Assembly (NCBI RefSeq): GCF_018555685.1
Contig: NZ_JAFLWW010000001.1
Location: forward strand, 248,001-312,000
Direction of reading: 5' to 3'
Source of the DNA: Aminobacter anthyllidis
Lineage (GTDB): Bacteria > Pseudomonadota > Alphaproteobacteria > Rhizobiales > Rhizobiaceae
Length of the DNA: 64,000 nucleotides
A program made the translations under genes and the position numbers. The notes beneath the pieces were generated by a model that was not told where the DNA came from, made no database searches, and saw only the letters and a list, made by a program, of their open reading frames with translations. Positions 1-64,000 of this stretch are shown here, one piece after another; the first letter of the stretch is position 1, and each line of letters starts with the position of its first letter.

Positions 1-131
1 GTGATGAAGTCGAGCGCGCGCTCGGCCGAGGAGGCGTCCTCGACCGTGAAGCCGGCAAGGTCGAGCGACTGGGCGGTCGAGCGCCTGAGTTCGTCCTCGT
101 CATCGACAAGAAGAACGATTGGCGGCTTCAT
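1..131 (-). CDS. dctD: C4-dicarboxylate response regulator DctD, N-terminal part only
   Basis: The visible 43 codons encode the start of a receiver domain: a hydrophobic beta strand, the acidic pair of the phosphorylation pocket (VDDEDE, residues 9-14) and helix 1. The rest lies outside the window. The start codon overlaps the stop codon of the upstream sensor kinase by four bases (ATGA), so the two are translationally coupled. With a DctB-like partner this is expected to be the NtrC-family, sigma-54-dependent activator of C4-dicarboxylate uptake genes, but the AAA+ and DNA-binding domains cannot be seen, so the DctD identity rests on the neighbour. Confidence 0.75.
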   Translation of the reverse strand, partial: MKPPIVLLVDDEDELRRSTAQSLDLAGFTVEDASSAERALDFI

Positions 132-1972
132 TCCGCCGCCTCGCGCACCGTAGCACGTGCCGCATCGAGCTCGATGGTGAACAAGGCGCCGCCTTCCGGG
201 TGATTCAAGATACCAAGACTTCCGCCGAAGTCCTTGACGATATTATAGGAAATGGAAAGCCCGAGGCCTAGCCCCTTGCCGACGCCCTTGGTCGAGAAGA
301 ATGGATCGAAGATACGCTCGGCGATCGCCGCCGGTACGCCGGGGCCATGGTCGCGGACTGATATGGTGACCTTGGAGCCCTTGCGCCGCGCGGCAAGCTC
401 GATGCGCCGGTCGGGCAGGCCTTCAACGGCGTCGGCGGCGTTGGTGATGATGTTGACCAGCACCTGCTGCAGCCGCACCGAGCCGGCCTTGACCGCAAGC
501 GGGGCCGGGCCGAGGTCGACGACCAGCGCGGCGTCCGCCGCCTTGAGCCGCCAGGCGACGATTTCCTGGGTATCGTGCACCACCTCGGCAAGGTCGATCG
601 CTCCGAGCTTCTCGTTTGGCTTGCGCGCGAAGTTCCTGAGGTGCCGGCTGATCGAGGCCATGCGGTCGGCGAGGCTGGAGATGCGCGAGACATTGTCGCG
701 GGCCTCGGCGACGCGGTCGCGGTCGATCAGCGTCGCCGCGTTTTCGGCATAGGTCTTCACCGCGGCGAGCGGCTGGTTGAACTCGTGCGACAGTGCTGCC
801 GACATCTGGCCAAGGGCGGCGAGCTTGCCGGCCTGGATCAGGTCGGCCTGGGTCTGGCGCAACTGCTGCTCGGCGGTGCGGCGCTCGGCGACCTCGGTTT
901 CCAGCCGGCTGTTGACCAGAGCGAGGTCGGCGGTGCGCTCATCGACCCGGCGTTCGAGTTCGACTTGCGCGCTCTGCTGCATCTGCATGCGTTCGGCAAG
1001 GCGGGCGCGGCGCTGCAGGACGATGGCGCCGCCGAGCGCGGCGAGGCCGAGCGCCAGCAGCGCCGAGATGACCGCGGTCAGCGCCTGCGCATGGGCCGAT
1101 GCGGTGTCCGCCAGGACGCGTACTGTCCAGCGCGCCTCGGGCATCTCTTCGGCCAGTTCGAGGAACTCGCGCGACTTGCCGTCCTCGGTGATGCGCAGCA
1201 ACGGCTGGCCGTCCTCAGCGGCGCTTCGTGTCACCGGCAGTTCGCGCAGCATGGCATCGGCATAGCGGCGCGAGGTCTCGGTGCGGGCGCGCCGCTCATC
1301 GGTCAGCGGCGTGAGGCTGGCGTAGAGCCAGTCGGGACGGCCGCTCATGAAGATGATGCCTTCGGGGTCGGTGACGATGATTTCGAGGTCGCCGCCCTTC
1401 CACGATGCTTCGATGGCGTCGATGTCGACCTTGAAGACGACCACGCCGCGAATCTCCATGCCGACGCGGATCGGCGAGGAGAAATAGTAGCCACGCTTGA
1501 GCGAGGTCGTGCCGAGTGCGAAGAAGCGCCCGAGATTGCCGCGGATGGCATCCTGGTAGTAGGGCCGGTAGGAGAAGTTCTCGCCGACAAAGCTGATCGG
1601 CAGGTCATGGTTGGAGGCTGCGATCGTGTCGCCGCCGGGAATCAAAACGTAAATGTCGGAAGACTTCAGCAGCGCATTGATTTCCTTGAGGTAATCGTTG
1701 GCGCGCGCGCGCAGCACCGGATTGTCCGGATCGCTGACCAGTTCCTTGATGTCGTCGTGGTCGGCGATAAGTTCGGGCAAGGGCTCGAAGCGGTTCATCT
1801 GGCCGGCAAGCGCTGCCACGGCGAGCCTGAGCGTGGTCTGGCCGCGCGCCGCCGCCTCGTCGAGATAGACGCGATTGGCGAAGGCGCCACCGAAAAAGGC
1901 GATCGCCGCGGCCAGCACCGCGACCGCGATGCCGGGCCATAGCCAACGTCGTCCTTCGAAAAACTGCGGCAT
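128..1972 (-). CDS. dctB: C4-dicarboxylate sensor histidine kinase DctB
   Basis: Inner-membrane sensor kinase of 614 residues, the usual length for DctB. A first membrane helix at about residues 11-32 is followed by a large periplasmic PDC/Cache-type sensor region, a second helix at about 300-322, a coiled-coil linker rich in Arg/Glu/Gln, then the HisKA domain with the H-box (ALSHEFNQPL, His about 396) and a HATPase_c domain with N box (NIITNAADA), G1 (DHGPGVP) and G2 (GKGLGLGL). DctB enzymes sense succinate, fumarate or malate and phosphorylate DctD. The start at MPQFF is preferred because it places the first membrane helix near the N-terminus; a longer open frame continues upstream but is not needed. 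It overlaps dctD by four bases. A dctA transporter gene is not in the window. Confidence 0.85.
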   Translation of the reverse strand: MPQFFEGRRWLWPGIAVAVLAAAIAFFGGAFANRVYLDEAAARGQTTLRLAVAALAGQMNRFEPLPELIADHDDIKELVSDPDNPVLRARANDYLKEINALLKSSDIYVLIPGGDTIAASNHDLPISFVGENFSYRPYYQDAIRGNLGRFFALGTTSLKRGYYFSSPIRVGMEIRGVVVFKVDIDAIEASWKGGDLEIIVTDPEGIIFMSGRPDWLYASLTPLTDERRARTETSRRYADAMLRELPVTRSAAEDGQPLLRITEDGKSREFLELAEEMPEARWTVRVLADTASAHAQALTAVISALLALGLAALGGAIVLQRRARLAERMQMQQSAQVELERRVDERTADLALVNSRLETEVAERRTAEQQLRQTQADLIQAGKLAALGQMSAALSHEFNQPLAAVKTYAENAATLIDRDRVAEARDNVSRISSLADRMASISRHLRNFARKPNEKLGAIDLAEVVHDTQEIVAWRLKAADAALVVDLGPAPLAVKAGSVRLQQVLVNIITNAADAVEGLPDRRIELAARRKGSKVTISVRDHGPGVPAAIAERIFDPFFSTKGVGKGLGLGLSISYNIVKDFGGSLGILNHPEGGALFTIELDAARATVREAAE

Positions 1973-2093
1973 CGATGCGCCCGAACCTGTTTGATGCCGC
2001 CGAGTATAGCGGTCGGCTGTGCTCAAACAACCAAGGCCCTGTTTTCCGGCCCGGCTTTCGTTACAGTCGGGCAAAGCAGACAGGATTCCCAGC

Positions 2094-3905
2094 ATGCCCA
2101 ATACGTCGCCCTTCGCCAAGCCTCGCCCCTGGACCGAGAGCGCGCCGCTTCTCGTCGACGTTGCCATGGGCCGCAAGCCGGCCGATCTCGTCATCCGCAA
2201 CGGCCGCTGGGTGAATGTGCATTCGGGCGAGATCATCCCGGGCACGGACGTTGCCATCGTCGCCGGACGCTTCGCCTATTGCGGGCCGAACGCCAGCCAC
2301 GCGATCGGCCAGGGCACCAAGGTTGTCGATGCCGGCGGGCGCTACCTCGTGCCCGGCCTGTGCGACGCGCATATGCATGTCGAAAGCGGCATGGTGACGG
2401 TGACCGAGTTCTGCCGCGCCGTGATCCCGCACGGCACGACCTCGATGTTCATCGACCCGCACGAAATCGCGAATGTGCTCGGACTGCCGGGCGTGCGTCT
2501 GATGCATGACGAAGCTCTTGCCATGCCGATCAACGTGCATGTGCAGATGCCGTCCTGCGTGCCTTCGGCTCCGGGGCTCGAGAATGCGGGTGCGGCGCTG
2601 ACCGTCGAGGACGTTGCCGAGGCGATGACCTGGGAGAACATCATCGGCCTGGGCGAGGTGATGAACTTTCCCGGCGTCGCCGCCAACAATCCTGTCATGT
2701 CGGGCGAGATTGCCGAGACCGTGAAAGCCGGCAAGACCGTGGGCGGCCATTATGCCTCACGCGATCTTGGCCTGCCGTTCCACGGTTATGTCGCAGGCGG
2801 TCCGGAGGATGACCACGAGGGTACGCGCGCCGAGGACGCCATCGCGCGGGTGCGGCAGGGCATGAAGGCGATGCTGCGGCTTGGCTCGGCCTGGTACGAT
2901 GTCGCAAGCCAGATCAAGGCGGTGACCGAGCAGGGCATCGACCCGCGCAGCTTCATCCTGTGCACCGACGACAGCCATTCGGGCACGCTGGTGCATGAGG
3001 GGCATATGGATCGGGTCGTGCGCCACGCCATCCAGCAGGGCCTGAAGCCGGTGACGGCGATCCAGATGGCAACGATCAACACCGCCCAGCATTTCCGCCT
3101 CGAGCGCGAGCTGGGCTCGATCACGCCGGGCCGGCTTGCAGACGTGCTGATCGTCTCGGATCTGGCCGAACTCAAGATCGACGAGGTCTACGCGCGCGGC
3201 GTGCGTGTCGCCAGGGCCGGCAAGCTCGACATCGATATTCCCGCGTATCCCTATCCGGCCGACGCCAAGAAGACGGTGAAGCTGGGCAAGAAGCTCAAGG
3301 CCGTCGATTTCGACATCAAGGCACCGGAAGGCGCCAACGAGGTCCGGGTGCGGGTGATCGGTGTCATCGAGAACCAGGCGCCGACACGCGCGCTGGAGGC
3401 CGATCTTGCCGTCGAGGACGGGTTGGTGGCGATGGATCGCCGCAACGACGTCTGCCAGATCGCACTCGTCGAGCGTCATCGCGCCACCGGCGCGGTGACC
3501 AACGCCTTTGTGTCAGGCTTCGGCTACATGAAGGACTGTGCGCTCGCCTCGACGGTTGCGCATGACAGCCACCACATGATCGTGGTCGGCACCAACAAGG
3601 CCGACATGGCGCTGGCTGCCAACCGGCTCGGGCAGGTGGGGGGCGGCGTGGTGCTGTTCTCCGAAGGCAAGGAACTGGCGCTTGTCGAGATGCCGATCGC
3701 CGGCCTGATGTCGGACGAGCGCGCCGAAATCGTTGCCGCCAAGGCCGACAGACTGGTCCAGGCGATGCGCGACATGGGCTGCAGCCTCAACAACGCCTAC
3801 ATGCAGCATTCGCTGCTGGCGCTGGTGGTCATTCCGGAACTCAGGATTTCCGATGTCGGGCTGGTCGACGTGACGACTTTCGAGAAGGTCGACCTGTTTC
3901 TCTGA
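2094..3905 (+). CDS. ade: Adenine deaminase
   Basis: Cytosolic metal-dependent amidohydrolase of 603 residues that converts adenine to hypoxanthine and ammonia in purine salvage. The amidohydrolase fold is shown by the metal-binding HMHVESGM motif near residue 95, the DPHEIANV motif near residue 123, a GGHYASRD segment and the C-terminal adenine deaminase domain that ends the family (VAHDSHHMIVVG, LVEMPIAGLMS). The ATG was chosen because the protein then starts just before the conserved N-terminal domain; the frame remains open for 25 codons upstream without similarity. It is divergent from dctB with about 120 bases between them, so it has its own promoter. A GC-rich palindrome follows the stop. 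Confidence 0.9.
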   Translation: MPNTSPFAKPRPWTESAPLLVDVAMGRKPADLVIRNGRWVNVHSGEIIPGTDVAIVAGRFAYCGPNASHAIGQGTKVVDAGGRYLVPGLCDAHMHVESGMVTVTEFCRAVIPHGTTSMFIDPHEIANVLGLPGVRLMHDEALAMPINVHVQMPSCVPSAPGLENAGAALTVEDVAEAMTWENIIGLGEVMNFPGVAANNPVMSGEIAETVKAGKTVGGHYASRDLGLPFHGYVAGGPEDDHEGTRAEDAIARVRQGMKAMLRLGSAWYDVASQIKAVTEQGIDPRSFILCTDDSHSGTLVHEGHMDRVVRHAIQQGLKPVTAIQMATINTAQHFRLERELGSITPGRLADVLIVSDLAELKIDEVYARGVRVARAGKLDIDIPAYPYPADAKKTVKLGKKLKAVDFDIKAPEGANEVRVRVIGVIENQAPTRALEADLAVEDGLVAMDRRNDVCQIALVERHRATGAVTNAFVSGFGYMKDCALASTVAHDSHHMIVVGTNKADMALAANRLGQVGGGVVLFSEGKELALVEMPIAGLMSDERAEIVAAKADRLVQAMRDMGCSLNNAYMQHSLLALVVIPELRISDVGLVDVTTFEKVDLFL

Positions 3906-3920
3906 CGAGGCAGCGCGGTT

Positions 3921-3943
3921 TCCCTCCCCACAAGGGGGAGGGG
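3921..3943. repeat. Short rhizobial intergenic palindrome, solo half-element
   Basis: The stretch CCCTCCCC-ACAA-GGGGGAGGG forms a hairpin in the convergent gap between ade and the hydrolase gene. It is nearly identical to the right arm of the longer inverted repeat at 26622-26647, so it is a dispersed element rather than a gene-specific terminator. It may still end transcription from both sides, but there is no T-run. Confidence 0.7.
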
Positions 3944-3964
3944 TCGTCGGCGTAGCGCCAAATC

Positions 3965-5041
3965 CTACTGCAGCCCGCCGAGCATGTTGATGCGGTCGGT
4001 GACCTCGCGGTCGCTGGCAAAGCCGTCATCGGCGCGCAGGCGCTGGCCGAGCAGCTTCACCATTTGCGGGTTGTCGGCGAACTTGGTGTGGTTGAACGAG
4101 TCGCCGCTCTTGGCGTCGGACAGGTCGACGACGATCACGCCGTATTCGGCGAGGTCGCCGGCGTTCTTGTAGTCGCCGAGGCGCGGCTTGGAGCCAGCGA
4201 GCAGGCCCGAAAGCTTGAGCGCGCGGTCGTCGCCCGAGGTCATCAGGAAGAACGGCTTGGTCGGCTTGCCGTAGCGGCGCATCTGGCTCTTGAACACGTC
4301 GACATCAATGTCGGGCGAGGCGAGCACCACGTCGCCGAGCTTGCCGCCGAGGTCGCGGTCGCCGGTCAGCGCCAGCTGCCGCAGCGCTTCCATGGTCACC
4401 CACGTGCCCATGGAATGCGCGACGATGTCGATGCGGCGCGCGCCCGACTGGGCGAGCATGCGCAAACTCACCTCAAGCTGGTCGCGGGCGGCTGCGGCAC
4501 TTTCCCTGTCATAGACATAGTCGGTGGTGTTGCCGCCGGAGGCCCAGGAAAACAGCACCGGCGTGCCGGTGTAGCCCGAGTCATGCGCGATCTGGGTGGC
4601 GCGATAGACGCCGGCGTCGAAGGATGTGTTGTAGCCGTGCACGAACAGCATGGCGCGGCCGCCGCGCGCGGCGATATCGGCGCTCAGCGCCTTGGAGAAC
4701 TCGGGCTGGGTCTGGTAGCCGACCGCGTTGGTGGCGGTGAAGTACTTGGTCGGATCGGGGTCCTTGCGGTCGCGCAGCTCGATCTGGCCGGTCTTGTGGA
4801 CCTTCGGCACGGTCACGTCGACACGCGCAAAGTTGAGCGTCGCCGAGCGGTCGCGATCGAACACCTGCTTGTCGTCGGCCGCATGCTGGCGCGTTGAGGC
4901 GACGAAGATCGCATGGTTGCCGGCGATCTCCGAGACGGGGACGTTGACGACCGCGCCGGTCAAAAGCGCGCCGGACGGCTGCCCGATGCAACCGGACAAC
5001 AGGAGGGCGGCGATGGCGATGCAATACTTGGACGGCGACAC
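3965..5041 (-). CDS. Lipoprotein alpha/beta hydrolase (DUF900/COG4782 family)
   Basis: The 358-residue protein starts with a lipoprotein signal: a short basic-hydrophobic stretch ending in LLSGC (Cys about 18), so it should be anchored in the envelope. The hydrolase core shows an oxyanion-type HGYNTSF motif near residue 134 and the nucleophile elbow AHSMG near residue 209, with a later Asp and a His near the C-terminus (FNHTKFAD). This matches the DUF900 family of predicted esterases/lipases; substrate unknown. It is transcribed alone, with about 180 bases upstream before the trkH stop. Confidence 0.75.
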   Translation of the reverse strand: MSPSKYCIAIAALLLSGCIGQPSGALLTGAVVNVPVSEIAGNHAIFVASTRQHAADDKQVFDRDRSATLNFARVDVTVPKVHKTGQIELRDRKDPDPTKYFTATNAVGYQTQPEFSKALSADIAARGGRAMLFVHGYNTSFDAGVYRATQIAHDSGYTGTPVLFSWASGGNTTDYVYDRESAAAARDQLEVSLRMLAQSGARRIDIVAHSMGTWVTMEALRQLALTGDRDLGGKLGDVVLASPDIDVDVFKSQMRRYGKPTKPFFLMTSGDDRALKLSGLLAGSKPRLGDYKNAGDLAEYGVIVVDLSDAKSGDSFNHTKFADNPQMVKLLGQRLRADDGFASDREVTDRINMLGGLQ

Positions 5042-5222
5042 TTTTGATGATCTCTCTGACGGGCAAGGCGTTCAGCGTGCCACCCTCGGGACGGCCTGAT
5101 AGTGGCGGAAGTAAGTCCCGTCCAGCCGAAAAGAACAGCTTGGCAAGACATCCCTTGCCGGGTGTTGCCGGATTGCCGAAATTGTGGCGGAAACAAGGGC
5201 TTCCGCATTCCAGCTCACTGAT

Positions 5223-6680
5223 TTAGCGACCCCAGAAAGTTGGCGTGAAGATCACCAGCACGGCGAGGATTTCGAGGCGTCCGAGCAGCATCGCCGCCGA
5301 GCAGATCCACTTGGCGGCATCGGGCAGCGACGAGAAGTTGCCAACCGGGCCGATGATCGGCCCGAGGCCAGGCCCGACATTGGTCAGCGACGTCAGCGAA
5401 CCGGTGACCGCGGTGATGAAGTCGAGGCCGGTGGCACTCAGCAGCACGATGGTGATCGCCCACAGCACCATGAAGGAGGCGATGAACAGCACGACCGCAC
5501 TCTGCATCTCGGGGGCGACGGTGCGGTCGCCATAACGCACCGGTATGACGGTGTTGGGGTAGATCAGCCGGCGCAGACCGTTCGACAGGAGTTCGAACAG
5601 GATGAGGAAGCGGTAGGCCTTGATGCCGCCGGTGGTCGAGCCGGAGCAGCCGCCGAGGAAAGTGGCGACGAAGATGCAGCCAATGGCGAATGGCCCCCAC
5701 TGATTGTAGTCGTCGCTGGCAAAGCCGGCTGTGGTGATGATCGACATCAGGTTGAAGGTCGAATGGGTCAGGGCGTTGAAGAACGGCATGCCCATGTTGA
5801 CGCGCAGATAGATGGCGACCGCGACGGCGAAGACGATGCAGTAGCCGGCATAGACGCGGATCTGCGGGTCGCGCAGCGCATCGAGTCGCCCGCGCACGGC
5901 AAACAGGATCATGATCGAAAACGGCAGTCCGCCGATGAACATGAAGACGATACCGGTCCAAAGGATGGCGGGATTGTCGGCATAGCGCAGGAACGAGGTG
6001 TCGTGTGTGGAGAAGCCGCCGGTCGCCACAGTCGACATCGCATGGTTGATCGCGTGGAAGCCGTCCATGCCGGCGGCGACATAGGAGATGGTGCAGGCGA
6101 CGACAAGCACCGTGTAGATGCCGATCAGCGAGACCGTGAAGGTCTGGAAGCGTTCGAACGGACGGTCCTCGATATCGGAGGATTCGATCTTGAAGTAGGA
6201 CACGCCGCCGATGTTGAGGAACGGCAGCAAAAACAGGCCGAGCGCGATGACGCCGAGGCCGCCCATGAAGCTGAGCAGCGAGCGCCAGAGGAGGATGCCG
6301 GGCGGCGCGCTGTCGAGGCCGTTGATGACGGTGGAGCCTGTCGTGGTGACGCCCGACACCGATTCGAAGATGGAATCGGTCACGCTTAAACCGAGTGACG
6401 AGGTCATGAATGGCACCGCACCGGCGATCGCCAGCGTGATCCAGAGGAAATTGACCAGAAGAAAGCCGAAGCGGGTGTTGGCCGGAGGCACGCGCCCTTG
6501 GGTGGCGAGCGCGATCGCCAGCGAAAGCCCACCCATGAACAGTGCAGTGAAGGCGAACGAACGCCAGTCGTCGTTGCCGTAATAGAGGTCGACCGCCGCC
6601 GGAATGAGCATCGCTACGGACAGGTAGATGGCAAAGACGGCCGCGACATGGATCGCGGCGCGGACGGCAATTCTGTTCAC
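5223..6680 (-). CDS. trkH: Potassium uptake membrane subunit TrkH
   Basis: Polytopic membrane protein of 485 residues, the normal TrkH/KtrB length. The four imperfect selectivity-filter loops typical of this family can be read: TTTGSTV, VATGGFST, ITTAGFAS and TNVGPGLG, each between hydrophobic helix pairs. TrkH imports potassium driven by membrane potential or proton symport and normally works with the NAD-binding regulator TrkA, whose gene is not in the window. It has its own upstream region of about 150 bases shared with the divergent ilvA. Confidence 0.88.
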   Translation of the reverse strand: MNRIAVRAAIHVAAVFAIYLSVAMLIPAAVDLYYGNDDWRSFAFTALFMGGLSLAIALATQGRVPPANTRFGFLLVNFLWITLAIAGAVPFMTSSLGLSVTDSIFESVSGVTTTGSTVINGLDSAPPGILLWRSLLSFMGGLGVIALGLFLLPFLNIGGVSYFKIESSDIEDRPFERFQTFTVSLIGIYTVLVVACTISYVAAGMDGFHAINHAMSTVATGGFSTHDTSFLRYADNPAILWTGIVFMFIGGLPFSIMILFAVRGRLDALRDPQIRVYAGYCIVFAVAVAIYLRVNMGMPFFNALTHSTFNLMSIITTAGFASDDYNQWGPFAIGCIFVATFLGGCSGSTTGGIKAYRFLILFELLSNGLRRLIYPNTVIPVRYGDRTVAPEMQSAVVLFIASFMVLWAITIVLLSATGLDFITAVTGSLTSLTNVGPGLGPIIGPVGNFSSLPDAAKWICSAAMLLGRLEILAVLVIFTPTFWGR

Positions 6681-6833
6681 CGAGACGTATCCCCAAATCT
6701 ATCGCGGCGAGCCAATGAGCCGGTTTGAACCTGACGGCAGGAGCCGGACAGTGGCTTCGCCGCGCCGAATATGCAATAGCGCGGGGACGCGGGCCACAGC
6801 ATTTGCCCGGTCGATTTCAGGAGTGCCCAAGCC

Positions 6834-8090
6834 ATGACCAGTTTTGCCGAAAGGGTTTCGCTGGCAGCCGAGGCGGTGAGGCAACTGTTTCCTGAGACAC
6901 CGCTGCAGGAGAACGACTATCTCTCCCGCAAGACTGGCGCGCGCGTGCTCCTGAAGCGCGAAGACCTGACGCCGGTACGCTCCTACAAGATTCGCGGCGC
7001 GTTGAACTTCTTCCGCAAGACCCTTGCCGCCGGCAACGAGGCCGAGCTGTTCGTCTGTGCCTCGGCCGGCAACCACGCCCAGGGTTTTGCCTTCGTCTGC
7101 CGCCATTTCGGCAAGAAGGGCGTGGTGTTCATGCCTGTCACCACGCCGCAGCAGAAGATCGACAAGACCAGGCTGTTCGGCGGCGAGTTCGTCGAGATCA
7201 AGCTGGTCGGAGACTTCTTCGACGATTGTTATCGCGCCGCAATCGAATTCGCCGAAAGCTCCGGTGGCCACATGGTGCCGCCCTTCGACCACAAGGACAT
7301 CATCGAGGGCCAGGCGACGGTCGCCCTCGAGATCGCCGCCCAGATGCCGAACGGGCGGATGCCCGACATCGTGCTTTTGCCGGTTGGCGGCGGCGGACTG
7401 TCGGCCGGTGTGACGCGCTACTTTGCCGAGACGGGCGCGGCACCGCGCTTCGTGTTCTGCGAACCTGCAGGTGCGCCGAGCCTGCGCGACAGCCTGGCCA
7501 CCGGCAAGCGCGTGAAGCTCGCCAAGGTCGACAATTTCGTCGATGGCGCGGCCGTCGCCGAGATCGGGCGCGAGCCGCTGCGCCTGCTCAAGGAATTCGC
7601 GCCCGAGACCGTCAAGCTGGTGCCGGAGAACCGGCTGTGCGCGACAATGATCGAGATGCTCAATGTCGAGGGCGTGGTGCTGGAACCCGCCGGCGCGCTG
7701 GCGATCGACGCGCTCAAGGATTTCTCGAAGAAGGAGCTCAAGGGCAAGACCGTGGTGGCGGTGGTGTCGGGTGGCAATTTCGACTTCGAGCGCCTGCCTG
7801 ATGTCAAGGAGCGGGCGCTGCGCTTCGAGGGGCTGAAGAAGTACTTCATCATTCGCTTTCCGCAGCGGCCGGGCGCGCTGCGCGACTTCCTCGAGCTCAT
7901 GGGCCCGGACGACGACATCACGCGCTTTGAGTATCTCAAGAAGTCGGCGCGCAACTTCGGCTCGGTGCTGATCGGCATCGAGACCAAGGACCGGCGCAAC
8001 TTCGACCTGCTCAAGGCGCGCTTCGATGTCGAGGGCGTTCAGTACCAGGACATCACCGACAACGAGACGCTGGGCGGCTTCATCATATGA
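6834..8090 (+). CDS. ilvA: Threonine ammonia-lyase (threonine dehydratase)
   Basis: PLP enzyme of 418 residues that converts threonine to 2-oxobutanoate, the first step of isoleucine synthesis. The Schiff-base lysine is in SYKIRGA (Lys52), the phosphate-binding glycine loop in PVGGGGLSAG near residue 186, and the SAGNHAQG motif near residue 79. A short C-terminal ACT-like regulatory domain (about residues 325-418, FIIRFPQRPGALRDF) marks the short IlvA type found in Bacillus and many alphaproteobacteria. An AGGAG sequence lies about 12 bases before the ATG. The stop overlaps the next gene start, so the two are co-transcribed. Confidence 0.9.
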   Translation: MTSFAERVSLAAEAVRQLFPETPLQENDYLSRKTGARVLLKREDLTPVRSYKIRGALNFFRKTLAAGNEAELFVCASAGNHAQGFAFVCRHFGKKGVVFMPVTTPQQKIDKTRLFGGEFVEIKLVGDFFDDCYRAAIEFAESSGGHMVPPFDHKDIIEGQATVALEIAAQMPNGRMPDIVLLPVGGGGLSAGVTRYFAETGAAPRFVFCEPAGAPSLRDSLATGKRVKLAKVDNFVDGAAVAEIGREPLRLLKEFAPETVKLVPENRLCATMIEMLNVEGVVLEPAGALAIDALKDFSKKELKGKTVVAVVSGGNFDFERLPDVKERALRFEGLKKYFIIRFPQRPGALRDFLELMGPDDDITRFEYLKKSARNFGSVLIGIETKDRRNFDLLKARFDVEGVQYQDITDNETLGGFII

Positions 8091-8626
8091 GCGTGTTCGT
8101 TGCGCTGTTTTCCGGCATCAATGTTGGTGGCAATCGCATCGTCAAGATGGCTGAGCTGAAGGAGTCCTTCGACGAACTCGGCTTTGCCGATGTCGCGACA
8201 TACATCCAGAGCGGCAATGTGGTGTTCAAGGCCGAGGCTGGCGATGCCGCAGCACTGACCGCAACGATCGAGTCGGCATTCGAGAAGCGCTGGGGCTTTC
8301 GTTCGCGCATCATGGTGCGCGACCTCGGCTGGCTTGAGGCGCTGGTGGCGAACAATCCCTATCCCGAAGTGGCCGACAATCCGACCAAGCTGCATGCGAG
8401 TGCGCTGGAGCGAGCGCCGACCGCGGAAGAGATCGCGCGGCTGGCGGAGCGTTGCTCCGGCCCTGAAAGCTTCGAGGTCAAGGGCGACGTGCTTTATCTT
8501 CACGCGCCCGACGGCCTGGGTAAATCGAAGTTCGCCGAAGTGATGCCGCGCACCCTCAAGGTGCCGGGCACGATGCGCAACTGGCGCACCGTGCTGACTT
8601 TGCTTGAGATGGCCCGAAAGGCCTGA
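8087..8626 (+). CDS. DUF1697 domain protein
   Basis: Small soluble protein of 179 residues with the full DUF1697 pattern: FSGINVGGNRIVKMAELKE at the start, then YIQSGNVVF and a C-terminal GLGKSKFAEV...GTMRNWRTV block. The function of the family is not established. Its ATG overlaps the ilvA stop codon (ATGA), which fixes the start and implies translational coupling, though no metabolic link to isoleucine synthesis is known. Confidence 0.85.
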   Translation: MSVFVALFSGINVGGNRIVKMAELKESFDELGFADVATYIQSGNVVFKAEAGDAAALTATIESAFEKRWGFRSRIMVRDLGWLEALVANNPYPEVADNPTKLHASALERAPTAEEIARLAERCSGPESFEVKGDVLYLHAPDGLGKSKFAEVMPRTLKVPGTMRNWRTVLTLLEMARKA

Positions 8627-8640
8627 GGGCTTTTTGCCCG

Positions 8641-8682
8641 CGTATCATGCTTTCCGAAACCGATCCCGGTTTCGGGCCGATG
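8641..8682. repeat. Rhizobial intergenic palindromic repeat, copy 1
   Basis: In the convergent gap after the DUF1697 gene a GTATCATGCTTTCCGAAACCG type block is followed by its own complement: CCGAAACCG (8654-8662), ATCC, CGGTTTCGG (8667-8675). The CATGC/TTTCCGAAA context matches, in reverse orientation, the element at 16266-16314. Such sequences are widespread between genes in Mesorhizobium relatives. It may also act as a transcription end for the gloA gene on the minus strand. Confidence 0.65.
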
Positions 8683-8685
8683 AGA

Positions 8686-9126
8686 CTACCAGCTGCCGGT
8701 GTTCGGCATCGACAGCCAGGGTTCCGCCGGCGCCTTGCGCTCGCCCTTCTGGAGCAGCTCGATCGAGATGCCGTCGGGCGACTTGATGAAGGCCATGTTG
8801 CCGTCGCGCGGCGGGCGGTTGATGGTGACGCCCTTGTTCATCAGGTCCTGGCAGGTGGCGTAGATGTCGTCGACCTCATAGGCGAGGTGGCCGAAATTGC
8901 GGCCGCCCTGATAGTCTTCCGTGTCCCAGTTGAAGGTCAGTTCGAGCAACGGCGCCTGCGACGCGGCACCCGTGCCTTCATCCTCCGAGGCGGCGAGGAA
9001 GATCAGCGTGTAGCGGCCCTTTTCGTTGGTGGAACGACGGACCTCCTTCATGCCGAACTTGTTGCAGTAGAAGTCCAGTGAGGCGTCGATGTCTTTGACG
9101 CGGACCATGGTGTGCAGATAGCGCAT
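8686..9126 (-). CDS. gloA: Lactoylglutathione lyase (glyoxalase I)
   Basis: Cytosolic VOC-fold metalloenzyme of 146 residues that isomerises the methylglyoxal-glutathione hemithioacetal to S-lactoylglutathione. The four expected metal ligands can be placed: His5 (RYLHTMVRV), Glu in LLELTFNW, His in NFGHLAYEV and Glu in SIELLQ. The length and the [12 protein letters not shown] segment fit bacterial GloA. It is monocistronic and convergent with the ilvA pair. Confidence 0.88.
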
Positions 9127-9344
9127 CGCTGTTCCTTGGGTTGAGGTTCGGGCGATACATAGGGCGGGGCCGGCACACTCGGCAACCGTGGCGTCACGTT
9201 TTCTGCGGAACTGGCGCGAAGCTTGTGTCTATCCGGGGGGCAAGTCGAAAAATGGCCGGTCGGCCCTTGCGTAAGACCAAAACGGAAGTGTTAATCTTAT
9301 CTCAAGAATCAGTAATGGCGTTTGCAAGGAAAGGGGGCGTTCTG

Positions 9345-9941
9345 ATGGGGGAAAAGGCCTCTCTCGTGGTGCAGAACGGCACTGGCCGTGACGCTTTCGA
9401 GCTTGACGACAGCACCGACGGCGTCGGTCTGGTCGAGCTTTCAGGCGCCATCAAGTGGTTCGACGTGGCCAAGGGCTACGGCTTCATTCTTCCCGACAAC
9501 GGCATTGGCAGCGACGTGCTGCTGCATGTGACCTGCCTGCGCCGCGACGGCTTCCAGACGGCACTCGAAGGTGCCCGCGTCGTTTGCCTGGTCAAGCAGG
9601 GCGACCGTGGCCTGCAGGCCTTCCGGGTGCTCTCCATCGACAATTCGACCGCCGTGCATCCCGCCGAAATGCAGGAGCAGCGCACCCATGTCTCGGTCAC
9701 GCCCGAAAGCGGGCTTGAGCGCGCGCTGGTCAAGTGGTTCAACCGCACCAAGGGCTTTGGCTTCCTGACGCGTGGCGAAGGCACCGAGGACATTTTTGTC
9801 CATATGGAAACGCTGCGCCGCTTCGGCGTCACCGAGCTTCGGCCGGGGCAAGTGGTGCTGGTTCGTTTCGGCAAGGGCGACAAGGGCCTTATGGCTGCCG
9901 AAATTCACCCCGATCTAGGGACCTTGCCGGTTTCGCACTAG
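9345..9941 (+). CDS. Cold-shock protein with two cold-shock domains
   Basis: Protein of 198 residues with two CSD domains in tandem. The first (about 28-95) carries [13 protein letters not shown] and DVLLHV; the second (about 125-192) carries [13 protein letters not shown] and DIFVHM. These are the RNP1 and RNP2 motifs that bind single-stranded RNA or DNA. Double-domain CspA proteins are usual in rhizobia and act as RNA chaperones or antiterminators. The ATG at 9345 is chosen because a strong purine-rich ribosome site (AAGGGGG) sits about 7 bases upstream; the in-frame ATG at 9315 has none. The DUF192 gene follows on the same strand. Confidence 0.9.
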
Positions 9942-10078
9942 GTTTCAGGTGAGGCCGGCCTGCAAATGGCGGCTTTCTGCGCTTCCGGTGCTTTCGGACT
10001 CAATGTCCGCTCCGCTCCGGTTCTCGAAATCCACCATTTTCGGCTCGGCCTGACCAGAAACGCGAACGCGCCCCGAAG

Positions 10079-10606
10079 ATGGATTTGATGATTACACGTA
10101 AATCGTTGATGGCCGGAGCGCTCGGTGCCGCAATGCTTGCGGCGCCGGCTTTTGTCGTTTCGCTTGCCTTGACCGGGCCGGTTATCGCCCAGCAGGCGAT
10201 GGCCCTGCCGGTCGATGCCGAGCCGCTGATCGCGGCGACCGCCAAGGGCGATGTGTCCTTCCGCATCGAGATCGCCGACGAGCCGGGCGAACGCTCGATG
10301 GGGCTGATGTTCCGCAAGGACCTTGCCGACGACCAGGGCATGCTGTTCGTGTTCGAGCAGACCCAGCCGGTCGGATTCTGGATGAAGAACACCCCGCTGC
10401 CGCTCGACCTGGTCTTTATCGGTCCCGAGGGCAAGGTGCTCGATGTGTTGCCGGGAACGCCGTTTTCCGAGGCCGTCATCGCGCCTGACGAGCCGGCGCG
10501 CTTCGTGCTCGAACTCAAGGCGGGGACGGCGGCCAGAACCGGCATCGCCGACGGCGTCATGCTCAGGCACCGCGCGATCGCGGCGGCTTCCGGCAATCCA
10601 GGCTGA
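10079..10606 (+). CDS. Exported DUF192 protein
   Basis: Protein of 175 residues with an N-terminal hydrophobic export signal (about residues 8-38, ending near AQQA) and a complete DUF192 domain: RSMGLMFRKDL, GMLFVFE, GFWMKNTPLPLDLVFI and a C-terminal VLELKAGTA block. The family is small, beta-rich and of unknown function; it commonly sits next to double cold-shock genes in alphaproteobacteria, as here. About 137 bases separate it from the cold-shock gene. Confidence 0.85.
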   Translation: MDLMITRKSLMAGALGAAMLAAPAFVVSLALTGPVIAQQAMALPVDAEPLIAATAKGDVSFRIEIADEPGERSMGLMFRKDLADDQGMLFVFEQTQPVGFWMKNTPLPLDLVFIGPEGKVLDVLPGTPFSEAVIAPDEPARFVLELKAGTAARTGIADGVMLRHRAIAAASGNPG

Positions 10607-10639
10607 GGCGAGACCTCGGCCAAAGACTTCGGAGCGACG

Positions 10640-11416
10640 ATGGCTATCGAGCATTTTTCCCATCAAGGTTTCGACCTGGCCTACCTCGACCTGCCGCCGG
10701 CGGGCGCGGGCAGCGGCGAGCCGGTCCTGATGATCCATGGCTTTGCCTCCAGCCATTTCGTCAACTGGGTGTCGCCGGGCTGGTTCAAGACGCTGACCGA
10801 AGCGGGATATCGCGCCATCGCCTTCGACCACCGCGGCCATGGCGGCTCGACCAAGAGTTATGACGAGGCCGACTACACGCCGCGCAAGATGGCTGGTGAT
10901 GCGGTTGCCTTGCTCGACCATCTCGGCATCGAACGGGCCCATGTCATGGGTTACTCGATGGGCGCGCGCGTCTCGGCATTCATGGCGCTTGAAGCTCCCG
11001 AGAGGGTGGCGACGCTGGTGTTCGGCGGGCTCGGCATTGGCATGGTCGACGGTGTCGGCGACTGGGATCCGATCGCTGCGGCGCTGCTGGCCGAAGATCC
11101 CGCGACGATTACGCAGCCGCGAGCAAAGATGTTCCGTGCCTTCGCCGACCAGACCCGCAGCGACAGGCGGGCGCTTGCCGCCTGCATTTCCACCTCGCGC
11201 GAACTGGTGACCGACAGCGATATCAGGCGGATCATGCAGCCGGCCCTGGTTGGCGTCGGCACAAAAGACGATATCGCCGGTTCGCCCCACGAACTCGCGC
11301 GCTTGATGCCGCATGGCGAGAGCTTCGACATCGAAGGCCGCGACCACATGCTCGCCGTCGGCGACAGGACATTCAAGAAACGCGTGCTCGAGTTTCTGGC
11401 CGAGCATCCGATCTGA
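10640..11416 (+). CDS. Alpha/beta hydrolase
   Basis: Soluble alpha/beta-hydrolase fold protein of 258 residues. The oxyanion segment MIHGFASS (about 31-38), the DHRGHGGS strand-loop, the nucleophile elbow GYSMGAR (Ser about 104) and the terminal GRDHML histidine (about 235) give a full Ser-Asp-His set. The substrate cannot be told. A GGAG site lies a few bases before the ATG, and only 33 bases separate it from the DUF192 gene, so it may belong to the same transcript. Confidence 0.82.
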   Translation: MAIEHFSHQGFDLAYLDLPPAGAGSGEPVLMIHGFASSHFVNWVSPGWFKTLTEAGYRAIAFDHRGHGGSTKSYDEADYTPRKMAGDAVALLDHLGIERAHVMGYSMGARVSAFMALEAPERVATLVFGGLGIGMVDGVGDWDPIAAALLAEDPATITQPRAKMFRAFADQTRSDRRALAACISTSRELVTDSDIRRIMQPALVGVGTKDDIAGSPHELARLMPHGESFDIEGRDHMLAVGDRTFKKRVLEFLAEHPI

Positions 11417-11421
11417 GCGAG

Positions 11422-11922
11422 ATGGTCGATCTTCTTGTCACCTACATGGAGATGACGGAAGCGCCCGTTGGAGAGCCGTTTCCGGCTCCGGCACCTGATG
11501 CGCGGGTTTCAAGGGAGCATCCCGACCGACCCGACTATCTCACGCTCTATCGAGCAATCGGCGAACCGCTGCAATGGGACCATCGGCTGCGCATGCCATC
11601 GGATGAGTTGCAGGCCTTGCTCGGCGACCGTGCGACCCATGTCTATGTCCTGCGCGTCGACGGGCAAGTAGCAGGTCTTTGCGAATTCATTGGAATTGGC
11701 GGGGCAGACGTGGAACTCACCAATTTCGGGCTCATCCCGCAGTTCCAGGGCAGGAGGCTTGGGCCGTACCTGCTCGACTGTTCGCTGCGCTTGATTTGGT
11801 CGCTAGCGCCAAGTCGCGTGTGGCTGCATACCGACACCAACGATCACACCAGTGCACAATCGACCTATCGGCGCGCTGGCTTCAAGCCTTATATGCAGCG
11901 TGTGGAGAGCTTTCCGGACTGA
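11422..11922 (+). CDS. GNAT-family N-acetyltransferase
   Basis: Protein of 166 residues with the GNAT core: a beta strand VYVLRVDGQVAGLCEF, the acetyl-CoA binding loop FQGRRLGPYLLD (Q/RxxGxG/A type) near residue 110 and the late WLHTDTNDHTSAQSTYRRAGF segment. Acceptor substrate unknown. It starts 5 bases after the hydrolase stop, implying one operon. A second possible start (MEMTEAPV) lies eight codons downstream. Confidence 0.8.
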   Translation: MVDLLVTYMEMTEAPVGEPFPAPAPDARVSREHPDRPDYLTLYRAIGEPLQWDHRLRMPSDELQALLGDRATHVYVLRVDGQVAGLCEFIGIGGADVELTNFGLIPQFQGRRLGPYLLDCSLRLIWSLAPSRVWLHTDTNDHTSAQSTYRRAGFKPYMQRVESFPD

Positions 11923-11928
11923 TGTTCG

Positions 11929-12516
11929 TCAGCCGGTCAGTTTTGCCAGCGAGCGCTGCATGTTCGCCCGGGCCTGGGCCTCGAAGCGCGTCGCAAAAAT
12001 GTCGGTGTGGAAGATGCGTGGCCGCGCAAGGAAATTGCGTAGCACCGAGCCCCGTCCGGCGCGCCAGTCAGCATCGCTGACCCAGCCATACTCGCGCCTG
12101 ACGGCGTCTTCGTAGGCGTCGAAGGTTTTCGCTGATGCGCCGAGAATCGACAGGTCCATGTCGAGCAGCAGGGCTGCGTCGTCCTTCGCTGATACATCTT
12201 CGAAAGCGGGCACCTCGTGGGTGGCGGTGGCCTCGATCATCTTGACGATGCGCGCGAGGCGAGCGGCCTCGATGCGGCCCTGGAGCCTGTCGGCGGCGAG
12301 GCTGGCGCTCAGCGACTCGTTGTCCTTGCGCTGGCTGTCGTAGATGGCGTCATGGAACCAGATCGCGGCCTCGACCGCGTCGGGGTCGGCGAACTCGGCG
12401 CGGTACTCCGTCAGCAGCGCCAGCAGCGCCTCGATGTGGCGGATGCCGTGGTAGTGGCGGTCGTCGGCGAGATAGAGGGCAGTCAGTTCCGCCCTGGTGG
12501 CGTCGTCGATCAACAT
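11929..12516 (-). CDS. HD-domain predicted metal-dependent phosphohydrolase
   Basis: Cytosolic protein of 195 residues of the COG4339 type. Metal-binding residues are visible as H(Y)HGIRHI near residue 24, the HD pair in WFHDAIYD (about 53-54) and a later ATHEVP and LLDMDLSILG segment. The start is set by the neighbour: the upstream enoyl-CoA hydratase stop and this ATG are separated by a single base, so it is the second gene of a two-gene operon. Substrate unknown. It is convergent with the GNAT gene, with only 6 bases between the stops and no terminator. Confidence 0.82.
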   Translation of the reverse strand: MLIDDATRAELTALYLADDRHYHGIRHIEALLALLTEYRAEFADPDAVEAAIWFHDAIYDSQRKDNESLSASLAADRLQGRIEAARLARIVKMIEATATHEVPAFEDVSAKDDAALLLDMDLSILGASAKTFDAYEDAVRREYGWVSDADWRAGRGSVLRNFLARPRIFHTDIFATRFEAQARANMQRSLAKLTG

Positions 12517-12517
12517 G

Positions 12518-13300
12518 TCACTTGCCCTTGAAAACGGGTGTGCGCCGGCCGGCAAAGGCGGCGCGGCCCTCGGCATAGTCGTCGCTGAGGAAGGTGGCGT
12601 CGCCGGCGGCCTGGGCGAAAGCGATTTCACCGGCGTCGTGGCTCAAAGCGGAGCGGATGGCGGCCTTGGAAGCGCGCACCGACAGCGGCGCGTTTTCGGC
12701 GATTGTCCGGGCGATCTCGCCGACGCGGGTGTCGAAATGCAAAGCCTCGACGATTTCGAGCAGGAAGCCGGCCGAAAGCGCTGCCTGCGCATTGATGCGG
12801 CCGGCGGTGTAGGTGAGGTATCTGGCCATCTGGGGGCCGGCAGCCCAGACGATGTCGCCCATCGCGTCCTGAGGATAGGCGAGGCCGAGGCGCGCGGCTG
12901 GCACGGCAAACAGGGCGTCCGGGGTGGCGATGCGCAGGTCGCAGGCGGCTGCCAGGCCAAGACCGCCGCCAAAGCAGATGCCGCGGATCGCGGCGATCAC
13001 CGGAATGGTGCAGTTGCGCAGGGCAGCGAAGGCCGCCGAATTGGTGGCCTCGTAGGCGCGCGCGCTGTCGGCATCGCCGCGCAGCGTGTCGAACTCGGAG
13101 ATGTCGGCGCCGGCGGAAAAGTCCTGGCCGGCACCGCGCAGGACGATGACGCGGACGCCGGGTTCGGACGATAGCCGGTTGACGTGACTGGCCAGCTCGA
13201 CCCACATCGCCTTGGTGATGGCGTTCTTGCGCGCCGGCCGGTTGATGACGACTGTCGCGACGCCATTGGCCGTCGTGACCGGCAAGGGTTCAGTTTCCAT
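12518..13300 (-). CDS. Enoyl-CoA hydratase/isomerase family protein
   Basis: Crotonase-fold protein of 260 residues. The CoA-binding and oxyanion segments DFSAGADISEF (about 61-71) and GICFGGGLGLAAACDLRIA (about 107-125) are present; residues of the second catalytic region read RLGLAYPQDAMGDIV, without the usual Glu-x-x-x-Gly-x-x-P pattern, so hydratase activity is not assured. Catabolic use of an acyl-CoA is likely but the substrate is unknown. It precedes the HD gene by one base and is divergent from cysE. Confidence 0.78.
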   Translation of the reverse strand: METEPLPVTTANGVATVVINRPARKNAITKAMWVELASHVNRLSSEPGVRVIVLRGAGQDFSAGADISEFDTLRGDADSARAYEATNSAAFAALRNCTIPVIAAIRGICFGGGLGLAAACDLRIATPDALFAVPAARLGLAYPQDAMGDIVWAAGPQMARYLTYTAGRINAQAALSAGFLLEIVEALHFDTRVGEIARTIAENAPLSVRASKAAIRSALSHDAGEIAFAQAAGDATFLSDDYAEGRAAFAGRRTPVFKGK

Positions 13301-13430
13301 GACGCCTTGAATATCCGCGAACCAAATCCACTTGATCGAGCACTAAGGAAAATTGAGTTCAATCGTGCTAACATCTGGCTTATATGTCCCGCGCGGGATT
13401 GCACAAGCCGGCAGTGAACGGAGACCGTCG

Positions 13431-14279
13431 ATGAACACCATATCCGCTGCGCGCCATGGCTCGCTGAAGCCGGTCGATCCGATCTGGAAGTCGGTGCGCG
13501 ACGAAGCGGCGGACGCGGTCGCGGGCGATCCGCTGCTGGCGGCGTTTCTCTATGCCACGATCCTCAACCAGGACACGCTGGAGGAGGCGGTGATTCATCG
13601 CCTGGCCGAGCGGCTGGCGCACCAGGATCTTGGCGCTGATCTCATCCGCCAGACATTCTACGCCATGCTCGAAGATAGGCCGGACTGGAGCGACACCGTT
13701 CGCACCGACATCCAAGCCTATTACGACCGCGATCCGGCCTGCGACCGCTATCTGATGCCGGTGCTGTATTTCAAGGGCTTCCACGCCGTCCAGACGCACC
13801 GCCTGGCGCACTGGCTGTGGAACCGCGGCCGCAAGGATTTCGCGCTCTATCTGCAGAGCCGCTCGTCCTCGGTGTTCCAGACCGACATCAACCCGGCGGC
13901 GCGCATGGGCAAGGGCATCTTCATCGACCACGCCACGGGCCTCGTCATCGGTGAAACCGCCGTCGTCGAGGACGACGTCTCGATCCTGCATGGCGTGACG
14001 CTCGGCGGTACCGGCAAGGCCGGCGGCGACCGCCATCCCAAGATCCGCTACGGCGTGCTGATCGGCGCCGGCGCCAAGATCCTCGGCAACATCGAGGTCG
14101 GCCATTGCTCGAAGATCGCCGCCGGCTCGGTGGTACTGTCGCCGGTGCCGCACAACAAGACGGTGGCGGGTGTTCCGGCGCGCGTCGTCGGCGAAACCGG
14201 CTGCGACCGCCCGTCGAGCCAGATGGACCAGTTGCTGCCGTCGCAGACGATGGATCACGTCGTCAGCTTCGATATCTGA
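13431..14279 (+). CDS. cysE: Serine O-acetyltransferase
   Basis: Cytosolic enzyme of 282 residues that makes O-acetylserine from serine and acetyl-CoA, the committed step of cysteine synthesis. An N-terminal helical SATase domain (DPLLAAFLYATIL) is followed by the left-handed beta-helix of hexapeptide repeats (about 160-260), with the catalytic DINPAARMGKGIFIDHATG motif and VVEDDVSILHGVTLGGTG. The ATG follows a GGAGACC sequence. The DUF3126 gene follows, an arrangement conserved in rhizobia. Confidence 0.92.
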   Translation: MNTISAARHGSLKPVDPIWKSVRDEAADAVAGDPLLAAFLYATILNQDTLEEAVIHRLAERLAHQDLGADLIRQTFYAMLEDRPDWSDTVRTDIQAYYDRDPACDRYLMPVLYFKGFHAVQTHRLAHWLWNRGRKDFALYLQSRSSSVFQTDINPAARMGKGIFIDHATGLVIGETAVVEDDVSILHGVTLGGTGKAGGDRHPKIRYGVLIGAGAKILGNIEVGHCSKIAAGSVVLSPVPHNKTVAGVPARVVGETGCDRPSSQMDQLLPSQTMDHVVSFDI

Positions 14280-14408
14280 AGCGGGGAGCCGCCGGCGCCT
14301 GGATGGGCGTCGGGCGCGATTTGCGCGGGGTAAACCGCGCGTCGCCTTTACATGGCCATGCTTGGCGTGTCAGAAGCGCGTCTCTTAACGACAAGCCGGA
14401 GAAGCCCG

Positions 14409-14612
14409 TTGAAGCCGGAAGAAATCAGAAAACTCGACGCCTATTTCAAGCGCCAGTTCCAGAACCCAACGCTTCAGGTCAAGGCGCGTCCTCGCAAGGA
14501 CGACTCGGCCGAAGTCTATATTGGTGACGAATTCCTCGGCATCGTTTTCAAGGATGAAGACGATGGCGACTACAATTTCTCGATGGCGATCCTCGACATC
14601 GACCTGGCCTGA
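14409..14612 (+). CDS. DUF3126 family protein, TTG start
   Basis: Small protein of 67 residues. The family normally begins MKPEEIRKLDAYFKR; here that point is a TTG codon preceded by GGAGAAG at a good distance, so TTG is taken as the start. The alternative ATG 19 codons upstream lacks a ribosome site and adds residues foreign to the family. The protein is acidic at its end (VFKDEDDGDYNFSMAILDIDL) and soluble; function unknown. It follows cysE by about 130 bases. Confidence 0.82.
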   Translation: MKPEEIRKLDAYFKRQFQNPTLQVKARPRKDDSAEVYIGDEFLGIVFKDEDDGDYNFSMAILDIDLA

Positions 14613-14657
14613 TCTGTCGGCCAATCCCGACGCCGCGCGGCAAGGATCGCGCGGCCG

Positions 14658-15383
14658 TCACTTCACGTGCAGCATGGCATTCGTCTTGGCGATCACCGCC
14701 CGGTCCAGCGCACGCCACTCTCCCAGAAGCTCGCGCGGAAACCTGTAGGTCAGGCTCAGATCCTTGCCAACGAAGACGTCGCGCTCGCAAGGCGCAAGCG
14801 ATTCTTCGGCCTCTTCGCCATTGAGGCAGCGGGCAACGAATGCCGGCTCGCCGCTGCGCGACGCAACCGCCAGCACCTCGTTGAGATAGCCGGAATTTTC
14901 CGTGAAGCCGAACAGCGTCATGCCCTCGGGGCCGGGCACGCCAGGCTTGACGGTGAGCGCGTTGTAGATCGGCGCAAGGCGTCCGCTCATGTCGCGCGTC
15001 ATCATGCGAGGTTCGAGACTGAGGAAAACGATACGCTTTTGACCATCGAGATTGTTGAAGGCCGGACGCGCGGCTTCGCTGTAGCCGTCCATTTCGGGCC
15101 AGCGCAGATAGAGGTCGAGGCGCCCGGCAATACCGTCGCGCCGGGCCTTGTCGAAGCGGATCATGTTCGCCGGGGCGGAAATCACGTCGTTGCCGATGAC
15201 GATTTCGCGTGGTGCTACCTCGTCGGTGTAACCGGCCATGGCGATGGTATGGCCGAACCAGCGGCCTCCCAGGCTGATCGCCACCGAGAGCACCGCAAGC
15301 ACCGCAAAGCCATAGAACACCTTCATCACCAGCGCCGAATCGACGACGTCGAAACCGGAACTTTCGGTCGCCTCTTGCTTCAT
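14658..15383 (-). CDS. Membrane-anchored protein of unknown function
   Basis: The 241-residue product has one membrane helix at about residues 20-40 (VFYGFAVLAVLSVAISLGG) and a long hydrophilic domain predicted on the periplasmic side. That domain has no motif I recognise; it contains two cysteines (RCLNGEE, APCERDV) that could form a disulphide. The start at MKQEATES is preferred over longer frames because it puts the helix close to the N-terminus. It stands alone on the minus strand, with a CtrA-type site about 125 bases upstream. Confidence 0.7.
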   Translation of the reverse strand: MKQEATESSGFDVVDSALVMKVFYGFAVLAVLSVAISLGGRWFGHTIAMAGYTDEVAPREIVIGNDVISAPANMIRFDKARRDGIAGRLDLYLRWPEMDGYSEAARPAFNNLDGQKRIVFLSLEPRMMTRDMSGRLAPIYNALTVKPGVPGPEGMTLFGFTENSGYLNEVLAVASRSGEPAFVARCLNGEEAEESLAPCERDVFVGKDLSLTYRFPRELLGEWRALDRAVIAKTNAMLHVK

Positions 15384-15505
15384 CTGATGTCTCCAGGTGC
15401 GTCGGCGGCTCGCAACTGCGTTCGCGCATCGAGCTTTGCCGGGCCGGTAACGTTTGCTCCATGCCTTCAGGAGCCGGATATCTGACTGACATTGCGTGCG
15501 CATGG

Positions 15506-15520
15506 TTAATGGTGCGTTAA
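15506..15520. promoter_or_regulatory. Perfect CtrA-type site TTAA-N7-TTAA
   Basis: The divergent intergenic region holds TTAA, seven bases, TTAA, the consensus for the alphaproteobacterial cell-cycle regulator CtrA. It lies about 72 bases before the gamma-carbonic anhydrase start and about 123 bases before the membrane-protein gene, so it could act on either. Binding is inferred from the motif alone. Confidence 0.45.
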
Positions 15521-15591
15521 GGCGACTGCGCGCGCTTGCCTTGTCGCTGTGCGCTGCATAGTTTGCGCGCGCCAACGACAAGGATGTGACG

Positions 15592-16125
15592 ATGCCGCTT
15601 TACGCTCTCGACGGAGTCGAGCCGCAGTTCGAGGATCGCTCTACCAGCTGGATCGCGCCAGACGCTGCGGTGGTGGGCGATGTCAGGATCGGGCGTGACG
15701 TCGGCATCTGGTTTGGCTCCGCCATCCGCGGCGACCGCGAGCCGATCACCATCGGCGCCCGCAGCAATGTCCAGGAACACACGGTGATGCACACCGACCC
15801 GGGCTTTCCGCTTGTTATCGGCGAGGGCTGCACCATCGGTCACCGCGCCATCCTGCATGGCTGCACGGTCGGCGACAACTCGCTGATCGGCATGGGCGCG
15901 ATCGTGCTCAATGGGGCGAAGATCGGCAGGAACTGCCTGGTGGGCGCCGGTGCGCTGGTGACGGAAGGCAAGGAATTTCCCGACAATTCACTGATCGTCG
16001 GCTCGCCCGCCAAGGTGATCCGCACGCTCGACGATGCGGCTGCCGAGCGGCTGCGCAAATCGGCCGACGATTATGTCGCCAACCAGCGTCGATTTGCCGG
16101 CGGGTTGAAGAAGGTGGCCGATTAG
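15592..16125 (+). CDS. Gamma-class carbonic anhydrase family protein
   Basis: Left-handed beta-helix protein of 177 residues of the gamma-CA/PaaY/YrdA family. The metal-binding histidines can be placed at His63 and His67 (EHTVMHTD) and His84/His89 (GHRAILHG), and the structural RGDREPITIG is intact. Members hydrate CO2 or are accessory to respiratory complex I; activity here is untested. The start ATG has an AAGGA site 7 bases upstream; a GTG two codons earlier is in frame but worse placed. Confidence 0.87.
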   Translation: MPLYALDGVEPQFEDRSTSWIAPDAAVVGDVRIGRDVGIWFGSAIRGDREPITIGARSNVQEHTVMHTDPGFPLVIGEGCTIGHRAILHGCTVGDNSLIGMGAIVLNGAKIGRNCLVGAGALVTEGKEFPDNSLIVGSPAKVIRTLDDAAAERLRKSADDYVANQRRFAGGLKKVAD

Positions 16126-16173
16126 GCCTTTCGCCGAGGCCGCGGCGATCAGCAACGCGATTTGGCTTGCCTG

Positions 16174-16210
16174 AAAAAGGCGGAGCCGGCCCGGGGATTG
16201 GGCCGGCTCC
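16174..16210 (-). terminator. Intrinsic terminator, minus strand
   Basis: A perfect 11-bp stem GGAGCCGGCCC/GGGCCGGCTCC with a 7-base loop is followed, read on the minus strand, by a CCTTTTTC run. It lies after the BTLCP gene, with a dispersed repeat in between. Confidence 0.65.
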
Positions 16211-16265
16211 TAGACCCGGTCGTTGGGGACGGGGAGGGTGGGGACGCGACCGGGTTTTCTCACCA

Positions 16266-16361
16266 GCGCATGACCCCCGAAAACCGAAACCGATTTTCGG
16301 AAAGCATCATGCGCCGATTCAAAGTGCTGCAGCGTTGTCCGCGCGCCCTGGTGGGCGCGCG
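16266..16361. repeat. Rhizobial intergenic palindromic repeat, copy 2
   Basis: An outer inverted repeat GCGCATGA (16266-16273) and TCATGCGC (16307-16314) encloses an inner CCGAAAA/TTTTCGG stem; it is followed by a conserved-looking GATTCAAAGTGCTGCAGCG tail and a 9-bp GC hairpin (CGCGCGCCC, TGGT, GGGCGCGCG, 16340-16361). The CATGC and TTTCCGAAA parts are shared with the element at 8641. The tail is familiar from Mesorhizobium intergenic regions. Confidence 0.65.
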
Positions 16362-16373
16362 ACACTGCGGCAC

Positions 16374-16979
16374 CTAGCGAACCGATGCGACTGCGTCGGC
16401 GCGGCCGTCGTTGATCGCAATCCAGACGCCCGAATTCCGCTCCGACTGGCGCTTGAGATAGGTGTATTCGGTCTCGTCCCAGGCCAGGACCCGCGTATCG
16501 AGATTGTCGAGGATGTACTCGCCGAGGCTGGTGCGAACCGTCAGTACGGCATGGCCTTCGCCATTGGGCTGACGCACAACCGTGATCAGCAGGTTGCCGG
16601 CAGGCACGCCGAGCTGCATCAACTGGCGGCGCTTTTCCAGCGCATAGTCCTCGCAATCGCCCGCGCCATTGTCAGGGTAGGACCAGACTTCTTCCTGGCC
16701 CCACATTTCCATGTCGGTGCGTGGTGCAACGGCGGTGTTGACCTTGTCGTTGATGGCGATCATCGCCTTCCACAGGCTGCGGGTCAGTTCGACCGGCTTG
16801 TTGCTCGCGGTCTTTTCGCTGCACTCGATCGGCGAGCGCTTGCACAGTTCGTAGTGGCCGACCGGCTGCGTGGTGCGGCCGTTGGTCTGCATGACGGCAG
16901 GTGCCGCAAGGGCGGCACCGATGGCGCCTGCCTGAATTGTCGTGGCCAGAAGCAGCAGCCATCCCCGACGCATGTTCAT
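16374..16979 (-). CDS. Exported transglutaminase-like cysteine protease (BTLCP family)
   Basis: Protein of 201 residues with an N-terminal export signal (about 1-26, cleaved near ALAAP) and the bacterial transglutaminase-like core. Catalytic residues read as Cys109 (GDCEDYAL), His143 (GHAVLTV) and Asp158 (LDNL). Members of this family work in the periplasm; LapG is the best known relative, but no LapD or adhesin gene is next to it here. A GGGGAG site 8 bases before the ATG supports the start. Upstream DNA is strongly AT-rich. Confidence 0.82.
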   Translation of the reverse strand: MNMRRGWLLLLATTIQAGAIGAALAAPAVMQTNGRTTQPVGHYELCKRSPIECSEKTASNKPVELTRSLWKAMIAINDKVNTAVAPRTDMEMWGQEEVWSYPDNGAGDCEDYALEKRRQLMQLGVPAGNLLITVVRQPNGEGHAVLTVRTSLGEYILDNLDTRVLAWDETEYTYLKRQSERNSGVWIAINDGRADAVASVR

Positions 16980-17576
16980 TTTCTTGTCTCCCCGTTTGAG
17001 GTGACAATGACAGGGTCGAATTTATTTGACGCAAAACTGCGAAGTAGATGTTGAGTAAAAACAAGAGAGAACTTGCGTAAACGAAGAATAGAATAAGAAT
17101 AAAATTTGCGGAAAATTTGATTACAATTTTATCGGACCGAGTGTGCTTGCCGTTGTGGCTGTCTGCTCGCGGCAGGGCTGCCGGGCAAAAGCTTGGCAAA
17201 GGCGGAATGACGTGGCGCTTTCAGAAGTCGCGGCCGGTGGTTCTGAGCCGTCGTCGCGTTTGATCATCGCGGAGGAGGTCGGCGGGGCAATGAAGGCGAG
17301 ACACTTCTTTGCGCCGGCTGCTTGGGTTTGGCTGAAAATACTTTATCCACAGCCGGAAAAGGAGCTTGGCGCGCTGTGAGGACATCAAGGATCCGTGCCG
17401 CGGATATGCCATAGGCCTCGCGGTCCAGCTTTCAACTGTGCTGGAATGGAACACCTGTTGGCAGTTGTGCCGTCTTGTTCTGATGTGCTCGGCGGAAGCC
17501 ACAGGCTGCGCCGTCAACGCTTCGGAGTGCCGCCAGCGGCATCGAAATGTGGCCCCGGCCCCAGCTGAAGCAGGGT
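16980..17576. other. Long intergenic region with AT-rich stretch
   Basis: No convincing gene lies here. From about 17015 to 17135 the DNA is very AT-rich and purine/pyrimidine skewed, unlike the rest of the window, and probably contains the promoter of the BTLCP gene. A single perfect DnaA box, TTATCCACA, is at 17343-17351. The remaining part is GC-rich and shows only short frames without ribosome sites. Confidence 0.6.
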
Positions 17577-17615
17577 CAAAAGCAAGCAGCCTGACCTTCG
17601 GTGAAGGTCAGGCTG
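17577..17615 (-). terminator. Intrinsic terminator of the PilZ gene
   Basis: A 12-bp perfect stem (AGCCTGACCTTC/GAAGGTCAGGCT, three-base loop) followed on the minus strand by GCTTGCTTTTG, about 30 bases after the PilZ gene stop. Confidence 0.75.
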
Positions 17616-17643
17616 TGCTTGTTGATGAAAAGGTTGGGCGCCG

Positions 17644-18261
17644 TCAGGTGCGCGGGCGGTTGAACTCGGTGTCGAGCGATTCCGGGCGCTGGATGACGGC
17701 GAATTCGATGGCGACGCCGTCTTCGAAATGGCGCACGACCTGTCCGCGCATGGTGCCGAGGGTGACCTGGACGCCGATCGCCGGCTTGACCTCGATCTCG
17801 ACGGCGGCACCTGAAAGCGACAGGTCGATGATGCGGCAGGGATATTGCCTGCCATCCATGAGCTGCAGCGCGCTGATCGGGTTGCGTGGCGCGACGCGCT
17901 CGTGGCGGCGATCTTCCGGCAGGTCGAGTTCGTGCTTGTTGGCAAGCCAGGTCAGCTGCGCGGCGAGCTTGTCCTTCTTGCGGTCGGACGCAATCACGGT
18001 CATGGCGAAGCCGTCCGGCAAGGTGCGGGTGATGACGCCCTCAACGCGGCCGATATGATCGATGTAGGCGATGACTTTTTCGCCGGGAGCGCCCGAACGG
18101 TCGGTGCGGAAGGCGACGTTGCCGGGCGACATGTCGACGACCTGGCCGGCATGCTCGGTGCGATCCTCGAGCATGAAGCGGCCATAGATCTTCACGCGGA
18201 CGCGCTGGAAGTTGCGCCGCTCCGCCCGTGACGGCGCGTAGTCAATCGCCGCTGGCCTCAT
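17644..18261 (-). CDS. Tandem PilZ-domain protein
   Basis: Cytosolic protein of 205 residues with two PilZ domains. The first (about 13-100) has RRNFQRVRV and DMSPGN; the second (about 115-200) has RRHERVAPR and DLSLSGA. These RxxxR and D/NxSxxG motifs bind cyclic di-GMP in active PilZ proteins, so both sites look competent. It likely reports c-di-GMP levels to motility or surface polysaccharide functions; the target is unknown. It is alone on its strand and ends in its own terminator. Confidence 0.85.
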   Translation of the reverse strand: MRPAAIDYAPSRAERRNFQRVRVKIYGRFMLEDRTEHAGQVVDMSPGNVAFRTDRSGAPGEKVIAYIDHIGRVEGVITRTLPDGFAMTVIASDRKKDKLAAQLTWLANKHELDLPEDRRHERVAPRNPISALQLMDGRQYPCRIIDLSLSGAAVEIEVKPAIGVQVTLGTMRGQVVRHFEDGVAIEFAVIQRPESLDTEFNRPRT

Positions 18262-18377
18262 GTTACCCTCATATCTGCAAACTCCGCCGAACCGCATCGG
18301 GGAGCTATTGCGGAAAACTACCGCCAAAGAGGTTAACAAAACGCCTAGCTGCAGGCCTTGAGAGCGGTCCGATTGCG

Positions 18378-19016
18378 CTATTCTTCGCGCCCACCCTCAA
18401 GAACGAACAGATGACGTATGCGACGCGCGCCATCGAGCGGGTTGGCTTCGCCCGAAACTGCGGTGTCGCTTGGTGCGAGCGACGGTACCGTGACGGCCGG
18501 GCGGTTCTTGAGGAACATCGGCTCAAGATCGGGATCGACGACGCGAACGCTTTCGATCGATGCGTCGGTGAGCGGGTCGGAGCCGAGCCAGAACGGCCGG
18601 TCGACGCTCGACAGAACGCCCAGGCTGCGCGGGTTCTCAATGCCGCCGTCGAGCGGCAAGAGCAGCATCTCGAATGTTGTCGCGCGCAGGCTCGAGGTGA
18701 AGCCTTCGAAATTGATGACGACAACCGATTTCTGCTGGAACACGCCATAGGCAAGGCGGGCCATCAGCCGCTGGTCCTTTTGGCGCCACAGCGAAGGAAA
18801 CGAGAAGCCCTTGAGCTCGCGGCCAAAGGTGGCGCACAGGCGGGTGCCGGCGAGGCGGAAGACCGCTTCGCCACGGGTGTCGCGTTCGAGGATGAAAGTG
18901 TCTGCAAGCAGGGCCTTTATTTCGGCCGGCTCGACTTCCGTACGTTTGGGCGCGGGTCGGCCGTCGCGAAGGCGGTTCCAATATTGGAACAGTGCCAGCG
19001 ATCCTTTCTGTTTCAT
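18378..19016 (-). CDS. PAS-domain protein (PAS_5/DUF1457 family)
   Basis: Protein of 212 residues starting MKQKGSLALFQYWNRLRDGRPAP, a characteristic opening of the alphaproteobacterial PAS_5 family, followed by one PAS-like fold (TFILERD... FRLAGTRLCATFGRELKG... WRQKDQ) at about 30-150 and a less conserved tail. There is no kinase, cyclase or DNA-binding domain, so it probably acts by protein contact. The frame extends 20 codons upstream but the chosen ATG matches the family start. Confidence 0.78.
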   Translation of the reverse strand: MKQKGSLALFQYWNRLRDGRPAPKRTEVEPAEIKALLADTFILERDTRGEAVFRLAGTRLCATFGRELKGFSFPSLWRQKDQRLMARLAYGVFQQKSVVVINFEGFTSSLRATTFEMLLLPLDGGIENPRSLGVLSSVDRPFWLGSDPLTDASIESVRVVDPDLEPMFLKNRPAVTVPSLAPSDTAVSGEANPLDGARRIRHLFVLEGGREE

Positions 19017-19288
19017 ATTGCTCCGCTCCGAGCGCTTCTGTGCCTGATGTGCCATCTCTGGACAGAATCGCTTCAATCTTGAGGACTACATGAGGTGCGG
19101 AGCAGGACGCGTGCCAGTCTCAGTAACAGTTGTTAACGGATCGGGATCGTTAAGGTTAACAAAGGGTTTACGTTGCCGTGCCGGGTCTGACGTGGCACGT
19201 TCAATTCACTCCATGAAGTGGCCGCGCAGGCGCGGTCGGCAGCACTTCAGTCAAGAGTTATTTGGGGACGGGCAGGGGGGCTCGACCA
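19017..19288 (+). ncRNA. Candidate small RNA region ending at an orphan terminator
   Basis: This gap has no supported coding frame, yet a strong plus-strand intrinsic terminator follows it at 19289-19327, and no plus-strand gene lies upstream. The region contains a GTTAAC-rich block (19133-19160) that may hold a promoter and an inverted repeat CGTGCC/GGCACG (19177-19199). The most economical reading is a small RNA of roughly 100-170 bases or an attenuated leader of the rhomboid gene. The 5' end is unknown. Confidence 0.35.
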
Positions 19289-19327
19289 GCCGTCCAGGGG
19301 CAACCCTGGGCGGCTTTCTTTTTTTGC
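19289..19327 (+). terminator. Strong intrinsic terminator before the rhomboid gene
   Basis: An 11-bp stem (GCCGTCCAGGG/CCCTGGGCGGC with one G-T pair, GCAA tetraloop) is directly followed by TTTCTTTTTTT. It lies about 64 bases upstream of the rhomboid start codon. Confidence 0.8.
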
Positions 19328-19390
19328 GCTTTCGTCGTGGCTGTTCTAGATGGGGCGAGGCTGGCGCACGCCGGACCAGAACCGGATCAG

Positions 19391-20131
19391 ATGCGCATGA
19401 GCGAACCAGCAACACCCCGCGACAACCCGGACGAGATCATCGAAGCCGAGCCGCAACGCCGCGAGCCGATATTCAATCTGCCTGGCATCGTCATCGCGGT
19501 CATTGCTGCTTGCGTGGCGATCCATCTCATCCGCGTCTACATTCTTAACCCCGACCAGGATTTTGCCTTGCTGGTACGGGCAGCTTTCATTCCGGCTCGC
19601 TATTCGGGGCAATACGCTGTCGAAATGTGGGCGTTCACCAGCCCGCTGACTTATGCCTTCCTGCATGGCGGATTCCCCCATCTGATCCTCAACATGGTGT
19701 GGCTTGCTGCCTTCGGTTCGCCACTTGCCAATCGCCTCGGCGTAGCACGCTTCTCGGCATTCTTCGCCGTCACGTCGCTTGCGGCGGTGGCGTTGCACTA
19801 CGTGCTGCATTCGACTGACGTGGCGCCGCTGGTCGGGGCGTCGGGTGCCATTTCAGGCATGATGGGGGCTGCGGCGCGCTTCAGCTTCCAGATCGACCGA
19901 TCGCAGGGCAAGCCGGCCTTCTCAGGTGCGCCGCTGCCGATCCGGGATGTCTTGCGTTCCCGGACGGCAATGACCTTCCTGGGCGTGTGGATGGTGATCA
20001 ACCTGGTTACCGGGCTCGTCGGCTTCACCCCCGGCGTCGACAATCAGATCGCCTGGGATGCCCATATCGGCGGCTTTCTGGCGGGCTTCCTGGGCATCAG
20101 GTTTTTCGACCGCAGACGCGAATTCGCCTGA
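19391..20131 (+). CDS. Rhomboid family intramembrane serine protease
   Basis: Polytopic protein of 246 residues. The catalytic serine is in GASGAISG (about residue 149) and the catalytic histidine in DAHIGGFLAGF (about 224); the HGGFPHLILNMVWLAAFG block near residue 95 is the conserved HxxxN helix. Rhomboids cleave membrane proteins within or next to their helices; the substrate is unknown. The start is at MRMSEP, where both adjacent ATGs are acceptable; the frame remains open upstream across the terminator, which argues against an earlier start. Confidence 0.87.
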   Translation: MRMSEPATPRDNPDEIIEAEPQRREPIFNLPGIVIAVIAACVAIHLIRVYILNPDQDFALLVRAAFIPARYSGQYAVEMWAFTSPLTYAFLHGGFPHLILNMVWLAAFGSPLANRLGVARFSAFFAVTSLAAVALHYVLHSTDVAPLVGASGAISGMMGAAARFSFQIDRSQGKPAFSGAPLPIRDVLRSRTAMTFLGVWMVINLVTGLVGFTPGVDNQIAWDAHIGGFLAGFLGIRFFDRRREFA

Positions 20132-20233
20132 GCGCGTTTTACTTGAAATGCAGCCCAATGCAGCGCACGATGCAGTTGGCCCGACGGGCCGGCATGGAGT
20201 GATTTGACTGACCGACAGCAGCAGGAGGCCACG

Positions 20234-20665
20234 ATGACTGTGAAGGCAATTCTCGAGAAGAAGGGCCATGACGTTTTTACCATTGGGCCCAATGTACAGC
20301 TGTCGGAAGCAGTTCGTATCCTAGCCGAACACCGTATCGGCGCGCTTGTCGTGACCAATGGCGACCGCAAGATCGTGGGCATTCTGTCCGAGCGCGATGT
20401 CGTTCGCATCATCGGCAGGGAAGGCGGAGCCGCCCTTGAAAAGGCGGTGCGCGACGTGATGACCCCCAAGGTCAAGATCTGCAACGAAAACCACACGGTC
20501 AACCAGGTGATGGAGATCATGACCGTCGGCCGCTTCCGCCATCTGCCGGTCGAGCGCGACGGCTATCTCTATGGCATCGTGTCCATCGGCGACGTGGTCA
20601 AGCGCCGCATCGAGGACGCCGAGCGCGAGGCCGACGAGATCAAGGCCTACATCGCCACTGCCTGA
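20234..20665 (+). CDS. Protein of two CBS domains
   Basis: Cytosolic protein of 143 residues made of a CBS pair. CBS1 covers about 8-65 (IGALVVTNGDRKIVGILSERDVVR) and CBS2 about 75-130 (FRHLPVERDGYLYGIVSIGDVVK). Such pairs bind adenine nucleotides and sense energy state. A near-perfect AGGAGG ribosome site stands 6 bases before the ATG. No partner domain or gene is attached, and a terminator follows. Confidence 0.88.
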   Translation: MTVKAILEKKGHDVFTIGPNVQLSEAVRILAEHRIGALVVTNGDRKIVGILSERDVVRIIGREGGAALEKAVRDVMTPKVKICNENHTVNQVMEIMTVGRFRHLPVERDGYLYGIVSIGDVVKRRIEDAEREADEIKAYIATA

Positions 20666-20680
20666 TGCCGTAAAGCCGAG

Positions 20681-20716
20681 ACGCCGGACCCGCGGAAACG
20701 GATCCGGCGTTGTTGG
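20681..20716 (+). terminator. Probable terminator between convergent genes
   Basis: Arms ACGCCGGA (20681-20688) and TCCGGCGT (20703-20710) enclose a GC-rich loop that can pair further; TGTTGG follows. It separates the CBS gene from the convergent YjhX-like gene. The T-run is weak. Confidence 0.5.
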
Positions 20717-20974
20717 CTACCTGTTGTCGAGTTCAGGGCGAACGAGTTTCAGTCCTACCCTGGTGATGCGGTAGGGCCCGCCTTGCGACGAGGCGACTGC
20801 CTTCCTCCGCCTCAGCTTCCTGAAAAGTTCCAGATCGAAATCCGGATACTGCCAGCCGTCGCGGGTGATGCAGGTCACCGCCTCGATCTTGTTGTTGTCG
20901 TCTTTTTCGATGTCGATTCGCCCGCCCTGGGCGAGCAGGTGCAGGATGCGCTGCTCTATGCGCGATATGTTCAT
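20717..20974 (-). CDS. YjhX family protein (UPF0386)
   Basis: Small protein of 85 residues, matching the family length, starting MNISRIEQRILHLLAQGGRI and including CITRDGWQYPDFDLELFRKLRRRKAV. The fold looks like a winged-helix unit. The E. coli member YjhX is described as the toxin of the YjhX-YjhQ pair; no YjhQ-like acetyltransferase is adjacent here, so a toxin role is not supported by context. A longer upstream frame was rejected because the family starts at this ATG. Confidence 0.8.
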   Translation of the reverse strand: MNISRIEQRILHLLAQGGRIDIEKDDNNKIEAVTCITRDGWQYPDFDLELFRKLRRRKAVASSQGGPYRITRVGLKLVRPELDNR

Positions 20975-21368
20975 TTGTGGATGAGTCCTGGAAAACCTGG
21001 CTGCAACAGCAGGTGTTGAGCAGCCAAAACAAAAAGCCGCCGCCACGATTGCTCGCGGCACGGGGTTTCAGGTTTTCACGCCCCGCCTTCAGGAGAAGGT
21101 CGGGGCTTTAGCGGGACTCAGACAAGTTAAACATCCACACTCCATCGGGATGGTTCTGACATAGCGAGCAACTCGGCGAAATTCCAGCCCACCGAGACAG
21201 TGGCGCGGGCGCGTTGCATCGCGGCCACACCGCCACGCCACCAAGGCCAGCAACAAAACTTAACATTACTTCATACAGGCCGCTGTCTTGAACTGGGATG
21301 AGTGGTGTCGCTGGGTTCGCTGCCTGGCGGGCGGGGTGGCGCCCACATCATACGGCTTTGGAGTGCGC
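20975..21368. other. Intergenic region, no gene seen
   Basis: This 394-base gap separates two divergent genes and must hold both promoters. It contains an imperfect GC hairpin (CCCCGCCTTC/GAAGGTCGGGG, about 21081-21106) followed by CTTT, which is a weak terminator at best. No ribosome site with a credible frame is present. Confidence 0.5.
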
Positions 21369-22217
21369 ATGCTCGCGAAAATGGAAACTGCAACGGTTGC
21401 CTTCAAGACATCGTTGGCCGCCATGGCTTTCAGCTTTTGGGGATACTCTGGCGCGCTTGCCGCGGATGCGGCAACCGAGGAACAACTGACCGAAGTACCC
21501 GATCCCAGCCGCTTCGGCCGCATCGGCGAGAAACTGGCGGAATGGCATGTCGTTGCCGGGGGCGGTGCGATGATCCAGCCCGAATATGAGGGCTCCGACG
21601 AGTTCAAGGTGACGCCGGTGCCGTTCGTTTCGGCGACGTTGTTCGACACGCTGACCGTCGACCCCACCGGTGCGACGCTGGAGGTCTTCGAGCGTGACGC
21701 CTTCGAGCTCAGCGCGCGGCTTGGCTACGAACTCGGCCGGCAGGAAGACGACTCCGATCATCTCCGGGGCATGGGCGATATCGACTTTGGCGCAACGGTT
21801 GGCGCAAAAGCGGCCGTCGAACTCGGTCCGGTCGAGTTTTTCGCGCTGCTCGACAAGACAATCGGCGGCAGCGAAGGTCTCGTTGGCAGGGTTGGGCTCG
21901 AGGTGACGCAGCCGGTTTCGGAAAGTCTCATTTTGGGCGCATCGGCTTCCGCCGTCGTTGCCGACGAAAACCACATGCAAGCCTATTTCGGCGTCAGCGC
22001 CGAACAGGCGACGCGCTCGGGGCTTAAGCGCCACGATGCCAGCGCCGGGTTGAAGCGCGCTGATTTCTCGCTTTCCGCAACCTATAGTATCAATCAGAAC
22101 TGGATCGTGCGCGGCGAAGCACAGCTTGGCGTATTGCTGGGGGATGCTGCCGACAGTCCGGTGGTCATGGAAAAGCTTCAGCCTTCGGCGATGCTGCTGG
22201 TCGGCTACAAATTCTAA
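21369..22217 (+). CDS. MipA/OmpV family outer membrane protein
   Basis: Protein of 282 residues with an N-terminal signal sequence (about 1-32, ending GALAADA) and an outer-membrane beta-barrel typical of MipA/OmpV: VAGGGAMIQPEYEGSDEFKVTPVPF near the start and a C-terminal MLLVGYKF ending in Phe. MipA of E. coli is a murein-synthesis scaffold; OmpV is a porin-like antigen; the role here is unknown. A GGAG site precedes the ATG. The adjacent OmpR/EnvZ-type pair may control it. Confidence 0.83.
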   Translation: MLAKMETATVAFKTSLAAMAFSFWGYSGALAADAATEEQLTEVPDPSRFGRIGEKLAEWHVVAGGGAMIQPEYEGSDEFKVTPVPFVSATLFDTLTVDPTGATLEVFERDAFELSARLGYELGRQEDDSDHLRGMGDIDFGATVGAKAAVELGPVEFFALLDKTIGGSEGLVGRVGLEVTQPVSESLILGASASAVVADENHMQAYFGVSAEQATRSGLKRHDASAGLKRADFSLSATYSINQNWIVRGEAQLGVLLGDAADSPVVMEKLQPSAMLLVGYKF

Positions 22218-22245
22218 CGCAAAGCAACCTGTCAGCGGGATCGCG

Positions 22246-23025
22246 ATGTCCGATATTGGGTCCAGTCCTGGTTTTGCTGCCCGGGAGGGCGACATGCATT
22301 TGCCCGGCCAGGCAAGGCACGGCGCGCGCGTCCTGATCGTCGAGGATGATTTCGAGATCGCCAGGATGCTCAGCGAAACGCTCGTTGAGAACGGCATGGC
22401 CGTCCAGATCGCCGAAAGCGGCGCCGAGATGGACGTGTTGCTGCGCAACGGCAAGTTCGATCTCATCGTGCTTGACGTCATGCTTCCAGGCGAAGACGGT
22501 CTCAGCATCTGCAGGCGGCTCCGGCTGGAGACGACGATCCCGATCCTGATGCTGACCGCGCTTGGCGAGGAGATCGACCGCGTCGTCGGTCTCGAGATCG
22601 GGGCCGACGACTATGTGACGAAACCCTTCAGCGCCCGCGAACTGACCGCCCGCATCCGGGCGCTGCTGCGGCGTACGGCATATCCGTCGCAGGAACGCGC
22701 GCGGCCGAAAGTACTTCGCTTCAATGGCTGGCAGGTCGACCTGATCCGTCGGCAACTGCACGACCCCAGCAATGCGCGGGTGGCAACGACGACGCACGAG
22801 TTCGACCTCCTGCTCGCCTTTTGCCGCAACGCGGGGCGTGTGCTTTCGCGCGAACAGCTCCTTGGCGTGACCCATGCCGGGTTGGCAGGGCCGATCGAAC
22901 GCAGCATCGACGTCCATGTCAGCCGGCTGCGCCAGAAGATCGAAAAGGACGCGCGCGATCCGGTGCTGCTCAAGACGGTCCGGCTCGGTGGCTACCTGTT
23001 CACCGCCACGGTGGAAGAGGCATGA
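22246..23025 (+). CDS. OmpR-family response regulator
   Basis: Two-domain regulator of 259 residues. The receiver (about 27-140) has the acidic pocket VEDD, the phosphorylated Asp in LIVLDVMLPGEDG, the conserved Thr in LMLTAL and Lys in YVTKPFSAREL. The C-terminal winged helix (about 160-255) shows TTHEFDLLLAF, GRVLSREQLL, SIDVHVSRLRQKIE and VRLGGYLF. The ATG is preceded by GCGGGA; a second ATG 16 codons later would also keep the receiver whole. Its stop overlaps the kinase start. Confidence 0.87.
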   Translation: MSDIGSSPGFAAREGDMHLPGQARHGARVLIVEDDFEIARMLSETLVENGMAVQIAESGAEMDVLLRNGKFDLIVLDVMLPGEDGLSICRRLRLETTIPILMLTALGEEIDRVVGLEIGADDYVTKPFSARELTARIRALLRRTAYPSQERARPKVLRFNGWQVDLIRRQLHDPSNARVATTTHEFDLLLAFCRNAGRVLSREQLLGVTHAGLAGPIERSIDVHVSRLRQKIEKDARDPVLLKTVRLGGYLFTATVEEA

Positions 23026-24353
23026 AAGCTCTGGTCCGCCGCTGCATTCCGCAATCGCTGAGCGGCCAGCTGATGGCGATCATCCTGGTGGCGATGCTCG
23101 TCGTTATCGTGCTCGGCTCGGCCTTCGAGAGGATCATCAATTCCGACTATGTGCCCGACATGGAGATCGTCGCCGAGCGTGCAGGGGTGGTCGCGGCCAT
23201 GCTACGCCAGGCGCCGCCTGATGAAAGAGGAGCCATTGTCGATGCGGCGCACCAGGCCGGGCTGGATTTTCAGTTGTTGAGCCGGGCGCAGGTCGACGGC
23301 ACGTCCTCACCGCAGCAGCGCACGACACTCGGACGCGTCATCGCCACGCTGTTTCCTCCCGACAGGGCGCCGCCGCTGGGCGGGCGCTGGCTGCTGGTCG
23401 CAGATCAGCCGGCACTTGTTTTCGAACTGGACGAAAAGACGGCGGCAGCACTCTTCGGCGCGCCTGACACCGTGTTGACGTCACAGTTTGTCAGCCCGGC
23501 CACTTACTACCTGCTGGCGCTGGTCGTGCTGTTTGTCTTGTTTTCATTCTTCGCCGTGTGGGCGGTGACCGATCCGTTGAAGCGGATTTCGGCGGCGGTA
23601 GGGTCCGCCGAGATCGACAATGGCGACGAGCTTTTCGTCGAGCGCGGCTCGATCGAAATGGTCGGCCTGGCGCGCGCGCTCAACAAGATGCGGGCGCGCA
23701 TCCGCACCATGATCGACAACCGCACGCGCATGCTGCGCAGCGTCAGCCACGATCTGCGCACGCCGCTGACGCGGCTGCGGCTGCGCGCCGAACGCATGGA
23801 CGAAAGCGTGCTGCGCAGCTCCATGCTGTCCGACATCAGCCATATCGAAGGTCTGATCGACGAGACGCTGACCTATTTGCGCAACGACGTCTCGACCGAG
23901 GAACTGCAGCGCGCCGACATCGCCAGCGTGTTGCAGACGGTGTGCGCCGAATTCACCGATGTCGGCTTTTCGGTTTCCTACACCGGCCCCGACCGGCTGC
24001 CCGGCTGGTGCAAGCCTAACGCACTGGCCCGCGCGATCACCAACCTCTGCGACAATGGCGTCAAGTTTGCCCGCAATGTCGAAGTGGTGCTGACCGCGAC
24101 CGATGAGGTCGCATTGATCGAGGTGAGCGACAACGGGCCGGGCATCCCCGAAACCGTGCGCGCGCGCGTCTTCGAACCCTTCTACAAGGTCGACGCATCG
24201 CGCGGGGCGAATGCCAAGCGCGGCTTTGGCCTCGGCCTGTCGATCGTCGCCGACATCGTGCATGGCCATGGCGGCAAGATCGTGCTCGATGAAAACAGTC
24301 CGACCGGTCTCGTGGTCAAGGTCGACCTGCCGAGGGGCCTTGTCGCCGCCTAG
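23022..24353 (+). CDS. Membrane sensor histidine kinase, EnvZ/RisS type
   Basis: Kinase of 443 residues with membrane helices at about 15-35 and 160-182 around a periplasmic loop of about 125 residues, a HAMP-like linker ([11 protein letters not shown]), the H-box [12 protein letters not shown] (His about 244) and HATPase motifs [17 protein letters not shown] and GFGLGLSI. The ATGA overlap with the response regulator shows a cognate pair. The signal is unknown; closeness to the MipA/OmpV gene suggests an envelope stress or porin role. Confidence 0.85.
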
Positions 24354-24513
24354 GCAATCCCTGAGTGATGGGTTGGAAACACAAGGTCCACATGTCGACC
24401 AAGCAGGCAGCGCTTGCCTCGATTGGCTGTTTGCACTAGCGAAGGCGCACACTAAACTATGCGTTTCGCAGCTTCTCGATCCGCATCTTCTCGATCCAAT
24501 GACGCAGGCCGCC

Positions 24514-26016
24514 ATGACCCTCATCGATACCCGTACGCCCGACGCCAAGCGCTTCATCCCCGGTGCCACCGGCGACTGGGAAGTCATCATCGGCCTGGAA
24601 GTGCATGCCCAGGTGACGTCGGAGGCAAAGCTGTTCTCCGGTGCCTCGACAGCGTTCGGTGCCGAACCCAATGCCAATGTCAGCCTCGTCGACGCGGCGA
24701 TGCCCGGCATGCTGCCCGTCATCAACGAGGAATGCGTCAAGCAGGCGATCCGCACCGGCCTCGGCCTCAAGGCGCAGATCAACCTGAAATCCGTCTTCGA
24801 CCGCAAGAACTACTTCTATCCCGACCTGCCGCAGGGCTATCAGATTTCGCAGTTCAAGCAGCCGATCGTCGGCGAGGGCACGATGACCATCTCGGTCGGT
24901 CCCGACCGCAAGGGCGAGTTCGAAGACATCGAGATCGGCATCGAGCGGCTGCACCTCGAGCAGGACGCCGGCAAGTCGATCCACGACCAGCATCCGACAA
25001 TGTCTTATGTCGACCTCAACCGCTCGGGCGTGGCGCTGATGGAGATCGTCTCCAAGCCCGACATGCGCTCGTCGGACGAAGCCAAGGCCTATGTCACCAA
25101 GCTGCGCACCATCGTGCGTTATCTCGGCACCTGCGACGGCAACATGGACGAAGGCTCGATGCGCGCCGACGTCAACGTGTCGGTGCGCCGTCCCGGCGGC
25201 GAGTTCGGCACGCGCTGCGAGATCAAGAACGTCAACTCGATCCGCTTCGTCGGCCAGGCCATCGAATATGAAGCGCGGCGCCAGATCGCCATTCTCGAGG
25301 ATGGCGGCAAGATCGACCAGGAAACCCGCCTGTTCGACCCCAGCAAGGGCGAGACGCGCGCGATGCGCTCGAAGGAAGAGGCGCACGACTACCGCTACTT
25401 CCCCGATCCGGACCTTCTGCCGCTCGAATTCGACCAGGCCTATGTCGACGACCTCGCCAAGGATCTGCCGGAACTGCCCGACGACAAGAAGGCGCGGCTG
25501 GTCAACAGCCTCGGCCTGTCGGTCTATGACGCTTCGATCCTGGTCTCGGAGAAGGCGATCGCCGACTATTTCGAAAAGGTAGCCGCGGGCCGCGACGGCA
25601 AGCTTGCCGCCAACTGGGTCATCAACGACCTGCTCGGCGCCTTGAACAAGGCCGGCAAGGACATTGAAAACGCTCCCGTTTCCCCTGACCAGCTGGGTGC
25701 CGTGATCGACCTGATCAAGGAAGGCACGATCTCCGGCAAGATCGCCAAGGACCTGTTCGAGATCGTCTGGAACGAGGGCGGCGACCCGCGCGAGCTGGTC
25801 GAGAGCCGTGGCATGAAGCAGGTGACCGACACAGGCGCCATCGAAAAAGCTGTCGACGACGTCATCGCCGCCAACCCCGACAAGGCCGAGCAGGCCCGCG
25901 CCAAGCCGACCATGGCTGGCTGGTTCGTCGGCCAGGTGATGAAGATGACGGGCGGCAAGGCCAACCCGCAGGCGGTCAACGACCTGGTCAAGGCCAAGCT
26001 CGGTATCGAGGAATAG
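24514..26016 (+). CDS. gatB: Aspartyl/glutamyl-tRNA(Asn/Gln) amidotransferase subunit B
   Basis: Enzyme subunit of 500 residues, the standard length in rhizobia, that with GatA and GatC converts misacylated Glu-tRNA(Gln) and Asp-tRNA(Asn) to the amidated form. The kinase-like core shows [39 protein letters not shown] and the signature [17 protein letters not shown]; the C-terminal GatB/YqeY domain ends the protein. Start at [10 protein letters not shown] is preferred over the ATG five codons earlier because rhizobial GatB proteins begin there. gatA and gatC are not adjacent. Confidence 0.93.
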
Positions 26017-26020
26017 GCCG

Positions 26021-26512
26021 ATGTTTGTCCGTACGGCGAGCGAGCGCGACCTTGAGACGATCAAGGCGCTGCTCGCCGAGACGTGGCATGCGACATACGA
26101 CGCCATCTATGGCGTCGAACGGGTCGACGAGATCACCGCCGAATGGCACTCGCTGGCCTCGCTCAAGGCGCGGCTTGCACGGCCGAGTTCCGAGTTCCTC
26201 GTTGCCGACGACGGCAAGAAGATTGCCGGCATGGCCTTTGCCGCCGCAACCAGCGACGGCAAGGTGCTGGTGATGCACCAGCTCTACGTTCGCCCGGGGA
26301 ACCAGCGCGCGGGGATCGGCCGGATGCTGCTCGACGAGGTCGAACAGAGTTTTCCCGAAGCACGGACAATGCGTGTCGAAGTTGAAGAGGCCAATGCGCA
26401 GGCGCTGGCCTTTTATGCCGCCAGCGGCTTCGTGCGCGCCGGCGAGACCGCGAATTGCGGCGCGGAGCAGTCCGGCATTCCGGCGCTGATCTTCGAAAAG
26501 AAGCTGGGCTGA
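26021..26512 (+). CDS. GNAT-family N-acetyltransferase
   Basis: Protein of 163 residues with a complete GNAT fold: FLVADDGKKIAGMAF, VLVMHQLYVRPGNQRAGIGRMLLDEVEQ (the acetyl-CoA loop QRAGIG) and the C-terminal NAQALAFYAASGFVRAGE. It starts 4 bases after the gatB stop, so it is probably expressed with gatB; a similar arrangement gives no hint of the acceptor. A long inverted repeat follows. Confidence 0.83.
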   Translation: MFVRTASERDLETIKALLAETWHATYDAIYGVERVDEITAEWHSLASLKARLARPSSEFLVADDGKKIAGMAFAAATSDGKVLVMHQLYVRPGNQRAGIGRMLLDEVEQSFPEARTMRVEVEEANAQALAFYAASGFVRAGETANCGAEQSGIPALIFEKKLG

Positions 26513-26519
26513 GGCCCCT

Positions 26520-26647
26520 TACCCTCCCCCTTGCGGGGAGGGTCGATCCGCGAAGCGGAGCGGGGTGGGGGAATTCTCGTCGATGTACGGTGTGCAAAGC
26601 TGCGTGGCAGCTTCCGCTCCGCGACCCTCCCCACAAGGGGGAGGGTA
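26520..26647. repeat. Inverted-repeat element of 128 bases
   Basis: Two 26-base arms (26520-26545 and 26622-26647) are reverse complements with one mismatch; each arm is itself palindromic (CCCTCCCCCTTG-GGGGAGGG). The inside includes GATCCGCGAAGCGGAGCGGG and GGCAGCTTCCGCTCCGCG, also partly complementary (GCGAAGCGGAG / CTTCCGCTCCGC), so almost the whole element can fold. A half copy lies at 3921. This is a rhizobial RIME-like intergenic element; it sits in the convergent gap between the GNAT gene and panC. Confidence 0.8.
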
Positions 26648-26654
26648 AAAGCGC

Positions 26655-27500
26655 TTAGCTGGCCGCTATCTCGACATTGTCGATGAGTCGCGTCTTGCCG
26701 AGGCGGGCCGCAACGAGCACGCGGCCGTTACGGTCCTTTTGCCAAGGCGCCAGCGTCACGCTTTCCCGCGCCTCGACATAGTCGACGACATCGAAGCCGG
26801 CGTCGAGAATAGCCATGCGCGCCGCAGCCATGGTCGCCTGTTCGTCAGCGCCTGACTGCAGCTGCGAAGCTGCTTTGCGCAGCAGCTTGTTCAGCTGCCG
26901 GGCGATCTCAAGCTCTTCAGCGCTGAGATAGGCGTTGCGCGACGACATGGCGAGGCCCTCGGCATCGCGGATCGTCGGCGAACCCAGCACCTCGACAGGC
27001 AAGTCGAGGTCGCGGCACAGCTTCTTGACGACGCACAGCTGCTGGTAATCCTTCTCGCCGAAGACGGCGAGGTCGGGTTCTGACTGGATGAACAGCTTGC
27101 CGACGACGGTGGCAACACCGTCGAAGAAGGCCGGGCGGAAATCGGTCTCAAGCCCGGCGGATGGGCCACCGACGGAAATCGAGGTGGCAAAGCCTTGCGG
27201 GTAAACCTCATCGACGCCGGGCGTGAAGGCGAGGTGGACACCAGCCTTTTCCAGCCTGTCGAGGTCAAGCGCCAGCTGGCGCGGATATTTGTCGAGATCT
27301 TCCGTCGGCGCGAACTGGCGCGGATTGACGAAGATCGAGACGACGCAGCGGTCGGCCCGCTCGAGCGCTGCGCGCATCAGCGAGACATGGCCGTCATGCA
27401 GCGCGCCCATTGTCGGCACCAGCGCGACCTTCAGGCCTTCGGCACGCCATGTCCGCACCTGGGCACGGAGAGCGGCGATGGTTTCGACGACAACGGTCAT
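26655..27500 (-). CDS. panC: Pantothenate synthetase
   Basis: Cytosolic enzyme of 281 residues that joins pantoate and beta-alanine with ATP, the last step of pantothenate synthesis. The HIGH-type nucleotide motif is in [14 protein letters not shown] (about 29-42), with [30 protein letters not shown] and SSRNAYLS further on. Its ATG overlaps the panB stop by four bases (ATGA), which fixes the start; a longer frame upstream runs into panB. Confidence 0.93.
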
Positions 27501-28333
27501 GCCTTGTCCTTGGTCAGGGAAAACAGGTGCTCGGGGCCGGGGAAGGCGCGGCTGCGCACGTCTTTGGCGTAGGCCGCGGCGGCATCCGCGACGATGTCGC
27601 GCAAGTGCGCATATTCCTTGACGAATTTGGGCACGCGGTCGACGGTCAATCCGATGGCGTCGTCGGTGACGAGAACCTGGCCGTCGCAAGCGGGGCTGGC
27701 ACCGATGCCAACGGTGGGAATCGTGATGCGCCGGGTGATCTCGGCAGCGACGGGCTCGACGGTGCCCTCGATGACGACCGAAAACGCGCCGGCGGCTTCG
27801 ACGGCCCTGGCGTCGGCATAGAGCGCCTCGGCGTTGGCTTCGGAGCGGCCCTTGATTTTGTAGCCGCCTTCCTTTTCCACCGACTGCGGCAACAGCCCGA
27901 TATGGCCCATGACGGGGATGCCGGCGGCAACGATGGCCGCGATTTGGGCAGCAATGGCAACGCCACCCTCGAGCTTGACCGCATCGCAGCCGGTTTCGCG
28001 CATGATGCGCTGCGCGCAGGCGACGGCGTTTTCGACGGTGTCCTCATAGCTGCCGGCAGGCATGTCGACGACGACGCAGGCACGGGACGAGCCGCGCATC
28101 ACCGCCTGGCCGTGGGCGACCATCATGTCCATCGTCGCACCCAAGGTGTTCGGATGGCCGTGCAGCACCATCGCCACGCTGTCACCGACGAGCAGAAGGT
28201 CGACATGCGGGTCGAGCAGCCGGGCGATCGGATAGGTGTAGGCAGTGAGACAGACGATGGGCTCCTTGCCCTTGCGGGCCAAGAGAGCAGCGGGCGTGAT
28301 GCGTCCGGCAGCGGCAGGCGCGTCAGAAGCCAT
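27497..28333 (-). CDS. panB: 3-methyl-2-oxobutanoate hydroxymethyltransferase
   Basis: Enzyme of 278 residues that transfers a hydroxymethyl group from methylenetetrahydrofolate to 2-oxoisovalerate, the first committed step to pantothenate. Motifs [37 protein letters not shown] (metal-binding Asp residues), [10 protein letters not shown] and the catalytic VIEGTVEP block are present. First gene of the panB-panC operon, with a ribosome site GGAGGAAAAG upstream of the ATG. Confidence 0.93.
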
Positions 28334-28466
28334 GTCTTTTCCTCCCTCGACGGTTCCGGCCTAAGCCGGTCCGAGAGCCCAAGCGGGCCGGATTCCATTA
28401 CGGATCGGCTAAGCATTTTGCAAGTGCGAGATGAAGGCGTGAGCAGGTGCGAGATAGCATCGTCCA

Positions 28467-28949
28467 TCAGGACGAGCGTGGCTGTGCCTCTTCCTGTGCA
28501 AGGCGGCGGATATAGACGGCGAATTCCGGGTCTTCGCCGGGCAGAAGCTCGGGCAGGGCGTTGCGAAAATCCGCGCGCCGGCACCATTCGCGCATGAAAT
28601 CCTCCCACGATGCCCAGCGGCGGCGCTTGCGCTCGGGCATGTCGGGCTCATAGGCAACGAGATAGGCGCGCTCGAACAGGGCGATCAGGATGGCAAACAT
28701 CGCCAGCAGGCGGTCGCGCTGCTCGCCGGTGAGATTGACGGTCGCATCCTGTGACTGGAGCCTGAGGTCCGAATGGCCGAGCGACAGCTTGAGGAAGTCG
28801 GTGTAGCCGTCGGAGAGCATCTGGTAGATTTCCTCCTCCTCGTTGACCCGTTCCTTGCGCTGCTCGAAGACGAAGAAAAAGATGGCGAGCGGCAAGCCGA
28901 AGATCGTCACCAGCATGCTCAGCATTTCAAGGAATTGCATGAAGGGCAT
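28467..28949 (-). CDS. Small membrane-anchored protein of unknown function
   Basis: Protein of 160 residues with one N-terminal membrane helix (about 7-28, LSMLVTIFGLPLAIFFFVFEQ) followed by a charged cytoplasmic domain starting QRKERVNEEEEIYQMLSDGYTDFLKLSL. The second half is rich in Arg/Glu and Trp (RRRWASWEDFMREWCRRADFR). I do not recognise a family with known function; similar proteins are common as hypotheticals in proteobacteria. The start at MPFMQF has an upstream frame that adds nothing recognisable. Confidence 0.68.
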   Translation of the reverse strand: MPFMQFLEMLSMLVTIFGLPLAIFFFVFEQRKERVNEEEEIYQMLSDGYTDFLKLSLGHSDLRLQSQDATVNLTGEQRDRLLAMFAILIALFERAYLVAYEPDMPERKRRRWASWEDFMREWCRRADFRNALPELLPGEDPEFAVYIRRLAQEEAQPRSS

Positions 28950-29105
28950 GGTTGCGGTCCGATTTGACGCTGACGGCGAACAGTAGGTGTTGATTGATCG
29001 TCTGCCAATCGTCGCAGGCGGCAAGATGGGGCGTCTAAACTCTTGCCTTCGGGCCAGCCTGACGCCATAAGCAGGAGACTTTTACGCGCCCGTCGCGAGG
29101 ATCCG

Positions 29106-29504
29106 ATGAAGAATTTCCTTGTCCAGTTTTTTACCTGGTGGAACGGCCAGACCCTTGGCACGCGTTTCCACACCTGGCGCAAAGGCACCAAGGTCGGCCA
29201 GGACGAATTCGGCAACACCTACTATGAGGGTGGCAAGGACTCGGAAGGCCGCACCCGCCGCTGGGTGATCTACAAGGGTTATTCCGAAGCCTCGCTGATT
29301 CCTCCCGGCTGGCATGGCTGGATGCATCATCGCGTCGACGTGGCACCGCCGAGCGACAACTACATTCCGCGCGACTGGCAGAAGGCACATCAGCCGAACC
29401 TGACCGGCACCGGCGGCGCTTACCGCCCGAAGGGGTCGGTACTGGGCAACACGCATCGCCCGCAGGTCACCGGCGACTACGACGCCTGGACGCCCGGCGC
29501 ATAA
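29106..29504 (+). CDS. NDUFA12-family NADH:ubiquinone oxidoreductase accessory subunit
   Basis: Protein of 132 residues of the NDUFA12/B17.2 family: WWNGQTLGTRFHTW, VGQDEFGNTYYE, RRWVIYKGYSEASLIPPGWHGWMHH. In alphaproteobacteria this is a supernumerary subunit of respiratory complex I, as in mitochondria, and is encoded away from the nuo operon. The DUF2155 gene follows on the same strand, a pairing usual in rhizobia. Confidence 0.9.
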   Translation: MKNFLVQFFTWWNGQTLGTRFHTWRKGTKVGQDEFGNTYYEGGKDSEGRTRRWVIYKGYSEASLIPPGWHGWMHHRVDVAPPSDNYIPRDWQKAHQPNLTGTGGAYRPKGSVLGNTHRPQVTGDYDAWTPGA

Positions 29505-29639
29505 AACAGCTCAACGGCGCGGACATTTGTCGCCACAATTGGCGGCTAACTCCTTGCCCATTGGCGTCAGGCGATTAGCCTTGGCGCGTGGGAATCAGCG
29601 AGTGGGACACACTCCGGGCGCAACGGCGGTAACGACTGA

Positions 29640-30227
29640 ATGACATTTCCTGGCCGGAATCCGTCGAGCGGACGATCGAAGGCGAAAGCCCTGCTTGCCA
29701 CGGTTGTGCTGTGCGCAGGGCTTGGCCAGGCGCTGGCCCAAGACAGCATCGAGCAGCTGCCGCCCGATCAACAGGTCGAGCAGGGTGACGATCTCCCGGC
29801 CATCGATGTCCAGCCCTTGCCCGGCGAGGCACAGCCGGCTCCCGGCGAAGCACAGGCTGCGCCGAAGGTTGCGGCACCGCCCCAGCGGATCAAGAACCCG
29901 GTCGCCGAGTTCGCCGGCATCGACAAGATCACCGGGCGTATCATTACTTTCGACGTCTATGTCGACGAGACCGTACAGTTCGGTGCGCTGCAGGTGACGC
30001 CGCGCGTCTGCTACTCCAGGCCGGAGAACGAAGAACCGAAGACGGATTCCTTCGTCGAGGTCGACGAGATCACGCTCGACCGCAAGATCCGGCGCATCTT
30101 CACCGGCTGGATGTTTGCCGAAAGCCCCGGCCTCAACGCCGTCGAGCACGCCGTCTATGACGTCTGGCTGAAGGCCTGCAAGCAGAAGTCGGACGTTCCG
30201 GCGCCGGAAGCTGCCAAGACCAACTGA
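29640..30227 (+). CDS. Exported DUF2155 protein
   Basis: Protein of 195 residues with an N-terminal export signal (about 15-34, ending QALAQ), a proline/glutamine/alanine-rich linker (about 35-85) that includes a repeated PGEAQPAPGEAQAAP, and a conserved C-terminal DUF2155 domain (about 90-185) with KITGRIITFDVYVDETVQFGAL, the single RVCYSR cysteine segment and RIFTGWMFAESPGLN. Function unknown; the fixed synteny with the complex I subunit and aat is notable. Confidence 0.82.
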   Translation: MTFPGRNPSSGRSKAKALLATVVLCAGLGQALAQDSIEQLPPDQQVEQGDDLPAIDVQPLPGEAQPAPGEAQAAPKVAAPPQRIKNPVAEFAGIDKITGRIITFDVYVDETVQFGALQVTPRVCYSRPENEEPKTDSFVEVDEITLDRKIRRIFTGWMFAESPGLNAVEHAVYDVWLKACKQKSDVPAPEAAKTN

Positions 30228-30296
30228 TCCTTTTTCGGAACTGCTTCCGATTCCTGGCGTTTGTCGTCGTAAGAAACGCCAGCGGAGGACATTGCC

Positions 30297-30674
30297 GTGG
30301 CTGCAAATCGTGACGAACTTCTCGAGCTCGAGCGGGCATTCTGGACCGGCAACCAGGATTTCTTCGCCGAAAACGCCGACAGGGAATGTCTTGTCGCCTT
30401 TCCTGACATGGCTGGCGTGATGAGTAATGCCGACCTTGCCGCGACAGCCAAGAAACCGAATCGCTGGCGGAACCTGGAGATGAAGCTGCAAGGCATGGTC
30501 GAGCCGGGCAGCGACATTGTCGTGCTGACCTACGAGGCCAAGGCAATCCGGGAAAATGGCGAACCCTATTCAGCACTTGTCAGCACCGGCTACGTGCATC
30601 GGCTGCAGGGCTGGAAGATGATGTTCCACGCCCATACGCCGACCAAGCCGGAGGCCAAGAAGGCCAAAAGCTAG
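30297..30674 (+). CDS. SnoaL/DUF4440-like (NTF2-fold) protein, GTG start
   Basis: Protein of 125 residues with an NTF2-like pattern: an amphipathic helix (ELLELERAFWTG), YVHRLQGWKMMFHAHT as the last strands and a Lys-rich tail. The start is GTG, preceded by AGCGGAGG at a suitable distance. Catalytic or ligand residues cannot be assigned. It is convergent with aat, 9 bases apart. Confidence 0.72.
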   Translation: MAANRDELLELERAFWTGNQDFFAENADRECLVAFPDMAGVMSNADLAATAKKPNRWRNLEMKLQGMVEPGSDIVVLTYEAKAIRENGEPYSALVSTGYVHRLQGWKMMFHAHTPTKPEAKKAKS

Positions 30675-30683
30675 CGTTGCCCG

Positions 30684-31301
30684 TCAGGGCATGAAGGTGG
30701 CTTCACCGCCAAGCGCCTTGGCCAGCATCTTCTCGTATTTGTCGCGTGGCACGTCGACGGCGCCGAAGCGCTTCAGGTGATCGGTGGTGAACTGCGTGTC
30801 GAGCAGCAGGAAGCCACGCTGCCTGAGCCGCTCGACGAGGTGGACGAGACAGACCTTGGAGGCGTCGGTTTCGCGCGAAAACATGCTTTCGCCGAAGAAG
30901 GCACGGCCGAGCGAGACGCCGTAGAGCCCGCCGACCAGCTCTCCATCGCGCCAGGCCTCGACCGAGTGGGCGTTGCCGATGCGGTGAAGGTGGGTGTAGG
31001 CCTCGCGGATCGGCGCGTTGATCCACGTCGACAAGCGCCCGGCGCGCCGTTCCGCGCAGGCATCTATGACCGCCTCGAAGTCGCTGTCGAAACGGATTTC
31101 GAATTGGCCCTGCCGTATCTTCTTGGCAAGGCTGTGCGGGACATGGAAGGCGTTGAAGGGGATGATGCCGCGCGTCTCTGGCCGGACCCAGAAAACTTCC
31201 GGATCCGACGCGCTTTCGGCCATGGGAAAGACGCCCGACGCATAGGCCTTCAGAAGAAGGTCCGTGGGTATGCTGTAGCCGGGCGCATAAGGTCGGGTCA
31301 T
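30684..31301 (-). CDS. aat: Leucyl/phenylalanyl-tRNA-protein transferase
   Basis: Enzyme of 205 residues that adds Leu or Phe from tRNA to proteins with N-terminal Arg or Lys, targeting them to ClpS/ClpAP (N-end rule). Family signatures GYFPMA-like [36 protein letters not shown] and [19 protein letters not shown] are present. It is the last gene of a minus-strand run from the M48 protease gene, 12 bases after accC. Confidence 0.92.
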
Positions 31302-31313
31302 GCGACCCCCAGT

Positions 31314-32657
31314 CTACTCGCCTTTCGCGAGATGTTTTTCCAGCCAGTGGATGTCGTAGTCGCCATTTGCAATGTCGGGGTTGCCGACGAGTTCACGAAA
31401 CAGCGGCAACGTCGTCTTGATACCATCTACCACGAATTCGTCGAGCGCGCGCCTGAGGCGCATCATGCATTCGACGCGGTTGCGGCCGTGCACGATCAGC
31501 TTGCCGATCAGGCTGTCGTAATAAGGCGGGATCTTGTAGCCGGAATAGACGCCCGAATCGACGCGGATGCCAAGGCCGCCCGGCGTGTGGAAATGCGTGA
31601 TCGTGCCGGGCGAGGGCACGAAGGTACGCGGATCCTCGGCGTTGATACGGCATTCGATGGCATGGCCATGGAAGCGGATGTCGTCCTGCGTCACCGACAA
31701 CCCGCCACCGGAAGCGACGCGGATCTGCTCGTGCACGAGGTCGATGCCGGTGATCGCTTCGGTGATCGTGTGCTCGACCTGGAGGCGGGTGTTCATCTCG
31801 ATGAAATAGAACTCGCCGTTCTCGTACAGGAACTCGATGGTGCCGGCGCCGGAATAGCCGAGGTTGGCCACCGCATTGGCGCAGATTTCACCGATGCGCG
31901 AACGCTCTTCGGCGTTGAGGGCGGGGGAATTGGCTTCTTCCCAGACCTTTTGGTGACGGCGCTGCAACGAGCAGTCGCGCTCGCCGAGATGCACGCCCTT
32001 GCCAGCGCCGTCGCCGAAGATTTGCACTTCGATATGACGCGGCTTCTGCAGGTACTTCTCGATGTAGACGGCGTCGTCGCCGAATGCCGCACCAGCTTCG
32101 GTGCGTGCCGTCTGCAGTGCAATTTCGAGATCTGCCTCGGTGAGGGCGACCTTCATGCCGCGGCCGCCGCCGCCGGCGGACGCCTTGATGATGACAGGAT
32201 AGCCGATCTCCGCGGCCACCCGCTTGGCTTCCTTCTCGTCGCTGACAGCGCCTTCCGAACCGGGCACGACCGGAATGCCCAGGCGCTTTGCGGTGCGCTT
32301 GGCTTCGATCTTGTCGCCCATGATGCGGATATGGTCGCCCGAGGGACCGATGAAGGTGATGTTGTGAGCGGCCAGGATGTCGGCGAACTTGGCGTTCTCC
32401 GACAGGAAGCCATAGCCGGGATGCACGGCGTCCGCGCCGGTGATCTCGCAGGCCGCGACAATCTGGTGAATGTTGAGATAGCTGTCGCGCGAAGGCGGCG
32501 GGCCGATGCAGACGCTTTCGTCCGCAAGGCGCACATGCATGGCGTCGGCGTCGGCGGTGGAATGCACGGCAACCGTCTGGATGCCGAGCTCCTTGGCCGC
32601 GCGCAGCACTCTGAGGGCGATTTCGCCGCGATTGGCGATCAGGATTTTCTGGAACAT
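31314..32657 (-). CDS. accC: Acetyl-CoA carboxylase, biotin carboxylase subunit
   Basis: Enzyme of 447 residues that carboxylates biotin on AccB with bicarbonate and ATP, the first step of fatty-acid synthesis. The ATP-grasp fold shows the glycine-rich loop KASAGGGGRGMK (about 159-170), MNTRLQVEHTITEAITGIDLV (catalytic Glu/Arg) and the N-terminal LIANRGEIALRV. Length and order accB-accC are standard. Confidence 0.95.
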   Translation of the reverse strand: MFQKILIANRGEIALRVLRAAKELGIQTVAVHSTADADAMHVRLADESVCIGPPPSRDSYLNIHQIVAACEITGADAVHPGYGFLSENAKFADILAAHNITFIGPSGDHIRIMGDKIEAKRTAKRLGIPVVPGSEGAVSDEKEAKRVAAEIGYPVIIKASAGGGGRGMKVALTEADLEIALQTARTEAGAAFGDDAVYIEKYLQKPRHIEVQIFGDGAGKGVHLGERDCSLQRRHQKVWEEANSPALNAEERSRIGEICANAVANLGYSGAGTIEFLYENGEFYFIEMNTRLQVEHTITEAITGIDLVHEQIRVASGGGLSVTQDDIRFHGHAIECRINAEDPRTFVPSPGTITHFHTPGGLGIRVDSGVYSGYKIPPYYDSLIGKLIVHGRNRVECMMRLRRALDEFVVDGIKTTLPLFRELVGNPDIANGDYDIHWLEKHLAKGE

Positions 32658-32674
32658 GCGCGCAGCCTTCCGGC

Positions 32675-33142
32675 TTACTCGACCACGACGAGCGGCATGC
32701 CGTATTCGACAGGCTGCGCGTCTTCGATCAGGATAGCTGTGACCGTGCCGGAGCGCGGCGCGGGAATCTGGTTCATCGTCTTCATCGCTTCGATGATCAG
32801 CAGCGTCTGGCCTTCCTTGACCACGGTGCCGACCTCGATGAACGGCTTGGCGTCGGGCGAGGGCGCGAGGTAGGCGGTGCCGACCATCGGCGAAGGCACG
32901 GCGTTCTTGGAGACGTCGACGACAGCAGGTGCTGCAATCGCCGCAACCGGTATCGAATTGACTGCCGCGGGTGCCGCCATCATTGGCGCTGCGACCGCAT
33001 GCACGGACTGCGTCTGGCGCGAGACGCGCACCTTGAGGTCGCCGAGCTCGACTTCGATCTCGGTCAGGTTGGTGTCGTTCAGGATTCCTGCGAGGTCGCG
33101 GACGAGCTGCTGGTCAACACCATCGGTCTTCTTCGTCGCCAT
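32675..33142 (-). CDS. accB: Acetyl-CoA carboxylase, biotin carboxyl carrier protein
   Basis: Carrier of 155 residues. An N-terminal helical part is joined by an Ala/Pro-rich linker (about 45-75) to the biotinyl domain, with the biotinylated lysine in EAMKTMNQI (about residue 121) and the preceding [19 protein letters not shown] thumb segment that marks AccB. Here the usual EAMKM/L reads EAMKT, as in many alphaproteobacteria. It lies 17 bases upstream of accC. Confidence 0.94.
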
Positions 33143-33171
33143 GTTCTAGCCTTTTCTCTTCCTGTTTCCGG

Positions 33172-33606
33172 TCAGAGCCGGGCGGCCAGCGCCTGGAGCG
33201 CCAGCGTGTATCCGAGCGGCCCGAAGCCGCAGATCATGCCCACGGCAACCGGTGCCACCATGGATTTATGGCGGAACGGCTCGCGGGCGTGGATGTTGGA
33301 AAGGTGCACCTCGGCGACCGGCAGCGGCGAGACGGCACGAATGGCGTCCTGCAGCGCGATCGAGGTGTGGGTGTAGGCGCCTGCATTCAAGACGATGCCG
33401 GCGGCTTTCTCGCCGGCCTCGTGGATCCAGTCGACCAGAACGCCCTCGTGGTTCGATTGGCGGAAATCGAGCGCAAGTCCGAGCGAGGCGGCTGCCGCAT
33501 GGCAGTCGGCTTCGATGTCGGCCAGGGTCTTGCCGCCATAAATCCCGGGCTCGCGTTTGCCCAGCATATTAAGGTTTGGACCGTTGAGGACGAAAACCGT
33601 TTTCAA
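33172..33606 (-). CDS. aroQ: 3-dehydroquinate dehydratase, type II
   Basis: Dodecameric shikimate-pathway enzyme of 144 residues. The catalytic tyrosine is in REPGIYGG (Tyr about 23), the active-site NAGAYTHTS and the histidine in [15 protein letters not shown] are all present. It is placed just upstream of accB on the same strand with 29 bases between, the usual rhizobial arrangement. Confidence 0.93.
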
Positions 33607-33736
33607 TCTACAGACCTTTCCACCCGCCAGATCCTCTCTGGCGCGGCGGACCCTCTATAATCGGCATAAGCCGTCGCGGAAAGAGCGCAAGCGACTTCTT
33701 GCGCTGTCCACAACGGCTCGCGCTGAACAAACCCGC

Positions 33737-34555
33737 TCAGCAGGTGGAATTTGCCTGGCAAGCGGCCGCCGCGGCGATCTTTTCCGCCAGCACATCCTGG
33801 CCGAGCGCGCCGAAGACGACTTCGTTGCCGACGACATAGGACGGGGTGCCGCTGATCTGCAGCTTGTTGGCAAGGTCGTAAGTGCGGTTGAAGGCCTCGC
33901 CGATCTCGGGGTCCTTCATCGCTTCGCGCAGCTTGGCTTCGTCGGCACCGAGTTCCAGCGCGAGCTTGATGGCGCCGTCTTCGCCGGCGCGGCCTTCGCC
34001 GCCGATCAGCTTGTCATGGAATTCGCCGTATTTTTCAGGCATCAGCATGCGGAAGGCCATCGACACGACATGGGCCTTCTGCGAATCCGGTCCGAGGATG
34101 GGGAATTCCTTGAGCACGAAGCGCAAATCGGGATTGGTCTTGACCAGCGCGTTCATGTCGGCCTGGGCGCGTTTGCAGTAGCCGCAATTGTAGTCGTAGA
34201 ACTCGACGATGGTGATCTTGCCGTCGGGGTTGCCGACGATGCCGTCATACTTCGAGTTGAAAATCTCGTCCTTGCTCTGCTTGATCACGTCGAGGCTGGC
34301 GATGCGCTGCTCTTCCTTCTGCTTGGCTTCCAGCGCGCCCTGCATCTCGAGCAGCAGTTCCGGATTGTTGAGCAGGTAGTCGCGCACGATCGTCTCGACC
34401 TGCTTCTTGTCGAGGGTACCGGCGGCCGTGACGGCTGGCTGGACAGCCGCTGTTTCGGCATGAGCGGCGTTTGGCGAACCGGCGAGATAGCCGAAGGCCA
34501 GCATGGCGAAGGCGACAGCGATGCCGGTCGTGCCGAGAAGAAGTGCTTTTTTCAT
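33737..34555 (-). CDS. DsbA-family thiol:disulfide oxidoreductase, exported
   Basis: Protein of 272 residues with an N-terminal signal (about 1-33, ending NAAHAET), a helical region (about 50-105) and a thioredoxin-fold DsbA domain with the redox site CGYC (Cys124/Cys127) after VEFYDYN and the cis-proline in ISGTPSYVVG. Works in the periplasm as oxidant or isomerase. Two further cysteines sit at the extreme C-terminus (ACQANSTC), which is unusual. The start MKKALLLG is preferred over a frame extending into the upstream gene gap. Confidence 0.85.
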   Translation of the reverse strand: MKKALLLGTTGIAVAFAMLAFGYLAGSPNAAHAETAAVQPAVTAAGTLDKKQVETIVRDYLLNNPELLLEMQGALEAKQKEEQRIASLDVIKQSKDEIFNSKYDGIVGNPDGKITIVEFYDYNCGYCKRAQADMNALVKTNPDLRFVLKEFPILGPDSQKAHVVSMAFRMLMPEKYGEFHDKLIGGEGRAGEDGAIKLALELGADEAKLREAMKDPEIGEAFNRTYDLANKLQISGTPSYVVGNEVVFGALGQDVLAEKIAAAAACQANSTC

Positions 34556-34608
34556 GATCCCTGAGTCTCCAGCCGTTTCGGCTCTGTCGCTGCCTGCCGA
34601 AAGAAGGT

Positions 34609-36069
34609 TCACTTCTTTTTCTTGCTCGGCGCTTTGTAGTTGATGATGTCCTGGGCACGCACCCAGCCCGGCGAGCCGCGCTGAAGCTTCATCTGCGCCC
34701 GCATCGCAAAGATCTTGGCGTCCTGGTAGGCGCCGCTGTAATAATGACCGTCGGCGGTGGCAAGGTCGGCGTCGGCGACGTCGCCGAGCATGCCGTAGGC
34801 CTGGGCGAGGTAGCGGTAGCCCGAGGCGTTCTCGCGGTCGCGGTCGAGGCCCTTGCGAATTTCAACGACGGCTTTCTTGAGCGCGTCGGGCGTGCCCATG
34901 GCGAGATAGGTCTGGCCGAGCGCGATCGGCAGGATGCCCGACTTCGCCGTATCGAGCCGGACTGCCGTGGAATAGGCTTCCGCTGCCGCCGCCGGCTTGT
35001 TCGACTTCATCAGGATGTCGCCGCGCAGTTCGTGGAAATAGGCATTCTTGGGCTGCGACTTGATCAGCGCGTCGGTCTTGGTCAGCGCCGAGCGCAGGTC
35101 GCCGAACAGATAGGTCGACTGGGCGTCGCCGTAACGCGAGGCAAGCCCGTCGGTGCCGCGCAGCAGGCGTGAGGCCGCCGCCTGGCCCTGGGTGTAGGCG
35201 GCGATCTTGACGCGCATCATGTCGTGCCGCTGCTGCAGCGCCTCGGAATCCTTCTTGTCGAAAAAGGCGCTTTCACGCGCCAGCGTCTCGAGATTGGCGA
35301 TGCGCTCGCGCGGCATCGGGTGGCTGACCTGGTAGGGGTCGACACGCGCGCCCGACAGCGACAGTGCGGTCTGGAAGCGCTGGAACGTCTTGAGCATGCC
35401 TTGCGCCGATTGGCCTGTGGCATTGAGATAGGTGATCGCCGAGCGGTCGGCGGTGGTCTCCTCCGAGCGCTGGTAGCCAAGCAGGCCACGACGCGCCATT
35501 TCCGAGCCACCAGCAACGATGCCGGCACCTGCCGCGCCGAGGCCGCTGGTGTCGGTGGCAGCGCCCGCGACCATCGCACCGGCGCCAAGCAGGGCGGCGA
35601 CAATCGCCATCGTCTGGGCGCGCGCCAGCTGGTCGCGCAGGCGCTCCTGGTGGCCGCCGGCAATATGGCCGGCCTCATGCGCGATGACGCCGATGATCTC
35701 GTTCGGTGTTTCCGCCGTCATCAGGGCGCCGGTGTTGATGAACATGCGCCGGCCGGCGACGAAGGCATTGAATGCGGGGTCGTTGACGAGCACGATGTTG
35801 ATGTTCGAATTGGCGAGCCCCGCAGCCTTGAGGATCGGCCGGGCGTAGTCGCGCACCAGGGCCTCGATCTCGGCGTCGCGCACGATCGGCACGCTTTGCG
35901 CATGGGCAGCACCGGTCGAGCCGAGCGCAAGCCCGGCCGACAATGCAAGCGCGGTGACCGCGCGCGTTGATCTTGCGACGAAACGCGAAAGACTTGTGAA
36001 GCTCTGCATGGCGGGGAACACTCGTAAACGAGCCATCGGGCTGTGAAAAGGCTGGTTCAAAAAACTCAT
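34609..36069 (-). CDS. Periplasmic M48-family metalloprotease with TPRs (BepA-like)
   Basis: Protein of 486 residues. The zinc site is HEAGH (about 131-135) with a downstream EETTADRSA glutamate; the C-terminal half (about 310-470) reads as TPR repeats. This is the BepA/YfgC layout of proteases that watch over outer-membrane protein assembly. A signal sequence ends near GAAHAQS; whether translation starts at MSFLNQ or at the internal MQSFTSL (nearer the signal core) cannot be settled, since neither has a clear ribosome site. The C-terminus ends in a Lys run. The DsbA-like gene follows by 53 bases. Confidence 0.85.
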   Translation of the reverse strand: MSFLNQPFHSPMARLRVFPAMQSFTSLSRFVARSTRAVTALALSAGLALGSTGAAHAQSVPIVRDAEIEALVRDYARPILKAAGLANSNINIVLVNDPAFNAFVAGRRMFINTGALMTAETPNEIIGVIAHEAGHIAGGHQERLRDQLARAQTMAIVAALLGAGAMVAGAATDTSGLGAAGAGIVAGGSEMARRGLLGYQRSEETTADRSAITYLNATGQSAQGMLKTFQRFQTALSLSGARVDPYQVSHPMPRERIANLETLARESAFFDKKDSEALQQRHDMMRVKIAAYTQGQAAASRLLRGTDGLASRYGDAQSTYLFGDLRSALTKTDALIKSQPKNAYFHELRGDILMKSNKPAAAAEAYSTAVRLDTAKSGILPIALGQTYLAMGTPDALKKAVVEIRKGLDRDRENASGYRYLAQAYGMLGDVADADLATADGHYYSGAYQDAKIFAMRAQMKLQRGSPGWVRAQDIINYKAPSKKKK

Positions 36070-36145
36070 CAACTTGTGATCCCCATATCAATCAGGCATT
36101 TGTGCGGCACATTGCCTGGCGGGCGACAGTAGAAAGTGGACGAAA

Positions 36146-37294
36146 ATGGCGGTTGCGATTTCACGGCGCGGCGAGGTCGAGCCATTCCATGCGATGGACA
36201 TCCTGGCCGAGGCCAACAGGCTCAAGGCCTTGGGCGCGCCGGTCATTTCGATGGCGGTTGGCCAGCCCTCCGATCCGGCACCGCAGCGGGTGCGGGACGC
36301 CGCGGCCGCAGCACTCAAGGTTGGCCGCATTGGCTACACCGACGCGCTCGGACTGTTTGATCTGCGCAAGGCGATATCGGCGCATTATGCCGAACATTAC
36401 CGCATCGATGTGCCGGTTTCGCGAATCGCCGTCACCACCGGCTCGTCGGCGGCCTTCAACCTGGCATTCCTTGCCATGTTCGATGCTGGCGACCGCGTGG
36501 CGATCGCGGCCCCCGGCTATCCCGCCTACCGCAACATCATGGGCGCGCTTGGCCTCGACGTGGTCGAGATCGAACTTGAGGGTGCCGCCTATCTCCATGC
36601 CGAGCACCTGCGCGCCGCGCACGCGCAAAAGCCAGTGAAAGGCGTGCTGTTTGCCAGCCCCGCCAACCCCACCGGCGCCGTCGTGCCCGCCGGCGACCTC
36701 AAGGCGCTCGTCGACACTGCCCGCGAACTCGGAATCGCCGTGATTTCTGACGAAATCTATCACCGGCTCGCTTATGGTGCTCCCGATGTGACGGCGCTCG
36801 CCTATGACGCCGACGTCACCGTCATCAACTCGTTTTCCAAATATTACTGCATGACCGGTTGGCGCATCGGCTGGATGGTCCTGCCCGAGCGGCTGGTCCG
36901 GCCGGTGGAGCGCATCGCGCAATCGCTCTACATCTCGGCACCCGAGCTGTCGCAGGTCGCGGCCATCGAGGCGTTCAACGTCACCGACGAACTCGAAGTG
37001 ATCAAGGCACGCTATGCCTGGAACCGCGAGCTGCTGGCCAAGCGCTTGCCGGAACTGGGCTTCAGCTTTGCAGCGCCGATGGATGGTGCCTTCTATGCCT
37101 TCTGCGACGTCTCCCGGTTGACCAATGACAGCATGGAGTTTGCGAGCCGCATGCTGGCCGAGGCCCATGTCGCGGCGACGCCGGGCAGGGATTTCGACCC
37201 GCTCGCGGGGCATCGCTACATCAGGTTCTCCTATGCCGGCAGCCATGACGAGATGATCGAGGCGATGGACCGCCTGGAGCGCTGGCTGCGCTGA
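36146..37294 (+). CDS. PLP-dependent class I/II aminotransferase
   Basis: Fold-type I enzyme of 382 residues. The Schiff-base lysine is in NSFSKYYCMTGWR (Lys232), the Asn and Asp contacting PLP in ASPANPTGAV and SDEIYHRL, and the phosphate Arg in GWRIGW. It resembles the aspartate/aromatic aminotransferase group, but the amino-acid substrate cannot be told. It is divergent from the M48 gene with about 75 bases between the start codons. Confidence 0.85.
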   Translation: MAVAISRRGEVEPFHAMDILAEANRLKALGAPVISMAVGQPSDPAPQRVRDAAAAALKVGRIGYTDALGLFDLRKAISAHYAEHYRIDVPVSRIAVTTGSSAAFNLAFLAMFDAGDRVAIAAPGYPAYRNIMGALGLDVVEIELEGAAYLHAEHLRAAHAQKPVKGVLFASPANPTGAVVPAGDLKALVDTARELGIAVISDEIYHRLAYGAPDVTALAYDADVTVINSFSKYYCMTGWRIGWMVLPERLVRPVERIAQSLYISAPELSQVAAIEAFNVTDELEVIKARYAWNRELLAKRLPELGFSFAAPMDGAFYAFCDVSRLTNDSMEFASRMLAEAHVAATPGRDFDPLAGHRYIRFSYAGSHDEMIEAMDRLERWLR

Positions 37295-37330
37295 AAAGCA
37301 ACCGCCCCGTCGGTCGCACCAACGGGGCGG
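37294..37330 (-). terminator. Terminator of the protease operon
   Basis: Arms CCGCCCCGT (37302-37310) and ACGGGGCGG (37322-37330) with an 11-base loop are followed on the minus strand by TTGCTTTTC. It lies about 95 bases after the subtilase gene stop and abuts the convergent aminotransferase stop. Confidence 0.65.
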
Positions 37331-37423
37331 GCAGGGGCAAAGGGGAGGATGGGCTTTGCCGCCTGAGCGCCGGAATGCCGTAGCCCCCCGGCACGCATTC
37401 CGACATGAGTTCCACTCTCTCGG

Positions 37424-39100
37424 TCAGGGCGCGAGTATTGCTGCGACCGCCTTGCCGGCATCGAGCAGGCCAGCGCCGAAGAAATAGGTCTTGCCCTTCG
37501 CCGGTTCGTTATCCGCGTTCATCGGATCCTGCGTCAGCGGGGTCGTGCCTGGCTTGACCGAAGCGTTCTGGTCGCAGGCGGCGATGAGGTTGGCCTTGGA
37601 TGTCAGGCCGTCCAGTTTCGCGTTAGCGCCAAGCTTGGCCTTGTGGGCGCGTGCGGTGAGGGCTGCCACGCCCGCCACAAGGGCGGCCGCGCCGGAGGTG
37701 CCGCCGAAGGTGGTGTAGTAGCCGCCGCCGATGCCCTGGTTGTCGAGCGGCGGCAGGATCGACGAATAGGGATCGGAACCGCCGGCATAGCCGAACGTGC
37801 CGGGCAGGTCGGTGGTCAGCAGCGAGAAATGGCTGTGCGGAACAACCTTGCCTTTGCCTGGATGGTAGTAGTGCTGGTCGACCATCGGGTCGGTCCGGTC
37901 GACGCGCAACTGGTGCCGGTTGTAGATCTCGAAGTCGTCCGAGGGTGCGACGAGCGTGAGCTTGGCGCCGTAGTTGCTGTAGCCGGAGCGGTAGCCATGC
38001 GGCGTCACCGCGCCGACAGCGACGATACCGTTGTTGGCGGCGGCGAGATTGGCCGGATAGATCAGCTGGCTTTCACCGTCGTTGCCGGCCGCGCAGATAA
38101 CAGGCACCTTGCGGCTGATGGCGACGATGAGCTTGGCCAGGGTGTTCCAGGCAACTTCGCGGTTGCCGGTCTTGCCGACCGCATGCGGCCTGATCTCGCT
38201 TGCCGGCGGCGTCGCCTCCTCGAGTCGGGCAAACAGGTCGGCGCGCTCCCAGTTTGCGCGGTCGTCGAGATCCTGCGACAGCTCCGACTTGGCGTTCAGC
38301 ACGCTGCGCACGGGGTCCGGGATGCCCCGTGGCAACAGGATGACGTCGGCGCCATTGGCGAAGGCATAGAGGAATGCGGCGATGAACTGGTCCGGCTGCT
38401 GCTCGAAGCCGGTCCTGATCGAGATCAGCCGCGACAGCGGGTCGACACCGAAATAGGGCAGCATGTTGCGGTTGGGGTTCGGCGCGGCACTGCCGTCGTC
38501 GGCGATCAGCACATCGGGCAGGGCAACCGCCGGGTTGGGCGCAACTGTTGCCGCGGGTTCGCCGACGACGAGGCCGGCAACGGCGGTGCCGTGGCTGCCA
38601 AAGGTCTCGTCGCCCTCGATCAGCGTATGCAACACGCCTTCCGATGCCGTGAGTTCGGCGACCAGGCTGCCGAGATAGGCCGTCTCGGGGCCGGTCAGGT
38701 TGAGCGTGCCCAGCCCCGCGGTGGAAATGCCGGTGAAGAAGGCGGCCTTGACCTCCGGGTCGTAGGGGCTGGCGGCAGGGGCGGCGACGTATTTGGCGCC
38801 ATAGGGATGGCTCACCAGGTCGATCGACTTCACCGCGTCGAGCCGGCTCTTGAGGTTGGGATGGCTGCGGCTGACGCCGACGTCGATCAGGGCGACGGTC
38901 GCCGGAGCCGTCGCCGTCGGGAAGGCCTCGGTGATCGTGTCCCAGACGGTGCCGTTGATGGTGGGCGAGGAATAGTCGACCTCGCCGCCCGGGGTCAGCG
39001 GCCCGAAGGTGGCATCGATCACGCCAAGCGCCGCAAGGTGCCAGAGGTAGTAGTAGGACTGAGGGTGCTGGAAGGAGAACTGCTGATTGCCGTTTGCCAT
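37424..39100 (-). CDS. Leaderless subtilisin-like (S8) serine protease
   Basis: Protein of 558 residues with an S8 catalytic triad: Asp73 (VALIDVGVSRSHP), His170 (GSHGTAVAGLV) and Ser469 (FGGTSGAAALVAGVAAL), plus the oxyanion Asn in CAAGNDGE. Long insertions separate Asp from His (about 97 residues) and Asn from Ser. No signal peptide, pro-domain or membrane helix is visible: the N-terminus reads MANGNQQFSFQHPQSYYYLW, so it may act in the cytosol or leave by an unknown route. Third gene of an operon with the PAP2-like and regulator genes; its start is 10 bases after the PAP2 gene stop. A longer upstream frame overlaps that gene and was rejected. Confidence 0.82.
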   Translation of the reverse strand: MANGNQQFSFQHPQSYYYLWHLAALGVIDATFGPLTPGGEVDYSSPTINGTVWDTITEAFPTATAPATVALIDVGVSRSHPNLKSRLDAVKSIDLVSHPYGAKYVAAPAASPYDPEVKAAFFTGISTAGLGTLNLTGPETAYLGSLVAELTASEGVLHTLIEGDETFGSHGTAVAGLVVGEPAATVAPNPAVALPDVLIADDGSAAPNPNRNMLPYFGVDPLSRLISIRTGFEQQPDQFIAAFLYAFANGADVILLPRGIPDPVRSVLNAKSELSQDLDDRANWERADLFARLEEATPPASEIRPHAVGKTGNREVAWNTLAKLIVAISRKVPVICAAGNDGESQLIYPANLAAANNGIVAVGAVTPHGYRSGYSNYGAKLTLVAPSDDFEIYNRHQLRVDRTDPMVDQHYYHPGKGKVVPHSHFSLLTTDLPGTFGYAGGSDPYSSILPPLDNQGIGGGYYTTFGGTSGAAALVAGVAALTARAHKAKLGANAKLDGLTSKANLIAACDQNASVKPGTTPLTQDPMNADNEPAKGKTYFFGAGLLDAGKAVAAILAP

Positions 39101-39110
39101 GGTCGCCCCC

Positions 39111-40094
39111 TCAAAGCCATTCGCGCTGTGCGGCGAGATAATTCGCCATGAAAGCGTCCCTGAGATAGGGCTGGAAGCGCTGCGCCAGCGCCCGGCCGCC
39201 ATTGGTGTCGCTCGGATAGTGCAGACCGGCCCATTCGCGGTTCTCAGCGACCTTGCGGGCGATGCGCGACAGCTCCTCCGTCGCCGGGTGCTCCGGCAGG
39301 ATGGCGTTGAAGGCAAAGGCAATCGAATGGCACTGGAATGAATGGTTGCTCGGATAGGCCTGGTGCGCCGGATTGGCCAGCATCAGCCGCAGGCGCGGCT
39401 CGACCTGATTGGGCCGGGTACGGTTGAACTTGGCCTTGTAGATCAGGCCGACATATTCGCAGGCCGTCAGGATCGACTGGAACAGGCCTTCGGTCTGGTC
39501 GAAGCCGCTGATGCCGTCGATGCCGAGCGGCTTGGTGAAGTCCGAGACGTCGAGGGTGGCCTCGCGCTCGATGTCCTCCTTGCGGCGCGAGCGCTCGCGG
39601 TCGCGGGCCTGGAGCGAAAGCATGACTGTTGTTTCGAGCCGTGTGACGTCGGGGCCGGGCGGCAGCGGAATGTCGAGCTGCTCCCAGGTAAACTTGCGCG
39701 CCGCCGTAAACGCATGCGGCGAGGGCGAGGTGTGCAGGCGCCTGAGCTCGAAGGCCGGGATGAGGCTTGCCTGGGAGCCGGTGCCCGAGCCTGATTGAAG
39801 CGCGCTGCCCTTGTTCTTGTTTTTGTTTTTGTTCTTATTTTTGTTCTTGTTCTTGTTGAGCGAGGCCTTGTTGAGCACGCCGGCGCTCATCACGGCACTG
39901 GCGACGCCGGCCGACATCACCATCGCCTCGGCGCCGGAGGCGAACTTCGTTTCCAGTACGATCGGAGGCCGGTCAGTGGCAGCGCAAGGCAGCACGTCGT
40001 CGCCGGCGATCTTGAAGCGGTACTGATCGAGAAAGTGCGAAAAGCCGCCCTCAACAGGCGCGGAACTGTCGTTGCCAGACACTGAATTCCCCAT
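39111..40094 (-). CDS. Soluble PAP2/vanadium haloperoxidase-like phosphatase with Asn-Lys repeat
   Basis: Protein of 327 residues. The C-terminal part has the three PAP2-superfamily motifs: KFNRTRPNQ (about 222-230), PSNHS (about 248-252, His251) and REWAGLHYPSD (Arg286, His292, Asp296). There are no membrane helices, so it resembles the soluble vanadium haloperoxidase/acid phosphatase branch rather than lipid phosphatases. An N-terminal region without known fold ends in eight Asn-Lys pairs (about 79-94) that form a charged linker. The product could be a phosphatase or haloperoxidase; sequence alone does not decide. It is 36 bases after the regulator stop. Confidence 0.78.
   Translation of the reverse strand: MGNSVSGNDSSAPVEGGFSHFLDQYRFKIAGDDVLPCAATDRPPIVLETKFASGAEAMVMSAGVASAVMSAGVLNKASLNKNKNKNKNKNKNKNKGSALQSGSGTGSQASLIPAFELRRLHTSPSPHAFTAARKFTWEQLDIPLPPGPDVTRLETTVMLSLQARDRERSRRKEDIEREATLDVSDFTKPLGIDGISGFDQTEGLFQSILTACEYVGLIYKAKFNRTRPNQVEPRLRLMLANPAHQAYPSNHSFQCHSIAFAFNAILPEHPATEELSRIARKVAENREWAGLHYPSDTNGGRALAQRFQPYLRDAFMANYLAAQREWL
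39811..39858. repeat. Hexanucleotide tandem repeat coding for (Asn-Lys)8
   Basis: Eight 6-base units of the type TTGTTC or TTGTTT (one TTATTT, last TTGTTG) lie in a row inside the PAP2-like gene. The units keep reading frame, so gain or loss of copies would change only linker length. The silent third-base differences show the tract is somewhat old. Confidence 0.9.
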
Positions 40095-40130
40095 TTATTT
40101 GATCGAAATGTGCGGTGCTCGGCGCGTCCG

Positions 40131-41918
40131 TCATGTTTTTTTGACGCCGGCCTTGATCAGGCCGGAGATCAGATTGGCGCCGCCCTCGGTGCGCATGATG
40201 GGATAGCGGGCGTCGATCAGCGAGCTGATCGAGAAATTGGGTTCGACGACGTTCAGGCGGTCGAGCAGCGTGCGGGCCGCGCGGACGTCGCCGAGCTGGG
40301 CGTGGCTCGCCACCAGATAGCGAAGCAGCGAATTGAAGTCGGGCCGCTCGCGCAGCGCCTGCTCGCCGGCCTCGATGGCAACGCGGTGATTGCCGGCGAG
40401 CGTCGCATTGATCAGCCGCGACGTGTCGAAATAGTAGCGGTAGGGGCTGTAGGCACCGAGATGGCGCGCCCAGTTGGCAAGGCTGAGGCCCTTGTCCGGC
40501 TGGCCGGCATAGGCATGCAGCATCGAATAGAGGTCCCAGCCGAGTACCTGGGTCGGATTGGCGCGGATGGCGCGCTCGAACAGGCCCGATGCGTAGTCGT
40601 ATTCGCCAAACAGGAACGAATGCACATGGCCGACAAGCGCCAGCGTGACCGAATTGCTGGAATCGAGCTCCAGCGCCTTGCGGGCATAGTGCTGGGCCTG
40701 CTCGATGGCCACGGCGGAGTCGGAGAACCGCTGGCCGACCTGGAAGGTCATCAAGAAGGCGAGCCAGGCATAGGCCTGCGACGACGGCCGCTGGGCGATG
40801 ATGCGCCGGAGCGATGCCTCCGACATGACGAGGTCGTTGCGTGACAGCCGGAACATGGCGTTGACGGCGGCATAGAGGCTCTCTGCCTCCATGGCGTCAT
40901 CGGTCTGTTCCGAGCGCGCGATGAAGTATTTGCGCAACTCGTCCATCGCTTCATTGATGAGCTGATGAGCACCGGATGTTTCACCCGCTTCGACGGCGCG
41001 CCGTTCGAGCGTGGCACCGCCCATCCACAACAAGCTGCGATCAGCGGTACGATGAACGCTGACGCTGACATAGGCTTGGTGGGCCGAAAAGCGGTAGCGG
41101 ACCTGCATCGCAAGCGCGACCGACTCGAACGCCGCATCCGGCTCCTGCGTCGGGGAAAGATCAGGACGCGACAGGTCGCAGACTGCAAGTTCACCACCTT
41201 CGAGCAGTGATCGGACGAGCAGTTCCGCGAACATGTCGGGCAGCGATTCCGCCTCGAAGGCGTCGCCCGATATCGACGGCGGCAGAAGCGCCACCGACCA
41301 GCCGGTCCGGCCGCCGTTCAGTGGCAAGGACTTGCGGTTGCCGCCATCAGAGGAGTCCGGCCCGGGCTTCTGGCCGCGCGCGGGGATGAGGCCGTTGCTA
41401 CGCCTGTCCTTGGGGCTGACGTCGCGCTGTCCGAGCGCGCTTTCGAGCCGGCCTTGCCAGACCTGCCGCTCGAGCATCAGCCATTCCTCGAACTCGGGGT
41501 CGCCGATGTCGAGGCCTTCGAGCAGCTCCGGCCAGGATTCGAGCTCGGCCTCGTTCGGCACCGACTGGCGCGACGGGTCGAGCAGTTGCAGTGCATCGAC
41601 CGACACGCGGTTGAGATCGAGCGAGATCGTATGATTGTCCGAAATGATGATGCTGTCGGCGATCGTGCCCAATGACTTGCGTACGTCGACGAGCGCCTGC
41701 CTCAGGCTCGCCGCGGCCTGCTCCTCGCCGCGGTCGCTCCACAGCTTGTCGCGAAGCCAGATGCGTGAGCGGGCGCCGCGTGGAGCAAGCGCCAGCATGG
41801 CCACAAGCGCGCGCGACTTCTGCGCCTTGGGCGTACACGTAGCACCGCCGGCATCGGTGACGGCCAGCGCCCCGAACAAATAGATATTGCAAAGCGTACT
41901 GGCGTCGTCACCAGCCAT
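40131..41918 (-). CDS. Large transcription regulator: winged helix, TolB/FlgO-like middle, TPR end
   Basis: Protein of 595 residues. The N-terminus (about 10-110) is a winged-helix DNA-binding unit of the OmpR/SARP type (IYLFGALAVTD, KSRALVAMLALAP, WLRDKLWSDRGEEQAAASLRQALVDVRK). A middle part (about 215-345) with SVALLPPSI... LPDMFAELLVRSLL... resembles the domain linking CadC-like regulators to TPRs. The rest (about 360-590) is helical with TPR-like repeats (YASGLFERAIRANP, PDKGLSLANWARHLG). No membrane helix or phosphorylation domain. The start ATG follows GCGAAGG; a longer frame to 42092 has no better site. First gene of the operon and its likely controller. Confidence 0.8.
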   Translation of the reverse strand: MAGDDASTLCNIYLFGALAVTDAGGATCTPKAQKSRALVAMLALAPRGARSRIWLRDKLWSDRGEEQAAASLRQALVDVRKSLGTIADSIIISDNHTISLDLNRVSVDALQLLDPSRQSVPNEAELESWPELLEGLDIGDPEFEEWLMLERQVWQGRLESALGQRDVSPKDRRSNGLIPARGQKPGPDSSDGGNRKSLPLNGGRTGWSVALLPPSISGDAFEAESLPDMFAELLVRSLLEGGELAVCDLSRPDLSPTQEPDAAFESVALAMQVRYRFSAHQAYVSVSVHRTADRSLLWMGGATLERRAVEAGETSGAHQLINEAMDELRKYFIARSEQTDDAMEAESLYAAVNAMFRLSRNDLVMSEASLRRIIAQRPSSQAYAWLAFLMTFQVGQRFSDSAVAIEQAQHYARKALELDSSNSVTLALVGHVHSFLFGEYDYASGLFERAIRANPTQVLGWDLYSMLHAYAGQPDKGLSLANWARHLGAYSPYRYYFDTSRLINATLAGNHRVAIEAGEQALRERPDFNSLLRYLVASHAQLGDVRAARTLLDRLNVVEPNFSISSLIDARYPIMRTEGGANLISGLIKAGVKKT

Positions 41919-42303
41919 CGTGCGGACCTTCGCTGCAGGTCGTCCATGCCCCTGAAGAGGGTACCACAGGTCGAATCGCCCGTGGCCCTCGCAACTTGCA
42001 TCGGGATCATACAACGACATTCCGGCAAGTGCGCGTGCTTGTATGCTTTTGGCACCGGGCAAGACCTGCAGCATTCCAGCGTTCCTCACCACTCTTGCCG
42101 GAGGTGATTCCGGCCTGATTTCGGTAGGACGTTAGGGAGGCGGGGTGATTGCGGCGTGAGTGAAACGTCAAAACAGCCGTGAAATGCCGTGTGACGGGCC
42201 ACTGAGGGGGCGTACGTACTTCACGCGCCAGACGGCTCGACAATCGCCCTGGCGATCGCGATGGGCAGGCCATGCCCCGGTCGCGTCGCCAGTCCGTGAT
42301 GGT
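41919..42303. other. Intergenic region upstream of the regulator operon
   Basis: These 385 bases hold no convincing gene. They must include the promoter of the three-gene operon. I see no strong palindrome, only GC-rich sequence with scattered short inverted repeats. Confidence 0.5.
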
Positions 42304-42495
42304 TCAACGTCCCGATGAGCTGTGGCGACGGGGACCGGCGAGCTCTTTGCCAAGCGCAAGCGCTTCCTGCAGATCGGTCGCATACTTCGCCGTATCTTCG
42401 AGCCCGCCGAAGTAATTGAGGCGGATGGTTTCTCCGCGCTTGCTCATGACCACGCCGATGCTCCGCAGGCTCTCACGCACATCTGAAAATCGCAT
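42304..42495 (-). CDS. Small conserved hypothetical protein
   Basis: Protein of 63 residues, MRFSDVRESLRSIGVVMSKRGETIRLNYFGGLEDTAKYATDL, with a basic tail. The ATG has a strong GGAGAAG ribosome site 7 bases upstream, which argues for a real gene and for this start rather than an in-frame ATG 12 codons earlier. Similar short proteins occur in rhizobia without known function. No helix spans a membrane. Confidence 0.65.
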   Translation of the reverse strand: MRFSDVRESLRSIGVVMSKRGETIRLNYFGGLEDTAKYATDLQEALALGKELAGPRRHSSSGR

Positions 42496-42781
42496 ATCGC
42501 AACTTCTCCGTTTGGTGGGTTGAATGAACATTAGCGTTTGCTTGTAACAGCGCCGTGTTGACGTAGCGTGAGGGATACGTGAATCGCGGTAACAAAAGTT
42601 TCGCGGCGGGCACCACTTTATCGAAATTCAGTACATTTGGTCGCATCGCTGCACGACGACACCACGGGCACATCGTGCTGCTGATTGGCCAATGAAGGAG
42701 ACGGCATAGGTGGCGGCGCGAGCGACTTGATGTAGAACGGCGTTCCGGTTCGAGCCGGTTGAAGAGCTTGCAGGACGTGCC

Positions 42782-43714
42782 ATGCCCAGCCTCCAGGATA
42801 CGCTGAACGAGATCGTCGCCGAAATGGCTGCGCAGACTGAGCGCGGCGAGGTCGCTTCCTACATTCCCGAACTCGGCAAGGTCGATCCCGCCAAGTTCGC
42901 CATATCAGTGGTCAGGAACGACGGCGAGGTGGCTGCGGCGGGCGACGCCGACGAGCCGTTTTCGATCCAGAGCATCTCGAAGGTGTTCACGCTGGCGCTG
43001 GCGCTCGGCCGCGTCGGCGATCAGCTGTGGAACCGCGTCGGCCGCGAGCCGTCGGGCACGGCCTTCAATTCCATCGTCCAGCTCGAGCTCGAACATGGCA
43101 TTCCACGCAATCCCTTCATCAATGCCGGCGCGATCGTCGTCTCGGACGTGCTGTTGTCCGGCCACCAGCCGCGCGAGGCGATCGGCGAGGTGCTGAGCTT
43201 CATGCGCACGGTGACCGACGACGATTCGGTTATCATCGATCGCGATGTGGCCAATTCCGAGCGCGCCACCGGCTTCCGCAATTTTGCGCTGGCGAACTAT
43301 CTCAAGGGTTTCGGCAACCTGAACCACGCCCCTGAAATGACGTTGGGAGTCTATTTCCACCACTGCGCCGTCGCCATGAGCTGTCTGCAACTGGCCAATG
43401 CCGGGCGGTTCCTTGCCAATGCCGGACGGATCGAATCATCGGGCCATTCGATCGTGTCGAGTGAACGCGCGCGCCGCATCAACGCGCTGATGCTGACCTG
43501 CGGCCACTACGACGGCTCGGGCGAGTTCGCCTTCCGCGTCGGCATTCCGGGCAAGAGTGGCGTCGGCGGCGGTATCCTGGCGATCGTGCCGGGTGTGGCG
43601 TCGATCGCGGTGTGGTCGCCCGGGCTCAATGCGCGCGGCAATTCGATGCTCGGCTCGATCGCGCTGGAACGGCTGACCAAGCGGATGAACTGGTCGATCT
43701 TTGCCTCGCGCTGA
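42782..43714 (+). CDS. glsA: Glutaminase
   Basis: Cytosolic enzyme of 310 residues, the usual GlsA length, that hydrolyses glutamine to glutamate and ammonia. The beta-lactamase-like fold shows the Ser-x-x-Lys site IQSISKVF (Ser64, Lys67), [10 protein letters not shown], the Tyr-containing YFHHCAV and the [11 protein letters not shown] block near residue 256. A single-gene unit with 286 bases of upstream DNA; a role in acid resistance or nitrogen control is possible but not shown. Confidence 0.93.
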
Positions 43715-43754
43715 GGCGCGCCGGCCAACATCACTGGCCGGCGCGGAAAAGCGC

Positions 43755-44438
43755 TCAGGCGCCACGTGCCTTGCGCTGCTCCGCCAGCCAGCTGTCATGC
43801 AGCCATTTTTCGGTCTGGCGGCGGCCTTTCAGGTTGGCCCAGACAATGTCGCGCTCGAACACCATCACCTCGCGGTCGCTGCCGACGATCACCCAGAACC
43901 AGCGCCCGTCGGCGAGGTTCCGCATCTTCACCTTCATGCCGGTCAGCGCCGTGCTCTCGCCATCGGCGCGGATCGCCTCGTCATGTGGCGCGATGAAGCT
44001 GACTGCATGGCGTGGCAAAAGGTCTGCGGCATGGTCGGACAGGAAGCGCATGGCGATGTCGTGCGCTTCGTCCTGGCTTGGCAGGGCACCGCCGCGCAGC
44101 GCGAGGTCCATGCGAACGAAGCCCTTGAGCTTGCCCGAAGGGGCGACTACGGCGCTGAAATGCTCGCCGCCCAGGCCGCCATTGCGTTTGTCCGCGCGTT
44201 CCAAGCGGATCAGCAGGGCGCTTTCGCCGTCGACCTCGACCAGCCCCTGTTCGACATTCGCATAGCCTTGGGGAACCGGGAGGGTCGCAAGCATGCCATG
44301 CGGCGTGGCGGTGAAGGCGGGCTTTCCTGAGATCTGAGTGGCCTCTGCCATGGTTTCCGCGTTGGCTGGAGGGACGTGAAGATGCGTGATTTGCAGCAGT
44401 GCCGAGGCAGCCAGGCCGATGAATCGAGGGTAGTTCAT
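43755..44438 (-). CDS. Exported protein of unknown function behind a double operator
   Basis: Protein of 227 residues with an N-terminal hydrophobic export signal (about 7-34, ending PPANAET) and a soluble domain without a motif I recognise. Segments of note are DGESALLIRLERADKRN, RWFWVIVGSDREVMVFERDIVW and a basic C-terminus. The ATG at MNYPRF is supported by the signal sequence and GGGAGC upstream. Two equal palindromes lie 13-71 bases before the start, so it is under a dedicated repressor not encoded next to it. Convergent with glsA. Confidence 0.72.
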   Translation of the reverse strand: MNYPRFIGLAASALLQITHLHVPPANAETMAEATQISGKPAFTATPHGMLATLPVPQGYANVEQGLVEVDGESALLIRLERADKRNGGLGGEHFSAVVAPSGKLKGFVRMDLALRGGALPSQDEAHDIAMRFLSDHAADLLPRHAVSFIAPHDEAIRADGESTALTGMKVKMRNLADGRWFWVIVGSDREVMVFERDIVWANLKGRRQTEKWLHDSWLAEQRKARGA

Positions 44439-44450
44439 AAAGTGCTCCCT

Positions 44451-44484
44451 TTCATACAAAACGAAACGTGCCGTTTTGTATGAA
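44451..44484. promoter_or_regulatory. Operator 1: perfect 13-bp inverted repeat
   Basis: TTCATACAAAACG and its exact complement CGTTTTGTATGAA flank eight bases. The core reads AAACG-N8-CGTTT. The size and symmetry fit a TetR-family dimer site. Confidence 0.75.
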
Positions 44485-44489
44485 AATAA

Positions 44490-44511
44490 CTAAACGGAGC
44501 GTATCGTTTCG
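44490..44511. promoter_or_regulatory. Operator 2: related inverted repeat
   Basis: ACTAAACG and CGTTTCGT flank eight bases, again AAACG-N8-CGTTT, with one mismatch between the 8-base arms. Its centre is 33 bp from that of operator 1, three helical turns, so both dimers would bind the same face of the DNA. Confidence 0.65.
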
Positions 44512-44927
44512 TCAAGGCGGCCCGGGCTGTCTGGTTGGCGCACAGCAGTTGGCCTTCTCCGAAACTGCGTCAGCGCGAATGGCCGCGCGAGCGCGGGATA
44601 CCCGGCAGCTACTGCGCGCTCCGGGGGCGGGCTGCATTTGGGAACATGGCAAACAAAAGCGGCCCGCTCGGACATCGCCAAGTCGGGCCGCCTGTCGCTA
44701 GGCTTGGGTGGGCAGGCGACACAACGCTCATTCGTCGATGTAAGGCATTGCGCCGGCCTGCAATCCCACCTTCCCAAGCCTGAATATTACGCTCCGCGTC
44801 GACCCGCGGACAATTAGATCAATGGATCGGGAGGCGACTTTGCACGCCCTCCGTGTCGTTCCACACGATCTAGAACCAACGGTTCTCCGGTGAACGAGGG
44901 ACTGTCACGGAGACACGGCTCACACAG
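44512..44927. other. Intergenic region with one minus-strand terminator
   Basis: No supported gene. It holds a terminator (44650-44692) and two small hairpins, AGAACC/GGTTCT (44872-44886) and GTGT/ACAC (44852-44865). A short minus-strand frame ends at about 44728 in Met-Pro-Tyr-Ile-Asp-Glu, but it has no clear start. Confidence 0.5.
44650..44692 (-). terminator. Intrinsic terminator, minus strand
   Basis: Arms GCGGCCCG (44659-44666) and CGGGCCGC (44684-44691) followed on the minus strand by TTTTGTTTG. It is about 236 bases beyond the last codon of the minus-strand operon, so that transcript would carry a long 3' tail. Confidence 0.65.
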
Positions 44928-45680
44928 TCACTGCAGGATCGCGTAGCGGGCGCCGGCGTTCACCTCGATGGCCGAGCTGCCGCGCTGCGGTGTCGAGGCA
45001 ATTGTCACCGTCATGACGGCGCAGTTCTTGTTCTGGGCGCGGATCTTGGCGCAGCCCTTGGCGACGGCGTCGTAATATTCCGTCCGTTGCGAAACCCAGC
45101 TGTCGATCATGATCGACTTGTCATCGCCATCATTCAGGTTGAGCGGGATTTCGACGTAGTTGAGCTCCTGCGCCTTGGCGACCTCGCCGAATGGCTCGCG
45201 CTGGACGAAGGTCAGCCGCATGTTGACCTGGTAGACGTCGTCGCTCGGCCGTGCCGAGACCTTGTTGACGGCGCATTTGCTGGCGAAGGCCTTGACGATC
45301 ATGTCGCATTCGGCGCGCGCCAGAACAGGCAGGCGAGACGCGAGATAACCTTCGACGTCGTTGGCGTCGAACGAGGTCTGGTCGCCTCGGCGGATGTCCG
45401 GCAGCCTCAGATGCATGTTGAGGGAGACCGTGCGCGTCTGTTCGAAGTCGTCGAAATTGCGCAACGCCACCAGTCTCGGCGCGTTCTCGGGTACAACCTT
45501 GATGCCCTGGAAATCGGAGGCCCTCCGTTCGGCAGCCTCTTGCTGGCTGTCGTTCACCATGCCCATCATCTGCATGATGTAGGCGGCAGCGGCGACGTTG
45601 AAGATGAGGCTGCCGATGATCGGCGTGCCGACCAGCAACAGCAGGACGACGACCACGATCTTGAGAAAGCTGCCCTGCAT
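44928..45680 (-). CDS. Membrane-anchored unknown protein, second of a pair
   Basis: Protein of 250 residues with one N-terminal membrane helix (about 7-38) and a periplasmic domain. The domain has two cysteines close together (ECDMIVKAFASKCAV) and two more (GCAKIRAQNKNCAV), suggesting disulphides. No family recognised. It starts 4 bases after the stop of the lipoprotein gene, so the two are one operon and probably work together. Confidence 0.72.
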   Translation of the reverse strand: MQGSFLKIVVVVLLLLVGTPIIGSLIFNVAAAAYIMQMMGMVNDSQQEAAERRASDFQGIKVVPENAPRLVALRNFDDFEQTRTVSLNMHLRLPDIRRGDQTSFDANDVEGYLASRLPVLARAECDMIVKAFASKCAVNKVSARPSDDVYQVNMRLTFVQREPFGEVAKAQELNYVEIPLNLNDGDDKSIMIDSWVSQRTEYYDAVAKGCAKIRAQNKNCAVMTVTIASTPQRGSSAIEVNAGARYAILQ

Positions 45681-45684
45681 GGCG

Positions 45685-46722
45685 TCACTGCGTCCGATTG
45701 AGTGAAGTGAGGTCGCCGCCGGCGAGTTGTTGCGCTTTCTTGGTGACGAGCTCGGAATGCTTCGAATCGTAATCCTGGCGTGACGCGGCAAAGAAGGCGT
45801 AGTCAGTGCGGGCGAGTTGCACGGTGGCGTCGGCTATCCCGCGATAGGGCAAACGATCATCTGGTGACGCCGGCAGCGGCCCGACGATCGCGTGGTTCAT
45901 CTGGTCGATGCCGATGGTGACGTCTTCGCTGGCCTTGCCGAAGCTTGCCCGGAACCAGCTGTCATATCTGGCGTGGATCGCGTTGCGGCTGGCGACCGCC
46001 TCCTTCGAGATCTGGTCACCGCCCTTGGCGGCCTCAACGACTCGCCAATACGGTTGCGGACGGCGCGACGGCGAGACCTTGCAATCCTTGGCGGCGTTGC
46101 CGGCCAGCACGGTTACCGGCGTGCCGGGCTCGAGGTTGACGATGCCGGCGTTGCGCGTGCCGATGATGGCAACGCGGGCGATGCGGGCATTTGGCGATTT
46201 CTGGATGTTCCAGAGCGTATCGAAACCGCCGGCAAGGACCAGATAGACCGGCGCCTCCGTTTCGGTGACGATCACGTTGACCACCCGCAGCCGGTCGCCG
46301 GAGCGGTTCGAATTGACGCCGGGGTCCTTTCCATCGTTCTGCCATTGCGAGACATAGTTCTGCGCCCTTTCGAGCACATCCGCCTGCGATAGGGCGAACA
46401 CGTCGGAAGCCTGGTCGGTGTCGTTGGTGTGGACCTGAACGAGCTTGTCGCCGACGGATGGAAGCGGAAACTTGCAGCTTGGCGTGGTCTCGAGCCAGCC
46501 GATCTTTGCCGGGCGCTGGCCTTCAACTGGCGCATAGCCCGAAACGGCAGCCTTGAGCCAGGCGAGTGAATTGTCTTTCCCGACAATCACGTCCGAGCTG
46601 ACCTTGTAGCCGAAGCGGTCCGTTTTCAACGAATCGGCAGGATTGCCCTGCGGTGGCGAATCGCTGCCCGAACATCCGGACAGCAGCAGAGTTAGAATGC
46701 CCAGTGAAAGGAAGCGTATCAT
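45685..46722 (-). CDS. Putative lipoprotein of unknown function, first of a pair
   Basis: Protein of 345 residues. The N-terminus MIRFLSLGILTLLLSGCSGS is a textbook lipoprotein signal with the lipobox LLSGC (Cys16); the next residue is Ser, which by the E. coli +2 rule favours the outer membrane. The body has segments such as FGYKVSSDVIVGKDNSLAWLKAAVSGYAPVEG and VVNVIVTETEAPVYLVLAGGFDTLWNI but no known domain. The start at MIRFL is set by the signal. Paired with the membrane-anchored gene downstream. Confidence 0.75.
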   Translation of the reverse strand: MIRFLSLGILTLLLSGCSGSDSPPQGNPADSLKTDRFGYKVSSDVIVGKDNSLAWLKAAVSGYAPVEGQRPAKIGWLETTPSCKFPLPSVGDKLVQVHTNDTDQASDVFALSQADVLERAQNYVSQWQNDGKDPGVNSNRSGDRLRVVNVIVTETEAPVYLVLAGGFDTLWNIQKSPNARIARVAIIGTRNAGIVNLEPGTPVTVLAGNAAKDCKVSPSRRPQPYWRVVEAAKGGDQISKEAVASRNAIHARYDSWFRASFGKASEDVTIGIDQMNHAIVGPLPASPDDRLPYRGIADATVQLARTDYAFFAASRQDYDSKHSELVTKKAQQLAGGDLTSLNRTQ

Positions 46723-47023
46723 TCGTGGCTCGATAGCAATGACTTGAAGATATGGTTGCATATCTAGTGCGCGCGTATTGAAGGTTGCTTAAAGTCGCAG
46801 GCGCAATTTGTTGCGATGCCGAATCTCGGGCAAATTGCCGAAGCCATACCGGCGTGCGAGGTCAGTCAATACTGAGGGTGGTGTGGCATGAAGCCGGAAA
46901 GCAAGCGATTTGTGCCGCACAGGTTTGCAGGCATGCGGGTGTTTGTTCGGTGATGCAGGCCGCAGTTGGCAACCTCGCGAAGGCGAAGGCGGCTTTTGAA
47001 ACTTCAACGCTTTTAGGATGAAG
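46723..47023. other. Intergenic region, no gene seen
   Basis: About 300 bases between the lipoprotein gene and tRNA-Asn. It must hold the promoter of the lipoprotein operon and the 3' end of the tRNA transcript. No hairpin with a T-run and no coding frame with a ribosome site was seen. Confidence 0.5.
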
Positions 47024-47098
47024 TGGCTCCCCGGGCCGGATTCGAACCAGCGACCAACCGGTTAACAGCCGGTTGCTCTACCACTGAGCTACCGGGGA
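47024..47098 (-). tRNA. tRNA-Asn(GTT)
   Basis: A 75-base cloverleaf on the minus strand: acceptor TCCCCGG/CCGGGGA, D-arm GCTCAGTGGTAGAGC, anticodon loop CTGTTAA with anticodon GTT, T-arm with GGTTCGAATCC, and an encoded CCA end. Confidence 0.96.
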
Positions 47099-47124
47099 AC
47101 AGCGCTCTGGTGTGAACGAGGCGG

Positions 47125-47152
47125 CGTATAGCAACGGTAATCCGATTTGCAA
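47125..47152 (-). promoter_or_regulatory. Promoter of tRNA-Asn
   Basis: On the minus strand TTGCAA and TATACG stand 16 bases apart, a good sigma-70-type pair, with the -10 box 26 bases before the tRNA 5' end. Confidence 0.55.
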
Positions 47153-47299
47153 AGCGGTAATCGAAATTTTTGCGCGTTTTTCCCGGAAGCATTTCTGGTA
47201 ATCACGCCGGGACGGCCTCATATGACCGCTTTGCCAGGCCTTTCGCCGGCTTGGCGCGGCATTCGGGCGCACAAGCATCACCGGACACATGCAGGGATA

Positions 47300-47563
47300 A
47301 TGACGAGCCCCAAACCTCAGCAGCCCCCCAAGCGCAAGATTTCCATCTTCGGCCGCGAATTCGCCATGCCGCGTTCGCGTGGCGTGCGCATCGGCATCGG
47401 CATCGGGCTTTGTTTCCTCGGCCTGCTGGGTTTCCTGCCGGTGCTTGGCTTCTGGATGATTCCGCTCGGCCTGCTGATTCTTTCGCACGAGTTCCATGTC
47501 GTGCGGCGCGTACGGCGCAGGCTGATCATCTGGTGGGAGCGGCGCAAACGCCCGGCCAACTAG
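47300..47563 (+). CDS. Small membrane protein, PGPGW-like
   Basis: Protein of 87 residues: a basic head (PKPQQPPKRKISIFGREF), a hydrophobic hairpin (about 31-62) with LGLLGFLPVLGFWMIPLGLLILSHEF, and a very basic tail (VVRRVRRRLIIWWERRKRP). The turn and helix resemble the PGPGW transmembrane family, function unknown. The ATG follows GCAGGGAT; longer frames upstream add unrelated residues. Confidence 0.65.
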   Translation: MTSPKPQQPPKRKISIFGREFAMPRSRGVRIGIGIGLCFLGLLGFLPVLGFWMIPLGLLILSHEFHVVRRVRRRLIIWWERRKRPAN

Positions 47564-47764
47564 CGCGCTGCAGCAACACGAGGGTTTGCGTCACGGATGG
47601 GCGACCGCCTCGCACGGGGGGCTTGGCCGCGTGGTGGGCTCGAGGCAGGCGCTTTCTGCGCGGGTGGCGGGCGCAGGACGACCTGCTGAAACCGCGTGGC
47701 GGCCTGTGCGGTCGAATCCCGCATCGCTCGCGCAGCAAAACCTTCGGGAAAGATTCTTCCCCGC

Positions 47765-47793
47765 TTGACGGCGGAATCCTGGCAACCTATTGG
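47765..47793 (+). promoter_or_regulatory. Promoter of tRNA-Cys
   Basis: TTGACG, 17 bases, TATTGG, ending 26 bases before the tRNA-Cys 5' end. Confidence 0.5.
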
Positions 47794-47819
47794 AGCCGTG
47801 TAGACGCCCGAAGCGGCGA

Positions 47820-47893
47820 GGCCTCGTGGCGGAGTGGTTACGCAGAGGACTGCAAATCCTTGCACCCCGGTTCGATTCCGGGCGAGGCCTCCA
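47820..47893 (+). tRNA. tRNA-Cys(GCA)
   Basis: A 74-base cloverleaf: acceptor GGCCTCG/CGAGGCC, anticodon loop CTGCAAA with anticodon GCA, T-arm GGTTCGATTCC, discriminator T and encoded CCA. Confidence 0.96.
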
Positions 47894-47973
47894 GCTTCCT
47901 CGGCAACCGCCGCCGGGGACCCATTCGGGCAGTAGCAGTTGCGCATCACGCGTCGAAGGCGGGCCGGTTGAAC

Positions 47974-48648
47974 ATGAACGCTGATTTTTCCGAACGTCGC
48001 GTGAAGATGGTGGACGGCCAGGTCCGCACCACTGATGTGACCGATGCCGCCATTCTCTCGGCCATGCTATCGGTGCCGCGCGAGGAGTTCGTCGACAATG
48101 GCCAGCGCGAGCTTGCCTATATCGACGAGGACCTGCGTTACGCCGCGACCGCCGATGCCGACCAGCCGCGCTACCTGATGGAGCCATCGCCTTTTGCCAA
48201 GCTGGCACAGCTGGCCGAAATCCTGCCGAGCGACTTCGTTCTCGATGTCGGTTGCGGCACCGGCTATTCCTCGGCGGTGCTGTCGCGCCTCGCAAGCTCG
48301 GTGATTGCGCTCGAAAGCGATTCCACGCTTGCGGCAAAGGCAACTTCGACACTTTCCTCGCTCGGCCATGACAATGTCGTCGTGGTTTCCGCGGCACTCG
48401 CCGCTGGCTATCCTTCGCAGGGGCCGTACGACGTCATCTTCGTCGGCGGCAGTGTCGAGCAGGTGCCCGAGGCGCTGCTTGGCCAGCTCAAGGAAGGCGG
48501 CCGGCTGGTCGTCGTCGAAGGGCGCGGCAATGCCGGTGTCGCCAGCGTCTTCCTCAAGGCGGGCTCCATAGTTACCGCCCGCCGTGCTTTCAATGCGGCA
48601 GTAAAGCCACTACCGGGCTTCAATCGCACACGCGAATTTGAGTTCTGA
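47974..48648 (+). CDS. pcm: Protein-L-isoaspartate O-methyltransferase family protein
   Basis: SAM-dependent methyltransferase of 224 residues of the PCMT family, which repairs isoaspartate in damaged proteins. The SAM-binding motif is VLDVGCGTGYSSAVLS (about 79-94), with ALESD and the later GPYDVIFVGGSVEQVPEALLGQLKEGGRLV block. The N-terminal MVDGQVRTTDVTD replaces the classic PCMT active-site segment, a feature of the rhizobial branch, so substrate may differ. Followed by tolC as in other rhizobia. Confidence 0.83.
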   Translation: MNADFSERRVKMVDGQVRTTDVTDAAILSAMLSVPREEFVDNGQRELAYIDEDLRYAATADADQPRYLMEPSPFAKLAQLAEILPSDFVLDVGCGTGYSSAVLSRLASSVIALESDSTLAAKATSTLSSLGHDNVVVVSAALAAGYPSQGPYDVIFVGGSVEQVPEALLGQLKEGGRLVVVEGRGNAGVASVFLKAGSIVTARRAFNAAVKPLPGFNRTREFEF

Positions 48649-48815
48649 TCTCCTTTTTCTTGCGGCGGGCAATGCGTCGTGATGATCTAAGGAGCGGACG
48701 AGGGTGATTGATTCTGGACTTTTCGAGTCTGGAATAGTCACTTGTTGTCGGTTTCGGCGAGGGGCATCTATAGCTGTCATCAGGCAGCTCGCCGCAGAAT
48801 TAATGAGGGACGCGC

Positions 48816-50198
48816 GTGTCGTTTTTCCGTAAAAGTGTGTTTGCCGTAGTCTTGGTCTCCGCGACGGCGCTTTCGCCGCTGTCGGCCTCCGCGGAAACGA
48901 TCCTCGGAGCTTTGGCAAAGGCCTATCAGAACAATTCCCAGCTCAATTCGGCCCGCGCCGGTGTGCGTGTGATCGACGAAGGCGTCGCGATCGCCAAGTC
49001 GGGTTATCGGCCGACGATCAACGGATCGGCTGGCATCGACTACTCGACGACCCGGCGGGAGTCCTCGACAAGCCATCTGACGACCGGTTCGTTCGGCATC
49101 GAGATCAAACAGTCGCTGTTTGATGGTTTCCAGACCAAGAACAACGTGGCTGCCGCTGAAGCGCGCGTGCGCGCCCAGAACCAGAGCCTGCGCAACACCG
49201 AGCAGAACATCCTGTTCGATGCGGCGAGCGCCTATATGGACGTGATCCGCGACCGACAGATCGCCGCTCTGAGGGAGCGCAGTCTGCAGTTCCTCGGCGA
49301 GCAGGTTCGCGCCGCGCGTTCGCGCTTCGACGTGGGTGAGGGCACCCGCACCGACGTGGCCCAGGCTGATGCTTCGCGTTCGGCGGCACTGGCGCAATTG
49401 GCTGCCGCCCGCGCCCAGGCACTGTCAAGCGCTGCAACGTATCGCCGGCTTGTCGGCGAGGAGCCGAAGAGCCTGAAGGCCGCATCGCCGCTCGCCAAGC
49501 TTCTGCCCAGGAGCCTCGATAGCGCAGCTGCCCTGGCGGCCGAACAGCATCCGGCGATCCAGGCGACCGAGCATCTGGCCGACGCGGCGGGCTTTTCGGT
49601 GAAATCGGCTGAAGGCGCGCTGTTGCCGCAACTGTCGGCTTCGGCGGGCGTTTCCCAGGTTCATCGTGACAATGCGCCGAACAGCATCACCTCGCCGGAC
49701 GGCTGGACGACCTCTGCAAACATCGGCGCGACGCTGGTCGTGCCGATCTACCAGGGTGGCCGCGCCTCGGCGACCGTGCGCCAGTCCAAGGAATCGCTGG
49801 GCCAGGCCCGCATCGAAATCGATGTCAGCCGTGATCAGGTCCGTCAGGCGGTTACCTCCGCCTGGACGCAGTACACCGCGGCTCGTGAAGCGGTTGCGGC
49901 GAACCGTGAAGTGATTTCGGCAGCTCAGCTGGCGCTTAACGGCGTCATCGAGGAGCGCAATGTCGGTCAGCGCACGACACTCGACGTGCTCAATTCCCAA
50001 AGGGACGTCATCGACGCCCAGATCAACCTGGCGACCGCCGAGCGCGACGTCGTGGTGGCGAGCTATGCTATCCTGTCGGCTGCCGGCAATCTCTCGGTCG
50101 AGCGGCTCAACCTTCAGGTCACAAAATACAAGCCGGAAGAGCACTACAACGCCGTCAAGGACAAGTGGATCGGTCTCCGGACGCCGGACGGCCGCTGA
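48816..50198 (+). CDS. tolC: TolC-family outer membrane channel, GTG start
   Basis: Protein of 460 residues with a signal sequence (about 1-28, ending SASAET) and two repeated OEP domains (about 30-240 and 250-440), the TolC fold that forms the outer-membrane tunnel for type I secretion and RND efflux. Conserved bits include SLFDGFQTKN, GEGTRTDVAQADA, VPIYQGGRASATVRQ and GQRTTLDVLNSQRDV. Translation starts at GTG; a GAGGGA stands about 7 bases upstream. A strong terminator follows. Confidence 0.92.
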   Translation: MSFFRKSVFAVVLVSATALSPLSASAETILGALAKAYQNNSQLNSARAGVRVIDEGVAIAKSGYRPTINGSAGIDYSTTRRESSTSHLTTGSFGIEIKQSLFDGFQTKNNVAAAEARVRAQNQSLRNTEQNILFDAASAYMDVIRDRQIAALRERSLQFLGEQVRAARSRFDVGEGTRTDVAQADASRSAALAQLAAARAQALSSAATYRRLVGEEPKSLKAASPLAKLLPRSLDSAAALAAEQHPAIQATEHLADAAGFSVKSAEGALLPQLSASAGVSQVHRDNAPNSITSPDGWTTSANIGATLVVPIYQGGRASATVRQSKESLGQARIEIDVSRDQVRQAVTSAWTQYTAAREAVAANREVISAAQLALNGVIEERNVGQRTTLDVLNSQRDVIDAQINLATAERDVVVASYAILSAAGNLSVERLNLQVTKYKPEEHYNAVKDKWIGLRTPDGR

Positions 50199-50223
50199 CC
50201 TTCAGCGAGCCAGCTGTCTAACA

Positions 50224-50266
50224 GGCGGGCGCCTGCTCCGATGGAGCCGGCGCCCGTTTTCGTTTT
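50224..50266 (+). terminator. Intrinsic terminator of tolC
   Basis: Stem CGGGCGCC/GGCGCCCG with an inner pairing CTCC/GGAG, followed by TTTTCGTTTT. Confidence 0.88.
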
Positions 50267-50331
50267 GCCGACCAAGAAGAAGTGGCCGGAACACTGTATC
50301 CTGTTGAAATCGACGGGGGTGCCCGATTGGG

Positions 50332-50375
50332 GATTCTCGAAGGGGAATCAGTCAGCTACGCTTGGGCTCTGATTC
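50332..50375. promoter_or_regulatory. Cluster of three GANTC sites before popZ
   Basis: GATTC (50332), GAATC (50345) and GATTC (50371) fall within 44 bases just upstream of the popZ gene. GANTC is the target of the cell-cycle methyltransferase CcrM. Methylation-sensitive control is inferred. Confidence 0.4.
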
Positions 50376-50432
50376 GACGCCCGTTTCGACGGGCGCACTT
50401 TGTATCCTGTCACAAAGGCGGCGGATGTGACG

Positions 50433-51188
50433 ATGGCCCAGGCTAGCAGCGCTCAGCGCGAACCCTCGATGGAAGAGATACTCGCTTCCATTCGCAGGAT
50501 CATCGAAGACAACGACACCGGACGCCGTCCGGCCGTCGATTTCGAGCAGGTGCGCCCGGAAGCGGAAGACGATCGCGGCGACCGCAACATCATCGAAGTC
50601 GAGGCATTCCGAGCCGAGTTTCAGGCGCCGAAGCCAGTCGAAGCGAAGCCAGTCGAAGTGACGCCCACGGCTGCAAAGCTCGAAACCGCCCGGCGTGATG
50701 AGGTCGCCTCCGCGCGCTGGCCGTCGGCAGAGCCGAAGTCTGTCGCTTCGGTGCCTTCGCGGACACCCATTGCTGAAACGCCTGCGCCGGCAGCTGTTGT
50801 CGAAGCACCGGCAACACAGCGTGCGTCGGCGGCAAGCTGGGCACCGCAGTCGACCGTGGCTGTCGAGCAGATGGAGCGTCTGGCTGGTCCGGCGCGCGAG
50901 GCTGAAAAGGTCGAGCCGCAAATCGTGGCGGTACCTGTAGAGCCCGTCGTTGTCGAAGAGACGCTGGCGCCCAAGGCCGCGATCATCTCGGAACAGGCAG
51001 GCCGTCAGGTGTCGGCAGCCTTTGGCGAACTCAACGACGCCTATGCGGCGCGCAGCCGCAAATCGTTCGACGACATCGCCACCGAGATGATGCGGCCGAT
51101 GCTGCAGGACTGGCTCGACAACAACCTGCCGACGCTGGTCGAGCGGCTGGTGCGCGAAGAGATCGAGCGCGTGGCACGCGGCTCGTAG
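50433..51188 (+). CDS. popZ: PopZ-like polar organizing protein (DUF2497)
   Basis: Protein of 251 residues with the PopZ layout: a conserved N-terminal helix (REPSMEEILASIRRIIED, about 8-25), a long acidic Pro/Ala/Glu/Val-rich disordered middle (about 30-175) and a C-terminal helical bundle (about 190-250, FDDIATEMMRPMLQDWLDNNLPTLVERLVREEIERVAR). PopZ assembles at the cell pole and anchors ParB-bound origins and cell-cycle proteins. The ATG at MAQASS matches the family start; a TTG 11 codons earlier is unlikely. Upstream of valS as in other rhizobia. Confidence 0.88.
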   Translation: MAQASSAQREPSMEEILASIRRIIEDNDTGRRPAVDFEQVRPEAEDDRGDRNIIEVEAFRAEFQAPKPVEAKPVEVTPTAAKLETARRDEVASARWPSAEPKSVASVPSRTPIAETPAPAAVVEAPATQRASAASWAPQSTVAVEQMERLAGPAREAEKVEPQIVAVPVEPVVVEETLAPKAAIISEQAGRQVSAAFGELNDAYAARSRKSFDDIATEMMRPMLQDWLDNNLPTLVERLVREEIERVARGS

Positions 51189-51210
51189 TGATTTCGGCCT
51201 TGCCGACATG

Positions 51211-51240
51211 AAAGCGCCGCCTTCGGGCGGCGTTTTCGTT
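51211..51240 (+). terminator. Intrinsic terminator of popZ
   Basis: Stem CGCCGCC/GGCGGCG with a TTCG tetraloop, followed by TTTTCGTTT. Confidence 0.88.
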
Positions 51241-51331
51241 TCAGGTTGCGGCTGACCGTGCTGTTGACTTGGCCCCACCCATCCGATTTACACCGGACCA
51301 ACAAATCCGGACCAAAACGGAACCAATTCCG

Positions 51332-54115
51332 ATGCTTGAGAAGACCTACGACGCCAAATCAGTCGAACCCAAGATTGCCAAGGCCTGGGAAGATGCCGAT
51401 GCCTTCAAGGCCGGCGCAGGCGCGCCGGAAGGTGCCGAGCCGTTCACCATCGTGATCCCGCCGCCCAACGTCACGGGCTCGCTGCATATGGGCCATGCGC
51501 TCAACAACACGCTGCAGGACATTCTCGTCCGCTTCGAGCGCATGCGCGGCAAGAACGTGCTGTGGCAGCCTGGCATGGACCATGCCGGCATCGCCACGCA
51601 GATGGTCGTCGAGCGCAAGCTGATGGAAAAGCAGATCCATCGCCGCGACCTGACGCGCGATCAGTTCGTCGACAAGGTCTGGGAGTGGAAGGACGAGTCC
51701 GGCGGCATGATCTTCAACCAGCTGAAGCGGCTGGGTGCGTCGTGCGACTGGTCGCGCGAGCGCTTCACCATGGATGAGGGCCTGTCCAAGGCTGTCGTCG
51801 AAGTGTTCGTCACGCTGCACAAGCAGGGGCTGATCTACAAGGACAAGCGCCTTGTGAACTGGGATCCCAAGCTTTTGACCGCGATCTCCGACCTCGAGGT
51901 CGAGCAGCACGAGATCAATGGCAATCTCTGGCACTTCCGCTATCCGGTTGAAGGCGAAGTCTACGATCCGGAGAACCCGGCCACCTACATCACGGTTGCG
52001 ACCACGCGGCCCGAGACGATGCTGGGCGACACCGCCGTTGCCGTCCATCCTGAAGATGAGCGCTACACAGCACTCGTCGGAAAGAACGTTATCCTGCCGA
52101 TCGTCGGCCGCAAGATCCCGATCGTCGCTGACGAGTATTCCGATCCGGAAAAGGGTTCGGGCGCGGTCAAGATCACGCCGGCGCATGATTTCAATGACTT
52201 CGAGGTCGGCAAGCGCCACAACCTGCCGCAGATCAACATCCTGACCGTCGAGGCCAACATCAACATCGTCGACAATGACGAGTTCCTGGAAGGCGTCGAA
52301 CGCACCGAGATGCGCGATGGCGTGTGGGCGCAGCTGCACGGCCTCGACCGTTTCGCGGCGCGCAAGCTCGTCGTCCAGATCATGGAAGAGGGCGGGTTCC
52401 TCGACAAGATCGAGCCGCACAAGCACATGGTGCCGCATGGCGACCGTGGCGGCGTGCCGATCGAGCCGTTCCTGACCGACCAGTGGTATGTCAACGCCGC
52501 CGAGATGGCCAAGCCCGCGCTGCGCTCGGTGCGCGAGGGCCGCACCAACTTCGTGCCCAAGAACTGGGAGAAGACCTATTTCGACTGGATGGAGAACATC
52601 CAGCCCTGGTGCGTTTCGCGCCAGCTCTGGTGGGGCCACCAGATCCCGGCCTGGTATGGTCCCGACGGCCAGGTCTTCGTGGAACGCACCGAGCAGGAAG
52701 CACTCGATGCGGCGATCCAGCATTATCTGGCTCTCGAAGGGCCGTGGAAGGCCTGGGTCGAGGAGCAGCTCGAGAATTTCGAGCCGGGCAAGATCCTGAC
52801 CCGCGACGAAGATGTGCTCGACACCTGGTTCTCGTCGGCGCTGTGGCCGTTCTCGACGCTCGGCTGGCCCGACAAGACGCCCGAGCTCGACACCTACTAC
52901 CAGACCGACGTGCTGGTGACCGGCTTCGACATCATCTTCTTCTGGGTTGCCCGCATGATGATGATGGGCCTGCATTTCATGGAAGAGGAGCCGTTCCACA
53001 CGGTGTACGTCCATGCGCTGGTCCGCGACAAGAACGGCCAGAAGATGTCGAAGTCGAAGGGCAACGTCATCGATCCGCTGGAGCTGATCGACGAGTACGG
53101 CGCCGACGCGCTGCGCTTCACGCTGGCGATCATGGCGGCACAAGGCCGCGACGTGAAGCTCGATCCGGCCCGCATCGCCGGCTACCGCAACTTCGGCACC
53201 AAGCTGTGGAATGCCACGCGCTTTGCCGAGATGAACGGTGTCGAACGCAATGACGCGTTCTGGCTCAACGACGCCAAGCTGACCGTCAACCGCTGGATCC
53301 TGACCGAGCTGACGCGGGCGACGCGCGAGGTGACGGCTGCCATCACCACCTACCGCTTCAACGAAGCGGCGAGTGCTGCCTATCGCTTCGTCTGGAACAC
53401 CTTCTGCGATTGGTATCTCGAACTGCTCAAGCCGATCTTCATGGGCGACGACGAGGCCGCCAAGGCCGAAAGCCAGGCGGTCGCGGCCTTCGTGCTCGAC
53501 GAGATCTACAAGCTGCTGCATCCTATGATGCCGTTCATGACCGAGGAGCTGTGGGCGCATACGGCGGGCGAGGGCAAGGAGCGCTCGTCGCTGCTGTGCC
53601 ACGCCGCCTGGCCGGCGCCTGACTTCGAGGACGTGGGCGCTGCTGCCGAGATCAACTGGCTCGTCGACCTGGTCAGCGGCATCCGCTCGGTGCGGTCGGA
53701 GATGAACGTGCCGCCGGCGGCGATCGCGCCGTTGGTCTTCGTCGGTGCGAATGACGAGACGCTGGGGCGCCTCACGCGGCACCAGTCGGCGATCGCGCGC
53801 TTGGCCCGTGTCGGCGAGATCACGCATGAGCCGGCGGCACCCAAGGGTGCGGCCCAGATCGTCGCGGGCGAGGCCACCGCCTGCCTGCCGCTTGGCAGCC
53901 TGATTGATCTCAGTGCGGAGGCGGCGCGGCTGCAAAAGGAGCTCGCCAAGACGACCGAAGAGATCGCGCGGCTGCACAAGAAGCTGTCGAACGAGAAATT
54001 CGTGGCGTCCGCACCCGAAGAGATCGTCGCGGCCGAGCGCGAAAAGCTCGAGGAATACAGCCGGACGCAGGAAAAACTCGACACGGCGCTTTCCCGCGTC
54101 CGCGACGCCGGCTGA
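51332..54115 (+). CDS. valS: Valyl-tRNA synthetase
   Basis: Class I aminoacyl-tRNA synthetase of 927 residues. The HIGH motif is HMGH in [15 protein letters not shown] (about 45-60), the KMSKS motif is in [14 protein letters not shown] (about 570), the editing domain contains [17 protein letters not shown], and the anticodon domain is followed by the C-terminal coiled coil (about 860-925) typical of ValS. The ATG at MLEKTYDA matches rhizobial ValS starts; the frame is open 21 codons upstream without support. Confidence 0.95.
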
Positions 54116-54131
54116 CGATTCGAAGTCAAGG

Positions 54132-54167
54132 GCCTGCCGTGGCATGACGCTACGGCAGGCTTTTCTA
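54132..54167 (+). terminator. Intrinsic terminator of valS
   Basis: Arms GCCTGCCGT and ACGGCAGGC with an 11-base loop, followed by TTTTCTATT. Confidence 0.88.
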
Positions 54168-54480
54168 TTGCCGCCGGAAGAGGCGTGCCGTTGCGTAAAT
54201 TGTGGTCAATGTAACCATTTTTCGCCTGATTGTTGCCATAATGTAACAAGGGGCCAAAATGCCCGGAAAATTGCCCGTTTTTGGGCGGGAATCCTTGGGT
54301 TCTCCTTGAAATTCTTGGCGGGCAAAGCCTGAAACCACTAAAATTGACGTTTGCGTAAGCGGAAGCCCGGGCGCGATGGCGCAGACGGCGGCTTGCTTGC
54401 TGCCGTTCGTAAAAAATCAATGTTGCGTGAGAACAATGAAACCGTTCAATTCTCACAACGAGCATTCGGGAGAGGACACC
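54168..54480. other. Upstream region of the porin gene
   Basis: About 310 bases with lower GC than the flanks and no gene. Short AT-rich blocks (GTAAATTGTGGTCAATGTAACC near 54197 and CATAATGTAAC near 54236) look like promoter or regulator sites. The porin ATG has an adjacent GGGAGAGGA ribosome site. Confidence 0.5.
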
Positions 54481-55611
54481 ATGAACATTTCGCGTCTCAA
54501 AGCGCTGCTGGGGGCAACGGCGCTGACGATCGTTGCGGCTAGCGCAGCCCAGGCCGGCGGTTTTTCGCGCGGCACGGCCGATACGGATATTTTGTACGAG
54601 CAGGGCAACTTCAACCTGCGGACCAGCGTGACGGTGGTCAGCCCGCATCGTGAGTATACGGTCAATCCGTACCCAGACGGGACGGGATACGACTACGCTG
54701 ACACCTACGTAATTCCTTCTGCGGCGGTAAAGTTCAAGATTTTTGACCAGCTTTCATGCGCTGGCACTGTGAGCATGCCATATGGCGGCGGGGTGACTTA
54801 TCGTCCGGGCGGCAACGGGACACTCCTCAAGCTCGAGGAAGATTTCACCGTAATGGAGTACGGCGCGACATGCGCCTTTCGATACGAACTCGGCAAGGGC
54901 CGCATTTCATTTTTGGGCGGTGCTTTCATTGAAAACGTCGACTACAACTTAGTTGGCGCGAATGGAGCACGCGTTGTCGATCTGAAAGACACTGATATTG
55001 GCTGGCGCGCTGGCATTGCCTATGAAATCCCGGAAATCGCTCTCCGCGCTCAGTTAATGTATCGTTCGGGAACTGATGTAGGTGCCAGTGGCACCACCGC
55101 TATCACTGGCACGCCAATCGTTTTGCCGGCCGCTGGCTTTGCGGAGCTTCCACAGAGCGTGGAACTTAAGCTTCAAAGTGGTATTGCTCCGGGCTGGTTG
55201 GCCTATGGCAGCATCAAGTGGACAGACTGGTCGGTGAACGAAAAGCTGGTGCTGGTTCTGGATAATAGATCGCCGGCAAATGCCGCTGCCTCGACTAGGA
55301 TCGACACGTACAATTGGCAGGACGGTTGGACTGTTACCGGTGGTATCGGCCACTCCTTCAGTGACTCTGTCGCTGGCACGGTCTTCGCGACGTGGGACCG
55401 CGGTGTCAGCACCGGCTGGGACCTCCACACCGATACGTATACCGTCGGCACCGGCGTGTCTCTCAAGGATAAAATCGGCGGCGAACTGCGCGCTGGCCTC
55501 GGCGTTAGCTACCTTACAGCCGGCGAAGAGACAAAATATGGCCCTCTCAACCGGGCAGTTGGCAACGATTGGGCGTTTGCCTTTTCAGGTGGCTACAGCG
55601 TGAAGTGGTAA
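54481..55611 (+). CDS. OmpP1/FadL/TodX-family outer membrane transport protein
   Basis: Protein of 376 residues with a signal sequence (about 1-25, ending AAQAGG) and a beta-barrel body. The mature N-terminus GGFSRGTADTDILYEQ fits the FadL plug, and the C-terminus GGYSVKW ends in an aromatic residue for BAM recognition. FadL proteins take up long-chain fatty acids or other hydrophobic compounds. Codon use has more TTA, TAT, CGT and AAT than the neighbours, so the gene may be less adapted or acquired. A strong terminator follows. Confidence 0.82.
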   Translation: MNISRLKALLGATALTIVAASAAQAGGFSRGTADTDILYEQGNFNLRTSVTVVSPHREYTVNPYPDGTGYDYADTYVIPSAAVKFKIFDQLSCAGTVSMPYGGGVTYRPGGNGTLLKLEEDFTVMEYGATCAFRYELGKGRISFLGGAFIENVDYNLVGANGARVVDLKDTDIGWRAGIAYEIPEIALRAQLMYRSGTDVGASGTTAITGTPIVLPAAGFAELPQSVELKLQSGIAPGWLAYGSIKWTDWSVNEKLVLVLDNRSPANAAASTRIDTYNWQDGWTVTGGIGHSFSDSVAGTVFATWDRGVSTGWDLHTDTYTVGTGVSLKDKIGGELRAGLGVSYLTAGEETKYGPLNRAVGNDWAFAFSGGYSVKW

Positions 55612-55628
55612 CCTCCACAACCTGATCC

Positions 55629-55659
55629 AAAAAAGCCGGGCCTCGTGCCCGGCTTTTTT
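55629..55659. terminator. Strong bidirectional intrinsic terminator
   Basis: AAAAAAGCCGGGC, five bases, GCCCGGCTTTTTT: a perfect 13-bp inverted repeat with an A-run and T-run, so it can stop transcription both ways. Confidence 0.93.
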
Positions 55660-56321
55660 GTGCCTGGACCGCTGAACCGCGCGTTTCCGTTTTAGAAACC
55701 ATGGCGCGGCAAGTCGGCAACAGCTGTGACGATTCAGCAACACTTTTGCATCAAGCTTTCGGCTAATGAACATGACGGGGACATTGCCAATTTCCCGCCA
55801 TAAACCCGGCGCACCTCGAATGGGTCTTCGGACCAGCGCCCGGTTGCGGGACGTTGGCAACGACCAACAGCAAGGCCGCAATTGTGCGGCAGGAACAGAA
55901 ATGAACGCCAAGGCGACCTTCATGGCCAAGCTGCCCAGCCGTCGAAAGACGGCGGCGTTGGCCTATGCGCCGGGCTCTTCCTGCCTGCCCACGAGGTTTC
56001 GCGTCGCTCGCGCAAGTAACGGCGGCGTCTTCAACTCCCCGACGGCGCCTGCGCAGTTGTTGCGCGATCACGATTTCTTGCGGCGAATTGGCCGTAGTTT
56101 GGTCGAAAACAGCGCGCATCTTGATGTGATCGATGTTCTGGACGTGGCGCATGCGACCGCAAAGGTTGGCATGGCGTGGTCCGACACCGAATGCGTGGAG
56201 AGGGCGAAAGAATGGAAGCCGTGCTCGAACGACGGTCAGTCGGGCGCGAACTGGAATTGTGCCCGAACTGAAAGGCGACGGCACGGTCACCCACCGAGGT
56301 GGGCGAAAGAAACACACTGCT
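55660..56321. other. Long upstream region of exoR
   Basis: About 660 bases without a credible gene. An open frame from 55766 reaches into the exoR start but has low-complexity, Arg-rich composition and no family match. The region probably carries the exoR promoter and a long leader; just before the start codon lies a small CCACC/GGTGG hairpin (56291-56302). Confidence 0.5.
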
Positions 56322-57140
56322 ATGCGCATATCTGAGTTGGTAAGAGCATCAGCCTATTCGGCGCTTGTCGCGGCTTCCCTGTTGGGCGCCGCCGGCGAGG
56401 CGCTGGCGTTCGACGACAAGGTGTTCGACGACAAGACCGGCGTGAAGCCGGAGTCGAGCCCGTGGGCGGTGTTTCAGTTCGGCTTCTCCGCCTACAAGAG
56501 CGGTCACAAGGACCAGGCCGTCGAGGCCTATCGCTACGCTGCCGAAAATGGCCAGATCGGTGCCACCTGGAAGCTCGCGCGCATGTATGCCGAAGGCGAC
56601 GGCGTTGCCCAGAACGACTACGAGGCGTTCAAGTTCTTCACCGAGATCGCCGAGCAGGACGTCGAGCCCGGCTCGCCCGAGGAGAGCTATGTCTCCGACG
56701 CGCTGGTGGCACTCGGCGGCTACATGAAGGAAGGCATCCCGGGCAGCCCGGTGTCGGCCAACCCGGTCGCCGCGCAGGAATACTACATGCGCGCGGCCGC
56801 CAACTACCGCAATGCCAATGCCCAGTACGAGATGGGCAAGATGTTCCTCAAGGGCGATGGCGGCGTGAAGGCTTCGGTCAAGCAGGCCGGCCGCTGGCTG
56901 CAGCTTGCCGCCGAAAAAGGCCATGCCGGCGCCCAGGCAACGCTTGGCAATCTGCTGTTTGAGAGCGGCAAGGTGGTACGTGGCCTCGCCATGATGACCG
57001 CCGCCCTCGAACGCGCCCAGCCTTCCGACCAGCCCTGGATCCGCGGCATGCAGGAAGAAGCCTTTGCGCTGGCCGATGAATCCGACCGCCGCACCGCGAT
57101 CTCGCTTGCCGAAGACATCCTGACCAAGGGCAACCAGTAG
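56322..57140 (+). CDS. exoR: Exopolysaccharide regulator ExoR, Sel1-repeat protein
   Basis: Protein of 272 residues, close to the 268 of Sinorhizobium ExoR. A signal sequence (about 1-30, ending EALAFDD) is followed by Sel1/TPR-like repeats (AVFQFGFSAYKSGHKDQAVEAYRYAAENGQIGA..., WKLARMYAEGDGVAQN, AQYEMGKMFLKGDGGVK, GRWLQLAAEKGHAGAQATLGNLLFE). In Sinorhizobium, periplasmic ExoR binds the sensor ExoS and holds back the ExoS/ChvI system that switches succinoglycan on and flagella off. exoS and chvI are not in the window. Start chosen at the ATG giving the signal peptide. Confidence 0.9.
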   Translation: MRISELVRASAYSALVAASLLGAAGEALAFDDKVFDDKTGVKPESSPWAVFQFGFSAYKSGHKDQAVEAYRYAAENGQIGATWKLARMYAEGDGVAQNDYEAFKFFTEIAEQDVEPGSPEESYVSDALVALGGYMKEGIPGSPVSANPVAAQEYYMRAAANYRNANAQYEMGKMFLKGDGGVKASVKQAGRWLQLAAEKGHAGAQATLGNLLFESGKVVRGLAMMTAALERAQPSDQPWIRGMQEEAFALADESDRRTAISLAEDILTKGNQ

Positions 57141-57231
57141 GCGCTTCGCCGGCTGGGTCAGGCGCGTGAAAGCGCATTGGCGTCTGGCCTTTCGGCAACG
57201 CACTGTTCCAACCCAATCCGATTGAAGTGTG

Positions 57232-57266
57232 GCCGCCAAAACCTCGAGATTCTGGCGGCGTTTTTT
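57232..57266 (+). terminator. Intrinsic terminator of exoR
   Basis: Arms GCCGCCA (57232-57238) and TGGCGGC (57253-57259) followed by GTTTTTT. It touches the stop codon of the convergent xthA gene. Confidence 0.85.
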
Positions 57267-58057
57267 CAGGTCGCCACGAGATTGAGGTCGATGGCCACCG
57301 GAACGTGGTCGGATGGCTTTTCCCAGGCACGCACATGCTTTTCGATCGAGGCCGAAGCGAAGCGGTTGGCGGCTTCCGGCGACAGCAGCAGATGATCGAT
57401 GCGGATGCCGTTGTTCTTCTGCCAGGCGCCGGCCTGGTAGTCCCAGAACGTATAGACACCGGGCTGGTCGGTGACCGAGCGGACGGCCTCGGTGAAGCCG
57501 AGGTTGACCAGCCGGCGGAACGCCTGCCGCGTCTCGGGCTGGTAGAGCGCGTCGCCCAGCCAAAGCTCGATGTTGCGGGCGTCGATAGCTTCGGGGATGA
57601 CATTGTAGTCGCCGGCAAGCACAAGTGCTTCTTCCAGCGCCAGCCGCTCCGCCGCCCAGCGCTCCAGCCGCGCCATCCATGACAGCTTGTAGGGGAATTT
57701 CTCGGTGCCGACCGGGTTGCCGTTGGGCAGATAGAGCGAGACGACGCGCAGCGCGCCCTTGTCGGTCGAAAACACCCCTTCGATGAAGCGCGCCTGCTCG
57801 TCGACATCATCGCCCGGCAGGCCGCGATTGACCTCGTCGAAGCGCAGCTTGGACAGGATGGCGACACCGTTGAAACCCTTCTGGCCGTGGGTCTCTACGT
57901 TGTAGCCGAGCGCCTCGATCTCGAAACGCGGAAACCCTTCATCAACCGTCTTGATTTCCTGCAGGCAGACGATGTCCGGATCGCTTTCCTTGAGCCAGTG
58001 CACCAGGTTTTCGATGCGGGCGCGGACACCGTTGATGTTCCAGGTCACGATCTTCAT
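57266..58057 (-). CDS. xthA: Exodeoxyribonuclease III
   Basis: DNA-repair nuclease of 263 residues (AP endonuclease and 3'-5' exonuclease). EEP-fold motifs: TWNINGVRAR, CLQEIKT (metal Glu), YLPNGNPV, GDYNVIP (Asp/Asn pair) and the C-terminal SDHVPVAIDL (catalytic Asp-His). The ATG at MKIVTWN is the family start; a GTG three codons earlier is ignored. Next to exoR as in other rhizobia. Confidence 0.93.
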   Translation of the reverse strand: MKIVTWNINGVRARIENLVHWLKESDPDIVCLQEIKTVDEGFPRFEIEALGYNVETHGQKGFNGVAILSKLRFDEVNRGLPGDDVDEQARFIEGVFSTDKGALRVVSLYLPNGNPVGTEKFPYKLSWMARLERWAAERLALEEALVLAGDYNVIPEAIDARNIELWLGDALYQPETRQAFRRLVNLGFTEAVRSVTDQPGVYTFWDYQAGAWQKNNGIRIDHLLLSPEAANRFASASIEKHVRAWEKPSDHVPVAIDLNLVAT

Positions 58058-58143
58058 GAATTTCACGCGATGATTTCAAATAATTCTTGATAGCCTGCAC
58101 GGCGGTTCCAGACGATCCTGCACCATCCCTAGGGAGAAGGGAA

Positions 58144-58172
58144 CCGGTCCTCTTCGGCATTCTTCGGACCGG
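58144..58172 (+). other. Leader hairpin before the NCS2 permease gene
   Basis: CCGGTCC and GGACCGG form a 7-bp stem with a 15-base loop 24 bases before the start codon. No T-run follows. It may be a regulatory leader structure, but it does not match a purine riboswitch that I can recall in detail. Confidence 0.35.
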
Positions 58173-58195
58173 CTGGCAAAAGGGGAACAAATGCC

Positions 58196-59680
58196 ATGTC
58201 CAACAGTACTCATCCTGTGGACGAGGTGCTACCGGCACCTCGCCTAGCCGCGCTCGGCATCCAGCACGTGCTGGTCATGTACGCCGGTGCAATCGCGGTG
58301 CCTCTCATCATCGGACGAGCCCTGAAGCTCGATCCGGAGCAGGTCGCCTTTCTTATTTCCGCCGACCTTTTCGTCTGCGGCCTCGTCACCATCATCCAGT
58401 CCTTCGGCGCGACCCAGTGGTTCGGCATCAAGCTGCCGGTGATGATGGGCGTCACCTTCGCCGCCGTCGGCCCGATGGTCGCCATGGCCAACGCCAACCA
58501 GGGCCCCGACGGCGCGCGCATGATCTTCGGGGCCATCATCGGCGCCGGCATCGTGGCGTTTCTGATCGCGCCGCTGGTCAGCCGCATGCTCAGGTTCTTT
58601 CCGCCTGTCGTCACCGGGACCATCATCGTGGTCATCGGCGCGTCGCTGATGCGCATCGGCATCAACTGGATCTTCGGCAATCCCTTCGGCCCGACCGCGC
58701 CGAAGCTGGTGGCGCCCGAGCATGCCGAATGGCTGAAGGCTGTGACCGACATGGCCGCTGCCACCGGTTCCACCATCCCGCCGATCCCTGCCAAGCTGGC
58801 GCTTGCCGCGACCGCGCCGAACGCTGCCTATGCACCGCTCATCAATGTCGGCATTTCGGCGGTCGTGCTGGCCTCGATCCTGATCATCGCCAGGTTCGGC
58901 AAGGGGTTCATGGCCAACATTGCCGTGCTGCTCGGCATCGTCATCGGCGGCGTGCTGACCGCGTCACTCGGCATGATGCATTTCGACAAGGTGGCGTCCG
59001 CCGGCTGGTTCGAGCTGATCACGCCGCTGCGCTTCGGCATGCCGATCTTCGACCCGATCCTGATCGTCACCATGGTTCTGGTGATGATCGTCGTCATGAT
59101 CGAATCGACCGGCATGTTCCTGGCGCTCGGCGACATGACCGGCAGGAAGGTAACGCAACCGATGCTGTCGGCCGGCCTGCGCACTGATGGTCTCGGCACC
59201 ATCATCGGCGGTCTGTTCAACACCTTCCCGTATACGAGCTTCTCGCAGAATGTCGGTCTTGTCGGCGTCACCGGCGTCAAGAGCCGCTTCGTCTGCGTCG
59301 CCGGCGGCGTGATCCTGCTGATCCTGGGGCTGGTTCCCAAGATGGGCGCGCTGGTAGAGGCGCTGCCGACGGTGGTGCTGGGTGGTGCCGGTCTGGTGAT
59401 GTTCGGCATGGTGGCGGCGACAGGTATCCGCATCCTGTCCAATGTCGACTTCAAGACAAACCGCAACAACCTGTTCGTGGTGGCCGTCTCTGTCGGCTTC
59501 GGCATGATCCCGCTGGTGGCGCCTGACTTCAAGATGTGGATGCCGCATGGCATCCATCCGCTGATCGAGTCGGGCATTCTGCTGGCCTCGGTTTCGGCGG
59601 TGGTGCTGAACGCCTTCTTCAACGGCACCAAGGAAAATGAGGCCGAGATCCGCGAAGCTGCAATGGCTTCGGAAGCCTGA
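58196..59680 (+). CDS. NCS2-family nucleobase:cation symporter
   Basis: Polytopic inner-membrane transporter of 494 residues. The NCS2 signature can be followed: QHVLVMYAGAIAVPLIIG near the start, VMMGVTFAAVGP (TM3), the conserved ESTGMFLALGD (TM8, Glu) and NTFPYTSFSQNVGLVGVTGVKSR (TM10, QNxGxxxxT). Presence of a Gln-Asn pair and the overall pattern suggest a xanthine/uric-acid permease of the UacT/XanQ group rather than uracil. It is divergent from xthA; a terminator follows. Exact substrate unproven. Confidence 0.83.
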   Translation: MSNSTHPVDEVLPAPRLAALGIQHVLVMYAGAIAVPLIIGRALKLDPEQVAFLISADLFVCGLVTIIQSFGATQWFGIKLPVMMGVTFAAVGPMVAMANANQGPDGARMIFGAIIGAGIVAFLIAPLVSRMLRFFPPVVTGTIIVVIGASLMRIGINWIFGNPFGPTAPKLVAPEHAEWLKAVTDMAAATGSTIPPIPAKLALAATAPNAAYAPLINVGISAVVLASILIIARFGKGFMANIAVLLGIVIGGVLTASLGMMHFDKVASAGWFELITPLRFGMPIFDPILIVTMVLVMIVVMIESTGMFLALGDMTGRKVTQPMLSAGLRTDGLGTIIGGLFNTFPYTSFSQNVGLVGVTGVKSRFVCVAGGVILLILGLVPKMGALVEALPTVVLGGAGLVMFGMVAATGIRILSNVDFKTNRNNLFVVAVSVGFGMIPLVAPDFKMWMPHGIHPLIESGILLASVSAVVLNAFFNGTKENEAEIREAAMASEA

Positions 59681-59704
59681 TTGCCTGCATATCTCGAACA
59701 AGAG

Positions 59705-59737
59705 AAAGGGCCGTCCGAGGGGGCGGCCCTTTTCGTT
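59705..59737 (+). terminator. Intrinsic terminator of the permease gene
   Basis: Arms AAAGGGCCG and CGGCCCTTTT with a 10-base loop, then CGTT. It ends at the convergent VOC gene stop. Confidence 0.85.
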
Positions 59738-60120
59738 CAGCCCGGCTTGCGTTCGACCAGCCCGATCGTGTTGCCGGCGGGATCCTTCAGGAAGGCCATC
59801 CACTCGGATTCGCCGGCCGGACCGAATTCGCCGGCCGCATCGCGGTGCACCAGCGTGGGGGCGGTCGTGAACGCCACGCCATTGTCGGACGCGGTTTCGT
59901 AGAAGGAGTCGATGTCGTCCATGTCGAGATAGACGGTTGCCTGCGGTATGCCGCCGGTGAAGAACAGCCTGACGCCGCCGACGATGATGAAGGCGATGCC
60001 GGGAGGGTCGTAGCGGGCGTGGACGGGAAGGCCGAAGACATCGAGCCAGAAGGCAAGCGTTGCGTCGATGTCGCGACCGGCCGAAAGCGCCACCTGACGG
60101 AGCGCTTGCGGCCGGCGCAT
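59737..60120 (-). CDS. VOC-family (glyoxalase/bleomycin-resistance fold) protein
   Basis: Protein of 127 residues with two beta-alpha-beta-beta-beta modules: LRQVALSAGRDIDATLAFWLDVFGLPVHARYDPPGIAFIIVGGVRLFF and ATVYLDMDDIDSFYETASDNGVAF... SEWMAFLKDPAGNTIGLVE. The C-terminal DPAGNTIGLVE carries the usual metal Glu; the N-terminal His is replaced by Gln in LRQVAL, so catalysis is uncertain. It starts 3 bases after the erpA stop and is co-transcribed. Confidence 0.8.
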   Translation of the reverse strand: MRRPQALRQVALSAGRDIDATLAFWLDVFGLPVHARYDPPGIAFIIVGGVRLFFTGGIPQATVYLDMDDIDSFYETASDNGVAFTTAPTLVHRDAAGEFGPAGESEWMAFLKDPAGNTIGLVERKPG

Positions 60121-60122
60121 GG

Positions 60123-60470
60123 CTAGATTGAGAAACTGGTGCCGCAGCCGCAGCCGGCGACCGCGTTGGGGTTCTTGATCTGGAACGACTGACCCATCAA
60201 ATCGTCGACGAAATCGACGACAGAGCCGCCCATATAGATCAGCGACATGTCATCGACGAGCAGTGTCGCGCCGTCGCGTTCGATGGCGACGTCGTCGTCA
60301 TTGCGGCCTTCGACGAGATCGAACTTGTAGGAAAAGCCGGAACAGCCGCCGCCTTCGACCGAGATTCGAAGCGCGATCTTGCCCGGATCGCCGGCGACGA
60401 TCTTGGCTATCCGCTTCGCGGCGGCTTCGGTCATGTCGACCTTCATGGCAGTCTTGGCATCAGCGCCCAT
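60123..60470 (-). CDS. erpA: Iron-sulfur cluster insertion protein ErpA
   Basis: A-type carrier of 115 residues. The three invariant cysteines are Cys43 (GGGCSGFSY), Cys107 and Cys109 ([10 protein letters not shown]) that hold the Fe-S cluster before delivery to apo-enzymes. ErpA and IscA are hard to tell apart by sequence alone; position before dgt-argS matches rhizobial erpA. The start at MGADAKT is preferred; MKVDMTE eight codons later is the minimal alternative. Confidence 0.87.
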
Positions 60471-60541
60471 CGGCGTCACCTTGCTTTCGGTTTCTTATGA
60501 TAGGTATGAAGCCACCTGTAGCAAGTCAACAGGTGGGGAGT

Positions 60542-61762
60542 ATGGCAGGCGAACGGCAACTTGGCGATATCGGCTTTGGCTACCGGCCACGCGCCGTCTA
60601 TGCCTGCGATCCCGCGCGTTCGCGCGGCCGCCTGTTCGACGAGGTCGAAAGCCCGACGCGGACGCCGTTCCAGCGTGACCGCGACCGCATCATCCATTCG
60701 ACCGCCTTCCGCCGCCTCAAGCACAAGACGCAGGTGTTCGTCGCCCATGAGGGCGATCACTTTCGCACGAGGCTGACCCACACCATCGAAGTTGCCCAGA
60801 TCGCGCGCGCTCTGGCACGCGCCCTGCGCTGCGACGAGGATCTCGCCGAGGCGATCGCACTTGTCCATGATTTCGGCCACACACCCTTCGGCCATACCGG
60901 CGAGGATGCGCTGAACGACAAGATGGCGGCCTGGGGCGGCTTCGACCACAACGCCCAGTCGCTGCGCGTGGTGACGCGGCTGGAAAGCCGCTATGCCGAG
61001 TTCGACGGGCTCAACCTGACCTGGGAAACGCTGGAGGGGCTGGTCAAGCACAATGGCCCGCTGACGGACGCCGCCGGCAAGGGCCTGAAGGGGCCGGTGC
61101 CGCAGGCGATCCGCGACTATTCCGAACTGCATGACCTCGAACTCGACCGCTTCGCCAGCCTGGAGGCCCAGTGCGCGGCGATTGCCGACGACATCGCCTA
61201 CAACACCCATGACATCGACGACGGGCTGCGCGCCGGCCTGTTGACGCTCGACATGCTCGACGGGGTCGGCCTGCCGGCACAGATCCTGCGCGGCGTGCGC
61301 GAGCGCTATCCCGCGCTTGACGCGATGCGCACCGGCCATGAACTGATGCGCCGGCAGATCACCATGTTCGTCGAGGACGTGATTTCGACCGCCACGGCAA
61401 GGATCGCCCGTCTGGCGCCGCAGAGCGCTGATGAGGTGAGGGCAGCAGGCGAGGCGATGGTGACGTTCTCGGAGGAGATGGCTGCTTCGGAAAAGGAGCT
61501 CAAGGCTTTCCTCTACCGCAACATGTACCGCCATTCGGACGTGATGCGGGTGCGGGCCGATGCCGACAGGATCGTGCGCGACCTGTTCGATGTCTATTTT
61601 GCCGATCCGCGCGCCATGCCGGAAGGCTGGCGTGAGGGCCTCGACCGGGCCGAGGATCGCATCAAGGCGCGCGCCGTTGCCGATTTTCTCGCCGGCATGA
61701 CCGACACCTACGCGATCAAGGAACACCGGCGCTTGTTTGACCATACGCCCGATTTGAGTTAG
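60542..61762 (+). CDS. dgt: Deoxyguanosinetriphosphate triphosphohydrolase-like protein
   Basis: HD-superfamily enzyme of 406 residues that cleaves dNTPs to nucleosides and triphosphate. Motifs: [42 protein letters not shown] (first His), [16 protein letters not shown] (HD pair) and [15 protein letters not shown] (last Asp). The ATG at MAGERQ is preceded by a very strong GGTGGGGAG ribosome site, better than the ATG 15 codons upstream. argS follows 62 bases later on the same strand; erpA is divergent. Confidence 0.92.
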
Positions 61763-61824
61763 GCCGAGCGCAATTTCCGGCATATTTTGCCGGTTGCCAT
61801 GCAATGCCAGCCAGAGCCGAGCAC

Positions 61825-63582
61825 ATGAACATTTTCGCCGATTTCAGCGAGCGGATTACCAAAGCCGTCGAAGCGCTTGAATTGACTCCAAAAGATGGCG
61901 GTGCACTCGACCTGACGCGCATTGCTGTTGAGCCGCCGCGCGACGCCACTCATGGTGATCTCGCGACCAACGCGGCGATGGTCCTGGCGAAGCCCACCGG
62001 GCAGAACCCGCGCGCACTGGCCGAACGGCTGGTCGCGGAGCTTGCCAAGGACGTCGACGTGGTCAAGGCCGAGGTTGCCGGCCCAGGCTTCGTCAATCTG
62101 AAGCTCAAGGATGGGTTCTGGCACAGGCATCTGGCCGACCTTTTGTCGCGCGGCACCGAATACGGCCGCTCCGGCTTCGGCAACAAGAAGCGCGTCAATG
62201 TCGAATACGTCTCGGCCAATCCGACCGGGCCGATGCATGTCGGCCATTGCCGCGGCGCGGTTGTCGGCGATGCACTCGCCAACATCCTGGAATTCGCCGG
62301 CTATGATGTATCCAAGGAATATTACATTAACGACGCCGGCGTGCAGATCGACGTGCTCGGCCGCTCGGTGATGCTGCGCTATCGCGAAGCGCTTGGCGAT
62401 GAGATCGGCGAGATCCCGGCGGGACTTTATCCCGGCGACTATCTCGTGCCGGTCGGCCAGGCCCTGGCCAAGGAATTCGGCCGCGACCTGCTGCAGAAGC
62501 CGGAAGACGAAGCGCTCGCCCTTATCAAGGATCGCACCATCGACGCGATGATGGTGATGATCCGCGAGGATCTGGCGCTGCTCAACGTGCGCCACGAGGT
62601 GTTCTTCTCCGAGCGCACGCTGCATGCCGACAACGCCAAGGCGATCCGCTCGGCAATCAGCGACCTGACGCTGAAGGGGCATGTCTACAAGGGCAAGCTG
62701 CCGCCGCCCAAGGGCGAGAAGCCTGACGACTGGGAAGACCGCGAGCAGACATTGTTCCGCTCGACCGAGGTCGGCGACGACATGGATCGCGCCCTGGTCA
62801 AGTCTGATGGCGCCTTCACCTATTTCGCCGCTGACGTTGCCTATCTCAAGGACAAGGTCGACCGCGGTTTCGAGGAGTTGGTGTTCGTGCTCGGCGCCGA
62901 CCATGGCGGTTACGTCAAGCGCATGGAGGCGCTGGCGCGTGCCGTCACCGACGGTGCGGTCAAGCTCGACGTGCTTTTGTGCCAGCTGGTCAAGCTGTTC
63001 CGTGACGGCGAGCCGGTGCGCATGTCCAAGCGGGCAGGGGAATTCATCACCTTGCGCGAGGTCGTCGAGGAAGTCGGTCGCGATGCGATTCGCTTCATGA
63101 TGCTCTATCGCAAGAGCGATGCGCCGCTCGACTTCGATTTCGCCAAGGTCACCGAGCAGTCCAAGGACAATCCGGTGTTCTACGTGCAGTATGCGTCGGC
63201 GCGCTGCCACTCGGTGTTCAGGCAGGCAAAGGAACAGCTCGGCGAAGCAGAGTTCGCGCGCGCCGGCCTGATCGGTGCTGTCGAACGGCTGACGGACGAA
63301 GGCGAGATCGCTCTCGTCAAGAAGCTTGCCGAGTATCCGCGCCTGATCGATTCGGCTGCCCAGTCGATGGAGCCTCACAGGCTGGCTTTCTACCTTTATG
63401 ACCTCGCCAGTAGCTTCCACGGACACTGGAATCGCGGCACCGATAACCCCGACTTACGGTTTGTTAAGGTTAACGATCCAGAATTGACCCATGCCAGACT
63501 CGGGCTGGTGCAGGCTGTTTCGGACGTTTTGACGTCAGGCCTGGCGTTGATCGGAGCGGATGCGCCGACCGAAATGCGCTAG
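61825..63582 (+). CDS. argS: Arginyl-tRNA synthetase
   Basis: Class I synthetase of 585 residues. An N-terminal Add-1 domain (about 1-100) precedes the HIGH motif HVGH in [18 protein letters not shown], the KMSKS equivalent is [10 protein letters not shown], and the C-terminal DALR anticodon-binding domain (about 465-585) ends the protein. ATG at MNIFADF matches rhizobial ArgS; an in-frame ATG seven codons upstream is less likely. Confidence 0.95.
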
Positions 63583-63687
63583 GTTTCCGGAGCTGAATGT
63601 CACCTTTTGCCCACATTGCGCTGGTAAGGGCCAACCTTACGCGACGTTCATTGCGTCCGAAAAAAGTGCGAGAGTTCGGGAAAAAGA

Positions 63688-64000
63688 ATGGCAGACAGAA
63701 CCCAGCTGAAGATCGCAGACAAAAATGATTTCGCCGACGAAGATCCCTTCGCCGAATTGACGAGGATCATGGGCTTCGATCCGCGCCAGCCAGTGGTGCG
63801 CCAGGACGTTGGCGCGCCCGCTGATCGCGTTGAGCCGACTGTTGACGACGACTTCGGCATTGATCTGGAAAAGGAACTTCTTGGCGAACTGGCCAGCGAC
63901 GATCTCGTCGCGGAGCCCCGGTACGAAGCGCCGGCAGCCTATGCCCAGGCAAATGAACCGGCCGCCTATGCGCCCGTCGAAGCACCTGTTGCTTATGCGC
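63688..64000 (+). CDS. SPOR-domain protein, N-terminal part
   Basis: The 104 visible codons encode an acidic, disordered N-terminus (MADRTQLKIADKNDFADEDPFAELTRIMGF) followed by an Ala/Glu/Pro/Tyr repeat region (EAPAAYAQANEPAAYAPVEAPVAYA) and run off the window end. In rhizobia the gene after argS encodes a membrane protein with a C-terminal peptidoglycan-binding SPOR domain, and this N-terminus fits; the domain itself is not visible, so the call rests on synteny. GGGAAAAAG precedes the ATG. Confidence 0.65.
   Translation, partial: MADRTQLKIADKNDFADEDPFAELTRIMGFDPRQPVVRQDVGAPADRVEPTVDDDFGIDLEKELLGELASDDLVAEPRYEAPAAYAQANEPAAYAPVEAPVAYA

Follow-up and report, generated by a model that had tools for sequence, protein, structure and literature searches.

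A conserved bacterial module joins a PAP2-fold enzyme bearing a tandem peptide array to a repeat-domain regulator and, in almost every case, to a protease

Class A non-specific acid phosphatases are exported enzymes, and the motif for PAP2 and class A acid phosphatases is written K-x6-RP, PS-x-H, R-x5-H-x3-D. Vanadium-dependent haloperoxidases have the same oxoanion-site motif as PAP2. AfsR-type SARP-TPR and RRNPP regulators combine a regulator head with a TPR body. A study of peptidase-rich conflict systems describes multi-gene systems with S8-family and trypsin-like peptidases (Kaur et al. 2020, PMC7159879). Its main text nowhere uses the terms PAP2, vanadium, tandem repeat or low complexity. 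A search of the open-access literature for a system such as the one described here gave nothing among the matches listed. To our knowledge, no bacterial system with the recognition principle proposed below has been described.

We analysed a stretch of 64,000 nucleotides from Aminobacter anthyllidis, hereafter the window. A minus-strand operon in the window encodes, in this order, a regulator, a PAP2-fold enzyme and an S8 protease, separated by gaps of 36 and 10 bases (Table 1). The gene coordinates, strand, start codons and both gaps of the preliminary description were all re-derived as given, and the three genes are one real operon. A public record gives genes of this kind the bare labels 'phosphatase PAP2 family protein', 'S8 family serine peptidase' and 'hypothetical protein'. 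The hairpin downstream of the S8 gene is weak, since terminator-like sites are not commoner in the region (three found) than in shuffles (mean 3.9). A promoter scan of the region found none, and a search of positions 37000-43000 against Rfam gave no match.

Table 1. Features of the operon and its immediate flanks (positions in the window).
Feature	Coordinates	Strand	Remark
Regulator, 595 aa: SARP/winged-helix-like N-terminus, middle part, C-terminal TPR repeats	40131..41918	-	
PAP2-fold enzyme, 327 aa, catalytic motif intact	39111..40094	-	
(Asn-Lys)8 tandem array, PAP2 residues 80-95	39810..39857	-	
S8 subtilase, leaderless, 558 aa	37424..39100	-	
Hairpin resembling a terminator (13 pairs, 10 GC), after S8 gene	37302..37330	-	weak
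Small ORF, 63 aa, upstream of regulator	42307..42495	-	

The small ORF is possibly outside the module. It is 71-95% identical across six loci (two from one genome), occurs in no compared locus outside the window's clade, and had no match in a Pfam search. The earlier description of the surroundings as accessory is not supported: the PAP2 gene is present in nine of ten genomes of the genus, and in seven loci of the window's clade (six distinct genomes) the genes that follow S8 are found at corresponding offsets. The reading as an accessory island was dropped on this synteny and the genus counts. PADLOC models of anti-phage defence gave a single weak chance match (E 0.035), the sole PHROGs match was 'protease' for S8, and phage records returned just two weak partial matches, both to one distant PAP2 query.

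The PAP2-fold enzyme contains Lys220, Arg227-Pro228, His251, Arg286, His292 and Asp296 and shows the motif given above. K220, P228, H251, R286, H292 and D296 are kept in all 73 aligned relatives, R227 in 72 and S249 in 71. Structurally, the model forms a single helical bundle. Its best fold and sequence match is to the class A acid phosphatases (PhoN; 7f17 from Pseudomonas aeruginosa, E 7.3e-9, TM by target 0.76), with which it has both the single-bundle PAP2 fold and the catalytic residues in common. Acid phosphatases came first in the fold search, and the first vanadium haloperoxidase stood at rank 31; these enzymes are larger and match weakly (E no better than 4.6e-3, TM by target not above 0.33). 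A vanadium bromoperoxidase took third place in the sequence comparison, where its match spans a short stretch; the match to 1qi9 covers profile positions 251-319 (E 1.5e-9). As judged from the model, the core is nearest to class A acid phosphatases rather than to haloperoxidases. The earlier haloperoxidase label is disfavoured by this fold search. In contrast to the class A enzymes, the window protein shows no N-terminal signal by hydropathy (top 19-residue mean 1.51, first 60 windows), and it carries an array and has dedicated neighbours. It is probably cytosolic.

The S8 protease has the triad Asp73/His170/Ser469, aligned in 67 of 67 relatives. Its subtilisin-fold matches include intracellular and leader-processing subtilases with the same fold and triad (2xrm, EpiP 3qfh and the lanthipeptide protease 4zoq), from which it differs by its own conserved N-terminal YYYLWHL motif and by being encoded with an arrayed phosphatase. 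The features of secreted S8 proteases, a signal peptide and an I9 prodomain, are not seen: hydropathy gives no N-terminal signal (top 19-residue mean 1.19, first 60 windows), the triad Asp lies already at position 73, and Pfam finds only Peptidase_S8. Both enzymes therefore bear out what had been claimed for them, namely intact catalytic residues, which are invariant or nearly so among relatives, and a missing export signal, in that neither has a hydrophobic N-terminal stretch.

A winged-helix/TPR regulator had been placed at the head of the operon. The position and the TPR part were confirmed: several TPR models match in Pfam (best E 5e-5, all below the curated cut-offs), designed TPR proteins are among the PDB matches of this part, and TPR_2 occurs in 37 of 53 related regulators. 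The winged-helix label derives from domains of homologues, and in the window's own protein no Pfam model recognises the winged-helix/SARP part; we treat this N-terminus as putatively winged-helix/SARP-like. The middle part is presumably TolB/FlgO-like, judged from relatives, 10 of the 53 having FlgO. The heads found among these 53 are Trans_reg_C (6), BTAD (2) and Guanylate_cyc (15). Compared to AfsR and RRNPP regulators, the module regulator varies in its head (SARP-like, Trans_reg_C or cyclase), and its candidate ligand would be a tail on a neighbouring enzyme instead of a secreted peptide.

This tail contains a perfect (NK)8 array, which the preliminary description overlooked, written with mixed codons (AAC/AAT and AAG/AAA). 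Segment 46-110 of the PAP2 model, with the array inside, has a pLDDT below 50 and is read as disordered. Arrays lie near the PAP2 N-terminus in 86 of 102 distinct Pseudomonadota loci and consist of 3-17 identical units of 2-9 residues each. We observed 44 different units in these 86 loci, including NK, GGF, NYG, GGH, TAM, QTQ and GGNWF. The letters of the array differ by lineage, while its perfection at the protein level holds. The array of L034 is (NK)4 only.

A regulator of the same family lies close to all 86 arrayed PAP2 loci, and a protease is found near 84, of S8 type in 79 and of the unrelated Peptidase_A4 family in five, assignments that rest chiefly on profiles built in this analysis. 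Given this replacement, proteolysis and not one particular fold seems to matter. Array-less PAP2 loci lack both regulator and protease in 13 of 16 cases. The association of the array with its partners gives Fisher values of 2e-15 and 2e-13 with relatedness ignored. The trio occurs together in Rhizobiales, Rhodobacterales and a betaproteobacterium, which settles in its favour the earlier question of whether homologues are adjacent elsewhere. Rhizobium johnstonii 3841 carries such genes on pRL12 (RL_RS36040 to RL_RS36050), and a Phaeobacter strain has the module as well. Fifteen added loci (L172-L174 and L181-L192, four from the window's genus) all have array and regulator; eight of ten lower-scoring PAP2 genes have none of array, regulator and protease, and the other two have all three. 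An arrayed PAP2 enzyme accompanied by its repeat-domain regulator and, with few exceptions, by a protease is thus a well-supported conserved bacterial module. Among individual loci, L126 has a regulator and neither array nor protease, no protease was found at L188, which has a transposase downstream, and L136 stops at a contig end. A separate 'S8-less' subtype was discarded, as most such loci have other S8 or Peptidase_A4 genes.

These counts are defined as follows. Initial loci were picked by score (E below about 1e-30), and the 15 further loci and ten lower-scoring matches were added. Because one search used NKNKNKNK as a pattern, NK arrays are over-represented among L032-L044; array columns were part of profiles A1 and A2. 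The duplicates L047 (of L032) and L192 (of L033) were dropped from the 102-locus census, L047 being retained in the 71-array unit-sharing set and in the charge comparison, and the near-identical pairs L035/L040, L045/window and L135/L137 were kept. Partners were accepted within 3.5 kb of PAP2 in the main set; counted regulators score at least 205 bits and lie within 2.0 kb (79 loci). For the 15 added and ten lower-scoring loci the whole stretch was used, with no 150-bit limit. L059 and L060, with PAP2 scores below 150 bits and no array, were excluded from the counts (81 loci searched). At L059 a sequence that weakly matches the regulator (121 bits) lies about 2.7 kb from PAP2, and inclusion of this locus would add one more array-less locus with a possible regulator. 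Twenty S8-type proteins were run through Pfam; 15 exceed the Peptidase_S8 cut-off, two fall below it (L056, L148) and three have no match (L055, L168, L171).

Across the 71 arrays, the unit is identical in 215 of 220 pairs with more than 60% core identity and in 18 of 2265 pairs below 60%, a threshold that depends on the alignment used: with an alternative alignment of everything after the array, 63 of 700 pairs at 30-60% have the same unit, 48 of them NK pairs. Where a genome has two or three array systems, their units differ (5/5). Codons are scrambled within arrays although the protein repeat is perfect. Adjacent units share codons less often than permuted ones (0.319 versus 0.394, z -7.4; z -5.3 with one array per unit), and units two apart share more. 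Recent slippage of single DNA units as the source of the repeats was rejected on this scrambling and the low lag-1 codon identity. The longest exact DNA repeat measures 15.5 bases against 14.8 permuted, and in 40 of 71 arrays it falls below the permuted length; avoidance of DNA repeats lacks support, because this repeat is not shorter and units two apart share more codons. In genome G051, PAP2 and S8 are kept (S8 at about 83% identity), the regulator is absent at the locus, and the array has decayed (NKHKSKAKNKNKNR), which is one genome and hence one event. Elsewhere in its genome, G051 encodes a distant homologue of the regulator (43% over residues 9-161). Arrays are perfect in eight genus genomes that have the regulator, including G1034 at a divergence equal to that of G051.

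We postulate, with a probability of about 0.4, a three-part signalling module in which the array acts as a private multivalent tag that the TPR regulator probably reads and the protease probably clips. A disordered tail of identical units on a cytosolic enzyme of PAP2/acid phosphatase fold would serve as the tag. The regulator would combine a DNA-binding or cyclase-like N-terminus with a TPR solenoid, and the solenoid would bind the array of its own module, a repeated ligand in a repeated groove. In the resting state this binding would keep regulator and phosphatase together. Cutting of the tail by the cytosolic protease, in most modules a subtilase and in some a Peptidase_A4-family enzyme, would free both, and synthesis of new tailed enzyme would end the response. 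Private units would stop cross-reaction between two modules in one cell. In favour of this reading are the joint occurrence of the three parts, the exchangeable protease family, the lineage-specific units that also differ between systems of one genome, the codon variation under a perfect protein repeat, the decay in G051, the disordered array segment and the intact catalytic residues. Counting against it, array charge and unit go with S8 more than with the TPR part, G051 is a single event in a genome with a second regulator homologue, DNA-repeat avoidance lacks support, and L126, L034, L188 and L136 deviate from the pattern. As for the peptide that the TPR part had been suggested to bind, an array built into PAP2 is a more likely candidate than a separate product. 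Electrostatic matching between array and TPR was rejected, their net charges showing no correlation (rho -0.02). It is conceivable, and we advance it tentatively, that such 'barcode tails' form a code: a homogeneous lineage-specific repeat, read register-free by its own TPR, erased by its own protease, and changing wholesale between modules to give several switches per cell.

Instead, the main role of the array might be to serve the adjacent protease as a substrate, or to inhibit it as a pseudosubstrate, with a regulator that merely switches the operon on; a cut anywhere would then remove the tail and activate or destroy the enzyme. A protease of exchangeable family beside 84 of 86 arrays and the disordered tail agree with this. 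So do an opposition between S8 net charge and array charge (rho -0.41, p 6e-4, with the NK clade as a confounder) and a slightly greater likeness of S8 in same-unit pairs at equal PAP2 core identity (residual +0.017, sd 0.030; TPR -0.007). However, G051 kept its protease while the array decayed once the regulator had gone from the locus, and units from NK to GGF to QTQ have no cleavage residue in common; we regard this account as rather unlikely. A structural array that assembles the phosphatase by self-association, as a polyglycine-II or collagen-like bundle or a condensate-forming tail, is improbable. It would suit the glycine in 41 of 71 arrays and their dominant period of 3 (43/71), but NK, NR, QTQ, TAM, DAR and NAE lack glycine, the 44 units include a single proline and no cysteine, the array segment is unstructured in the fold model, and the steady presence of regulator and protease beside the array would be left unexplained.

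Some near relatives of Rhizobium type invite another view, in which the module belongs to a RiPP or peptide-modification pathway with S8 as leader peptidase. Of 24 near relatives, 8 have genes for a mod_HExxH peptide hydroxylase and a ThiF-like protein behind the trio; L037 has in addition a radical-SAM maturase and two peptides that resemble precursors and match the NHLP clan weakly. In the remaining 16 of these 24 stretches, which precede L125 and include the window and two short stretches, HExxH/ThiF genes were not found, and PAP2 is an enzyme and no precursor; this leader-peptidase reading was rejected on the 8/24 count and seems to us very improbable. Least plausible of all is a device at the level of translation, an early stretch of the enzyme gene that would be translated slowly or be sensitive to starvation. 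Its N-terminal position and the tendency of adjacent units toward different codons would fit, whereas codons vary with amino acids fixed, many different amino acids occur among the units, and neither protease nor TPR partner is predicted.

As a whole, a recognition principle is suggested by a perfect repeat of nearly any small unit that keeps company with a protease and a regulator of repeat-protein type. The arrays are an unusual case in which a whole repeat changes in concert with its codons scrambled. If the private-tag reading is true, these modules would provide natural repeat-protein/repeat-peptide pairs, useful for the design of modular peptide binders, and a testable function for genes that have so far borne generic labels only.

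The PAP2-fold protein of the window carries at residues 80-95 a perfect (NK)8 array, overlooked in the preliminary description, in which AAC/AAT and AAG/AAA codons are intermixed. In the structure model, segment 46-110 has a pLDDT below 50, and most of the core lies above 85. The gene belongs to a three-gene minus-strand unit with intergenic gaps of 36 and 10 bases; this arrangement, the intact catalytic residues of both enzymes and their lack of an export signal (no N-terminal signal by hydropathy) were all borne out as initially described. The third gene is assigned to Peptidase_S8 by Pfam (E 5e-18), the second scores marginally below the PAP2 cut-off (26.6 versus 27.2 bits), and TPR models match the regulator, all under their cut-offs. 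In this 6.7 Mb genome there are six S8 matches, and the regulator finds a single weak match apart from its own gene; adjacency of the three genes would therefore not be expected by chance. A 63-aa ORF upstream of the regulator, without a match in a Pfam search, is 71-95% identical in six loci of the window's clade, two of them from one genome. On the other flank, two genes, which we take to be aminotransferase-like and M48-peptidase/TPR-like, adjoin the trio at offsets that match within the window's clade; more conserved genes lie beyond them.

We call the PAP2 protein a predicted phosphatase-like enzyme, from the fold ranking together with a mixed sequence ranking. In the fold search with its model, class A acid phosphatases come out on top (TM by target 0.76 and E 7e-9 for 7f17), ahead of vanadium enzymes at E 5e-3 or worse. 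By sequence, 7f17 again ranks first (E 2e-28); among distinct sequences, third place goes to vanadium bromoperoxidase 1qi9, narrowly above PhoN, with a match limited to a short stretch (E 1.5e-9).

PAP2 matches at E <= 0.001 occur in 34 of 297 genomes of the family-level sample (11 strong, E 2e-59 or better, the rest distant), and at E <= 1e-10 in 87/397 genomes of the order sample and 62/398 of the phylum sample, with only the upper part of each of these two lists belonging to the present family. Among 24 near-relative loci (the window plus 13 named contigs and 10 genome handles, with one genome represented twice), S8 stands beside PAP2 in all and the regulator is present in 23. Regions were fetched from the family-level sample (20), the order and phylum samples (47) and the class and genus samples (12), with three plasmid records and ten lower-scoring hits; the locus count is 102 distinct (104 minus two duplicates), with the low-scoring L059 and L060 left out.

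By our own definition of an array, a tandem repeat of at least 10 residues, 86 of the 102 loci carry one. A regulator of the same family lies near each of the 86, and a protease near 84 of them: 79 are S8-type and five Peptidase_A4. The S8 assignments come mostly from our own profiles; of 20 such proteins submitted to Pfam, 15 scored above cut-off, two matched below it and three had no match. The two protease-less loci are L136, truncated by a contig end, and L188, with a transposase downstream. Neither partner is found in 13 of the 16 array-less loci, the exceptions being L034, whose array falls under the length threshold, L048, which has lost its regulator and has a decayed array, and L126, which has the regulator alone. 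Ten lower-scoring PAP2 matches had all three features in two cases (unit GGNWF) and none in eight. Arrays are rare outside PAP2, at 10 of 1116 other ORFs of at least 250 aa in the fetched stretches: four N-runs, three antisense to arrays, one poly-T run and two short duplications. Three of four mutually related genes near array modules give sub-threshold matches to NAL1_N, a domain of a plant trypsin-like protein.

Features of the window and of related loci
Locus	Position	Strand	Feature
Window	34609-37294		two genes adjoining the trio
Window	37424-39100	-	S8 protease
Window	39111-40094	-	PAP2-fold enzyme
Window	40131-41918	-	regulator
Window	42307-42495	-	63-aa ORF
L131	7609-8313		PAP2 opening with MTMTMTMTMTMTM, array from the first residue onward
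L151	8583-9653		Peptidase_A4 directly after PAP2, replacing S8
L170	6999-8051		same
L184	5095-6171		same
L186	1459-2706		same
L187	6935-8011		same
L055	6354-7931		mutually related gene near array module
L131	1690-3360		same
L130	3223-4668		same
L171	2695-3837		same
L035, L036, L037, L039, L040, L044, L051, L052			mod_HExxH and ThiF-like genes downstream of S8
L172 (R. johnstonii 3841)	11958-14344		mod_HExxH and ThiF-like genes after the trio
L037	10764-16948		geopeptide-like radical-SAM maturase, two ~107-aa peptides, HExxH protein; SAM decarboxylase-like, daptide-type methyltransferase-like and ThiF-like genes

In 8/24 near relatives, and also in R. johnstonii 3841, the trio is succeeded by a mod_HExxH gene (aKG-HExxH peptide beta-hydroxylase, TIGR04267; NCBIfam assignment checked in three) and one that is ThiF-like. 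The post-trio genes of L037 form an apparent RiPP cluster; its ~107-aa peptides match the NHLP clan weakly (E 0.018 and 0.0013) and end in ...GNCGCAL.GPGGVLTR...

With rotations merged, the 86 arrays are built from 44 units; most span 3 residues, and lengths of 2, 4, 5 or 9 also occur. In 71 arrays, the unit is common to 215/220 pairs above 60% core identity and to 18/2265 below; this threshold varies with the alignment, an alternative one giving 63/700 sharing pairs at 30-60%, 48 of them NK pairs. In the five genomes with two or three fetched array systems, every system has a different unit. Codon agreement is below permuted values at lag 1 (0.319 versus 0.394, z -7.4, 0/1000 permutations as low; z -6.6 without the NK group, -5.3 with one array per unit) and above them at lag 2 (0.432 versus 0.393, z 3.5), an alternation that may reflect selection against DNA repeats or old two-unit duplications. 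The longest exact DNA repeat in the arrays is not shortened relative to permuted ones (15.5 versus 14.8 bases). The protein repeat is thus maintained perfect despite scrambled codons, and the scrambling together with the low lag-1 agreement rules out recent single-unit slippage as its origin.

PAP2 is found in 9/10 genomes of the window's genus. The eight with a regulator have perfect (NK)7 or (NK)8 arrays, varying by synonymous codons and one copy alone. In G051, a genome of this genus, the regulator is gone from the locus, the 63-aa ORF lies ~0.57 kb upstream of PAP2, and the tail reads LNKHKSKAKNKNKNR; PAP2 and S8 retain 79-83% identity to those of the window. Array changes number 4/14 positions in G051 versus 0/112 in the regulator-bearing genomes (Fisher p 1e-4, from one event only), and the G1034 array is perfect at equal divergence (82% versus 81%). 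The closest regulator match elsewhere in G051, a distantly related protein (43% across residues 9-161), could in principle substitute for the lost one.

Among 53 aligned regulators, TPR_2 and TPR_19 each match 37, and the head matches Guanylate_cyc in 15, Trans_reg_C in 6 and BTAD in 2. This variable head on a constant TPR body points to the latter as the part with the module-specific role. The main rival holds that the array is a substrate of the neighbouring protease. Against a TPR reading, array charge shows no match with TPR-part charge (rho -0.02) and some with S8 charge (rho -0.41), and same-unit pairs have a slight similarity excess in S8 and none in the TPR part.

An open-access literature search returned, among the matches listed, no paper on an array-regulator-protease system. 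The component families are known; their combination and the barcode-like tail are undescribed as far as can be told, which is not proof. What the comparison supports directly is the linkage, the array, catalytic-residue conservation, unit turnover and codon scrambling. We favour a reading in which the array on PAP2 would act as a private multivalent tag, read by the TPR part of the regulator and clipped by the module's protease, which would lead to release.
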